Source: Mauremys mutica (taxonomy: Eukaryota > Chordata > Testudines > Geoemydidae). From it: 64,000 bases of DNA. The notes beneath the pieces are model-generated. The model was not told the origin of the DNA and did not search any database. It saw nothing but the letters and a program-made list of their open reading frames with translations. Positions 1 through 64,000 of this stretch are shown here, piece after piece (position 1 is the stretch's first letter; each line of letters begins with the position of its first letter). The stretch is taken from the NCBI RefSeq assembly GCF_020497125.1, contig NC_059076.1:8795951-8859950 (forward strand), given 5' to 3'. A program made the translations under genes and the position numbers.

Positions 1-212
1 TGCTTCCATAAGTGATGCCAGGATGCTGCTGTTATTTAGATCCTCTGATAAGTAAACCAGTCTGGTCAGTGTCTGGGGGACACACCTGAGGAGGAGGCTG
101 TGGCATTGTTTTTGGTAGGCTGGGAATAAGCTGTGGTTATTTCTTACAAAATATTCTTTCTGGCATTATATTCTAATGTTGGTGTTCTTGTCTTTGTCTA
201 TGCATTCTTTAG
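1..212 (+). other. ADGRL3: ADGRL3 intron, 3' end
   Basis: End of the intron preceding the ICL3 microexon. The last 30 nt are T-rich and include tgcattctttag, with a TGC at 201-203. No coding exon is visible in it. Confidence 0.8.
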
Positions 213-239
213 CTATGAGGATAACAGACCCTTCATCAA
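213..239 (+). CDS. ADGRL3: ADGRL3 27-nt microexon, ICL3 insert (YEDNRPFI)
   Basis: A tiny exon of exactly 27 nt reads c-TAT-GAG-GAT-AAC-AGA-CCC-TTC-ATC-aa, giving YEDNRPFI with split codons at both ends (phase 2 on both sides). It is preceded by a pyrimidine tract ending in tttag and followed by the donor gtaaga at 240. Joining its final 'aa' to the 'g' at 3649 gives K then SWVIG, the start of TM6, so the peptide lies in intracellular loop 3, the G-protein-contacting loop. Because 27 is divisible by three and both junctions are phase 2, skipping keeps the frame. Latrophilins in mammals are known to have an alternative insert here. Inclusion in this species is inferred. Confidence 0.9.
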
Positions 240-3200
240 GTAAGAATGACCTGAATGGCTGATAAATCCCATTTATCAGTGTGGTCTCATGAACCAGCTG
301 GCAGATCAATATTGAAAAATCATTAAAGCTTCTGTCATTCACGTTTGAGGCAGAAGAGCAAACTGTGCAGGAAAATGGCCAGGCATACAGCTTCTATGCA
401 GAGTAAACATGCTGCATATGTATTGCCAAACAATTGTCACTTTATCTGCTTCACAATTCCTGATTGGACGTCACCCGAATTCACTGCAACTGTTAAAGCA
501 ATCTTGTGTAGTACAGACTTGTTATACCAATAGCAGCTTTCTTGTTTCATTACGCTCTGTCGCTCTGTGCATCAACTGTGTTGTGTTGGTAAAGAAGGCT
601 TTGGCTTGGAATTCTTAATGCAATTTAGGGGTAAATTTTCAAAGTGATGCATGGGTATTAATCCATATAACTCCAAAGCTAATGGGGGCTAAATCTCTGT
701 GCAAGGCTTGGAAAAAATGTCTCCTTAAAGATGAGAATGCACAGTTGTCACAAATTGTCAATTTCAGGCTTTCAGTCGTGCCAACATTTGATGTTTTGTT
801 TTTCCATTTTTTTAGAATTGAATTATAAAAAAAGACTGTGAAAAACTTGTAACAGAAACACAAGTCTGTACAAAGAGCTAAAAACAAAAGGAAGCAAGAA
901 ACTTACAAATTATGCACTTTGTATCAACATTCCTTGTCCTGCAACCAAAAAAGAAAAAAAAAAGAGAAAAAGTAGTATAATGGAAGCATAACAACTTTGC
1001 AATAGACTTTCAGTTTGTTCTTCTGGTGAAGAGTCCTTTGTGTTCATTTTTTTCAGTACCATTGTCATATTCTCTTTCATTTTTCAGTTCTCTTTTCAAG
1101 GGTAGGGGATGGAGCAATTTTATGCAGTTTCCATCCCCTCTTTACCTCCAGGTCTGTTTTCTACATCAGAACTTTGTATATTGCACAGGTTGTGCTGCGT
1201 GGCTCCTCTAACCCAAAGATTCCTTTCAGCTGCTAAGGTAGCATATTTCTGTTACTACCGTATAAATGGTTCACTCCCTTTTATGCATCTCTGTAGTCTG
1301 AGGTGCTCTCCTTAGACTCAAGAACTGGCTGAAACTGGAGATAGGGTAATTTTCAATTACCATTTCAGTCATTTTTAAACAACCAAAATACACAAGTACA
1401 CAAGAGAAAAACCTTTGTTTCTGCATTACTATTTTTTTAAAATAAAAAGACTTGATTTTGCAATTAAGATCATAATGTGGTCTCCTTGCTGGTGGAATCT
1501 TGGCAGGAAAAATATTTAAAACAGCCAAGCTATTAAACTTTATCAAGTGACCGCCTTTCAGAAGGATTTTTGAGACTGCATTTTTAATTGCATACTGCTA
1601 AATATTTATTCACAGAATTGACTGGAAATGCTTCAAAGGAGCTGGTTCTGGTTTGCTAGATATATAATAGGGATTTAAAAAAAACTGTCTAAATAAGTAG
1701 TTACCTTAGTGGAGCTCTTCTGGTCACATGGATAAATACATGTTTTATGAACTTCAATGGAAGATATAATACTGTATTTTCTTTCTAATATTTAAAGAAG
1801 AACAACGAGAAACATTGACGCAACAAGAGTGTGTTTCTGTTTAGGACAAACCCTTATAAAAGCACAGGAATTCAAAGTGAAGGCTGACATGTTGCCCTAG
1901 TGGCATGACTACAAGATTGGCATCCCCAGCTGCAAATGGCTTGGCTTTCTCACAGGATTTCTCTCTCTCTCTCTCTCTCACACACACTCTCTCTCTCTCT
2001 CTCTCTCCCTTAGCAGAATGCAAACCCAACTCCATTCTATCTCAAGCCAAGTTTTTTTTTCAAGCCTGCAATGTCTGAGGAGGTTGAAAATTAGGCAGAA
2101 TTTGAGCTCACTCCTCCCTATCAGGACCTTGATCCTTCAAGTCCTTCTGCTGTTCCCAGCCGATAGCTCAAAGCTGTTGCACTCCAGGACTGATGTAAAC
2201 AGAGGGCACAGATAAGGTGAAGCGTTATGGTGAAGGCCTCCTTGCTCAGGGGAAGTCAATCCAAAGCCTCTGTCAAAGAAGAAGAGTTAGAAAGAGGAGA
2301 GGTGCGAGTGGAGAAGGAGCATGTCTGGGCAGGCTTTCAGGTCTGAGTCCCCTCATACCTAAACCAGGTTTACATGCTATAATTCCATTCACTTTGCTAG
2401 AGTTACTTCTGATTTACACCAGCGTAAACTAGAGGGAAACCTGGCTCTTGGGCTTAAGAGTGGTCCTCAAATGAGGCTGCTTGCCCTGCATTCCCCACTT
2501 TGGCCACTAGGTGGAAGTTCACATGGTGCCTGCAGAGTAGCGCTCTCATTAAGGTCCGATCCAGCATTCACTGAAGTCTGTGTGATGACTCCTATTCATT
2601 GCAATGGGTGCTGAAGCAGAGCCTAAGGCAGGACTGGGTTCCATTCTGCTCCTTGTCCTGCTCTTCAAGCTTTGGCTTTTGGGTATCCCTATGGAGTAGG
2701 GTATCCACCCCTCCATGTGACTTAGCATTTAAAGTTTCAGTGTCGCTTGGGTTAGCTTTGCCCCTTCCTGGATGAGGCTTCAGGCTCTCCTTACACTGAG
2801 CTAACAGAAGTAAAACACACCAGCTGACCTGTTTGTCCAAAGCTCAGAGTGCTTGCCTTAAGTAATCTTGGTTTTTCAAAAAGGAAAAGTCTGTGAACCA
2901 ATGTCTGGAGTCATTTCTTACCCCTGCAGCCCATCCTAGCAACCCAAGTGAAATGCATTCTTGAGGGGAAGCAGCCACACATTGAGAATATTCCTCCCCC
3001 CACCATTAAACTTCAGAACACAACTCTGAAGTAGAAGCACAGAGAGCTTCCCCCCCACCTGACAGCAGGCAAACCAAGTCCCAGAGCCTGACCAGCCATG
3101 TGCAGTAGTTTTACCTTGTTTTAACTGGCAGTGGTAAAGTTTACCAACAAATCAGAAATTAGGGGAAAAAACAGGAATAAAGGTGCCTTAGTGACTGTTA

Positions 3201-6200
3201 AATAGGGAACATTTAAATAAGCTAATCCAACTTCACCAGTGAAACCCATGGGGGCTAACAAAACAACTCCTTAAAAGGGTTTGTTTTTGTTTTTGTTTTG
3301 TTTTTTCTCAGCCATTTGCAGAAACTGCATCTACATATCATTTACATATTCACTGCTACTGCATTACAAATGTTTATGGTACAAATCTGCTTTGGTTAAG
3401 ATAAATTTCTGTCCTCATAACATTTTCATTTTTGTATCTCTCCTCAAGCTCAAAGATTAGTAAAGTGCATGGAATTTGATAAGCGATTGTGTCAAAAAAA
3501 AAAACAACACACATCCTTGTAACTCTATCTGATTATTTTTTCTTCTGCTAAAATGATAGTGGAATATAATCACTGCTAGTAGATGTGCTAATTCCTCTAT
3601 AGATCAAAGATCAATTCCTTTCTGCATTTGTTTTCTTTCTCTCCACAGGTCATGGGTTATAGGTGCAATAGCCCTACTCTGCCTCTTAGGACTGACCTGG
3701 GCCTTTGGACTTATGTATATTAATGAAAGCACAGTCATCATGGCATATCTCTTCACCATTTTCAATTCTCTGCAGGGAATGTTTATATTCATTTTCCATT
3801 GTGTCCTCCAGAAAAAGGTAAGACAGATTATTCCACGCTTCATAGTAGTGATACAGGGTATTTCGTTGCCTAACAACCACACTATAATGTTACCAATGTG
3901 CCTTGCATTTTTATTGAACAGACTTGTTTCTGTTTACATAATAAGGGCTGTATTTAGATTGGAAATTGGAGAGATGCATGAGAATGAGATACCGAATGAG
4001 ATGTATGGCTGTGGCATAGCAACAATCAGGATGTTGAAGATCACATTATCAAATGCAATACAAAATGGTAGCATGTAGTTTTGAGGGAGGATGTAATACC
4101 CGTGAGAGTTGTTTGCATTTTAGAGGCCTGATTCTCCATTCATTTACTCCAGTGTTACACTGAGATAACTTCATTGGCATCAATGGAGACATCAGTAACA
4201 TCAATGAATTTCCTTCGGATTTGCATGGGTATAAATGAGAGAAGAATGGGGTTGTGTATCTTGGCTTAATTTAAATTTAATTTAAATGCAAGAAGGCACT
4301 TGGGAATTGCCTGTCTATATCGATGTACATATTAGGTGTTAATAGGAACTGCTTCATTTATTTTTTTTTAAGGGGAAGTTTTTCAAATATTTTGAGGTGC
4401 ACAGATCCTATAGCACTGCAAGGTATATGTAATAACTGTTCCAAAAAGTCATGGAGAGGTTTTTAAGATCCATTTTGTACAGCATGGAAATTCAGGAGTA
4501 TGAAAGCTCTTTAAAAAAATTAATTTCTTCTACCGATGTTAAATGTACTTCTGGAATAATAAGGCCAATTTCTCTTTTCAGCTTACAACAGAAAACAATG
4601 TAAGCACTTGTAAATGTAGGCTCTGATCCTGTCTTGTGACCTGTGTGGCTGGAGAATAACAATGAGGATTGGGCTCTTGCTGAAATTTGATCCTGTTCTC
4701 CACCTACGGGCCACATCCAAAGCCCATTGAAGTCTCTGGAAAGACTCCCATTGACTTTAGTGCACCAGGCTGTAGGGGCTTGATCTTGCACCATTCGGGT
4801 GAATGGGTATCCTCCCTTTGACTTGAATGGGAGCAGGAACAAGCCCTTGATGAGCCTCAGGGTACTGCATTGCAACTAGTAGGTTGACAAGTAAAGCCTT
4901 GGCCAGCAAGTTGTTTGGAAGCAGTTGAGAACCAACTTGCTAAATCATCATGCTTTAAAACTGGAGAAAGAAACTTGGAATCAGATTTTTGCTCCATGTC
5001 ATTTCATCTCAAGAGTGATCATCATAAGAGACTTGAATGCTTTAGTTCAAATCCAAATCTGTGATAATGATTCTAAAACTTTTTAACTTCCATGCATAAT
5101 AATAAAAACGTAGGAAGATGCTGACTACCTTAAAGAGACAAGTCAGCTGAACAGAGCAAATACTGTCAGAAACATCTTTAGGCACCTACAGTATCTGCAG
5201 TTGCCCAAGGAGCCATAAGAGTTCTGGGGATTGCCACCTTACTTTAGGCTACTGTTTATGAAAATCTTGACCTAAAAGTTTAGAGCTGCTATTTAGTATC
5301 TCAGGTAGCACAATGCAGCATCATTGACTGCACAGTATAGATTGGTTTCAAGCATTTCTTGAAGGTAAGAAACTAAGCAGACCTATATATGTATCTATAT
5401 TCATACGCCAAGCATTTACTGATGTATTGGCTTCGGGTGCATGATGTGTTCTTACTGTTTTAATGATAATGACCCAATTCAGCAAAACATGTCAGCACAA
5501 ACCTTATTTTAAGTACCTGAGTAGCTCCAAGGAAATCATGAGGATTACTTATATGCTTAAAGTTAAGTGCATGCCTAAATGCTTTGCTGGCATATACTCA
5601 GTAAGAGCAATGTAGTTACTTAGTCACTTTTAAGCAGCCATATTGCTACAACCTACGTTAAAAAAAAAAAAGAAGAAAACACCAGAATTCTCCACCAAAT
5701 CCGCTGGGGTTTAGAGGAGAAAAGAAAACTCTGCTTGTAAATGAACCGATGGCATTTTCACTTAAATGTGGAGAAAATTGTAGAGCTTCTGAGCCTTCAG
5801 GAGAGCCAATTCTTCTTTATTACAGCATGTATGTGGAAATGTTAATTTGACCTTTTAATAAATGAATCATTAAGGGCTAGATTGTGATTCCCTTATTCAC
5901 GTTGAGTAGCATCTTACTCTGCAGGCAGTCGCATTGTCGTGGGGCATCAGGCACCACTCAGCGTGAGTAAGGGGAATTCGTCTGTCCCATATTAGGCTTT
6001 GTAAATTCTACCATCTATATACATGATATATAAAATAGAAAGGAATCCTGCTAATCTCAGTCAAAAAGAGCAAACAAGGGTGGCACGAGCATGCCCTTGA
6101 AACAATTCTCTGCTGAATACGCTGTTCAAAAAGCATTTGCATTGGATCTGTGCATCTGTTTCAGTGTTAAGTGCAGTATCCTCTAAGCTGTTTAACGATG

Positions 6201-9200
6201 ACAAGAGAATGCAGTTATACCCTGAGTACCTATACACCTCCAGTGCCTCCTGAGTCAAAGGCCGGCCCGCCTGCCTTTCCAGCACTGACTCTGAGAGGGC
6301 ATCTGATAGATATGCAAGTCTTGTTGTGTGTTACTGCTGCTCTGTATTTCTAACAATTTACTAGTCTATATATAGCACAGATTAGGAAAGAGGGAAGGCA
6401 CTTAAACACATGCTCAGGTCCCATTGGGTGTGTCTACACTGCCTTGTAAATCCGGATCTGTGGGACCTGGGCTAGTGGACTCAGTGTTTCCAAGCTAACG
6501 CGTCGGTATCCACATGCATTATAAATCTGAGTTACGGTTGCTGGACCCAGGTTTAGTGGTGCTGGAATTAGGGGTGCTGCAGGTTCTGCCACACCCCCGG
6601 CTTGAAGCAGTAATAACAAACACCAAATACATGGTTTCCATGGCTACCATCATCAGCGCCGTCACTATAAAAATTGTCCCAGCACCCCTGCCCAGGTCTC
6701 AGAGCAGTGCTAACACAGCCATACTGCAGTGCACAGACCTTCTGCGGCTTGAGCTGCGTCCACACTGCAGAACGACAGGGCTTCGACCCGAGTCTCAGCA
6801 GGACTTGGGCTCGGATCCACCCCCCAAACCTGAGTCATACCCCAACCTTGGTGTGCAGTGTAGACATACCCATTGACAGCTTTACATGCAGTCCTAAATA
6901 GGGGCTCTTTTGTGAGCGTAGGCCCCAATGCGTATTCTGGAGATTCTGACGCCCTTACCCCAGTCCAGTAGCACTAATTCCATGCCTAGTGCCATTGACT
7001 TCAGTGGATCTGCCTGTAGCGTATTCAGCAGAAGGCCCATGTCAGACGCTGGCCCGTTAAGTGCTAATTTCAGCAGCTGCTGCTGAGGTGTGGGTTGTGC
7101 TCTTCTGGTGTTTGTATATTTCTGGGGAGATGGGGGCTTCATTTCTCCATTAAACCTGTTTCAGCTGTCAGTGGTTTGGGTTTGCTCTGCTCTCTGACTC
7201 CTTAATGATTCTAGTCAGATGTACAGTGTTTCCTTTTATGAAGAAGTTGGATTTCTTTCAAGTCTGTGTTTCCTGTACACCCTGTTGCTCTAACTCTCAG
7301 CCCTCTTGCAAATGTTTGTTTTCTAGCACAGCACCGCTTAATGGCATTATAGCATTCTGGCCATTCCAGCACCGGATGCTTATTTTACACTCTTTGGCCA
7401 GAATCTCTCCTCTCTCGTGCCAGTTTTACGACAGTGTTCTGGCGTTGATTTCAGTGGGGTACTGCTGATTTACGCCAAGGTAGGGGAGAGGAGAATCCAG
7501 TCCTGCCCCTGGATTTTGGGTATCTCTTTCCCTGAACCAAGGGGTTGGGAGAGGGATTATTTCGGGGGGAGGGGACATTTTCTTTCTCTCACGGACTGGA
7601 AAATCAGCACATAGCTGTGGTGGGAAGCAGTCGGTGGCTAATTAAAGGAATTGAATTATTTTCTCTCAGCAAAGGACTGATTAGGCACTCGAGAGCACAT
7701 TGGGCACTCATGGTATTGTGTTTGTCTCAAGCTTTTATGGAAAGGCCTAATAAAAAAACCCTGTAATCTGCTATTTAAATAATCGTTTCGCAGATAGGTT
7801 TCTGAAATGCCCACAGGAAGAGTGGAGAGAGATTTAATCAGAGAGCAGTGAGCACAGTGTGCTCACAGACTAACCTCTACTGGTCTCCTACTGCATTTAC
7901 ATTTCACGTGGCGAAGTAAAGTGGCCTTTTTTTCACATTTGTGGCACAGCCTGAGATCACCCAGCTCAGCAGATGACCCATTTTCACTCTGACCTCTCCC
8001 TGGTCTCCATGCATGTGCAGTCTAAATTATACACACACTCCAAACTTTTGCAGTGCCTAGGGCCTCAGTTGGGGGGATGTCAGTGTAGTTCCATTGAAGT
8101 CAGGGGAACGACATCAATTTCTGCCAGCTGAGGATCTGGCTCATTTTGTGTGCTAGAGAAATTACCCCATTAACTCTTCAGTCTTGTCTGCCATATTATA
8201 GGGCTTTATGAGGGCGTTTGCACCATTCCCACCAGTTCTACACACAGAAGACTTCATTTCAAAGACTGTCAGTTTCACAGTTTTCTGGAGGTTGAATATG
8301 TATATGAAATCAATTCCTCTTATACGGTTCTTTTTTTGTAATTTCCTTCCTAGTCCCCTGCCAGAAGCAATAACTTGTAGCACCATGATGAGCTGATATG
8401 CCAGTTCATACCAAATCTATGAAGATATCATTTTTGGGCATAAATAGAATGTCTCTAGTTTCTCTCGTGCTGCTTTGATGTGCCTCAGAGGTAGCTGAAT
8501 TCTACTGATATCAGTGAACTGCTTTCCTACATAAAAGCAGTCCCTTATGACATCATAAATGTAGAGTTAATGTGTTAGGAGAACACTGTTGAAAGGTGTA
8601 ATGGAATTCTTCTAAATGCACAGAAACAGCTATAATTTTAATGAATCACAGAGGAGGAAAAAAACTGTTGAAAATCTTAAGTCTCAGGCTGGAGAGGGAG
8701 TTGCCCACTAATGGAAATTACTGTTTAATTGGCTAGGTACGTAAAGAATATGGAAAATGCCTGCGCACACATTGCTGTAGTGGGAAAAGTACAGAGAGCT
8801 CCATCGGCTCAGGAAAAACATCTGGGTCACGGACTCCTGGACGATATTCCACAGGCTCACAGGTAAACCGTGTATGTTCACCAGCAAGGAATGCTTCTTA
8901 CCTCCCTGCTAATATAGTTCTTTGCATCGGGTGATCTGTAGGCAAAGGATTCATTTCTGGAAATGAGACATCCCCTTGAACAGGTACATTACTTTGTGCA
9001 GTAACAATCCATCAGTCAAGGAGGCTTCATTTGCTTGTAAAACTGATGGGGGAATAAGTTGATTATAAAACTGATTTGATAAGTGGGCAGCTCAAAGACT
9101 TCCTGTTTGGTATCATTCTTTCACTTCTGAACGTCATGGGTCACACTCTGCTCTTTGTTATAGGGGTGTAATCTGTAGCAGTTCCATTAGAACTCAAAGG

Positions 9201-12200
9201 AGCTACTTCAGAGTTTCGCCAGTGTGATGCAAAACAGAATTTGGCCCCATGCTTTCAGATGTGACATCCCTGAATTGAGCATAGTTTGGTGACCTATGGT
9301 TGTAATTACCATTAGCATCCCTTAAGCAGTCCTTAAATAAGTTGAGGTGAAAACAAAGGTGTTTTTCCCCAAGGCTAAGGAATGTATGTTTTATATGACA
9401 AGGTTACTGTGCTATCCCGACAAAATATTTATGCTGATAAACAACAGCAGCTAAAAATCTTGTATAGGCTGGGTGCTGAGGCCTATCACTTTCTGGCAGT
9501 AGTTGTTTTAATCTGTTTGTTGGTTTACTCAGTTTCCATAGTTTATGGATCTCTGCAAAGAATCAACTGAGATTCAAATAATATTATTTATTTTCTAAAC
9601 TTTATTATGCTCTGGTCAACCAAAAATTCTATTTTTATTTTGTTTGGGAGTTTGGCATTTTACTCCCTAACTTATGTAAGGATGCTGATTTATGAAGAAC
9701 AGTTCATATAAAATGAAGTAGCTGACTCCTTAATCAAGAGAAACCAAACACACACTTATTCTGCATTACTAAAGGATCTAATTATATTTGCCAATTCACC
9801 TATTAAATTATGAAAGAAACATGCAGTGAATAACAGTTTATAACCTGTCAGGAAAACATAATTTGTGATTTATGTTGTCTTGGAAGTAAATTGTTATTTA
9901 TTTTAAGTTTTCCAAGGTGTCATTCAAGAGTTGTATTCTGACATCTGCTAGGGACTGCACACACTCAGCACATATCGTAATGGAACATGGAGCCTTTCAC
10001 TTCTTGGTCAAAAGTGTCTCTGTGGCTGGCCATCCTGCGCTTCTCACAAGCATTACAACACACAAATAAAATTACAGCAGAAAATGGATGATGCTCCTAC
10101 TGGGTTATAGAGAGTATCTAATGCCATTTATTTAACATTTGTGCACTTTGACTCAGTGTTTTACAGAGAAATGGCATGGGTTTACTTGGAAGCATTCTGT
10201 TAAGCATTTAGGAGTGGTATAGCTCAGTGGATTGAGCATTGGTTTGCTAAATCCAGCATTGTCAGTTCAATCCTTGAGGGGGCCATTTGAGGATTGGTCC
10301 TGCTTTGAGCAGGGCTTTGGACTAGATGATCTCTTGTGGTCCTTTTCCAACCCTAATAATCTATGATTATTTTATAGCAAAATACAAGCTGCAGGGGAAG
10401 ATAAACCACATAAAATATTTTTCCCTGTAAAGATACTCCAAAACATCATAATTAATAATCAGGAACAATTACGCCAAAGAAATTAAACAAGCTTCTCCAC
10501 CATTAGTAATTACATATTTAAAAGGGTCACGCTTTACTTTAAAGTTCCATTCATAAAAATGTTTATAATGGATTAATAAGTGATTAATAGATGATTTAAT
10601 ACTGAGTAAATCAATTGTCATAGAGTCCAATGAATACTTACACAGTTTTCCCATTCCATGAGAATTAGATTTTTTTTCTGATCTAAATCTCACAAATTTT
10701 CAAAAACCAAAAATCAATTTATAAAAAAAAATCAGTTCCCTTCAATCAAATAATTTCATTTTGATAATTTAAAAATGTTTTGTTTCCATTTCAAGGTTTT
10801 TTTAACCTTTTGTTAGCGTACATGTATGAACATTTCGAAACAAGAAGTCTGTTTTATTCAAAACACTGAAACGTTCCTGTTCAACAATCTGAAAACTTTA
10901 TTAACTAAAAATGTTTCGATTCAGGTGTTTCATAAAAACCATCACTGTTTTGCGAACAGTTTCTGTTTTTCCCACAAACTGGCATTTTCCAATGAAAAAA
11001 CATTTAATTGGAAAATTCCCAACCAGCTCTGTTCATAACCATCTGTTGCACCTTCTGCTGAAACGTTTATAACTATAACACACACTGCTCATGTCTATAA
11101 CCTGCTTATGACATCTATTAACACTTTATAAACCATTTGTAAATGGAATCTTAATATACAGTGTGACCAAAATGGGTTATTGTGGAGTTTTCAGCTAGGG
11201 TTTTCAAGAACCCTAAGGGTGGTGGACACCTGCCTAACTCCTTTAAAATTCCTCAGCCGTCCCAGGCTTCACATTTCCATAGTGCAGAACAATGCTTCCT
11301 CTCCTGTGTGCCATCTCACCCATGTCATAGGTGAGGGCTGAGCAGGTGTCTCCCTTGGGCTCATCCCTGGGTTTCTCAGTGTCCTTGGAGGTATGTGGAT
11401 GTTTTCCCCCATGTGGCGGAATTATTGACTCACAGTGTCATAGAATCATAGAATCTCAGGGTTGGAAGGGACCTCAGGAGGTCATCTAGTCCAACCCCCT
11501 GCTCAAAGCAAGACCAACACCAACTAAATCATCCCAGCCAGGGCTTTGTCAAGCCTGACCTTAAAAACCTCTAAGGAAGGAGATTCCACTACCTCCCTAG
11601 GTAACCCTTCACCACTCTCTGAGTGCTTCACCCCTCTCTGAGTGAAAAAGTTTTTCCTAATATCCAACCTAAACCTCCCCCACTGCAACTTGAGACCATT
11701 ACTCCTTGTTCTGTCATCAGGTACCACTGAGAACAGTCTAGATCCATCCTCTTTGGAACCCCCTTTCAAGTAGTTGAAAGCAGCTATCATATCCCCCCTC
11801 ATTCTTCTCTTCTGCAGACTAAACAATCCCAGTTCCCTCAGCCTCTCCTCATAAGTCATGTGCTCCAGCCCCCTAATCATTTTTGTTGCCCTCCGCTGGA
11901 CTCTTTCCAATTTTTCCACATCCTTCTTGTAGTGTGGGGCCCAAAACTGGACACAGTACTCCAGATGAGACCTCACCAGTGCTGCGTAGAGGGGAATTAC
12001 CACATCCTTCTATCTGCTGGCAATACTCCTACTTATACAGCCCCAAATGCCGTTAGCCTTCTCGGCAACAAGGGCACACTGTTGACTCATATCCAGCTTC
12101 TTGTCCACTGTAATCCCCAGGTCCTTTTCTGCAGAACTGCCGCTTAGCCATTCGATCACTAGTCTGTAGCAGTGCATGGGATTCTTCCGTCCTAAGTGCA

Positions 12201-15200
12201 GGACTCTGCAGCTGTCCTTGTTGAACCTCATCAGATTTCTTTTGGCCCAATCCTCTAATTTGTCTAGGTCCCTCTGTACTCCCCATCAACCCCAATGATG
12301 TTCTGCGTAGGGGAAAAGGAGAGGTTGCCCTGCATCCTTTGTACCTGAGCAATACCTTGGATTGCATAGGATTCTGTTAAAGATCGAGGCTGATAATAAA
12401 ACCATCTGCTTTCCATTCACTGCCAGCATATGGGGATAAGTAGCTCAGCACAGCAGTTTGCAGGCATGAAGCACAGCCACACACACACACCAACACTGCA
12501 CACATTTCCCTTGCCTAATCCATCTCTTTGGGCGGGGGGGGATCATGTCCCAAACTCCTTGTGTGTGGCTGTTCTCTAAGCCTGCTCTGCTGGGTCTGTC
12601 CAAACTCAACAAAGTGGAGAACACCTTCCATGTTCGGCTATGTGGAAAAGCACAATGCTTACTGCTCTGGGAACACTCCCAGGGCTCAGCTCTCATGCAC
12701 TGAGGAGCACGGACTCTTTGACACACAAACTAGGAAAGATGAGGCTGCCCATGGTGACACTACAGTGCAAGCCATGTGTACCTCGGACTTCATTCTCCCA
12801 CTGCCATATACCCCAATGCGATGCTGGTGTGACTCCTTCAGGCCCCTAATTATTATTATTGTAGTAGCAGTTTTATACTGTAGCTTGCAGCTAGTACATC
12901 TGGAATCGTTCTCCCTGCGTCAGGAGACGAGGGATGACAGAAGCCACAACCCCAGACTGGGTTTCCCCACAGCAAAGGCGGATCATGTGTGCAAGCCCAT
13001 GACAGTCCCAGTTGTACAGCATTGCAGCAAGTTCAATTGGCCACCTCTCATCCTGACATTCAGCAATGCAGCTGGGAAATATATCTCTTTGGACCCTTCC
13101 TCCAGATAATGGGGAGAAAATCAACCAGCAATAAGGAGCCAGATTTTCAAAAGAGCTCAGCACCCAACGCCTCCCATTTAGGCATCTAAATTAGTGACTG
13201 GGTTTTCCAAAGGGGATCAGCTTCCATCTTCAGGCATCTAAAAGAAAGGATCAGATTTTCAAAGAACAACAGGCGCTACTCAGAAATGAGTTGGTCTGAA
13301 AAACTGCCCCTGCTCGCAGCTGCTTAGCCAATTGGAAATGTGTCAGTAGATTTTCCAAAGCACAGGCTTGGGGATGAGGCGGTGTGGTGTGAGTGACAAA
13401 GGTAAATGCCCCATGACCCATCTGAAAGACAAAACAGAAGACCGCTAAATCCGGGATAACACAACAAGACCTCTTCAATAAATCTATACCATAAATGTCA
13501 GAATCTTCACTGTTTTTCATTAGGGGAATATAACGTCTCTTGTTTTGTGGCTGTATTTATTTCTCACATTCCCCACAGTGGATAATAAACTTCTAGAAAA
13601 CTTGAGCACATCCAAAGATGCCTAGACATAAACAACTATTCCAGTATACTTGAAAAAAAACAGATACAAATCAATATACAACAAGGGAATTTTAGAAGCA
13701 TTCATACTATTTTCTGTGAGTTAGTTTCAGTCATTCAACACTACATGGCTGGAACAATATCTTGCATGGAGGTTATTTTGTGCACGGTCTGTTCTGCTTG
13801 TTTATTAATATTTAGAAACTATGTGGTATCCTGCGATGGAGATACAAATTCATGTTCTGAAGCCAGGCAGCCAGTGTCTGGTATGCAATAGGCGGGTGAT
13901 AGCCAATCAGAAACTGCTTACTTATACCTGGATAGGAAGATGTCTCTAGACATGCCAGTAAGCCATCTTTAGTGAGGCAGAAAGAAATCTATCTGCAGCT
14001 GCTAAAAATTCATTACCTGTATGGTTCAATCCCTCTTCAGAGCCGGATCCGTAGAATGTGGAATGACACAGTTCGAAAGCAGTCCGAGTCTTCCTTTATT
14101 ACTGGAGATATAAACAGTTCAGCTTCACTCAACAGAGGTAATTATAGACTGTTTTTCTTATCTACAACTTTTATGATTATTTTTAAGTAGTTTGAAATTT
14201 ATTCCCCTTCCTTCTCCCCAAACCTCAAATTGTGCAGGACCTTATTCACTGTGACAAGAATGTTACATCACAGAATGAAATGCAGTTGGAGTGCAGTGTA
14301 TTCCAGTGTCCATTAACTGGAAAGGGTTTTTTGTTGGGGGTGAGGTGTTGTTTGGTTGGTTGGGTTTTTTTTCCTTGTTTTAACATATGCATTTTCAAGA
14401 ATATAATTTCCAAAAATGTTAAGAAATTTAAAAAAGCCTTTTGTCCTACGGTCGACAGCTAGAGCTATCAGCTGGTAAGCCATCAGGCCTCATTGCTAGC
14501 AGTAAAAATGGGCAGTTATGTGGCTGTACAATCCGTTAAGCCACATTGTCCCAGGTATAAAGCAATTTCTTAGTATTTGTAGAAGTAACAAGATACTGCA
14601 GAACACACACTTAGACAAACCTGCACACTTGGAACAAAATAATTGTGAGTGATCTTAATATCTACGAGTGCCTGACTTATGTGAGCAGTTCAGAGCTCTG
14701 GGAGGGAAACATTATTGGAAACGTGTAGCAATGGAGTAATGGTAAACAAAATACAACACCTATTGCAATGTGAAATCTTGGCATATTTAAAAAGGTTTCC
14801 CGTTGAGTTTTTTCCAGGAAAAAGGATTGTATGGAATTATTGGATCTCCTAAGCCTCCCAAGCTGCCCTGTTCACCTCTAGTTAAATTATTTTGATGGCT
14901 AACTCTGGGCCGAATCCTAAGGGCTGTACTTGCTGCCAAATTCTGCTCCCTGTTTTACAACAAAAATCCACCAGATAAATACTGGTGTAAACAGAGGACA
15001 AGATTCGGCCCTCAGGGTCTGATCCACCTCTCATGTACACCAATGTAAGTCTGAAGTAATCCCACTAAAATCCATGGAGTTGTTTCCATGTAAAGATGCT
15101 ATGACAAGAGACTCGGGACATTGGTTCTTATTTGGTCCTTATTCAGGTAAAATTCCCGTTGACTTCACTTTGAGTTTTGCCTAAGGAAGACCAGGCGGGG

Positions 15201-18200
15201 AGAGCGTGAAGATTTTGAATCTCTAATTAGTGATGAGTCACTACAGTGCTCTGGGAGATCAAGAAGGTTGGACTGAGTTCAGATACATTCCCCGTAACCT
15301 TTTGAAGGAGAGAGTAGGTTACTAATCATGAGTGTGTTGCTGTCCCGTTACACCCACTTGTCATCAATTGTTTTGACTTGTTAATATAACTTGTTTGCAG
15401 TTAATTCATTGAAGCAAAGGGTAGATTCAGTCTTATAAAGGGCACCCCCATCACAGAAACTTCTTTAAATTTGTTTGGTCCAAACAGGTTTCCATTTTCA
15501 CCTCTTTCCATCCCTCACAGAGAAGAGAGAGGGGAGTATGGCTTTTGTGGTGCTAATTAGGAGGGTTTTGCTTTGCAGCATGAGGGAGTTTGCAGCCAGA
15601 ACCAACCTGCCCCATCCACCACACAGTCTCAGCTGTGAATCCCTTTAGATAATGCAGAGGTCGACTTGCCCTCACATTCAGGTAGAGTGCAAACAATGCT
15701 TTTGCAAACAGGATGTCTTGGGTTCATGAGGGGAGGCAGGGCACCTCTGTCAGCTCAGTCAGTTTTGTTCCAGAATGAAAATGGCTTCTTAAACTGAGAA
15801 AATCAGGATATGGCTCCAAAGTGGTCACCTTCTGCAGCTTCCTCCCAGGTCTGGCAGGACAACGTTGAGAGATTCCCACCCCAGCAATATTATTAAGCCC
15901 TGTTTGTGCAGCCCTGATTGTTCTGCCTTTGGTTAGCACCTACCGGTGGAGTTGGATACCATATTCCACATTTTCTTTTGTGTTGATACAAGTATCTGTA
16001 GAAATGGGGACTACAAAACTACCTTGGGAGTTAACACCTTCGAAGAAGCACGTGACCTCTTGTTACAAAGGGCAGTAGGCAAGAACATCATGTCTGAAAT
16101 TAACACAACTCCTTGAGCCTGTCTGTAAGTTCATTATTAGGCAGCCTGTTTATAAAAGGTACCCATTGACTTGAACTTCATTCCTGTGGATTTGGAAGGG
16201 ATGTCCCCTCTCACACTTTTTGACCAAGTCTTAGCAATGTTGTTTAACTCTATTTGTATAAGTTGTATTTCCTTTGTAATTAACCACATTCTGTTCATTG
16301 GTGTCCTTCCTCATACCCCCCAAATTGAATTCTGCCAAGCCTAATTGTAGCTCATGTGCTCTCTTTAATCTCAGTTCTGCTGCCAATCATCGCATCACAT
16401 CCTTCTCAAACCAGGCGCCTTGCTCACTCCGTTTCAATTCTGTCTCCATGCTTGTCCCTTTATTGCGATTAGCAATGGACATTGGTTCACCATTTGAGTT
16501 GTCCACCTGCCAGTCTTATTAGTCCTCTTCTTTTCTCTCTTCTGTCTTCCAGTGGGTCTCTGGTTTGGGATCAGCCTGAGGCATCCCATCTGCACTAACG
16601 CATCCCCCTCTGCAGATATAACCATGTCTTCATTTTCTGCCAGGAAATACTTGCTCTGTCATTACTTCTTCCAGCTCTGTATATTCAAACTGATATTCCA
16701 CTCACTGGTGAAAGAGCCCTGTCAACTATAATGTCACCCCTTCACCTCCTCTGTTATTCTAGTCTACTTATCCTGTCAAGAACTTAAGGCTTGGCCCAAA
16801 CTCCCTCTCTGGCCTCTCTGTGTGCCACATTTTCTAACTGAAAATCTGCTGACTTTCCCCTCTGAAATAGTGTCGTCACTAAGAATCATCCTGATCATTT
16901 CTTGGTGGCAGCTTAGTTATAGATTAGTCCAAAATACACCAGACCTGGTTCTCCTTTCACTTATGCCTGCTTTACTCCAGTGTAGGTTATGGTGGCGTTG
17001 TACCACTGTAACTCGGGAGGAAGTGAGTGGAGAATCTAACCTGTTGTCTCTCCTCCACTTCCAAAAGCAAGAGCACATAACTGTCATAATCAGAAATCCC
17101 TGCTTGTTTCAGGATCCAAGTTGACAGCGTCTTCCTAGTATTCAATCTCCACATCTTTCTCTCCCCTTTTTCTACCACAAATCTGACTTCTTCTCTTTCT
17201 ATCCCGATTCTTCTCTCTCCACTCTGAGGTTCTCCGTCCAGCAATCAAACCTCTTATTGATGTGACTGTTTCCATTTTGCAGTTTCAAAACTGTCTCCCC
17301 TGTAACTCCAATGCTTTCTGCAGTAAAACCATCAGATCTTAGTTCTGGAGCCTTTCAAAGTCCCCATAATGATGCCTCTTCTTTAGTCTTGTCATCTCTT
17401 CCTTGTGCATTCCTACTCTGTAATATCATTCCTGCATGACACAGTAACTTGCACACAATGCTTTACCTCTATCAGCCAGGAGTCAGCTGTACTCTGCCCT
17501 GGAGCATTCTGTGTGAAAGGTGCTGTGTGAGTGTATTGTGTTGTACTCCTCCTCTGTCTTGGAATCAGTGCTATTGTGGTGTAGATGCCTTTGGGTATAG
17601 TGGGCTGCGCTGTCCCAGGTCTGAGAGGTGACAACGATGAGAGTCAAACTGAAAAAAGTGTCCTTAGTAAGAGCATGAGCTGAGGAACGAGTCTCTCTTT
17701 ATCTGCATGTCGGTCATGGGGCAAAAGGTTCTAAAGTTCTTGATTTACAGGTGTAACACTGACAGAGCATGGTTGTTGGCAAGCAGGATCAAACCTGGGA
17801 CTTCTGGAGTTTAGTGTATGATCCTCTATTGCTTGAGCTAAAAGCCATATGGTCCTTAGCTAAGGCTGTAGGGCAGACTCATTAATAGCTCTCTAAGTGG
17901 TCTTGGTGCCACTAGATGGGACAGAACATCACACCCCGGAGGTGTGTGGGTTACACAAGGCTAACATGTTGAGCATCTTTTTCGGTGATAGCTGTGCCAA
18001 GAGCCTACAAGTGCAAGGTAGAGTGTCACAGCGTGCACTGCAACGGCAGGTGTGTTATATGGACTGTGAAATCAATGTGTAACCACCTGCTTGTGTCCCC
18101 TTCCCATAGCCATCCCTTTGACTGAACAGTCTCCCAAGTCAGCCCCTCTTGTGTATGTGTCCCCTTTTAGCCTGCCGACACAGCTGTACGTGACGTGTGT

Positions 18201-21200
18201 ATTATTCATAAACTGCAACTGAACTTCAGTAATGGGATGCAGAGGGATGTACTGACGTGTGGGAGCCCCTCTTCTTCTGGAAGGTGGGAGATATGGAAGA
18301 ATTGCCAGCGGAAGAGCTCTGCAGTGTGGTTGTCTCATGCATGGGCCTTGTAGAGCGGGTAACTGTTTAGGAGCTGCTCTCTTGTAATAGCCTGTCACAT
18401 GGTACAGAAATAGGGAAGCTCACATTGCTATTAATTATTATTTGTATTGCAGTAACACCTAGGGGCCACAGTGAGGTTTCAGCGCCCCGATGTGCAAACG
18501 GGCCTTACCTCAAAGACCTTCCAATCTCCATCTCAGCTTTGAGTTAGATTGCTTGAAAGTAGCAGCTATTGATTTATGCTTTGCAAATTGCCAGCGTGAC
18601 AGAGACCTCATTTGTGGGTCTGCTGGTTCTGCAGAAAACTTTTGAGTAGATCCCGAAAAATGGGTTCAGAGTAACAGGGGACTTGCTTAGAGAAATTTGA
18701 ACCTTCCTTGTGCTGCAATCAAAGTGCAGACGAGATTTCTCTCCTCTTCCTCCCTTACAGATAAGTGATATGGCACAGAGAGAGCCATGTTGCCTTTCTC
18801 TGTTTATTCCCACCTAGCAGTGTCTAATCTGAACATCCCTGTCCTTTCAACTTTTCTGGTGTCCTACGCAGCCTTTGAGAGAGCTCTCCATGAGAACGCT
18901 GGTGCAGTTCTGACAGCCTCCCCCAATAACCAGTCATGTCGCAAAGCAGCGATGTGGCTCCAATCCATTTTTCACTCATGTCTTGTCAGAGCCATTATTG
19001 TCTCTCTCAGGGTATCAGACTGTCAGAGTAGAAGAAATTTCGTAATAAATCGTACGGCACCTTATTTGCATTCACGTTTCCAACCATATTTTAGGGATGT
19101 TTTTTTTTAATATAGTTTTGGAGGAAAATGCAAGTGGAAAAAAATGTAAATGGCGGTTGTCTGCTGTTGATGGGTTATACAAATGAATGTTCCTTCTTTT
19201 GGAAAGGCAGCTCAGTCACTGAGAAAAAGGCTTGTGCAGTACAGTTTGTTATTGTCACCACATGCTATTTTGTTAACATGGAGTGCGTCGAAGGTGCTGC
19301 GCATGTCCATAAGAGTGGTCACATTAGGGGACCTATCAGTTCACTGATTGCAAATGTTAATCATGTCTTAATATATTTTACCATTTTGGAAAATAGTGGG
19401 ATAGAGATGATACCACTAGAGTTCTATGGAATTTAAATAGGGGTCTAAAGAAAAGAACTCTAAAAGCCTGTAAAGTTGAATAGAGAACTATATCCCTGCT
19501 CTAGAATTCCATGCTTGGCGTAAAAATGCTACAGAAAGGTTATTATTCCACTTCTATAGGAATTCTCTTCTTTCCTGATTCCCTGTATATGTGAGCTGAC
19601 TTGCAAATCCATGTCAGGCCCCAGTCCTGCCATTAGATCCATGCAGGTGTGTGCCCTTATGACAGTCTGAGGTTTTAAGGCCAGAAGTTACCATTATGAT
19701 AATCTAGTCCGACCTCCTGCATAACACCGGCCAGAGAATGTCACTCACTGATGTCTGCATCATAATTTCCAGTTAAACTACAGCACATTTTTAGAAGGAC
19801 AGAAAGAGATCTTCACTTTCACATTTACCGAGAGGACTTGGGCAGCATTTGAACCCAGGACCTCTCACAACCTAGGCAAGAGTCTTAACTTTAGGCAACA
19901 AACCCCCGAAGTGCCATTTGTATAAAAGTGCCAGGCATGGGCATCCATCCAAACAGATTCAGTTGCAGGATTGGGGCCTAAATGTGTAGGGACGCTGTGT
20001 GAGGGGACAGAAGCGGCGATTGTTAGGGGCACGGTGCTGGTGTGAAGTAGGGAATGTTTAAATATGGGCAGGCAAGGGTGCATGCAGGTGTGGGAGACTG
20101 TGCATAAATGTGTACATGTGGTCATGCACGTGGAGGACAGGTCAAGAGTTAGGGCCAGAATTGCCACATATTAAACCATGATCAGTGTGAAGTCCAGAGT
20201 GATTGGAAAGGAAAGATTCTCTTCCTCATTAGAAACCAGAGAGCCACGTTCAACCCCCAGCCACCCCTATGTAAAACTACTGAAGTATGGTTTGTAGCCA
20301 TGTAAACGAGGGCAGAATTTGCCCATTTCTTAAGAACCCCATCCAGTACATTTGAAATAAATGTTTTGTTTCTCTCTGCCTTATTATTCCTGCTCTGTAT
20401 TTTTATGTCAGCCACAAAGATATAATCTCAAGTGTACACGGGAAAAGGGGGAATGATTGCTACTGTTTTCTGAGATAATCAGTTTAATGTCAAATTCATG
20501 CACATTCCATCATAATGAACAGAACAAACTGAGCTCAAATTCAAACAGTGGGAATCTGACTCAGAGAGAAAATTAAAATGAGTAACGTTAATATCCTGAT
20601 TTCTAACCCAAGTGAGACCTGATCATTCTCAGAACTAAATCTTCTGTCAAATCCCTCCTACCCACCCCAAAATATAATTAAGTTGTGATTTCCATTCTGA
20701 AACAGTATCTGCGCGGCGAACTCAGCAGGGACTGCTGTCGGTGTATGTCGAGGTGGGTGGGTGAAATTTAACATTCTGTCCAGGTGGTCATGTTATGCTG
20801 AGTTTTTAGGTAGCAGGCTTTCAGAAAATGCACTGAAACTTTACGTTCTCCATGCAGCAGAAGTCTGATGTGGGACTTTGCCCCCGGTGTCAGTGCTTGC
20901 ACCAGTGCCCTAGCATGGTAGTAAGGGGGCGCTGTTAAATTCCTGGTACTCCAAATACTGCTACTTCCAGTTCTTGCCATAACCAGAATTTCCAAGCACT
21001 TACCAAGGACAGAGACGGGTTCTGTTCAGATTTTCTGCAAAGCTTCAGCTTGCACCTTCATTTCACCTGAACTCAGGTGCGCACACACCCACACACGGAT
21101 GTCACTTGTCACATACACAGTGGCAGCTGCGAAATGTCACATGAAAGCAGCTCAGGACTCCAACTTGAAGTGGTTTCTACGGGGCCTAGCGTGGTGGGAC

Positions 21201-24200
21201 CCTGATCCTTGGTGCTACCATAATACAAATAATAAATAGCCATCAAACTGATGCTTCCTGCGAGATTCAGGCAGGTCCAAGAAGATACCTGCCCATCTGC
21301 TCCTACACCCTGAAATATGCAGACCATTCAGTGGCAGCCATGTTGTTTCACAATGTAAGCAGGGATAGCTCTTTCCATTTTTACCTGCTTTTTATGTATG
21401 CAAGGCGAAGAAACAAGCAGCACTTTAGAAGATTTACCGCAGAGGGACGGAGAAGGTGCAGAATTTTAAAGGAGTGGGGGAGGCATTGAAATACACTGAG
21501 TAGGAAGGCCCGTGGAGTAGCATCACGCCATTGTCATGCAGGTGAACCTACTTTGTGTCCCCATCTCTCTTCTCCCCAGGCTGACAGAGGCTGCCATTGC
21601 TGTGGAGACAGCATGCCCAATCACTGGAAGTGTCTGATGTGACTCACCAACAAACCTCTCTGTTGAATTAATGGAGATAATATGAATGTTCTTGGAACAC
21701 ATCTTTCCTGAGTCAGAATTTCTCAGGGCTCCGTCTCAAAATTAATATGGCATCCAACACGCCAACAACAATCCTATGACCTTTAAGAACGTGGGAACTG
21801 CCATAATGGGTCAGACCTGTGATCCATCTAGCCCAGTATCCTGTCTCTGACTGTGTCCAGTACCAGAGCATCTGGGGGAGTGTACAGATCAAGTTATACT
21901 TTTGGCCATCACAACATTGCAGTGCAATGAGTTACACAGTTTGATGGTATGTTGTGTGAAAAATACTTCCTGGTGTTTGTATTAAACCTGCTGACTATAA
22001 ATTGAACTGGGCTACTCCTGAAGTTTTGTATTGTGGAAAGGGTAAATAACATTTCTCTGGTCCGTTCCACACCATTCATGATTTTTATAGGTCTCTCTCT
22101 CATCCTCCCTTAATCATCTCCTCTCTAAACTGGACCAGCCCTAATCTTTTTAGTCTCTCCTCATGTGGAAGCTGTTTCATACCCTAGTTCATGTTTTTTG
22201 CCCTTCTCTGAACCTTTCCAATTCCAATCTTTTTGGGAGATGGGATGACCAAAACAGGACACAGTTTCAAGGTATCAGCACACCATGGATTTATATAGTG
22301 GCATTATGATATTTTCTGCCCTATTTTCTATCCCTTTACTAATAGTTCTTAACAGTCTCTTAGCCTTTTTGACCACTGCTGTGCGCTAAGCTGAAGTGTT
22401 CAGAGAACTATCCAGAGGTAATAGCTAATTTAGAATCCATGACTATATAGTTTTAGTTGAGATTATTTTTTCCAGTGTGCATTACTTTGCATTTATCGGT
22501 GCTGAATTTCTTCTGCCATTTTGTTGCCCCACCACCCAGTTGTATGAGATCCCCCTGTAACTCTTTGCAGTCAGCTTTGGACTTAACTATTTTGAATTAT
22601 TTTGTATTATCTGCAAACTTTGCCACTTCCCTGTTCACTTCCTCTCTCAGATCATTAATAAATATGTTGAACAGCACAAGTCCCAGTACAGATCCTTAGA
22701 GAACCTTGCTGTTTTCCTCTCTCCATTGTGAAAACGGACCATTTATTCCTTCCCCATTTTCAGCTTTGTGAAATTGGCCATATTAATTGAAATGCTCACT
22801 ATTTAACATACTTTTGTCAAACAAAAGAGTAGCTTTGGCTGGCTCCAAAAGGCACCCCAGCCATTCTTTTTTCCCGTAGGAATTTCCACTGCTAAACTGA
22901 AAAGCAGAGATTAGCCAACATTGCAGTGCTCAGCTCTGTATTTGGTTCAGGCTGGGACTGGATTTAATGTTGAGGCAGAAGGAAGGCTAGGATTTGGATT
23001 TAGCAACACTGAAATATTGCCAGCTGATGGTCAGATGATCTTGTGAGATTTTCTGCTCCCTGGAGCAGGTTCTCATGAGATTTGGATGGCCTCCAAACCA
23101 CAAAATAAACCCACGCCCACCACACATATCCTTTGGATGTGACCTGGACCCAAGTGTGAAAGTGAGTCTGAGTATTCAGATCCAACCTCCGCACCCTCCA
23201 TTTTGAAGGGCTTCAAATTCAAGATTTTCTCTTCTGAGTCATCTCTCTTAAAAGTGCTACTTTATAGCTATAGCATAAGATTTTACACAAATTCTAACCA
23301 TTATACTTAGTAATAGAATCAGAGTGAATAAAAATGAAACTGATGATTAACTGACTCTTATAGTCCATAGACAGACTAGTCACACACAAGCTATAAACAT
23401 CTAATCACACTGTTGATATTCAGTGTAATTTACAGCAATTATTAAACGTGCTGGGATAGAATTAAGTAGCTTTTTAACCAGTTTATTAAACAAGAAAATG
23501 TGCTTCAGCATATACAGAAAGGAGAGTTACTACTCAAAGGTGTACCTGCAAGTAAAACAAAGTCATGTAAAGGGATCAATAAACCTGAGCTGCATGGGTT
23601 TATCATGCATTTCCCACACCCATTAAAAGGCACTGTGCCAGCAATGCACAGTAAGCAGACATCTTTGGGATTGCTATGAGATCATGTAAGATTTCTCACG
23701 ACATTGTATGATAATTTCACATTCCTCCCTCAAGCAAAACTGTGTAATCACAGTATATCAGGATTCATGATAAGTCTAGCAAGAGCTTATGTGTTAAATG
23801 GAAGTTTCCGTTCTGAATCCAAAAATGTGTACAGTGCTTGTATGTGAACTTCTGGAGGGGCTGGTGTCAGACCTACTGTAGTAGCATCCTGGCTGTCTCC
23901 TTCCAACCTCTGAGCAGGCCTTGATATGGTATTGCCCAGTGAAGTGTTCTTCTGCACAATTACCCCTCTGCCTCGGCAGAGTTTCTGGTGTGGCCTAGCA
24001 CCCAAGTGAGTAGTGGCTGCTGCTGCTTTCATATTTACGTTCTCTGGCTCTGTGCACCCAGTGGCTGTGGGCCCAAGATTTGATTTCAGTAGGACTCCAG
24101 GCACAGAACCAAGACTGGCTGAGCTACTGAATCTTCTGTTCTTCAAAGGAGGTGCCGGGGTGCCTGCTGGCAACGGAGAGGACATATAGTCCCTTTGGTA

Positions 24201-27200
24201 GGGAAGAAGAACCCAGGACCTGTTGCAGATCCACAGAGAAGTAAAGGGAGTAAAGGAGAAGTGAGGAGGGTAGGGGGATCTCAACCTTTGTGAACTTGTT
24301 TGCACCTGAATAAATGCTTGAGTTCAGTTCAGGAACTGTGGATTGATTGGGCTGGCTCCATTATTACTGAACTGCTTCATCCATCTCTAGTAGTGTCTGT
24401 GAAATGACTTCCTGCCTTCACTGTATCAAAGGTAAATAAGAAGAACTCCAGAAATGCCTCAGTCTGGCATGTGTTTTCCTAACGTTATAGTGTGTGTAAA
24501 TTCTAGGCAGGATCTGAACCAGTTCTGGCTCTCATCTCTAATCAGGTTTCCAGTCTGCATCCCCAACTCCCAATTACTTAAATGGGAGCTAGCGGTATTC
24601 AGTGCAGTTTAAGGGAATGCTCCACCTTTCAGAAGTGGGCCTTATATGAGCTGTAAAAAAGCATTCTCATAAAAGGGGTTGCAGTTTTCCAAAACATAAT
24701 ACCAGTAGAATAGAACATCTCAAATAAAAATGATTTGCACATTCATCTGTGGCCTAACTGCAGTGACTCATAACCAGAACAGAATTAATATAGCTTCCAT
24801 CTGTCTGTACAAGACCTTTCAGAAACCACAAGTCAACTATTGTTGCTAAGTAGGTGGCACCAACTTGTGGCTCTTTGCTTCCTTGCCATAAACAGCACAA
24901 TGTTTTCAAATGCATTAAAACCCAAAGAGCAGGTGAAAGGGAAAGTAATGTAATCAGGAAATCAAATTGCAAATTAAAGCCCCTGTATAGCAAAGCACTT
25001 AAGCAAGTGAGGAGGCCCACTGCAGTCACTGGGCCAGATTCTCAGCTGGTATAGATCAGCATCAATCTTCCAATCAAAGAGCTTTGCTGATTGACACCAA
25101 CTGATTGACAAGGGTTACTTGCGCATGAAGTGTTTAAGAGTTTTGCTGGTTCAGTGATTAAGTCTGTAATAATAATAATAATAATAGGATTCAGCAGTTC
25201 TGCAGGAAAGGAACTAGGGGTTACAGTGGACGAGAAGCTGTATATGAGTCAACAGGGGAGGGATAGCTCAGTGGTTTGAGCATTGACCTACTAAGCCCTG
25301 GGTTGTGAGTTTAATCCTTGAGGGGGCCCCTTAGGGATCTGGGGCAAAAATCAGTACTTGGTCCTGCTAGTGCAGGCAAGGGGCTGGACTTGATGACGTT
25401 TTGAGGTCCCTTCTAGTTCTAGGAGATTGGTATATCTCGATTGATTAGATTAGTGTGCCCTTGTTGCCAAGAAGGCTAACGGCATTCGTCATCTGAAGTA
25501 CTGTGTCTAGTTTTGGCACCACACTACAAGAAGGATGTGGAAAAATTGGAAAGAGTCCAGCGGAGGGCAACAAAAATGATTAGGGGGCTGGAGCACATGA
25601 CTTGTGAGGAGAGGCTGAGGGAACTGGGATTGTTTAGTCTGCAGAAGAGAAGAATGAGGGGGGATTTGATAGCTGCTTTCAGCTACCTGAAAGGGGGTTC
25701 CAAAGAGGGTGGATCTAGACTGTTCTCAGTGATTCCAGATGACAGAACAAGGAGCAATGGTCTCAAGTTGCTGTGGGGGAGGTTTAGGTTGGATATTAGG
25801 AAAAACTGTTTCACTAGGAGGGTGGTGAAGCCCTGGAATGGGTTACCTAGGGAGGTGGTGGTTTTCCTTAGAGGTTTTTAAGGTCAGGCTTGACAAAGCC
25901 CTGGCTGGGATGATTTAGTTGGGGTTGGTCCTGCTTTGAGCAGGGGGTTGGACTAGATACATCCTGAGGTCCCTTCCAACCCTGATATTCTATGATTCTA
26001 TTATTGACATACCTAATTCCTAATGCGCGGCATTAAAAATGCTTATTTTGGTTATTGTGACACCATGGATGTGCGTGGCACATTACGCCAATTACCAAAC
26101 ACAGAGCCAAAAGTCAGAGAAGGAAACACGTGCCCTGAAGAGCTTTCAGGATTCCGGTGTGACCTTGGGCAAGTCCTTTAGATCTCTCTGTGCCTCAGTT
26201 CCCCATCTGTACAATGGGGACAGTCGCCTGGCCCTGCTTCACAGAGTGTTGTGCAAATAAACACATTAAAGTCTGTGATGTGCTCCCATAGGACGGTGAT
26301 GGGGGGCAGGTGAGTAAAAAAGCTACAAATAAGCTGAGCAATGGTGGGTTAACACAGACTGGCTTTGTGGTGGGGATGGGTTCAGAAAAGATTAAAGGAA
26401 GAGTGGGAGGCTGTCAGAGTTATGAGTGAGTGAATGAAGGGAACGGTCGGGAGGGAAAGTGTGTTGAAGGTCTAGATACCCAGACAGGGTGTGTGAGGGA
26501 AGGTGGGGCATGAACTGCAGCTCTAGTGTGGGCATAAACTGTGCCGTGCAGGTGGGGGAAAAGGCACATTTGACGAGCTCGCCATGCGTTTGCCAGGACA
26601 GCTGGTGTCTCTCTCTCCTATGGGAGCCTGTCCCTGTGCTGTGTCATTAGTACAGCTCTGCTGTATAGCAGGGGCAGGCTGTGGAGAGCCAGTACACCGC
26701 ATCTATGGATCTTCCACATCAGAGTTAACAAAGTCTCCTTGCAGCCTCCCTACTGTGGGCTGAGGGATTGCATAGGCCAAGGGATCCTCCCCGGAGGTGT
26801 GGCTGGAGAAGGGCACCTGAGGCTGCAACATGCGGGGAGAGAATTCTATCTCCAGCTGCCTCCGTGAATCTCCCCAGCACATGGCCCATTTTCTGGGGCT
26901 CTGCACTGGCAAGCAAATTTGCCCTTTCCCCATGAAGAGCAGATAAAGTGTGTACAGCGTTACCACTTGCCAGCTGTCCAACATTGGCTGCCCCTGTCCT
27001 GGGTTCTTAAATCTGGTACCCCTGGGCACTGTGTGTCCCTTCAGTGGCCACGGAGAGAACTAATGAAAATGAAATATTGGCTTCCCACCAGCAGCAGCCA
27101 CTGCAGAGAGCTGGCAGGAGGCCTCCTCTGCTGTCCTCTGGCGGCTCTGAGATCTAGCCACAGAGCAGTAGAACCAACAGGGAAAGCAGCCAGGCAGCCT

Positions 27201-30200
27201 GGCCCCTCTCAGTGGTGTAATTTTCCTCCATCACAGTTACGAGGAGCTGATTTTCACACTGGAAAACCAGAACCAGTGCAGGGGATGATTTGGGGTGAGG
27301 AGACTCTCTGAAGAGGCGGGTGTGGGTAATTGTACTAGGGAGTGCTTGAGACGTCGGGCTGGGGAATGAGGGCTCACTGCATGACCCTGTGGGACAAGGG
27401 AGAAAGTGCAGCGTGGCACCATGTAGCTCTGAAGAACTGGACCGTAAAGGGCATGTGCCATGCGACTGTCAGCTGGCGAGGCGGATGTATCAGCGGATTT
27501 CCCAACTGACTGCTTTGTGCTGGGCAACCCCTCCCACCGTGACATGGAAGTGGCTGCTGGTGGGTTCCTCTACAGCAGGGGTGCTGGGCCTTGCACATGT
27601 AAACCCAGGGGGAAAAGTGATGAGCAAGACCGGGTGCCAGGGAACCCAAGCTGTCTGAATGAGAGCGTTACTGTGCAACTGCCAGCAGCTGTGAGGCCTG
27701 AGAAGAAATCCATGGCTAAGTAGCTCATTTGCATGACAATACTTGCACTTCAGCTGACATCCCATCAGACTAACCCATTCTGTGAGACCATGTTTGGTCT
27801 TGAGAAAAGAAGACTGAGGACATCAAGTCTTTTTAAGGGATGTTATAAAGAAGACAGTGATCAACTGTTTTGCATGTTCACTGAAGGTAGAACAAGAAGC
27901 AATGGGCTTACTCTGCAGCAAGGGAGATGTAGGTTAGATATTAAGAAAACTTTCTAGCTGTCAGGGTAGCTAAGCACTGGAATCCCCAGCCTTGGAGATT
28001 TTAAAGAACAGGTTGAACAAACACCTTTCAGAGATGGTCTAGGTTTATTTGGTCCAGCTGCAGCCCATTGGGCTAGATTTGCTTCCAGCCCTACTTTTTT
28101 ATTATTCTATGATGATTATTGGTATTCCAGTATTGCCCAACCAAGATCGAGACCCCAGTTGTGCCAAGCATGGTGCAAACAGAGTACAAGTCAGGTCCTG
28201 CACTGAATAGTTTGCAAATGTCCCTTTTTTGTCTAGCGAAGTAGATGCACTGGGGACATGAGCTGGATATCACTCAGTAAGGAGGACTGCACCTCGCACT
28301 TAACCTTAGATGTGCCTCTCACACCTTGTAGAGACTTTCAAGTGCAAAGGCCACAGAATCCCTTGATTATTTGGGTCTTTGAAGATCTTGTTGACCCGGG
28401 CGAGGGATCAGATGAGTTTTCCTGTTTCTCTTTGGTGTTTGTCATAGATGTCATAGAATATTAGGGTTGGAAGGGACCTCAGGAGGTCATCTAGTCCAAC
28501 CCGCTGCTCAAAGCGAGACCAATCCCCAGATTTTTTACCCCAGTTCCCCAAATGGCCCCCTCAAGGATTGAGCTCACAACCCTGGGTTTAGCAGGCCAAT
28601 GCTCAAACCACTGAGCTATCCCTCCCCCAATGGCCTTCTCCATTTTGGCCTTTTCCTTTGAGTCTTTCTTGAGAAGTTGGCTGGGTATTTATGTGTTCTT
28701 TCTGCCCATCGCTGTGGTTATGTGGACGCTAGTCAAAGTTGGGTCATTAACATTTCCAGTTAAGAGAAGCAAACCCACTAGGCTCCCCTTCAGTCCCCAG
28801 CATTAGAAATAGACCGGTCCAGTCAGCTAAGTGCCCAGTGTTTAATTTCTGTACAATTACTGCACAGCCGGGGCAAAGAGATGGGGCTTGCAACGCTCTC
28901 AAAATAGATTGCAGGAGCTGCAGGATTTTCCATTGTTATGAATTTCTTAATAGTGTTTTGTTTGCTAGTCCCAGGATAAGAGATATTACCTCACCTTCCA
29001 TGTCTCTCTTTGTGGTGTTTTGTCATGAAAGGTGACTCTTTTTGCAGAGCTCTGTAAGACAGTGCAGGAAGTGGTCATGTCATGGTTCAGCTAGTCTGGT
29101 GATCTGTTTCAGACAGTGCTTGACACGTCAGAGGAAGGACTCAGAGTGGTCCTATTTGTGCACTGCTCCATGAGGGGAGGGGATTTATGGTCTGAGGCCA
29201 GAAGATGAACAATGAATACTCTGAAGTATGAGGATTGATGGCCCTTCTCCATTTTATCTTAGGTAGTTGAAAGAAAAACCCTCCTCATGAAACAAAAACT
29301 CCACCCTTCTCAGAAATGGTTAGCAACACCAACATAAATAAATCAGTACATTAAATGAAACCGTTACCAGTGATGCAAAAATCACACCAATCAGGGGCCA
29401 AGAAAAGCCAAAAAGAAAAATGAAGAAAGTGGGAAAGCCCAGTCGGCAGGAAGGATGTTCTGACAGTTGGGTCACGGGTCTAAGACTAAGGAAACCTGCG
29501 TTCAAAACCTTCCTCTGCAACCAGACTTCATTGGTGACCTTGGGCAAGTAACTTGGCTCCAGATCCACAAAGGTATTTAGGCTTCTAACTTCCACTGAAA
29601 TTGATTTATTGGCCCAACTTCTGTCCAGGAGAGAGACAGGCTTTCAGAAGAAGAAAAAGAGCTTGATGAAGTGCAAAACCTTTTATGCCTCAGTTTCCCA
29701 TCTGTAAAATGGGGATAATAGCACTTCCCTATCTTACGGGGAGGGTTGTGAGGTGCTATAGTCTGAAAGCCGTGTAAGCAGATAGCACCAAAGCCAGTCA
29801 GACACCGGGCAGTAGAAAGCCACTCCTAGGCATGTGTAGGAACATAGGCCCATATTACACCTGAGTGAACTATGGGTTCAAATTGAGTTTGGATATTAGC
29901 ATGAGCAGTAGGCCCAAAGCATGTGACCAAAAAGAGTAAGATAATGAAAAAGAGGAATTGTTTGTGTTCAAATTGTAGTGACCCTTGAAAACCAGTGTTA
30001 CCTTATTTAAGGTTTGAGCTAAATAATAGAAATGAAGAAAACTTGGTTAGTTGGGTGCCAGGTGCAGTAAATAATTAGTTTGTTTAGAAAGGAGTGCTTA
30101 GTCCAATATAGGGTTACCATACGCCCATATTTTCCCAGACATGTCCAGCTTTTTAGTTTTTAAATCGCCATCCGGGAGGAATTTTTAAATATCTAAAAAG

Positions 30201-33200
30201 GTCTGGGAAAATACGGACGTATGGCAACCCTAGTCCAATAGCTAGGAAAAAATACAGCAAGGTAAGATAAGAAGATAACTTTGAAGAGAATTCGGCCATT
30301 AACTGTTTCATCAGGCTTTAGCTAAGGTCTAATAACCAGCAATGACATCACTTGTTTGTTATAGTGTATTCTAGGGGTTCTTTGTCAGAGCTTTTCCTTA
30401 CCCCTCTGGAGTCATGCCATGATGGGAAGGTGTCTCCTGGACCTGACCCTGTTGTAAGTATTTTGGCCAATGCTTATAACTGTATTGTTGCCCGGGTATA
30501 GTGTATAGATGTATACATTTATATTGTATTTTGGATGTAACCAACAGCCAGTGGCCTTTGAGACTAATAAAGGAATGCGTGTGCGGAAACTGAGTCATGG
30601 TGAATCTTGATGAACTTATTAGGAAAATGATTTCCAACAACACAGGAAACCTTGTGGTTTGGCGTACAAAGCCACTGGAGAGGGTGCAAAGGACGCAGGT
30701 GCCCTAAACCAAATTTGTTAATCTGAAGCATCCAGCTAGTCCTATGCACTCATGCAAGTGGACTGGGTCTGTTGTGATTTTAGACAGTCAAAATTGCACA
30801 TGTCCTCCTTGAGTTTTCAGAAATTAAGATGTTTAATGTCACATTTTTATCAGTTTTTGGCATTCGGGTCCAAATACAATTAGCTGGAGTTTGTAATTTG
30901 TTGTATAAAACAGTAAATGTGCACAGAAATGAATACTGGATATGTACGTTCTGCAAAATGCTGCAGAGATGAGCTAAGCAAGAATCAACAGGAACAGAGG
31001 AGCAGGTATTTCTAGCCCCACAAACTAGAACTAGCATGTGAGAGCCCGTCTCCTGGTATGTCTCTCGTGAGCATTCTCGAAGTGCTACAGGAGAGTCAGA
31101 CATGACATTGCACGTGGTGAACCAGCATGCGCAGGATTTTTTAATGGCATTTTGTGGAGGAAGCTGCAAGAGCAGGGCTGGCAGTTCTGGAGAGTTTGTA
31201 CAGCACAGTGGTTTTGTGGTCCGTGACTTTGGCTCCTGACCATTACTGTAATACAAATAATAAATTATAAGAACAAGAAGAAAGCAAGAGAGTTTAAAAA
31301 AAACACAGTGGAGGGCAGAAAATAGAGTTAAAAAGAAAATCATTTTGATACTAGTCAAGTCTAAGAGCCAGTATTCTTGGGATCACCTCTCAGAGACATA
31401 TGGGGCACATTAGTTCTTAATGCTTAATAGAAATTGGTGGGTGCTGCCTAAATGGAGCTGAGTTAATTTGCAGCACTGGCCCTTTTAAGTGCTACTATAG
31501 GGATGTATCAAGCTCCTAAGCCATATCCCACTGAATATATTTATCTGGCCACCATAACAACCTGAGATTCTGCTGAATTCACCTTGTATTTAAAAAAAAA
31601 TAACAGTGCAGCTCTGAGAGAGGTGTGAACTGATTTGCTCATCTCAATAGGGCGTTAAAAGAACACCATCAACTTAAATATCACACGTCTGTCTGAACGT
31701 GTTTTACCTGCTTTACAAGTGACAACAAAGGGTATTATTGTGGCTGAAAACTATCAGAGAAAAAATATTTTCAGGTTTGTTTTCAATTTGTTTCCCAAGT
31801 GCAATTGTCAGCAAACAATATCATCACTGTTTCTCCTGGAACAGCCAGTTAGGTCATCAGACTCCTCCATTGTGTCCCTTCCACACAGCAAGCAACAGTT
31901 GAGAACAAATTTCTAATAGGAAAATATGATTGGAAGACCAAAAAAAAAAAAAGACAGACTCACTGGCAGTTGTAATCCTGAATTTACTTCTAACTTAAAT
32001 TTTTAAACGGATCATATTTCAAACTCATGATGCCCCTTTGACTCTGGAACCTAATGATGGCATTTGAAAAACTAGCTTTCCTAAGTTAGGCTTCCAGAAT
32101 ACACATGCTAAAGAACACACAGTTACATGTCAAATTTATGTACATAATTGCACAGAGAGGAGATGGAATGCTTGATGCAATATTCGAGATGCAGTCACAC
32201 CGGACTGCCCTAAGAAGGGGTTATCATCTCCAAGCTCTGTGATATGAAGCCCATATCTCTGCAACCCATATAAATTATGGAACAGCCATCGGGCGGTGCT
32301 GTCTGTCAACATGGGCTGAATTTTAGCTGCTGACTTAACAATGAAGGACTTACATTTTAACCATGTATTCCTGTAACAAGTGGTAGGAAGGAATTCTGGC
32401 GGATGGGACTAAATAAGTTGTTACCTGTTTATTTTCACTTGTGAAGGAAAGTCTGTTTGTAAAACATAGATCCCCCTTGAACTAACAATTGCCTCTGCAC
32501 TTTTTACCAGACATACTTTCATCCCAGAAAAATTATGATTTCTAGCATCGAGGGTAAAGACTTGGGGAATTTACAGTTATTCATTTTTCTAGTGATGTGC
32601 AAAATGAATCCCAGTACCGATTGTCTTCTAGTTTATTTGCCCTCTCTGCTGCCTGAAGCTATGTGAGCCAAGATTTGTTGCAGAGATTTCAATGAATGAT
32701 GTGGCATCCTACCTTTGGGAGATCCTAGGGGCTGCTGTGATTTTAGGATTGACAGCCGTATAATTGGAAGTTGGTCATTAGGTGGATCAAATTTAAAGAA
32801 GAAAATGGAGGGCAAGGCAGTTTCTGAAAGCAGAGCAGGCTTTGGGGAGTATTAGACCCAGTGCTGTGTTATTGCAGAGCAGTCTGAAGGTAGTGACTTT
32901 GGAAGAGGAATGAACTGTGATCTGTAATCTGGCTGTGCACTAGGGAGAGCTGCAGATGTCAAGGGGATGGAATCTTTTCCCATAGCCTAGAAGAGTAGCA
33001 GAGCTGCTCCATGGCGACTACTGCAGACCCAGGGGAGTAGTTGAGAACAAGAACAGATTGGAAACACGGCATAACTTTTAATGGCGAGAGTAATTAACCA
33101 CTGGAACAATTTACCCAGGGGTGTGGTGTATCCTCCATCACTGACAATTTTTAAAGCAAGATTGGATGTTTTTTTAAGATATCTGCTCTAGGAATTATTC

Positions 33201-36200
33201 TGGGGGCAGTTCTCTGTCCTATGCTATATAGGGAGTCAGATGAGATGCTCACAATGGTCTCTTCTGGTCTTGGTACTCTGGAAAAAACCCAACCCTATGC
33301 AGTGGGATCTGACCTGCTCCGAGCATGCCTCCAAAGCAGGGTGCAGGGACCTCCTCCCCCACTGCTGTGATTGGAGACACACAGATGGTGCAAGGCACCC
33401 TGCATGGCAGAACGACCCCACTGTTCTGCACTCGGAGCCTGTGGGGGGGAGTGGGGGGCTGTGTCCCTAAGAAATAAATGCAACGAGAAGGGATCTGAGG
33501 TGACACAAAAGCACATGGTACCAGTATATGATGGGCATACACATTCAGGAGGTATGGTGATGGTTTGGCTGTGTCTTGGGGACACACACACCCTCCTGCC
33601 TAGCCCTCCAGGGTCCCAGCCAGAACTGTGGAAGAAGCAAAGAGAAGAGCATCCCTTCCCAGGCTTGGCAGAGTTCAGCACATGCTGGGTCACAAACTGG
33701 AGAGCACCATGTGAATAATGTCACATGCCGTATATAGAGTTTATGGGGCAGGTTTTCAAAAGCTGTCAGGGACCATTTTGCAAGGGCTCAGCACCCATTT
33801 TTGCAACATTTTCAAAGGGCTCCTCCTTCAACATACTGAGCTCTTCTGAAAAGCTGGCCACTCACTTTGGTGCCTGACTGGCCGATGGGCCCTTGGAAGT
33901 CGTACTCCAGATTGGGATGCTGAGCAATTTTGAAAATCTGACTTTCTGCGTGTCTTCCGATCCAGTCACAGAGTTTCAGTGAAAGGGAGTCCCAGACACT
34001 GGGATCTCAGCAGGGATAAGGAAAAGGAAATGTAAACAATAAACATGTAGGGTGAATATCAGAGGAAAGTCCAGATTGCAATGGTGGAAGCTCCAGTATT
34101 TGCCAGTTAAACTCGAATGGCCAAATGCTTGAAATACGAACTGCAAGTTACAATCCTGGACAGGACTCTGGTCTTAAAATATCAGATGCAAATATGTGTG
34201 CGTGTGCAGATATATCTCTTATTTCTGCATTAACGCATGAAATGTTTAATTTCAGACAAAGATGGCCTAGAGCTTTAGAACCTCATTTGCTGAAACTCTA
34301 TTTCACTGCAGTCAGTATTAATAGCTTCTCCATGAATAGATTAGATGCTGCAAGTGACAACAAACCTATTTGAGAGAAATTTAATAGGCAGGTTTATTGA
34401 AGTTTATTAGCTCAGGCTTGTTGGCTATTAGAAGAACAGAGCCTGATAAATCTAAATGTCAAAGCGTTTGTTTGTGGGTACCAGCAAAATGCTGGAATAC
34501 CTGTCCCGCCGCCCCCTCACCCAGTGAACGTGTCTCATTTGACTCTTCATCATTGCATTAACTGTTTGAGTAAATTGAATGAGAACTTGAATAAGAGAAT
34601 CATTTACATACTTGGAAATTCTGCCTGTGAAGGACATTACTGAACACTGATAAGGAAAGCTCCAGTCAGAGCATTAGGTCTGGCTCAGACAAGCTTTCTT
34701 TCCTGCACTGTGTGTAGGCAAATAAAGAATATTTAATTTCAGACAATTTGCAGAGAATGTAGATAAATATATTTATACCAGAATTAATAAAAACTGGCTA
34801 GAATTCACACACTTCAATCAGCACAGCACAGCAGAATTAGAAAGCTGAATTCTCTTCTAGCCTTTAGCCTTAGGGAGTTGGAATAAGAAATCCTCTCAAA
34901 TCAGTCATCTGTATTGTGAACCTGTGGTTCTCAACTCATTCACCAGTGTCCAAAAAATGAATGAGAATTTCCTACCTCAAGGCCATGCTCAAATAACATT
35001 AGTGAGTGAAATCTTTCAATGAGAGACCCAGGGCTGTGGTTGGTCTAGTTCAGGGCTGGGCAAACTTTTTGGCCTGAGGGCCACATCAGGTTTCCAAAAC
35101 TGTATGGAGGCTGGGTGTAGTGTATTAAATTGCTCCTCATAGGAATGTGCTACTTATGCTGTACTACTTACAGCTGCCAGTCCTGGTGCTCTGAGCAGCA
35201 TGGTAAGGGGGCAGGGAGCGGGGGGTTAGATAAGAGGCAGGGGTTCCGGGGGGCAGTCAGGGGACAGGGAGCAGGGGGCATTTGGATGGGGCATAGGTTC
35301 TGGCGGGGGTGGTGGTCAGGGGACAGGGAGTGGGGGGGTTGGATAGGCATGGGAGTCCTGGGTGGGGGTGTGGATAGGGGTCAGGGCAGTCAGGGGACAG
35401 GGAGCAGGGGGGGCTGGATGGGTGTGGGGTTCCCAGGGGGCAGTTAGGGGCAGGGGGTCCCGGGAGGGGGTGGTCGGGGACAAGGAGCAGGGGGGGTTGG
35501 ATGGGTCGGGGGTTCTGAGGGGGACATCAGGGGGCAGATAGGGGGTGGGGGCCAGGCTGTTTGGGGAGGCACAGCCTTCCCTACCGGGTGTAGTGTATTA
35601 AATTGCTCCCCATAGGCCTGTGCTACTTACGAAGCACCATAACTGGCAGCCGTAAGTACAGAAACTCCTCACTTAAAGTTGTCCTGGTTAACGTTGTTTC
35701 GTTGTTATGTTGCTGATCAATTAGGGAACATGCTCATTTAAAGTTGTGCGGTGTTTTCTGATAATGTTGTTTGGCAGCCGCCTGCTTTGTCCACTGCTTG
35801 CAGGAAGAGCAGGCCGTTGCAGCAAGCTGGTGGGGGCTTGGAACCAGGGTGGACCAGCAGCCCCCCATTGGCTCCCCGCTCCCCTAAGTTCCCTGTGCTG
35901 CAGCCGCCCAGTAGGCTAGCAAATGCCGGCAGTTCAGCTGTCCCTCCCCCCACTGCCATGTGCTGCTCCTGCTCTCTGCCTTGGAGCTGCTCCCCGAGAC
36001 TCCTGCTTGCTGTGCATGGGGGAGGGGAGAGAGAGGGAGGCAAATGTCAGAGTGTTCCCCTCCCCCATGCTCCTGCACCCTGCTTACTCCATCTTCCATG
36101 GAATAGGGGGAACACCCCCGGGCTCAGGACAGAGGGAGCTTGCTGGCAGCAGCAGCAGTCTCAGCAAGCTGATCTAATTAACAAGGCAGTCCACTTAAAG

Positions 36201-39200
36201 GGACAATGCACATCTCTCTCTCACACACACACACACACACGGGGTGTGTCTCTGCCATGCTGTCTCCCCTCCCTCCATTCCTGCTGCCTTGTAGTGTGTG
36301 AGAGTTAACCCTTGAGGGCTCAGCCAATTGCTAGTTCATCATTTAGCAGTAAGGCATTCCCTGGGACTCCACCCTTTGACTCCACCACCTCAACCAAGCT
36401 TCACAATCATCATCACTGTGTACCAGTATTAAATTATTTGTTTAAAACGTATACTGTATATATATATATATACAGACATATAAAATGTATAGAGTCTTTT
36501 GTCTGGTGAAAAAAAATTCCCTGGTACCTAACCCCCTCATTTACATTAATTCTTATGGGGAAGCTTATGGGGAAATTGGATTCACTTAACATCGTTTCAC
36601 GTAAAGTCGCATTTGTCAGGAACATAACTACAACGTTAAGGGAGGAGATCCTGTAGTACACTGTAAGTAGCACATTCCTACAGGGCGCAATTTAATACAC
36701 TGCACCTGGCAGCCCACACAGCCACACTGCCTGGCAGGAACTCACTGCCCTGCCACCCAGAGCGCTGGCGGCACAGCGAGCTGAGGCTGTGGGGGAGGGC
36801 CAGGGGCTAGCATCCCCGGCCAGGAGCTCAAGGGCCAGGCAGGACAGGACTAACCCTAACCCTAAGCGATAGTTTGCCCACCTCTAGTCTAGTTCAATCT
36901 CATTGACCCCAGCGGAGGAAAGGAGGGTCCGGTGGTCAGGGTACCAGGCTGTATTCCCTGCTCTGACTCAAATTTCTTGTGTGACCCCACGCGAGCCACA
37001 TGGGGTTAGATCCATAAAAGGGATTTAGGTGCCTAATTGCCACTTCAGGTACCTGAATCCAAAATTTAGATCCCAAATTCCCCACTCAGCTGTCGGCCTC
37101 TGAAGTCGCTAGGCACCTCGCTGCCTGCTGGCAAAGTCCCCGAGTTGCCTGATTTGAGTCAGGAGCTTGAACCCAGGTCTTCCAGGAGAGTGTGCTAACC
37201 ACCAGGCTATCTGGTCATTCTCTCTCTCTGGCCCAATGCCTGTTAAAGTATTTCATGTCAAGTGGAACAGCTTCAACAGGAGAGATGGAGACTCACCCCA
37301 GAATCCTCCAGAACGCAGTGGTCAGGGCACTGAGCGTGGAGGGCTGGATCCCAGCTCTGAATCAGACTGAGTGAGGTCTCCCCCATCTCAGCGAGAGCTC
37401 TAACCTCTGGGCTATTGGGCATAGGGGTGGGGGAGGTTTTTTTCCTGAGAAAAGGCTGACTTGACTTAGGGGCCTCACTCCAGTAGAGGGTTCCCGGCTG
37501 AGAATCAAGACCAGAGTCAGGTGCCTAAGTCCCTTTGAACCCTCTCCTGGAGCTAGGTGCCTAAGCCTCCCCTCAGCATTTCCTATTGGCTAGTTAAGGC
37601 AGCTCCCTGCTCAGCATGCTGGCTTCTGTGAATCGCAGTCTTAGATGCCTAATTCTCCCCAGGCACTGCAGTGAGGAGCCTGAGCAGGGGCTGTGGATTT
37701 TACTGGGCAGCAGGGGGGGCCTAACGCTAGATGTTGCAACGGAAACCCTAAGTCCCCTTCGTGGATCTTGCCTGTAGTCTGGGTCTTAGTTCTGCAGCTG
37801 TACAGTGGTACTTCCTACCTCACAGGGGTGTTGGGCAGATAAATACTTTTAAGATTGTGAGGCTCAGGGATACTGTGGTCATGTAGGCCATATAAATATC
37901 ATCGAAAGATACACTGGCCAGTGCCAGCTGCTGCAGGGAGTAGGTACTTAATTGTACAATACTATAGCATAGTGGGGTGGGAAGGGGGTTGAGGTTTCTT
38001 CTTTTTGAAGGGCATGCTGGCTAAGGCCTGGACAATTTTAGACGGGAACGGAGAAGGGTTGAAGCCAGGCATAACAGACTGGCTCCATTTCCCTCAAACT
38101 GGGTATGTAAGTATGTTATTAATTGCACAGGCATGTGATTCTAGAGAAAGGCACATCTCTTGCGTAACTTTGTTAATTGCTTTTGAAAGGTGATGCTTTT
38201 TCACCAAGTATGAAGAAGCACGTGAATGCATTTCCTTTCTGGTGCCCACTGGGTAGACCAGGCAGATGATTCAAGTTCATTTAAAGGCCTTCCGCACTGC
38301 TTTGTCAGCCAGCTGTCAGCAAGAAGTTATTTGAATTATGGTCCTGAATAATATAGTATAGACTCGAGTGACATCCACCTGTCAGCTTCCCTTTCATTCT
38401 TTGCTTTCACTGAATGTTTAAAAGCATACATATAAATTCATGGATGTGCAGTTCTCTATTAAACTCTCCCAAAATTATTTCTTCATTCAATATCTTCCTG
38501 CATCAAGGATGTGAATTTCTGTCTAGCAAAGGGGGAAATAAGGTACAATTCACGTTGCACACTATAGTTAAAACGGTAACTACTTTCATATACACACAGA
38601 GTAGATAAACTTAACAATTTAAAGCCGTTATAGGCAGTTATAGTCAGAAGAGTGACTGTAAAAACTGGCATCATGTGGTTTGTTGTTTGTTCTCCCTCGA
38701 CTTCTGTATCGGATTTGCTGAGTTTACATTCAAGAGATGATTTTTCGAACTAACAGCCCGGCTGCCTGGGATCTAAAAATCATTCCTCTTAAACCTCCAC
38801 CAATAATAAAGATTCTGGTTCAGAACTTAGTTTAGTAAAAACTATGCACAGAGAAGACTAGAACTTGTTTCCTGCTTTAGTGGCTGTGTTGGTTCTGCAT
38901 CGCTCACAACAGTCCAAGTTGGCTTTGTCAGTAAAATAAGCAGCTATGACTCAAAGATGCCCACGGAGTTGGTGTGTTAAGTACAGCTGAGCGAGTATGG
39001 CAAACGAATAACATAAAAAAGGGGGGGAGGGCACACAACTATTTGGATTATAGGAGAATTCACTTGGACTCTGCACCTCTTTTTTATTTGCTTTTGGTGC
39101 ATATTCTAGCAGATGACTTTCCTAACAGGCACTTTTGCCAAGGCAGCAAATGTAAGCGGAATATTTGTGAAATGCAGATTTCAGATTCATCATGTTGACT

Positions 39201-42200
39201 TTTCATTGAGGAAACCTGATTCTAACGACGAGATGCAGATGACAGTTGCTCACATTAAATAATAAGCTTGCCTCTGAAGTGGTCCCACTGAAATCAGTGG
39301 GACTACTCCCCAAGCAAAGGTCTACTGTGAGTAAGGGTATCGGAATCTGGCCGTACAAGTGACACTCATCCAGTCCAGCAACAAAAAGAGATCTCGTGAC
39401 AAATCCAAAAAGCCTATCTTTAAAATACCAAACTCTCTCACAGACCAAGAATAAATCACTGAATATATCCAGCAAGTAATTCTGAATAACAAATCTGAGA
39501 AAATTGTGATCTGTCTGCTGACAATTCATGAACAGAAAAAGAGGTGAAATGAGTTGAAACAGTTATTTGCTACAAATTATTCACCCAACTCTGGTGCTGA
39601 GTAAGAGAGTACCATTCTCACAAGGTAAATCTCTGTTTATAATCACAGTGTATAAATGCCTTATTGGAGATATCCCATACCAGCAACCTGTAACTGAGTA
39701 TCTATGAACTTTGAAGGTGCTTAGAATCTCAGCCAGGATCTAGATCGGAATTGCACAGCTGCCTCTTTAGCTATATATTGGATTGAACCAAATCCTAGAT
39801 CAGAACTTTTGCATTGTTGAAATAGAAATCTGAGTATTGCTGTTTCTTTGTGTTATGTTGTTCAGAGGTACAACTTCTGATCCTTGTATGCTCTGGTAAC
39901 TAACCTTTGGCTACTGGCTCCGTTTTTGGTTGGCTCCGCTCATTAGACAAGGACACTCCAAGATGTGTGTCTGGGATGACCCTTGATTCTTTCTGACTTC
40001 ATGGCCACACGCTTACAAGCATGCAGAGTGCAACAATGTTTTGGAAAGCAAAATTAAGGTGCTATCGATAGCATCTCTTCAACTTACAGAACCCTGGGAA
40101 TTTCCACTCACAGAAGCTGACAACCGGTCACATGTAACTAAACCTGTCTGTTAGTCTATAAGGTTAGTCTATAAGGTGCCACAGGATTCTTTGCTGCCTA
40201 AACAAATAAATGATTTGTTTGCCAGAGATGCATAATATGCAAGTGCCATGAGAAACTGAGCAGAGAGGTTTTGTGCAAGGAAGGCTATCACTAAATTCTA
40301 GCTACATGAAGAAGATATTGGGGGCATATCCTCAGCTTGTGTAAATTGGCATTGCTCCATTGAAAGCAATAGAGCTTAGGATCCAGCTATAAGTGAATAA
40401 ATAAATAAATACAAACTATGAACCAGATGCTTCTGGCTGAGGATATTGGGCAGACAGCCAGGGATAAGTCAGACAGCACATAGCAAGAAAGGCTCCTCAC
40501 ACTGAGTGGAATCAGACCAGTCAGTTCACATACACAGCCTGCTTCCTTCTACTTTGAAACTCACACACCCTGGCCTTTGCTAGCAACTTTCAAAGCACCT
40601 TTCCTTTCCAACCTGTCACCCCACTCCACACACTTCCCTAGCATCGAAGTCCTCCCTCTGTTGCCATACCGTCTCTCACAGGCTCTGTTGCTAAGTGCCC
40701 TAGTTTGTCTGGTACGCTGTTTCTTTGGGGAAATAATACGCTCGTCTCTCACTCCTTTTGCTTCCCCGCCACTTGTTACGGAGGAGCTGGAGTCTTATAG
40801 AAACCTTTGATATTTTTAGAAATCCTGCTGCTCGGTTCACATGTTTTCTATATTTGGCTTTGCTCATTATTTATTACCAAGGACATTTTCATGAAACAGG
40901 AGGGTTGTTTGTGAGTTCACCTGCCCCCGCTGCTCATTCCTCATCTGAAATCCTAATCCTGTTTCTAGTAGCCCTGGTGGTTGCCATGGTGACGTTGAAG
41001 CATCACAAAGAAAGCAGGATCGGAACTCAGAAGTGTGGCTAGTGTCAGGGGGCTGGATTTTTTTATTACTGACCCTCCCTTTTGAAAAGAGAGCTCGTCT
41101 TTTTTGGTATTACTTTTTTAATTAAAGCTTTAATTATCGGTCATTTGGAGCCCCCACCCCGACCGTCACTGTAGCTGGGAAGATTGTGCTTCTGAGATTG
41201 ATTAATAATAATACCCGTCTTTCATATAGCACTTTTCATCCACAGGCTTGAAAGCGCTTTACAAAGGAGGCCAGAAGCAGAAGGGAGGGTCTTGAGGGCA
41301 AAGTTAGGAGCTGGATCCAAACACTTTACAAGAAAATAAAACATAATGGTATTATTAAAGACCAAGGTTCTGTTTGCTTAGACCCTCCCATTTTTGAAAG
41401 AAGCGAGATCCATGATCCCAGCCTTCTTTTACGGTGGGGAAACAAGCAAGGCCAATTTCTGTGCTCAGTTACATTATAAATCCAGATTAAACCCTCTGAC
41501 TTCAGCAGAGTTTGCTACTCCAAATTGGCACTGCTGTAACCAAGAGCAGAATTTGGTCCCACCAGTGAAATGAAATCTCTTTTAATGGAAATGACCTCAG
41601 TAAGAAAGAGGAAGACAGAAAATAAGCTGCTAGTAATCTTGTTTAGTATATTTATAGGCAGTATGTGTGAGGTCAGTTTCTGTCCCTCTCGCATTGGAGG
41701 GATATTATTCATTAAGAGTCAGATTTGCAAAGTCTGACCAACTATGTCTTTTTTTTCAAGTTTCCCATCAGAGGCCAGGTGTTCATTTAAATGAAATGCT
41801 GTGAGGAGACCCTAATGTACACAGCCTGGTAGTTCACTTTGTGTTGCATTGAGGCTTGGTTTTTCAGGAAATCCACCTGCATGGTAAAAACAACGAGGAG
41901 TTGATACAGACTAACGCGGCTACCCCTCTGAAACCTGTCACCTCCATGGTAGTGTCCTAAGGTTGTTACCAGCTGCTGTGTATCCTATGTGAGATGTGTG
42001 AGGGGGCGGGGTTCAGTCCAGTCCCCTGTGGGCAAGCGCCAGCATCACAAAATCACCATTACACCTTGACAGAGAGGCCAGCCCATAGAGCCTGGTTGTG
42101 CTTGTCATCAGTGAGGTGGTTCCTTCTGGGGTTGGTGAGGTGCATTGGTGGTGAGGCCTCAGGAAGACCTGCCCACCCTTCGAAGTGCTCTAAGATAGAG

Positions 42201-45200
42201 AGAGAGTCTCCAGGATCCTCAAAGTAGCCCCTTCTATCAGCAGTAAATCCACTCCAGGCAACACGTCCCCCAAGGGGCAAGGCCAGAGCCATGGGCATCC
42301 CTGCCCCCCAACCAGCAAAGGAGGTAACGTTACACCTCCTGAAGGGCAGAATTCCTCCTCCCGTGGGGTGGCAGAGCTCTGCACTGCACCACGCCCGGGG
42401 CTGGGCCTCCAGGGCTTGGGCAACATGTGCTGTACAGACAGGACCATTGGAAGGGCCTGTGTTAAGCTGGAAGCAGGAGTTTCAGTGGATATCCGTAGGC
42501 AGTTTCCAGCTCTTTGTAACAGAGTGAAATATACAAATAACCTCGGCATGTAATGACATGGAGCCACCTCCTGGGCCAACAGCACCACGTGACACATGGA
42601 CCCTCCTGTCCCGGGTCGGCGTGAGCTGTGCCCCAAAATGGCTGCCACCCTCTCCCCGTCTCACGTATGTTCTTTGTAACCCCTTCTGTTCTGTCATTTT
42701 TCCCCTTTTGTTGCTAAGTCATGTTCTGTTTCCTGTCCCCCAGTGACTCTCCCTTGCCCTCCAAACTCCCTTTCCCTCTCACCCTCACCACAGGCCTTCA
42801 TGTTGTTGCGACTGGGGGGTCCCTTGGCATGCCTGAGCACCTCAGGAGCGGAGGCGGCTGCCTGCATTGGGTGCTGCAGTGGAAGCAAGGAGGGCAGGCT
42901 GGTGCCTTTTGAAGAGCAATCTACACCCAGGGCTGCACCTTCGCAGCAGGTTGTTGAAGCAGAGGTGTCATTCTGTTTTCTTCACCCCTACTGCTCTTCT
43001 CCACTGTCCTGCAAGCCCCCTCTTGCCTGCTGAAGCACCTCTTGCCCTGGGCCTGCTGACTGGGCAGGGAAGTGTGATAGACCAGGTTAGGCCAGGAAGT
43101 AAAGAATATGTATGTGCTTGACACGTCTGGCCAGTGACCGAGGGAACGTCCCTTCTCCCTGCTCCTAGTCTGAGGGTTGGTCTTTGGCAACGATGCCGTG
43201 ATCCATGTCAGATTTTCAACTGCCCCTTCACATAGATGTGTATTCCTGCTGCGAATTGGCTAAGGCAGGGGAGGGAAGTCACTGCCACAAGAACCAACTT
43301 CCTTCCCTTAGGCACAAGGTAGGTGTCTCTCTGGTTACATGCTGAAGAGCAAAAATCCAGCAGCTCAGCCTCCTGAAGTCTAACATAAAGAACAGGCAGA
43401 GTTGTGGCCCCTCAGCTTCCTCTAGGTTGTAGTTTCCAAAATGACAGCCAACGAGGATGTGAGTGAAAAATTGTATTTGCAAAGGCAACGTAGAGCCCTG
43501 GAATAGCAAGACCTCCATGGGCTGCTCTAGTCCCGTCTGTAGGAACTCTTGAAAGAACTACGATGCTCACGCTTGTGAGGGCACGTTGTTGTTGCACAAT
43601 AAGCTGTTACCGCGTAGATTTAAAGCACAGTGGATAGAATTGTACTTGCCCTATTGTACGTAAATAGCTGCTCCTGGAATAAGAGCTCTCATAAGTGCCC
43701 AAAATCTTATGGAAGCCAACATTTTCCATCCTTCCTTTTTTATATATGTTCCGAGTGACCAGTAAATAAACCCTAGTCAACAGTGAGAGTTGAATGTATT
43801 TTCATGTGAGTCATTATTATTGTTTGGTTCATTTGGCACTTTCTGGAGATGATCCCATCCCCCCATTGTGTAGACTGTCACCTTTTGTCATATCCTTGCT
43901 TATACTCTGAGCAACTAGGGAAACCGCCATAAATATGGGTTATCAGCATTCCAATCCATTTTCTTTCACATCGACTTGGATTTGTGCATTGTCAGAAACA
44001 TCTGTGCTGCTTTAGTGGCATATAGTTTTCAAGTCTAATTAGCTGGCTGCTTGTAATCAGGACTATTTCAACTGTTGTCATTCTGAATGTTCTTTTTTCC
44101 TTTTTTTTTTATACCATATTTGCCTGATTGACCTTTTTTTTTCTCTGTCTTTCTATCGGGCTGCTCCAGGAGCCATGGCTAATCACCTTATAACCAATGC
44201 TCTGCTTCGTCCTCATGGCACTAACAACCCTTATAATACATTGCTCGGGGAATCGGCGGTCTATAACAACCCTTCTGTCAGCATGTACAACACACAAGGT
44301 GTGCAGGAGTTTCTCTCTAATTTTTCTAGTGAGGGTCCCATTTTATGTGGCTTATATAGGCCCATTTTTTCTTTTTTCCCTTCGTTCCCCCCCCTGTTTT
44401 TTTTGGAACCAGGTATAAATAATCTCTCCTCTCATCTCAGTACATTTTTCCATTTTCCTTAGGTTTTTTCTCACTAGCCCTACCAAATGACCAGCTTCAG
44501 TTTAATAGCCACTCATCAGAGCCATTCAAATATGTGTGGTGGTTTTGATTCTTTTGGTTTTGTATTGTTTTAGTCATCGGTGTGTCTTTTGTCCGCTGTA
44601 TCCATTTATCGCTTTGTTGTCAGTTCGTTTCTTTGTTAAACCATTCATTTTAGAAAGAGGAGCACCTTTCAAGGTAAGTGAGGTCAAAATGGCCTTTGAT
44701 ACCAAAGCTACTCTTGCTTTTGGAATAGCATATAGAAAAATAAATTGTCAATAGCTCATCAATGTATCTGTCAGAGATTATGCATTAAAAAAAAACACCC
44801 TTGAGCTCTAATGGAATGAGAAATCTAGACTGATTCCGAAGAGAGCAGATTTTAGAGTGGGGTAATTAATGTATTGTCATGTAAATAAATGCAAACTACA
44901 TGTGCTTTAAGGAGACCAAATAAGAGCTCCAGGAAACTAGAAACTGGAATCAAATAGCTGCAAAGAGTCAGCTGGACCTACTCTATAAGATTCTACTGCA
45001 AAAATCATTTCCTGTGACCTATATGTTTGTCTTCTGTATTTGCTCTGGTTGCATGAGTAGACCATGTTTGTAAATGAACGTCACGATGCTTTTTGTTATA
45101 GATCGGTCTATTTACAGATGATTTGCGGAATAAATCTGGTATTTGGACGCTTGATCAGGTTGCATCTGTTAAGTTTGATAGTTCAGCCTTTTATCCTTTT

Positions 45201-48200
45201 TTTCCCCCATAGACAACTGAATCATTGGAGAGTAACTCTGCTTTCAAACACAAATACTTTCCAAAATGTCAGCTCTCTTTATTTGCTCCTCTTCTAATTA
45301 AGATGTCCCTTTGCAGTAAGGGGTCTCATAAAGAAAGTAAATAAATAACGGCAACAGTGCAAGCAATAAAGATATGTTGTAATATGCAGCATTGTTTATG
45401 GTAAAATTATATATTGACTTGTATCATTAGGGTCTTTTAATTCCAACCACGAAGGGGAAAGCATATGCATTTGACCTTTTCTCTGTTCATAAATTTCTGG
45501 AACCATACTAACTTCTCACAATAAATTAGATTGCACTAATTCTTGTTAAAGGAACTAACATTAAGTGTGAATTGTTCTGAATTTTAAGAGTTTGCTATAT
45601 CACAACTGTTGAAGCAAATTTTGATAATCTGCACAGTTTGGGTATGTAAATATTTATATTTTCTTGCTGCAGAAGTGTTACGGTTGTTACTGTTAAAAAG
45701 ATGCTGTGCTTTAAGATTAACATCATTTTACATCTGCTTTCAAAACTAGCCCGGGGAAGTTTTAAACTGGGTTATAGAAGTCCTGGCTGGATGGCAGCAG
45801 GAAATGTCGAGTCAGCATTTGGCTTATTGTAATCTCCAATTTTCTTGGCTGTGTGTCTCAGCTCTACAAATGTGCTCAGGGCTGAAATATGACAAAATGT
45901 TTCTGCTAGAAAGTGCATTTTAAAAAATGGTCATCCAATTTTAAGGCCCAGCTGCTAATTCTGTTATTTGCACTGAGTAGAACCTCATTCCACAAATAGT
46001 CCCTTTGATTTTAAGATGCTACTCAATACAAGGGAGCAGAACTGGGGCCAGAGAGGTTATAAGTATGCTAAAAGCAGACCTGTTCAGGGTTCAGTCAATA
46101 GAAATTAAAGAGAACTCCACGAGTACTGATGCCAGTTAAGCCACTGGATATTTACCATTGACTTCAGTGGGAGCAGAACTGAAGTCAGTATTTCTGGGAG
46201 ACTACGAGTTTATTGATAGCCATATCACGGGAAGTAAGAAGTGTAATAGATATTGCCTTCGAAACTAGGTGATTGTCTCTGGGCAGGAATTTCTTTGCAG
46301 TGTTTGAGGTACGTCCCTATGAATTTTAGAGGAGTCCATATTGCAGCCCCAGGTTAGTAAATACAGATTCCACAAAAGGCCTTATGAATCCTCTGGGATT
46401 CATGCATACTGACCCCATAGCCAAACTAACGGAGCCATTGTGATAATCTATTGAGTTGATAACACATTATAAATATCCATTCGGTGCCACTTTAGCATGG
46501 CTTCTGTGCACTTCCCACGCACTACAAATTGTCACCGCATTTGGGTTTGTCTTGACTAGGATTTAATGGTTACAGAACATCTTCTATCTAACATGTTCTA
46601 AAACTCTAACGTAGACAAGGTGGTGGTTTCTTGCACCTCCCTCTGAAACGTCTGGTATTGGCCATTGTCAGAGACAAGGCACTGGGCTGAATGAACCTGA
46701 GGTCCGAAACAGGGCAGCAATTTCTGTGTTCCAGTGTATGTCAGTGCTGTTCACGGTGAAGCTACCTTCTCTGCTCTAGACTTTTATAATGTGCTAGCTA
46801 AAACATTCTAGCCAAATGACACTAAATCTTAATCAAGACAAGCCCTTTGGATCTGTTATTTCTGGGCAGGGAATCTGCAGCTGCTCTCCCTTGCAAAAGC
46901 AGAGTTGAGCACTGCTTGCGGGAATCTGTTTTCACAAGTATTTGACTTCAGGGCGAGCTTGTGTAGCACACTTGCAGACCACATGCCCATCTAGCACTCT
47001 GTACTGCGGCACAGTTTTGTCTGAGAACAGGTGTTTGCCATTAGGATCCAAAGCCCATTGAAACCAATGGAAAGACCCTTCAGGTCAGGCCTTAGAAGTC
47101 AGTGGTGACACTCTCAATTCCTTCGATGGGATGGGTTTGGCCATAAAGGAGTGAATAAGGTAATGGTTGAGAAATTGAGGGGTTTGCTGAACCATAGAGG
47201 TTGCCACAAGTTGGACCTGAGAGAGGAGGTGTTTTCACTGGATAGACTGAAATCAGTTTGAGTCTTGGATAAATGATGGGTGTTTTACAACAGCTTTCGT
47301 GAAAGATCATTTTAAGAGAAGAAGGAAATAAGATAATGTAAATGAGGTGTGCCACAAACTAATACAAAATGGGAAATTGAAAGTTAACACTTCATCCTCA
47401 TCTTTGGTGTGTTTGGTTTAAAAGCAAAAGCAAACAAATAAATCTTCATTGCAAAAGGTTTTAAAATGCCAACACCCCCTGGATGAGCAAAATCACACGG
47501 TAACAAAACTGTGTGTGCAAAAGATGTATAGCAAGGAAAACCACAGTATAGCAAGGAAATGCATTTCAATTTCAACTGCCGGGGTGGTTATAACTAACAG
47601 TAAGTAAAGACATTCATTCTGATGGCATTAAAGGTGTCTGTCTTTCTGAGTGGGGATTGCCAGTTTAAACTTTACATTTCCAGATGTTTATTCTTGATTT
47701 GTATTGCACCCTAAAAATGTAAACTGAGATGGAAAAACTTTCAAAAAGAGATCTTTTTTAAAAGTCACGTTTATTATTGTGCTCAAAACATTTTTTCTCT
47801 AAAATGTCAGTATTTTAACCTGCAACAAACCATGTAACAGATTCATGTATTCTGGGCAGTGGAAATGATTTCTGTTAACTCTTTTTTCTGCATATCATCA
47901 ATTTGCTTTTTACTCATGTTTCTCCTACTGTCGCTGTAAGCTTACTTGTTGTTTTTTCTTTCCTTTTCTTCATGCTGTCGTTTAGAGCCCTACAGAGAGA
48001 CAAGTATGGGAGTAAAGCTAAACATTGCATATCAAATGTAATTTTTTTAGTTCACTTTTATTGCATCACATATAGATGATGTAGTTATTAAAAATGGTTC
48101 ATCACTCACAATTCTGAAAACAAAAGAATAAAAACCATATGGATTAATATATATAGTTATATTATATATATTGATACAGATTAGATGCTTTTGTTGTCTA

Positions 48201-51200
48201 TTTTCTTTTTTGTGTCATTTACCCAACATAGGTTCTAAGTCTCATGTAATTGTGTGTGTGTGTGTGTGTGTGTGTGTTACATTGTTTTAAATTAAACATT
48301 TTTATTTGCAAAGTCATAAACCTTTTGTCAATTTATATGGCATATTTCATTATGAAACTTACACTATTTCAAATGCAATCCATCCACTTTATTTTCCTAC
48401 AGAATCTTCCAGCCTCCAATTCTATGCATTGGCAGCAGAAATAACAAGCAGTGTCTCGATGCATAAGTTACTCAGCCATGACCATCAAGCAGACACTGTA
48501 GCAACAATCACTCATTACACACAGTCCCTTAAAAATATTTGCTTTTTATTTTCCTTAAACGTTGTGGATCATTTATGGAGACCTTCTAACATGAAAATAA
48601 ATGGCTTTGTTCTATGTCTGTGATGGCTAGTTTATTTTATGCATAACTTTCCTTGTTTATTTGGAAATACATGATACAACAATATACCATATGCACCAGA
48701 AATCCAAAATAGGGATGACATATTCGGGACATTTCACTCAAAGAAAGAACAAAGTCTGTAGTAGCACTTTCCAGTCTTAGCTAGATATACTGAAAGTACT
48801 GCATCACAGATATAGACTGAATCCTATATTTTCAGAAGGTACACTAGCAGTGTATTAAGAGTTTTTCTTGCTGATGTGAATGACCATTAATCTTTGTTGT
48901 CAACACAGAGCAACTCTAATCCACCACTGCTGGTTCAGTGTTGTCTGTGATTTTTGGCAGCATCTGAATGCACTAACTGAAAAAACGCATGGAAAGTTTC
49001 ATACAGTCTCATGTTGGGTGTTCATTCTAGTGATCACAATAGTCATTAGCATGATAGCTTAACATGCCAGGACCTGATTCTCCTCTCACTTAAACTGGAT
49101 TTACTCCACTGGCTTCAAAGCAGTTACTCTTTATCTACAGTGGTGTAAGTGAGTGAAGATCAGGGGCGGCTCCAGGCACCAGCACCCAAGCACGTGCCTG
49201 GGGCGGCAAGCCATGGGGTCGCTGCGAGGGCGGCAGGCAGGTTGCCTTCGGCGGCTTGCCTGCGGAGGGTCCGCTGGTCCCGCGGTTTCGGCGGACCTCC
49301 CGCAGGCGTGCCGCTGAATCCGCAGGACCAAGGACCTCCCGCAGGCAAGCCGCCAAAGGCAGCCTGCCTGCCGTGCTTGGGGCGGCAAAATACCTAGAGC
49401 TGCCCTTGGTGAAGATTCAAGCCCCTGCTTTTTATTTACAGTGTTAGTAGGCTTATGGAAATTTATATAGTTCCTTAAATAGTTTCAGCAAAACCAACTG
49501 ATTCCCAGAAGGCACAGGTCTAGTTTCTGCAGTTATATACGTATTTTTTCCTGTTGTAGGTCAGAAGTCCTAACATTAGAGGGTTACATTTTCAAAATGG
49601 CAGGCAAGCTTATAACTGGCTGACTCATGCAAATGGGAATTATGTGACTAAATACCCAAGCAGCCCTGATGAAAATGCACCCCATCAAATCTACAGTGCC
49701 CATAATCCTTACAGCATGCACTGTCCCTGCAATTGAACAAAGCTACCTAATGAAAAACTGAAACTCAGAAACAGCTTTTGAAAGAATATAGTATATGGAG
49801 TTTAGCAATAACAACACACACAGAACTGTAATCCCTAGCATATGACTATGATATAAAATTCACAGCACAGCATCATGCAAATAATTTTGATCATGTCCTT
49901 GTAACAGAAGGAATGTGATACATAATTTCTTTGCAAATATGTCTCAAAGATAGAAAATGATTTAAAAAATCAAACACAGATACACAAGCTAGTCACCATG
50001 AAGCAAAAATTATAAGTTATATCCATGCAACTCCATTGCATCAAGTGGAGTCACATTAAGCGTAAGGAAGATAAGAATTTTTTCCCCAAGATCTCACATA
50101 TGCTGTCAGTTTACTAAACCATGTTTTGGGAATGGGATAGCTATTCTACAAATACAGGTCCGCCGCTTATGTAACTTGTCATCGTTCCGTTGAAATCAGT
50201 GGTGCTAGGACAATTTATACCAGCTGAACATCTGCCCCATAGATTTCTTAGTTTTAAGGAACATATAAAAGAAGCTGAGATTTGGGAGCAGCTATGTGTG
50301 ATATGAACAGGAGCTATTTGGAAGGCTGTTCCTTCTTATAAGCTACTGACAAATCAAGTGCAATACCTGATACCAGATATCATTTTCAGTGGAAAAACCT
50401 TAATCTTATTAGCTAGAGCGCTTGTTCCCATGTAAAAGATTATTAAGCTTTTTTGTTTTTTCTATGATGCTACTATTGTTATCAAACCAAATCTATTTTT
50501 TTTAATTTTTAATTTTGTTTGATAAAAATTTTTACACAGCTGCTGTGTTAACATAGCAACACAGTGCAGCATTGATTGATTAAGAAAGTGTGATGTTTGT
50601 ACGAGTCCTGCGCGAATGTCCTGTTTTGCCCAAGTCACCCTCTCTTGTGTGATGTTTTTCAGAGGGGCTTCTGAACAATGCCAGGGATACAAGTGTCATG
50701 GATACTCTACCACTGAATGGTAACCACGGCAACAGCTACAGCATCGCCAGCGGCGAGTACCTGAGCAACTGTGTGCAAATCATTGACCGTGGGTATAATA
50801 ACCACACCGAGACTGCCCTAGAGAAAAAGATCCTGAAGGAACTCACCTCCAACTACATCCCTTCCTATCTGAACAACCACGAGCGCTCCAGCGAACAGAA
50901 CAGGAACCTGGTGAACAAACTCGTCAACAACATCGGCAGTGCGACCGAGGACGACGCCATCGTCCTCGACGATGCCACCTCCTTCAATCACGAGGAGAGC
51001 CTGGGCCTGGAACTCATCCACGAAGAGTCCGACGCCCCCTTGCTGCCGCCAAGGGTTTATTCCGCTGAGAACCACCAGCCACACCACTACACCAGAAGAC
51101 GGATCCCGCAAGATAACAGCGAGAGCTTTTTCCCCTTGCTAACCAACGAGCACACAGAAGACCACCAGTCGCCCAACAGGGATTCTCTGTATACCAGCAT

Positions 51201-51465
51201 GCCCACGCTGGCTGGCATGCCCGTCACAGAAAGCGTTACCACCAGCACCCAGACCGACCCCCCCACGGCCAAAAGTGGTGATGCCGACGATGTGTACTAC
51301 AAAAGCATGCCAAATCTAGGCTCCAGGAACCACGTCCATCAGCTACACACTTACTACCAGCTGGGGCGAGGCAGCAGTGATGGTTTTATAGTCCCACCGA
51401 GCAAAGACGGGACTTCCCCCGAAGGGAGTTCCAAAGGACCTGCTCACTTGGTCACTAGTCTATAG
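213..51465 (+). CDS. ADGRL3: ADGRL3 (latrophilin-3) 3' part, gene-level span, 5' partial
   Basis: This is the 3' part of the adhesion GPCR latrophilin-3, a postsynaptic receptor that in other vertebrates binds teneurins and FLRTs. Seven exons are visible, covering the ICL3 insert, TM6, ECL3, TM7 and the whole cytoplasmic tail: 213-239, 3649-3817, 8737-8862, 14041-14137, 44170-44298, 47986-48037 and 50663-51465. All acceptors are AG and all donors GT, and phases join without a gap (2, 0, 0, 1, 1, 2 or 1). The tail contains [33 protein letters not shown] and the terminal PDZ ligand LVTSL. The choice of ADGRL3 over ADGRL1/2 rests on the tail block around [17 protein letters not shown] and the end GPAHLVTSL, recalled from mammalian latrophilin-3. 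The extracellular domains, GAIN domain and TM1-5 lie upstream of the window. The 129-nt, 52-nt and 27-nt exons are alternative, so no single transcript need contain every exon. Confidence 0.95.
240..3648 (+). other. ADGRL3: ADGRL3 intron between the ICL3 microexon and the TM6/TM7 exon
   Basis: Phase-2 intron of 3.4 kb. It holds a (CT)n/(CA)n tract at 1959-2008, T-rich stretches near 3280 and a short fragment of the dispersed palindromic repeat near 2375-2440. A TGCATG at 648-653, about 410 nt downstream of the microexon, matches the Rbfox binding motif. No other coding signal was seen. Confidence 0.75.
1959..2008. repeat. (CT)n microsatellite interrupted by CA
   Basis: About 50 nt of alternating CT with a short central (CA)n block. 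On the minus strand it gives a spurious Arg-Glu repeat peptide. Confidence 0.95.
3649..3817 (+). CDS. ADGRL3: ADGRL3 exon encoding TM6, ECL3, TM7 and start of helix 8
   Basis: The acceptor ctccacag ends at 3648 and the donor gtaaga starts at 3818. The exon is 169 nt: one base completing the split Lys codon plus 56 codons. The product begins [20 protein letters not shown] (TM6, with the adhesion-GPCR GLTWxFG motif), continues through [10 protein letters not shown] (ECL3) and enters TM7 with [20 protein letters not shown], ending CVLQKK at the membrane edge. It ends in phase 0. An open frame runs past the donor into the intron, but it loses similarity immediately at the splice site. Confidence 0.96.
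6427..6870. mobile_element. Inverted-terminus DNA element (MITE-like), outer copy
   Basis: The left end GGTGTGTCTACACTGC matches the reverse complement of the right end (GGTATGTCTACACTGC), with one mismatch in 16. A flanking CATTG occurs on both sides (6422-6426 and 6871-6875), a candidate 5-bp target duplication. It carries no coding capacity and has a second element inserted at 6554-6690. The superfamily is uncertain. Confidence 0.65.
6554..6690. mobile_element. Short hAT-like MITE nested in another element
   Basis: The left end TAGTGGTGCTGGAA and the reverse complement of the right end (CAGGGGTGCTGGGAC) form imperfect inverted termini. Flanks are CCCAGGTT (6546-6553) and CCCAGGTC (6691-6698), an 8-bp target duplication with one mismatch, as expected for hAT. 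The outer MITE continues on both sides, so this insertion is younger. Confidence 0.65.
7385..7500. repeat. Dispersed palindromic repeat, best-preserved hairpin copy
   Basis: The arm ccagaatctctcctctct...gccagttttac pairs with gatttacgcc...gaggagaatccag, with gttgatttcagtggggt near the loop. Other copies, all approximate: 4125-4250, 5878-5990, 8060-8145, 9135-9247, 15010-15075, 16940-17045, 25028-25110, 39270-39360, 40325-40395, 41480-41560, 50155-50245, 54065-54195, 57950-58030. Confidence 0.6.
8737..8862 (+). CDS. ADGRL3: ADGRL3 proximal cytoplasmic-tail exon ([14 protein letters not shown]...)
   Basis: This 126-nt exon has acceptor ggctag, donor gtaaac and phase 0 at both ends. It encodes 42 residues: [20 protein letters not shown], then a Ser/Gly-rich stretch ending [11 protein letters not shown]. 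It continues directly from QKK of the TM7 exon. The clustered cysteines after helix 8 (KCLRTHCC) are plausible palmitoylation sites, and the Ser/Thr-rich remainder is plausible for phosphorylation; both are inferences. It matches the latrophilin-3 tail order. Confidence 0.95.
10211..10370 (+). mobile_element. tRNA-derived SINE with CR1-like tail
   Basis: The head has an RNA polymerase III A box (TATAGCTCAGTGG) and B box (GTTCAATCC). The tail (ggtcctgctttgagcagg, gactagatgatct, ccaaccctaataatctatga) matches the 3' end of the CR1 copies in this window, implying mobilisation by CR1 machinery. The middle appears shorter than in the 28450-28628 copy. Confidence 0.85.
10640..11033. repeat. AT-rich interspersed repeat (TTTCNAAAC/GAAA-rich)
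   Basis: A/T-rich sequence of short TTTTGTTT, AAACATTT and GAAAAA words ending near ggaaaattcccaaccagctctg. The composition resembles 61490-61870, suggesting one family. I cannot name it. Confidence 0.45.
11439..12285 (-). mobile_element. CR1 LINE 3' fragment with ORF2 C-terminus
   Basis: Read on the minus strand, this runs from the end of the CR1 reverse-transcriptase ORF into the CR1 3' end (tcatagaatcatagaatctc on the plus strand, 11439-). The open frame at 11524-12003 gives [53 protein letters not shown] and RLDIRKNFF, typical of CR1 ORF2 C-termini. Codons further 5' are in another frame, so the copy is broken and 5'-truncated. It is not an active gene. Confidence 0.93.
14041..14137 (+). 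CDS. ADGRL3: ADGRL3 tail exon ([18 protein letters not shown]...)
   Basis: The exon begins right after a pyrimidine-rich ccctcttcag and ends before the donor gtaatt at 14138. Its 97 nt give 32 codons plus one base (phase 1): [20 protein letters not shown], then [12 protein letters not shown] and a split codon. The final 'g' can join three different downstream acceptors in frame: 44170 (giving Gly-Ala-Met-Ala), 47986 (Glu-Pro-Tyr) or 50663 (Glu-Gly-Leu-Leu). This junction is therefore the branch point for alternative C-terminal tails. Confidence 0.95.
17750..17945 (-). mobile_element. tRNA-derived SINE-like repeat
   Basis: On the minus strand there is an A-box-like TTAGCTCAAGCAATAGAGG followed about 45 nt later by a B-box-like CAGGTTTGATCCTG, spaced like a tRNA promoter. 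It differs in sequence from the 10211 and 28450 SINEs, so it is probably another family. The boundaries are approximate. Confidence 0.5.
18425..18515 (+). repeat. ATTATTTGTATT...CCCCA LINE-tail repeat
   Basis: Reads ttattatttgtattgcagta then acacctaggggccacagtga. Similar segments occur at about 28110-28190 (sense) and, reverse-complemented, at about 21168-21240 and 31208-31268. An old amniote repeat, not named. Confidence 0.5.
19665..19790 (-). mobile_element. CR1/L3-type LINE 3' end fragment
   Basis: The plus strand reads aaggccagaagttaccatta and atctagtccgacctcctgca, the reverse complement of a CR1/L3 3' terminus and a diverged relative of the CR1 end at 11439. A tRNA-like B-box (gggttcaaat on the minus strand) follows near 19850-19865. 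Confidence 0.65.
21785..22740 (-). mobile_element. Old CR1/L3 LINE 3' fragment
   Basis: About 1 kb antisense. The 3' end is at low coordinates (cataatgggtcagacctgtg, atccatctagcccagtatcc), then words conserved in CR1-L3 ORF2 ends such as ttagtctctcctcatgtgga and cccttctctgaacctttcca. It has no intact frame. It is more diverged than the CR1 copies at 11439 and 25188, hence older. Confidence 0.8.
25188..26003 (+). mobile_element. CR1 LINE 3' fragment, interrupted by a SINE and deleted
   Basis: Sense CR1: 25188-25254 and 25453-26003 are two halves of one copy, ending in ttctatgattctatt. The open frame 25513-25881 encodes [20 protein letters not shown] and [20 protein letters not shown]. Compared with the antisense copy at 11439-12285, the segment between 'aacggcatt' and 'ctgaagtactgtgtc' is missing, so this copy carries an internal deletion in addition to the SINE. 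An (AAT)n tract at 25168-25186 abuts its 5' end. Confidence 0.92.
25255..25452 (+). mobile_element. tRNA-derived SINE inserted into CR1
   Basis: The A box is GATAGCTCAGTGG and the B box GTGAGTTTAATCC. The body contains ttgagggggccccttaggga, and the tail ggtcctgctagtgcaggcaa / cccttctagttctaggagat differs from the CR1-like tail of the 10211 and 28450 copies. It splits the surrounding CR1. No clear target-site duplication was found. Confidence 0.88.
26100..26290 (+). mobile_element. MIR SINE
   Basis: Contains gtgaccttgggcaagtcctt and ctgtgcctcagttccccatc followed by tgtacaatgggga, the conserved MIR body, then ttcacagagtgttgtgcaaa. Sense orientation. Confidence 0.85.
27785..28117 (+). mobile_element. 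Diverged CR1 LINE 3' fragment
   Basis: Carries degenerate versions of the CR1 ORF2 end (gtagaacaagaagcaatggg, gtaggttagatattaag) and finishes in ttattattctatgat. Clearly related to 25188-26003 but older. Confidence 0.75.
28450..28628 (-). mobile_element. tRNA-derived SINE with CR1 3' tail
   Basis: On the minus strand it starts gggggagggatagctcagtg with B box gtgagctcaatcc, and ends with the CR1 3' end (gacctcctgaggtcccttcc ... attctatgac). It is the most complete SINE in the window and shows the tRNA head and LINE tail in one unit. Confidence 0.9.
29480..29800 (+). mobile_element. MIR SINE split by an insertion
   Basis: The left half is ttggtgaccttgggcaagta; the right half resumes at atgcctcagtttcccatctg followed by taaaatggggataatagca. 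Between them (about 29556-29682) lies foreign sequence beginning agatccacaaaggtatttag, the terminus seen in the element at 37003-37775. Confidence 0.75.
30109..30232. mobile_element. Palindromic hAT MITE, 124 bp, with exact 8-bp TSD
   Basis: The left arm TAGGGTTACCATACGCCCAT and the reverse complement of the right arm (TAGGGTTGCCATACGTCCGT) are long inverted repeats, so the element folds into a hairpin. GTCCAATA flanks it on both sides (30101-30108 and 30233-30240). No coding capacity. Confidence 0.88.
33060..33287 (+). mobile_element. CR1/L3 LINE 3' end
   Basis: Recognised by ttaaccactggaacaattta, tccatcactgacaattttta and the terminal cagatgagatgctcacaatg. It lacks an open frame. Old copy. 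Confidence 0.7.
33744..33955. repeat. TTTTCAAA / CTCAGCACCCA repeat
   Basis: Words such as gcaagggctcagcacccatt and ttttgaaaatctgactttct recur near 13138-13280, 56285-56425 and 62625-62680. An interspersed family with weak inverted symmetry. Confidence 0.45.
35205..35560 (+). repeat. G-rich minisatellite inside the hAT element
   Basis: Five or six degenerate units built on ggggacagggagcagggggg followed by ttggatgggg-type sequence, with near-continuous G runs on the plus strand. Strong G-quadruplex potential by inspection. Unit length varies, roughly 55-85 nt. Confidence 0.8.
35659..36653. mobile_element. Tc1/mariner (pogo/Tigger-like) non-autonomous element nested in hAT
   Basis: The left end CAGAAACTCCTCACTTAA matches the reverse complement of the right end (CAGGATCTCCTCCCTTAA), and TA lies immediately outside both ends (35657-35658, 36654-36655). 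CAG termini with TA duplication fit pogo/Tigger-type elements. It contains (CA)n at 36221-36240 and (TA)n near 36459-36472 and no intact transposase. Confidence 0.7.
36915..37905 (+). mobile_element. MIR-like SINE split by a TIR element
   Basis: The left part has MIR-like gactcaaatttcttgtgtga; the right part resumes near 37780 with ctgtacagtggtacttccta and aaatacttttaagattgtga, the MIR 3' half. The intervening sequence is the element at 37003-37775. Confidence 0.55.
37003..37775. mobile_element. DNA element with inverted termini inside MIR
   Basis: The left end TTAGATCCATAAAAGGGATTTAGG pairs with the right end CTAAGTCCCCTTCGTGGATCTT in inverted orientation. Internally there are two tRNA-promoter-like segments (around 37145-37215 antisense and 37312-37365 sense), so it may be composite. 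No target duplication could be fixed. Confidence 0.5.
40147..40196. repeat. Short repeat fragment with 13-bp tandem duplication
   Basis: The phrase gttagtctataag occurs twice in tandem before gtgccacaggattctttgct, a phrase I associate with a reptile interspersed repeat. A related phrase, agactaacgcggctacccct, occurs near 41908-41927. Family not named. Confidence 0.4.
41190..41280 (+). repeat. Conserved LINE-derived fragment (…GCTTTACAAAGGAGG)
   Basis: The words tatagcacttttcatccaca and gaaagcgctttacaaaggag are typical of an old amniote LINE-tail repeat. The exact family is uncertain. Confidence 0.45.
44170..44298 (+). CDS. ADGRL3: ADGRL3 alternative in-frame tail cassette ([12 protein letters not shown]...)
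   Basis: This 129-nt exon has acceptor ctgctccag and donor gtgtgc, with phase 1 at both ends, so inclusion or skipping preserves the frame. It encodes [20 protein letters not shown] followed by a stretch ending SVSMYNTQ. The donor caag|gtgtgc departs from consensus, in keeping with an optional exon. It lies more than 30 kb from the preceding exon. Mammalian latrophilin-3 has isoforms with and without a near-identical peptide (recalled). An AG|GT at 44412/44413 would extend the exon in frame by 114 nt; see findings. Confidence 0.92.
44299..47985 (+). other. ADGRL3: ADGRL3 intron between the 129-nt and 52-nt cassettes
   Basis: Phase-1 intron of 3.7 kb, AT-rich. The first 115 nt stay open in the upstream frame and end at a pyrimidine tract followed by ccag|gtataa (44412/44413). 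The rest holds a weak palindromic-repeat trace near 46090-46200 and no element I can name. Confidence 0.75.
47986..48037 (+). CDS. ADGRL3: ADGRL3 52-nt frame-switching cassette exon ([17 protein letters not shown])
   Basis: A long T-rich tract ends in gtcgtttag, and the donor gtaatt starts at 48038. The 52 nt complete a Glu codon, encode [16 protein letters not shown] and leave 'at' (entry phase 1, exit phase 2). Because 52 is not a multiple of three, inclusion shifts the terminal exon into its alternative frame. Ile-Gly-Ala-Ser-Glu-Gln then follows, ending at a TAA at 50721-50723 and removing the long tail and PDZ ligand. Mammalian latrophilin-3 isoforms carrying this peptide are known. The sequence is preserved without stops in the frame used, which supports function. 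Confidence 0.9.
48251..48277. repeat. ADGRL3: (GT)n microsatellite
   Basis: About 13 TG units in the last ADGRL3 intron, 210 nt downstream of the 52-nt cassette donor. GU-rich tracts can bind CELF or TDP-43-type proteins, but a role here is only a possibility. Confidence 0.9.
49075..49445. repeat. Dispersed palindromic repeat, split copy
   Basis: Begins ggacctgattctcctctcac and continues as ctacagtggtgtaagtgagt before the hAT insertion. One of at least ten copies of this family in the window. Confidence 0.6.
49161..49408. mobile_element. GC-rich hAT MITE, 248 bp, with exact 8-bp TSD
   Basis: The left end CAGGGGCGGCTCCAGG and the reverse complement of the right end (CAAGGGCAGCTCTAGG) differ at three positions. 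GTGAAGAT flanks both sides exactly (49153-49160 and 49409-49416). The interior is GC-rich with inverted CTTCGGCGG/CCGCCGAA-type words. It interrupts an older palindromic repeat (49075-49445). Confidence 0.9.
50663..50723 (+). CDS. ADGRL3: ADGRL3 alternative-frame short C-terminus inside the terminal exon
   Basis: When the terminal exon is entered from the 52-nt cassette (phase 2), it reads Ile, then [19 protein letters not shown] and a stop (TAA at 50721-50723). The same 61 nt therefore code for two unrelated peptides, this one and [19 protein letters not shown] of the long form. I recognise this short ending from mammalian latrophilin-3 isoforms, so both frames appear to be under constraint. 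The short form lacks the LVTSL PDZ ligand. Confidence 0.85.
50663..51465 (+). CDS. ADGRL3: ADGRL3 terminal coding exon, long tail with PDZ ligand
   Basis: The acceptor gatgtttttcag ends at 50662. Entered from a phase-1 donor, the exon encodes 266 residues starting (E)[19 protein letters not shown] and ending [12 protein letters not shown] with stop TAG at 51463-51465. This is the latrophilin-specific cytoplasmic C-terminal region. The last residues V-T-S-L fit a class I PDZ ligand, which in latrophilins binds SHANK scaffolds. In-frame blocks include [40 protein letters not shown] and [17 protein letters not shown]. The middle of the exon is noticeably richer in CpG than the surrounding introns. 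GYNNHTE appears one residue longer than my recollection of the mammalian sequence. Confidence 0.97.
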
Positions 51466-52533
51466 AAGATTAAGCAAAAATGTAAAACAACCAACATCCC
51501 CTCCCTCTCCTCTCTAACACCTGGTTTACTGTTCTGAGTTAATACAAGCAGTGGTAATATTGTGCGTACTCCTAAATCTTCGTGCTGTTCTAAAAAACAA
51601 ACAAACGGTCAGACTTTTTTTTTACTGGAATTTTTAGGCCAGCCCGGGGAGAATAAGAACTGATGAAATTCCACCCCTTTCCTCCCCTCCCTCTCTCAGA
51701 CAGACTTCATTATGTTAATGAAAGAGATACAACAGATAATGGCACACTTCGTGGCCTTCTCGAGTTATGCTGTGTTTGTTTAAACATCCTTGATGCTCTG
51801 TTGCTATTATTACTGAGGACCTGATTTAAAACGAAAAAAAAAAAAGGCCAAAACGTGCATTTGAAACTAGTAGCGATGATGCATCTCGGTGGGAGTGCTG
51901 CACAAAGAACAAACAACAACAAAAAATAGCAAAACTGTTTATTATGAATCTGTATCACATAATGGTTTTTGGTCACTCACAACTTGATTTAACTGCAGCG
52001 CGCTTAGCTGTGGGAGCAAACAAAACAAAATCTAATGAAACGGAAGGGAATTCTAGAATTATATATGCTACACGCATATTTTATGTTTTGCTGTATTAAC
52101 TGACGATAAAAAAAACTAATGGCAGAAAAAAAATTGAACAATTTCTATGTAATGTACAGATACTAGCATTGCACATATAGTCTGCTTTTTGTTCCTCCAG
52201 AACTTGCGTCCCTGTTAATGTAGTGGAAAAAAAAATAACTTTTTCTGTTGTGCTGGTCTTGCAAATTTGTCTACCAGTAGGAGCAAGGTTTTTCATAAAT
52301 CCTTTTTTGCCATTGTTTTCTTTAAAAATTTCACTGGGCAAAAAAACCCCAAAAAAACAAAACAAAAAAAAGTCACTTTCTAAGGTTCGTATTCTAGTAA
52401 TACAATCACAAATTCTTTCCAACCAATGGAATTTTCTTTTTCTCATGCTTTCTCTTTCTTCAGTCGGTGTATTGCCAACAAAAATTTCGCAGATTAGAGC
52501 AGGGCAAACTTTATGTTTACAGTGCACAACCGA

Positions 52534-52560
52534 TGATAATAATAATAATAATAATAATTA
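52534..52560. repeat. ADGRL3: (AAT)n microsatellite in the ADGRL3 3'UTR
   Basis: About eight ATA units in the 3'UTR. Likely polymorphic in length. Confidence 0.9.
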
Positions 52561-53002
52561 ATATGAAGCGTATTTGGCAAGCCGTCCCTCACCCAGGCAG
52601 TAGGCACGGTACTAGAAGCCAAGAGATCTCTTATAGTTATAGCTGGGCTTCTGCATGTGAAAACAATATCCCTGTAGGAGTTAAGAGTCTTCAGGCCTCA
52701 GTCTGGTTCCCAATCTAGGCACTTGTACTGCAGTGGTTAAAAAAAAAAAGAAATTTGACTGTCTTATAACAAGAATTTGAAAACCAACTATTTTGAAGTG
52801 ATTAAAAAAATCCTCTGTTCATTATTTTCCTAACAGGAAATTTATTTATTTGATAGGATTTGAAGTAATGTAGGCTTTCCGGAGGTAAATTAGCAGCACA
52901 GATTATAATTTTTTTTTAATTTATGATCCATTTTGTATGGTCTCAAAGTTGAATGACCTCATTACTAATATTTGTTGTAAAAGTGAAACTTGTTTGCCAA
53001 CC

Positions 53003-53008
53003 AATAAA
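53003..53008 (+). other. ADGRL3: Polyadenylation signal AATAAA, candidate for ADGRL3
   Basis: A canonical AATAAA sits about 1.5 kb after the ADGRL3 stop, followed within 20-40 nt by a GT-rich element. An ATTAAA near 52801 is a weaker upstream alternative. Confidence 0.55.
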
Positions 53009-55204
53009 CAACTGATTAAGATTTAGAAGATACTGTATGTACTGTACGACTAAACTTTCTCTTCATTTTTCTCTCCCTTCCTGTCTTCAATACAAGAGTT
53101 TTGATTCCTTTAGGCCACAGGTGAGCAGAGCCAAGGAAAGGAGCCCTAGATGAATAACTTAAGCACAAAAATGATATAGCTATGGCTGACTGGAAGGATA
53201 TAGAAAATCAAGCTAGGTGTACTTTGTCTTGGGGTAGGGATGAGATGAAGTGAACCTGCTTTTTAGCAGGTTACTGCATAGGTCTAGTGGGTTTCTACTG
53301 TATAAAGTAGCCTAGGACATGAAGATAATTTGAGTACAGTATTTCATGTGTTGTACCTTTTTAGCACTGCAATATCCATTATATCTTTTTGGTACTTTGG
53401 TTCTTCTGATGTTACAATCTGTTGGTAGTGTGGCAAACAGTAAAAAAATGGTCTCCCTAGCCACCATTTGTGGTCTTTATATTTTAATGGTGTGGACCAA
53501 TGAGAAACAAGTTATCTAAAAAAGAACCACTGGATCCTCCCAACTATTCCAGGGTCAATTTCAGCCACTTTACAAAGACCTCCAGTTTCTAACAGGAGTT
53601 TGATGGTCCCTCTGAGTATTTAGCCGGGAAGACATATATAAATTACTTCCCCAATCTGGGGTGTCTCCTCTATTGTGTTGCTTGCCAGTGTATTGCCATA
53701 CCAAACTCTCCTCCAACTCACCTTGAAATTAATTTTTGAATAGATCACAATTATATAACTTTCCCAAAGACAAAATATGTAATTTAGAAAAGTCAACACA
53801 ATAGAACAGAAAGACTGACAACAAAAATAAGTGCCTCAGGGCACACCCAGCACTGACTATAAAGTGACTCAGATGCTAATTCTCATAGAGCTGTTGTGCA
53901 TTGCTCTGTCGAGGTCTGGTCCTGCTTCCATGCAAGTCAGTGGCAAAACTCCAATTAACTTCAGTGAGAGAAGAAGGACTTGGGGTGGGTAGGTGATGTC
54001 TCCATTATTGCATGCTTTCCCTGTTTGATGAACAAAATCTGTTGGCTACACAGTTACAGACTATAGGCCACATTCTGTTATCCTTTACTCACCCTGAGTA
54101 GTACTTACTCTGCAAGCTGCTGTACTGACTTCAGTGGCATTACTCCTGAAATAAAGTAGTAATCAACGTGATTATTTAAGGGTATTAGACTCTGGCCCTG
54201 AGAAATCCCAAACAACACAACACCACACAGTACTAGTTATCTGGATGGCTTCTTCTAGCCACTTATTCAGATTGGAAATATGTGCTGAAGGGAACCCCAT
54301 TTTTGAGTGTAGGAGGTAACCCCAGAGAGCTGGCTGCAGACGCTAGAGTTTACACTCAACAACAAGCAGCATTCTACTTCAATGCCGAGCAGCTGGGAAC
54401 AGTTGTCTTTGTAACACTGTGGGAACCATCTACAACCCAGTCTTCCCTCTTTCTCTTGGTGCTGCCAGCCTGATGCCCTAAAACTTGCTGCTCTTTTTAT
54501 TATTATTATGGGGTCAGTGTGATTGAGACAAATGGCAAGCTGTAAATTTACGCGTGCAAAGGTAAAGACAATTTCAGCTTCTCCATGGACGTAACTTCAG
54601 TGCAGCAAGTCAAGTGGACACTGTTGATGATCTACTACACTTGAATTATGTATATTTCTGAGAAGGACAAAACCTTCAACAGCAGCAGACTCCCAAAATG
54701 CTTGTAGAGGGACATGGCAGAATTAAATTCATGCAGAGGGTAAGATCTTTCACAGTGATTGTTGTCATAATAAAAGGCCAGTGGTTAATAAAGGTGGTGT
54801 TTACTGGTGTGTCTGATGCAGAACAAGAACTCGTTTATGGCTGATACATTGCTGAATCAATGTATCCTAGTGAAAATGTTATCCTTGTGATGTTGGCAAG
54901 GTCATGGTCTCTCTATGTTATTCATTCCACTTCCCCTTTATTGAGGACTCAACAGTCTTCCTTCCCCTCATCTCTCTTATTTTCCCTCCATTTGTCAATC
55001 CATGCTCTCTCCTCTAACTTCTCTCACTTCACAACTCTCTGGGTACAGAAAACACTTCATTTTACACCTGTCTATATTCATCCCATGCCAACCTTGCATT
55101 ACAGTATCCATTCTTCTGGATGGCTTACAGACATCGAAAAGGTTGACTCATAAAACGGAGGGGATATAATGCTATTTATGGTAATTAAATTAATCCAACA
55201 TAGT

Positions 55205-55610
55205 TTTCACAGAGTCACGGAAACGTAGGGCTGGAAGGGGACCTTAATTCCCCCAGCACTGAGGCAGGACTAAGTAAACCTAGACCATCCCTGGTGAGTG
55301 TTTGTCCAAACTATTCTTAAAAACCTCCATTGATGGGGATTCCACGACCTCCCTTGGAAGCCTGTTCCAGAGCTTAACTCCCTGAGAATTAGCAAGTTTT
55401 TCCTAATATCTAATCTAATGTCTCATGCTGCAGATTAAACCCATTACATCCAGTCCTACTGCCAATGGACATGAGAACAATTGATCACCATCCTCTTTAT
55501 AACAGCTCTTAATATAGTTGAAGACTCCCCTCAGACTTCTTTTCTCAGGACTGAATGTGCCCAGTTTTAAGCCTTTGTTGCTTCGTTTTATTTCTTGCCC
55601 TTTACTTTAA
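55205..55610 (-). mobile_element. CR1 LINE 3' fragment
   Basis: The plus strand shows the reverse complement of the CR1 end: acagagtcacggaaacgtag, tggaaggggacctt, aaaaacctccattgatgggg and agcaagtttttcctaatatc. Diverged from the 11439 copy, with no open frame. Confidence 0.8.
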
Positions 55611-56885
55611 GGCGTGGTCCCATGTTGTGCCAACCATTTGGACACTGGCGTGGTGAAGGCTACTGTATGCTGACCTATCGTTGCAGCACCGTGGACTATC
55701 CCGTGTCAATGAGTACCCATTTTAACTGAGCTACAATGTGTTGATGTCATCTGCATAATCTGCAGTACGTAAAATTGAACTCTGAAGTTCATGAATTCAG
55801 TCCTTGGAGTCTGAAAAAGTAGGAGTGAGAACGTTAAAGCGGCTAAGCACTTTCCAAGTATAAGAATATTTTGAATACAAAAAACATTTGGAAAGCACAG
55901 CAGATAAGAATAACTGAAGAGTGTGTTTAGGTGTGTGTGTGCACACGGGCATGCCTGTGAGAGAGACACAACAGTCAGCAGCAGTGAATGCTATCGTTAT
56001 GGCTATCCATTAGTTTATATTTTAACATGTTCGGAACTTTCCAAAACAGAAAGCTTTTGGGCTGAATTTGTATGCTTTGCCTATAGTAAAAGGAATTTTG
56101 TTTCCCAAGGCTCTGAAAAATTTCATCTGCCTTTTTGAGTTAGGAAAAAAGAAATACATCTTTCCAGCCTAAAAATATCTTGATCACGCTTAAAGAAAAA
56201 AAAAGGAGGGGGTCAGGCTTCAACAAAAAATGGATAGATGGATGAACGCTCACACTTTTTGAAAATTTTGGTCTGAATTTAGGTTCCTAAATCCCCTTTT
56301 AGGTATCTGAATAAGTGGCCTGATTTTCAACAGTGACTGAATTCAGTGGAGCTGCTGCCGGCTTTGCACCTTTGAAAACTAGGCCTCTTATTTAGGCGCC
56401 TAACTTCAGACATCCCTTTTGGAAAACTCTTGTTCACAATCCTTACCTGGAGTGCTCACTTTGCTGGGATTTGGGGAAGAATGAAAAGCATTATATGATG
56501 TCTACTTTGTGATTTTAGACAGCCCTGAGCAACAGGCAGTGAGTGAGCTGCATTCCCCAGGAATAGCCCTGGGAGGTGCTGTGATGCAGGGATCCTTGTA
56601 ATTTGCGGCTGCGCTGCATATTAGAGAACCGAACTGACTCCACCCATTTCCCATCCCACCCAACCAACCTTCTCTGATGGGGAAGCAGTGTGTAGATAGC
56701 GATGACTTCCCCGTAGTTCTTTGTTTGGACATGTAGCAGAGTAAGCTATAGGTAATTGACGTGACAGCTCGCTGGCACTCACTAAGATTTCAGCCCCTCT
56801 GTCTACAGGCTGACTGCAGATTGTGTCTGTCTGGCCTGTTTGGCATCAAGGCTGCTGCAGGGATAATTTGCATTAGAGAAATCGT

Positions 56886-56970
56886 GAAAATCTGGAACTC
56901 TAGAGAAAAAATTAAAAGAAGGCGGTCAAGAGCTTTTATAAATATTTTACTTTCCATTCTCCTCCTCTCC
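56886..56970 (+). repeat. 85-bp direct duplication, copy 1
   Basis: Starts gaaaatctggaactctagag and ends ccattctcctcctctcc. It matches 58340-58424 with 4 mismatches and no gaps. Similarity stops abruptly at both edges. Confidence 0.9.
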
Positions 56971-58339
56971 TGCCAGGGCTGTCTCTCAATAACATCTGCA
57001 GCACTAGCTTCTAAATGTCTCTTCTGCAGCTGGGGATCAGTAGTACACAGCAGTAGTATGGCTACATCCCATCTTCCTGTCAGAGCACCCCAAAACTGCA
57101 GCCAGGAAGGGGCAGAGGTGTAGGATTTACTGTGCTGGGCCTATGCCACCAGGCAAAACCCCAGGCGGCTGCCTAAACTGGCTTCCAGTAGTCCAAAGCA
57201 GGAGGGCTGGGGGCAAGGATCTGGCCCAAACTAACTTAATGTATAGCTGCTTATGTAAAAATAGCGTGGCTATGTAATGTTACTGGAAACTGAATTGCAC
57301 CGCCAAGCTTTGCAATTCTAATAGTGCATCCTTAACGTAGCAGTCGCACTGGTTTTTTGCATCTCACACACCTGCGCAGAACAGCATACACAAAACAGAA
57401 CACCCTGCAGACTTCCACAAGCAACAGGAATGAAAAGATACCTTTCCCTTCTAAAAACTGGCTATGGAGACCCTAAGAGCACACAAGCTTGAACAGCGAT
57501 CACTGCTAGTGTCCCTCCTCCATGAAAAATAACTGAAAAGGGGGCAAGCTCCTATTTATTTTTAGCTATTTAACCTCACTCGATGCTGATTTTGGTTAGT
57601 GACTATTGCAAGGGTGAAATGTTGTAAGATATTAATAAGCATAGACGTGTAATGCAGTCTCGGGGTCTTCTTTATGGTGTAGAATTCTGAACATCCAAGG
57701 GCACAACACTGAAATCAGATAATCTTGTTTTGTTAAGCACTGATTTTTATTTCCTCTGTATTGTTGTTTTGAGTCTTTGAAGTGGAGATCAGCAGAGACA
57801 AAATTAACAATGGCTCTGTGATCAGGGAAGCTGTTGACCATTCATGATGCGTCACTGAAGTTAGGTCAATTTACACTATTTTCATCTGTAAGAGCAGTTG
57901 ATCTGGGATCAAAACAACTAGAGTTTTGCATATTCCCGCAGCAGTCAGTGAGCCAGATCCCTAGCTGATATAGTCAGCCTAAAACCACTGAAATCAGTGT
58001 ATGTCGCATTGATTGACACTAGCTGGTTATCTTTCAAAACCGCTCCACTCCAAAGATTTGGACAAAATTTGATGCACTCTGAGTACACTGTAGGCCTTCT
58101 CATACAGTAATCACTACACATGTGGATATGCCTGTGACCTCCTCCGGAGTTCTGGTGTGCAGTCATTACAGGATTGGAATCAGAGGCAGTGCTCTGAAAT
58201 GGCTCTGTGTAATTGTGTGTCAGATGGAAAAGGGTAAAAATCACTGAAAGCAACTTCCTAGCACCTAGGAAAGGTGCTTTTCTAAGCTGCCTGACACAAG
58301 CATCAGTCCATGCATATAACGTTTTATGTGTAGGATAAA

Positions 58340-58424
58340 GAAAATCTGGAACGATAGAGAAAAAATTAAAAGAACGCTGTCAAGAGCTTTTATAAATATT
58401 TTACTTTCCATTCTCCTCCTCTCC
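58340..58424 (+). repeat. 85-bp direct duplication, copy 2
   Basis: Same orientation as 56886-56970, 1454 bp downstream, 81 of 85 positions identical. Flanking sequence is unrelated. Confidence 0.9.
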
Positions 58425-61400
58425 CTTGTCCCTCCTCCCTTCCTCCCTCCCACCAATACCAGCAGAGGAGTTTAAAACAGTATTTGTTTCCCTGCATGTT
58501 TCGTCATCATTCATTTGGTTCTTCTTTCTAATATAGCCCAATAGAGCAGCATGCATCTATAGTCTTCCTCTTGTCTTCGCCCCAAATGTACACCAGAAAG
58601 TAGCATGCCAGCTAGAAGGCAAACCCAAGTGAGAATGCAATGTAAGTGTAGAATAATACGTGTAATGTGCACAGCTCAGAAGATGTTGCATAAAGCATAT
58701 GGATAGAGCCAATGCCACAATAAGCAGCTATTAGGGTTGGTTCAGATACATCTGGGACCTCTTCCAAAACCATTCACTTGTGCCCACAGCCTGGCAACAA
58801 GGTGGGGTAATTCCCTCCTCCTCGCTGCCCTGAATTTGCTCTGCGATGCCAGCTATGTGTGGGGTGGGGGGGACAGGGAGAGAATGGGTGATGCATGTGT
58901 GTGTGTTTGGAGAGTAGCTAGGGTTACGGTGGATGATGTTCACCTGTTAAAAAGGAAGAGGAGGACCCATGATTTGTCCCAGGTGGTGCTGTGATAAAGG
59001 GGAGACCACATGGTCCCCAGAGGGTTTGAGTTACAAACCCAGAGGCCTCAGTCAGTTGAAAGCAGCTCATATGCCTTACAGTGCAGCACCCGTGCCTGAG
59101 CAGTAACCATCACTCTAGGATTTCAGCCCATTCCTGCTGTGCTAAGGCCATCCAGTGTGGCAGCCCTATTCAGCTGGAGGTTTGGTACCTGTGTCTGAAC
59201 ATCCCCTGGTGCCAGACCCAGACGTCCATGGAGATTTAGTCTCCTTGAGGAGGGACAATAAACAGCTTGACGTTCAGTCAACAAAACTTGAACCCAGTGT
59301 GTGCGCTGTTACGTACATTGTGAGCATTCGCCTCAGAAATTCCGTGGTTGGAAAATGCGGCACAATAGCCATGGGTTAATAAAGGGAAATAGCTTTTCTT
59401 TCAAACATGTGCACTAAACGGGAAAAGATGACTGAAGTTCAGAAAAAAAGAACCACCAAGTCACTTCTAAGAAGGAGCCAATCAGAAGGAACTTTGCATC
59501 TGCCTTCTAATTGGTTCATCAAAGTGAATAATTGTTTTCACTACTCGGTTAGAATGAGTCAATATAGACTAACTTACATATACAATCTTATTGGTTAACG
59601 TTACTCCCATACTGCTGCTCTCTGGTCAGGCAAAAAATTGGAGCTATAGACTTGCCAAGTGAATGTTTTTAACTAATCAAGAGTCAGAACTTCCTGCTTT
59701 TATGTAACAAAATCTTATGGGTTTCTCCACAACTGGAGACTGATACAGAAAGCAGGAAGGAAAAAGGTATCTATAGAAGCTGCTCATTTTTGGCAAGTTG
59801 TAAGAACATATGGATGATCAATGAAACAATATGTATACGATGTCCTAGGAGATATATTCTATTTAACATGGAAACATTGTAGACTAGCCTAGTTAGTTTT
59901 AATTTGGAAACCTTTTGTTTCCAAACTGAAATAGCTATTACAGGTGCCTGCTAGTTATCAATCATATAATTCATGTACACATTTCAGCTGGTGATACTCT
60001 TACCCAAAAACATGCCAACAAAACATTTTCTTAACTACTAGCAGTTTGCTTGGTTTCCTTTTCCTCTGTGTATATTCTTTTCTGTGTCTATTCCTTAAAT
60101 GCTCTGTACAATCACATGTAAAACACCCAAGCTAAAAACCTCAATAAAAAACTCCATAAAGATGAAGCAGCAGGACAGTGCAGTTATTATGAGCTGGAAG
60201 CAAAGGGTTGATATTTTGACAGAGCTTTTTAAAAAAGGAAAACAGAAAACTCATGAAGCAGCCATCATGCTCAATTGATATGCAGGCTAACTCCTCAGCT
60301 GGTGCAAATCTGAATAGGCCCATTCAAATCACTGAGTTACAGATCTGGCTGACAACATACTTCTTGAAAGCCAAGTCGCTAGTTAAAAGGCCTGTTATTT
60401 CCCCAGCACAAATTAATCTGCCTTTGCTTGATGATCTGCTACTTGGTCTAACAGAAGACCCCCCTACAAAGAAGCTTGCCCTGGTAAGCAGAATAGAAGA
60501 GACAGGAATTTCATCCTTATGCTGTGTAGTATTTATGTCGTCTTTGTGATGCTATATGTGGTGGTGGTAACACTAGCTTTCTTCATGTCCATGTCCAGTG
60601 AGCGTAATGTATTATTATATGCAGTTGTCTGGCCGCGAGAAAAGCTGAGGAATGCCAAGAAAGTAACATTATGCTGCCCTTCACATATATAGATGACCCA
60701 ATATCGTAGTGTGCCAGTTGTAATTGACTGCATGTTACCCTACAACTCTGAAAAGGTTATTACCAGCAGCAGGACACTCCATGGGTAAATTATGGCTGTA
60801 ATAATACTGTTTTCGACCTGTCTCCCGTCACTTACCTTTGAGGCATTTACTTCAGCATTTAATTTGGATCCCAGTGGCAGAAAATCTAAAAGTGCTTCCA
60901 AATGCAGCAAGATGTTAACACACTCTGAAGACCTTGTATAATAGTTACAACAAAGATAGCTGTGAAACACCATTGTTTTCACTGGAGAAAGTTTTTGGGG
61001 AGAGCGTCAAGAGATGATAACCAGACCATTAATCAATTGAGCCAAAAAAAGACTAATGGGAATTTTGAACAAATCCCCTACACAATAATAATAATCCTGA
61101 CACATCAGTTAAAACTTAGAATAGGGGGGGAAATAAGTCATTTGACCATAGCTGATTCTTGCTGTGCTTATTACTTTGTCTGGCTTGAATGTGCCAAGAA
61201 CATTGTTGCTGGCGCCTTCAGTTTCACGTCCCTGTCAGTCACCTTCGATGGCCAGCTATAGAGAAGTGAGTGCGCACTCGGGGCTATCCTGCAAGAACTA
61301 ACAAGATGATGCTTTATGAGCCAGCACCAAACTCAAATCAGCATTTTAAATAAAACGGGATGGGATACGAACTCTTGTGCCCTGCGTTCCACCACCTTTG

Positions 61401-61489
61401 CAGCAGGAGAATAGTGGCTCAGCGCTGTCTGCTGGAGTCCACGCACATGAGGTCTCTGGAGGGAAAAAAGTCAGGGACGAGGTCTCAGT

Positions 61490-61870
61490 GAATTATTTTT
61501 AGCAAATAGTAAATTGACAAATTCATTTTTGGGCCACTGAAACTAACCATGAATTGAGTGAATTTAAGTGAATAGTTTTGGCCCAAAGAAATGATTTTTT
61601 TAAAGTCAAAGTGGTTCATTTTGACCATATGTCAAAATGACATTTTGTTTTGAAATTTAGCTACATTTATTTATCAGATGGAAACACAAACAAAAAGGGT
61701 TAAAAAAATTCCACAAATGAAACAAAAAATGTTTTGCGGTTAAACAAAACATTTTATTTGACCTGAAACAAAAAATATTTTTTTGTTTTTCATTTTGGTG
61801 AGAAAACCCCAAAAATTCAATTTCAGTTTGAATTTTCAAATTCTTTTTCCAGATTTTTTGGTGCTGCCCC
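61490..61870. repeat. AT-rich interspersed repeat
   Basis: Runs of TTTTG/CAAAA words (tcattttgaccatatgtcaa, aaatgttttgcggttaaac) similar in texture to 10640-11033. It looks internally inverted. Family unknown. Confidence 0.45.
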
Positions 61871-63711
61871 ATCCACCCAAACAAACAAACAAAAAACCCC
61901 ACACAATTATTTGCTCAACTCTTACAGTGCTATTTGTTTCACATGTTGGATGCTCTTACCATAATAAAGTGGGCAATGAAATCTGAGATGAGCCTGCCCA
62001 TTGGAAGGATTTCCCCTCCCCCACAAAAGGGAGGTCCCACTGTAGCAGGGAATGCAGGTCCCAAATGCATGTTCTGCATGGAGATATCCTTGTAAAAAGG
62101 AGTTAAGCAGCTAAAAAGCAAACTGCTGTTAGCTTTTCCCTTCCAGTTTCCATGCTCCATTGTGAAATCATTATGGGGTTACACTGCCAACGCGTGTTGT
62201 CACACAGGGGTTTGAGACACACAGTATTTCCATATGGTTGGACTAGGAAATAATTGTGCTCTCAGAGCCTGTGCTGTGGAAACACTTGTCAAATGCTGAG
62301 TTTTTAAATGGTTAACAAAGAAACACGTACATTAAATGAAACGTAGTGACCACAGTGAATTCTTAGTTGAATTCACAAACAGTTCTTTACATGTTAATAA
62401 TTTTATACAAATACCAACAATTACATAAAGCCTTTCCCCTGATGAACTCCAAACACATTACATATGGTCAGGAATTCAGCATTCCCTCGGAACACTGATT
62501 CACTGAAAATTGTGACCCTCCCGAGTTCATAGCATGTCAACGGCAGATCCGGGAGTCCTCTGCCCTAACCTCTACACCAATGCACCCTCCTTGTTAGCTT
62601 TACTGATAATGGATCAATTGGATCTGATTTTCAAAAGATTCCAGCACCACGGTTGAAAACAACAAGAAATTTTCCGCATGTTCAGAAAGACTTATGATGC
62701 ACTGTCCTTGCTCCGTTGGCCAAGGATCGCTAATGGGACTCTCTTTGACGCCCAATAACTCTTCAGTGACACATCTGTGCTAGTGCGGTGCATACTGATG
62801 AAAGGCGCGTTCTTCCTTGAGTCTGAGTATGCCTCACTCGCTTCACCTGCTCCCAGAGGTCATCATCCTACCAGGTTTTGTTTTCTCCAGTTGTCTCTTT
62901 TTAGGTTGATGATGTCCACAACAGAACCCCAATGGAGACCTAGCCAGTACTGAGTAGGGTTTGTATGTGACAACCAATCAGTTTACCTTCTAATTCCCCA
63001 GACCATCCTTTGGGATTCAGCTTCCCTACCTGTGTTCTCCGCCTTCTGTTTGTGCATTTGATTACTCCATTATCTTTGTCCTTACTGAATCTCCTTTTAT
63101 ACAGGTCAGACTATTCCCCAGCTATGCAAACCCATGCTACATTGTTTTGGAGACTTGCAGTAATATAAACTATGAACTTGATTGCCTGCAGAAATGGTCT
63201 GAAACTTACCAAATGAGATTCTTATAAGGACAAAGGTAAAGTGGTTCCACATAAGTTAATTAGTGAAGTCTGTATAGCTTTAGATTCAGATACTGAATAT
63301 CTAATCTCTGACCTTTTTTAGTAGCCATATTACAAGCAATCTATCTAATCTGTGTTTCTCTAGTTTCCCTAAGAGAATGCCTCAAGGAACTAAATGAAAT
63401 GTCATATAATGATATACTATGCCCACTGCATTTCTTTTATCCAGTCAGCTTATTATCCTAGCTAAGAAAAATAATTCAAGTTAATTCACCATAATTTGTT
63501 ATTGACAAACCCATTTAATCAGTTATGTCACCTTCTTTTTCCAGAAATGCTTACAATGTGACTTCTGTATTAAAGACCCAATACCGCAGCACTGACTTCA
63601 ATGGAAAGACTCAGTTGCATCTGTGGGTGTTGGATTAGGCTCTAATTGTGCTAGAAATGTACTGAGTATTGATGCTAAGCAGAAATGAGAGCAGTTCACT
63701 AAGTTCTGTAC

Positions 63712-63713
<2 letters not shown>

Positions 63714-63758
<45 letters not shown>

Positions 63759-63767
63759 AAAAAAAAA
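63714..63767. repeat. (CT)n microsatellite followed by A tract
   Basis: About 21 CT units (63714-63755) followed by 12 A. Confidence 0.95.
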
Positions 63768-64000
63768 GGCTCCGTGTTTTCCCTTTTCCGGCCTTCTGGG
63801 GACCTCATCTCTCCTCTATGAGAGCCAGTGTTTCCATATTCATTCTGTTGGGCCCTTTAGCACTCTAGGCTGAACTTCACTGGCTGCCTGATGAGCTGAA
63901 TATTTTCCAGTAGTTCGTCTTTAGCCTATTTACTGCCTCGTAACCTCTCTGTTTCCTCATTAACTACGATTGCATTAAGCTGTGAGTTACTCTTACGCTT

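Follow-up and report, generated by a model that had tools for sequence, protein, structure and literature searches.

Alternative splicing of the latrophilin C-terminus has been described in a 2019 review that cites Sugita 1998 and Matsushita 1999 (PMC6629964), and the closest described system is mouse Lphn3/Adgrl3. For this receptor, the available text of Wang et al. (2024, PMC10830413) reports in-frame exons 28 and 29 and an exon 30 that is used as 30a or 30b, the a and b forms being, according to a figure legend, versions of a single exon that differ in donor or acceptor. The 30b form puts exon 31 into another reading frame, is found in 20-25% of mouse transcripts in ribosome-bound mRNA, and its inclusion moves the coupling of the receptor from Galpha-s to Galpha-12/13 (PMC10830413). 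Mouse transcripts can also end in an alternative last exon, E32; the main published switch of scaffold recruitment is the choice between E31 and E32, and the function of the PDZ ligand motif is known from the same animal (PMC10830413). A wider class of dual-coding genes arises by non-triplet splicing and is characterized, in the text available, by a common stretch of 60 nt or more in which wobble positions are more conserved (PMC13247117). The DNA analysed here, a stretch of 64,000 nt from the turtle Mauremys mutica (the window), almost certainly carries the known C-terminal splice switch of ADGRL3 (latrophilin-3).

Exons and reading frames of the ADGRL3 tail

The 3' exons of ADGRL3 lie on the + strand of the window, and the features of interest are the following:

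14041..14137, + strand: tail exon equivalent to mouse E27 (SRIRRMWND...SASLNR/G), exit phase 1; placed by splice sites and frame, and mouse E27 oligos map there
44170..44298, + strand: optional 129-nt exon that keeps the frame (GAMANHL...YNTQ); placed by splice sites and frame and, judged by its position, probably mouse E28 or E29
47986..48003, + strand: cassette, 18-nt form (E30a reading), donor CAA/GTATGG at 48003/48004, frame kept
47986..48037, + strand: cassette, 52-nt form (E30b), donor AAT/GTAATT, frame of the last exon shifted
50663..51465, + strand: terminal exon (mouse E31), coding portion, read in the main frame as EGLLNN...LVTSL plus stop; mouse E31 oligo sites
50663..50723, + strand: dual-frame block, alternative stop TAA at 50721-50723
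51448..51462, + strand: codons for the PDZ ligand LVTSL at the C-terminus, present in the main frame only

The longer cassette (47986-48037) has AG/GT boundaries and a length of 52 nt, which leaves a remainder of 1 on division by three. When it is skipped, the last exon is entered at 50663 in phase 1 and reads E plus 266 codons (EGLLNNARD...LVTSL); entry in phase 2 starts with (AT)A-GGG and yields 20 residues before the TAA at 50721-50723, so that a product with all 52 nt included has a frame-shifted end of which the last 22 residues run up to the same stop. Rechecking of splice sites and phases showed that the exon coordinates and the two-frame reading given in the original prediction are exact to the base, and its figure of about 60 dual-coding nucleotides becomes 61 when counted with the stop (50663-50723), 57 of them sense bases (50664-50720). 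The loss of the PDZ ligand that it had proposed was also found, the shifted frame ending in TTEW in place of LVTSL. Its view that one splice choice governs the ligand needs refining: the 52-nt donor shifts the frame, and an 18-nt donor of the same exon, which the original prediction overlooked, gives a product (EPYRETK-GLLNN...LVTSL) that keeps both frame and ligand. Exon inclusion by itself does not shift the frame, because the cassette holds a frame-keeping donor after 18 nt, and the frame is set by inclusion and donor choice jointly.

A third GT in the cassette, at 48012, would yield RGF followed by a stop, and no support for its use was seen. Further features in and around these exons were recorded as well. 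By eye, a (TG)n run is seen at about 48250-48277, 0.2 kb past the cassette donor, and a GC-rich, repeat-like block at about 49160-49400 in the E30-E31 intron. The RBFOX motif TGCATG does not occur between about 47001 and 51200; GCATG occurs at 48987, 49049, 49714 and 51197. A promoter and terminator scan of 47900-48100 returned no match, the scan being a bacterial one and ill-suited to a vertebrate gene. Three oligo sites of mouse E32, an exon absent from the original prediction, have no match in the window at up to 3 mismatches (the best have 4-7); this exon may have diverged or be located outside the window.

As for the identity of the gene, named ADGRL3 in the original prediction, the long tail matches the Latrophilin C-terminal region of Pfam (PF02354) with E 2.8e-126 and the short tail with E 1.1e-45. 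In a protein search with the tail, the top three matches have 78-91% identity and two of the three are named ADGRL3; identity is 35-51% for matches that bear the names ADGRL1, ADGRL2 or latrophilin 2. The tail thus appears nearer to ADGRL3 than to ADGRL1/2, and these comparisons support ADGRL3 (latrophilin-3) as the gene in the window. ADGRL3 coding motifs are also present further upstream (MFIFIFHC at 3779 and a 10-residue motif at 8806), in exons preceding the tail.

Conservation of the alternative tail and origin of the mini-exon

A protein search scored on a 40-residue segment containing the short tail retrieved 204 proteins at the cut-off of E<=0.001, of which the best 120 were listed. 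The search words were drawn from the tail itself, so divergent tails are under-represented among these 120 records, many of which are predicted isoforms, with several from a single species. By name they comprise 95 mammal, 11 squamate, 8 bird, 5 turtle and 1 newt record. From EPYRE to TTEW, all 37 residues are shared by 119 of these best 120 of 204; the sole deviating tail (Cervus canadensis, P0183) carries one change. All 120 end at the same stop position, and the 11 residues encoded only in E30b are invariant in 120/120 (again the best 120 of 204). The alternative tail is therefore unchanged from newt to human among the records listed, and with human and bovine proteins included, conservation from reptile to mammals holds as the original prediction had claimed. 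Human RefSeq isoforms 20, 21 and 22, bovine UniProt isoforms 4 and 8, and the turtle records (Gopherus, Caretta, Lepidochelys) all have a tail identical to that of the window, and differ upstream only, e.g., by the presence or absence of the 129-nt exon. E27 is joined directly to E30b in 50 of the best 120 of 204 records; the 129-nt exon is found in the other 70, of which one lacks the E27 motif. The peptide encoded by the 129-nt exon of the window has exact counterparts in five records of this list, from turtles in four cases and from a newt in one.

This conservation bears directly on whether E30b could be splicing noise that annotation pipelines have spread, with a second frame that is open by chance. 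Such frames are easily found: among 20,000 synonymous recodings of the last exon, the second frame stays open for at least 19 codons in 45.6%, and an open frame this long is nothing out of the ordinary. Many of the records are predictions, and among short proteins bearing the tail the search returned seven candidates and none at E<=0.001. Noise is nevertheless a very improbable explanation in view of the 119 identical tails among the best 120 of 204, the curated-looking human and bovine isoforms and the presence of E30b in 20-25% of ribosome-bound mRNA in mouse, as the available text reports (PMC10830413). A chance open frame as the sole explanation was rejected even though 45.6% of the recodings are equally open, and the evidence for the alternative tail is its conservation (119/120, best 120 of 204) and not the openness of the frame.

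The 18-nt donor probably corresponds to mouse E30a of Wang et al. (2024), and its junction peptide EPYRETK-GLLNN is found in 7wy5_R, a chain of a solved structure assigned to 'Isoform 3' of ADGRL3, and in a goby protein (P0020). A PDB search with the short tail returned one chain, with the match confined to the shared upstream part. Related peptides occupy the equivalent position elsewhere, namely SYREPK in ADGRL1 proteins (P0103, P0110), TYRETK in a catshark latrophilin (P0108), and APYRDTK (P0017, P0028) and EPYRETK (P0020) in teleosts. Because mini-exon peptides are common to ADGRL1, a shark latrophilin and teleosts, the in-frame 18-nt form looks older than the 52-nt form and is suggested to be ancestral; the 52-nt form occurs in tetrapods only, among the best 120 of 204 records.

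Constraint on the dual-frame block

Third positions of the main frame are first positions of the alternative frame and, because of this arrangement, any single base change within the block is non-silent in at least one of them. The main peptide alone permits 4.9e10 sequences for the block; the two peptides jointly permit exactly one for 50664-50720, with three stop variants. Since the two peptides fix these bases, species encoding both must carry identical DNA, and such identity would be expected in species beyond mouse. For mouse itself, published oligos for E31 and the dual-frame block match the window with zero mismatches at 50663-50682 (20 nt) and 50690-50713 (24 nt), which covers 44 of the 61 block bases, 44/44 being identical. 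Synonymous differences between mouse and window number 0 in 12 degenerate codons of the block, 11 in 23 of E27 and 3 in 12 of the rest of E31, with one non-synonymous codon set aside from the last count. For the block, Fisher's test gives p 0.0055 with E27 as the reference and p 0.0094 with E27 and the rest of E31 pooled, the counts being small; taken by itself, the contrast with the rest of E31 (0/12 vs 3/12) is not decisive. The low synonymous variation anticipated by the original prediction is thus borne out by proxy, through the one sequence that the two peptides permit and through the mouse-window comparison with E27. Two frogs (Xenopus tropicalis P0036 with DTNIMD and Engystomops pustulosus P0022 with MDTLQLNGN) have other main-frame residues in the block, a difference that would change the alternative frame too. 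The constraint may therefore not be valid for all tetrapods, and frogs may have lost or lack the switch.

What this constraint protects can be read in two ways. The block may have been kept as DNA for splicing control, through enhancers by the E31 acceptor and the small exon, in which case the short tail would merely drop the PDZ ligand. The location of the block, right where an alternative exon begins, fits this account, and the 44/44 identity of mouse and window cannot discriminate, as either cause keeps the bases. Splicing control, although it could keep bases, does not require that the E30b-only residues and the stop position be kept, as they are in 120/120 (best 120 of 204), and we regard this explanation as possible if rather doubtful. 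The invariance of the E30b-only residues (120/120, best 120 of 204), at bases which the other two forms skip, speaks for the short peptide having a role of its own. On this basis we tentatively propose, as a quite conceivable reading, that the E30b tail is a selected signalling module and not a mere truncation, with both frames of the 57 bases fixed since the tetrapod ancestor. If the tail is such a module, the 52-nt form may be an extension of the older 18-nt mini-exon with its PYRETK-like peptide common to fish and paralogues, and the conserved TTEW end, with T at -2 and the hydrophobic W at 0, could bind a partner of its own.

Function of the short tail and comparison with known systems

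In the mechanism that best accounts for these data, the small alternative exon E30 has one acceptor and two donors. Skipping of E30, or use of the 18-nt donor (E30a), gives the long tail with LVTSL; use of the 52-nt donor (E30b) adds 17 residues, shifts the frame of the first 57 sense bases in the exon that follows and ends the protein in TTEW. The short-tail message would be expected to escape nonsense-mediated decay and be stable, because the E30b stop sits in the last coding exon. The product would be a receptor without the SHANK/PSD95 ligand, presumably biased from Galpha-s to Galpha-12/13 as reported for mouse, and E30b is likely to be used in Mauremys mutica as well. Of the effects on G-protein coupling and scaffold recruitment that the original prediction had mentioned, a coupling bias has been published for E30b in mouse; that E30b would also lose scaffold binding is what we infer from the missing LVTSL motif. 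In the available text of the mouse study, the scaffold assays compared E31, E32 and deletion of the motif and not E30b (PMC10830413), a design that leaves the function of the short tail unseparated from loss of the PDZ ligand. The near-total dual-frame constraint predicts a function of its own for the short tail.

The switch is confirmed as real, conserved and already known, described in mouse and annotated in many other vertebrates, and the sole fresh detail is the tightness of the dual-frame constraint, which is not to say that dual coding has gone unreported in ADGRL3. With the described class of non-triplet dual coding the locus has in common that the reading frame of a shared stretch depends on a splice choice (PMC13247117); that study is on C. 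elegans, with human transcriptomes analysed as well, and the names Adgrl, Lphn and latrophilin do not appear in its main text in the version available. The likeness to mouse Lphn3, as far as the available text goes, lies in the optional in-frame exons and in a small exon whose b form shifts the frame of E31, whereas the difference is that transcripts and function have been shown in mouse, along with the alternative last exon E32, whose oligo sites had no match in the window. The published synaptic splice switch of mouse thus has the same parts in a reptile.
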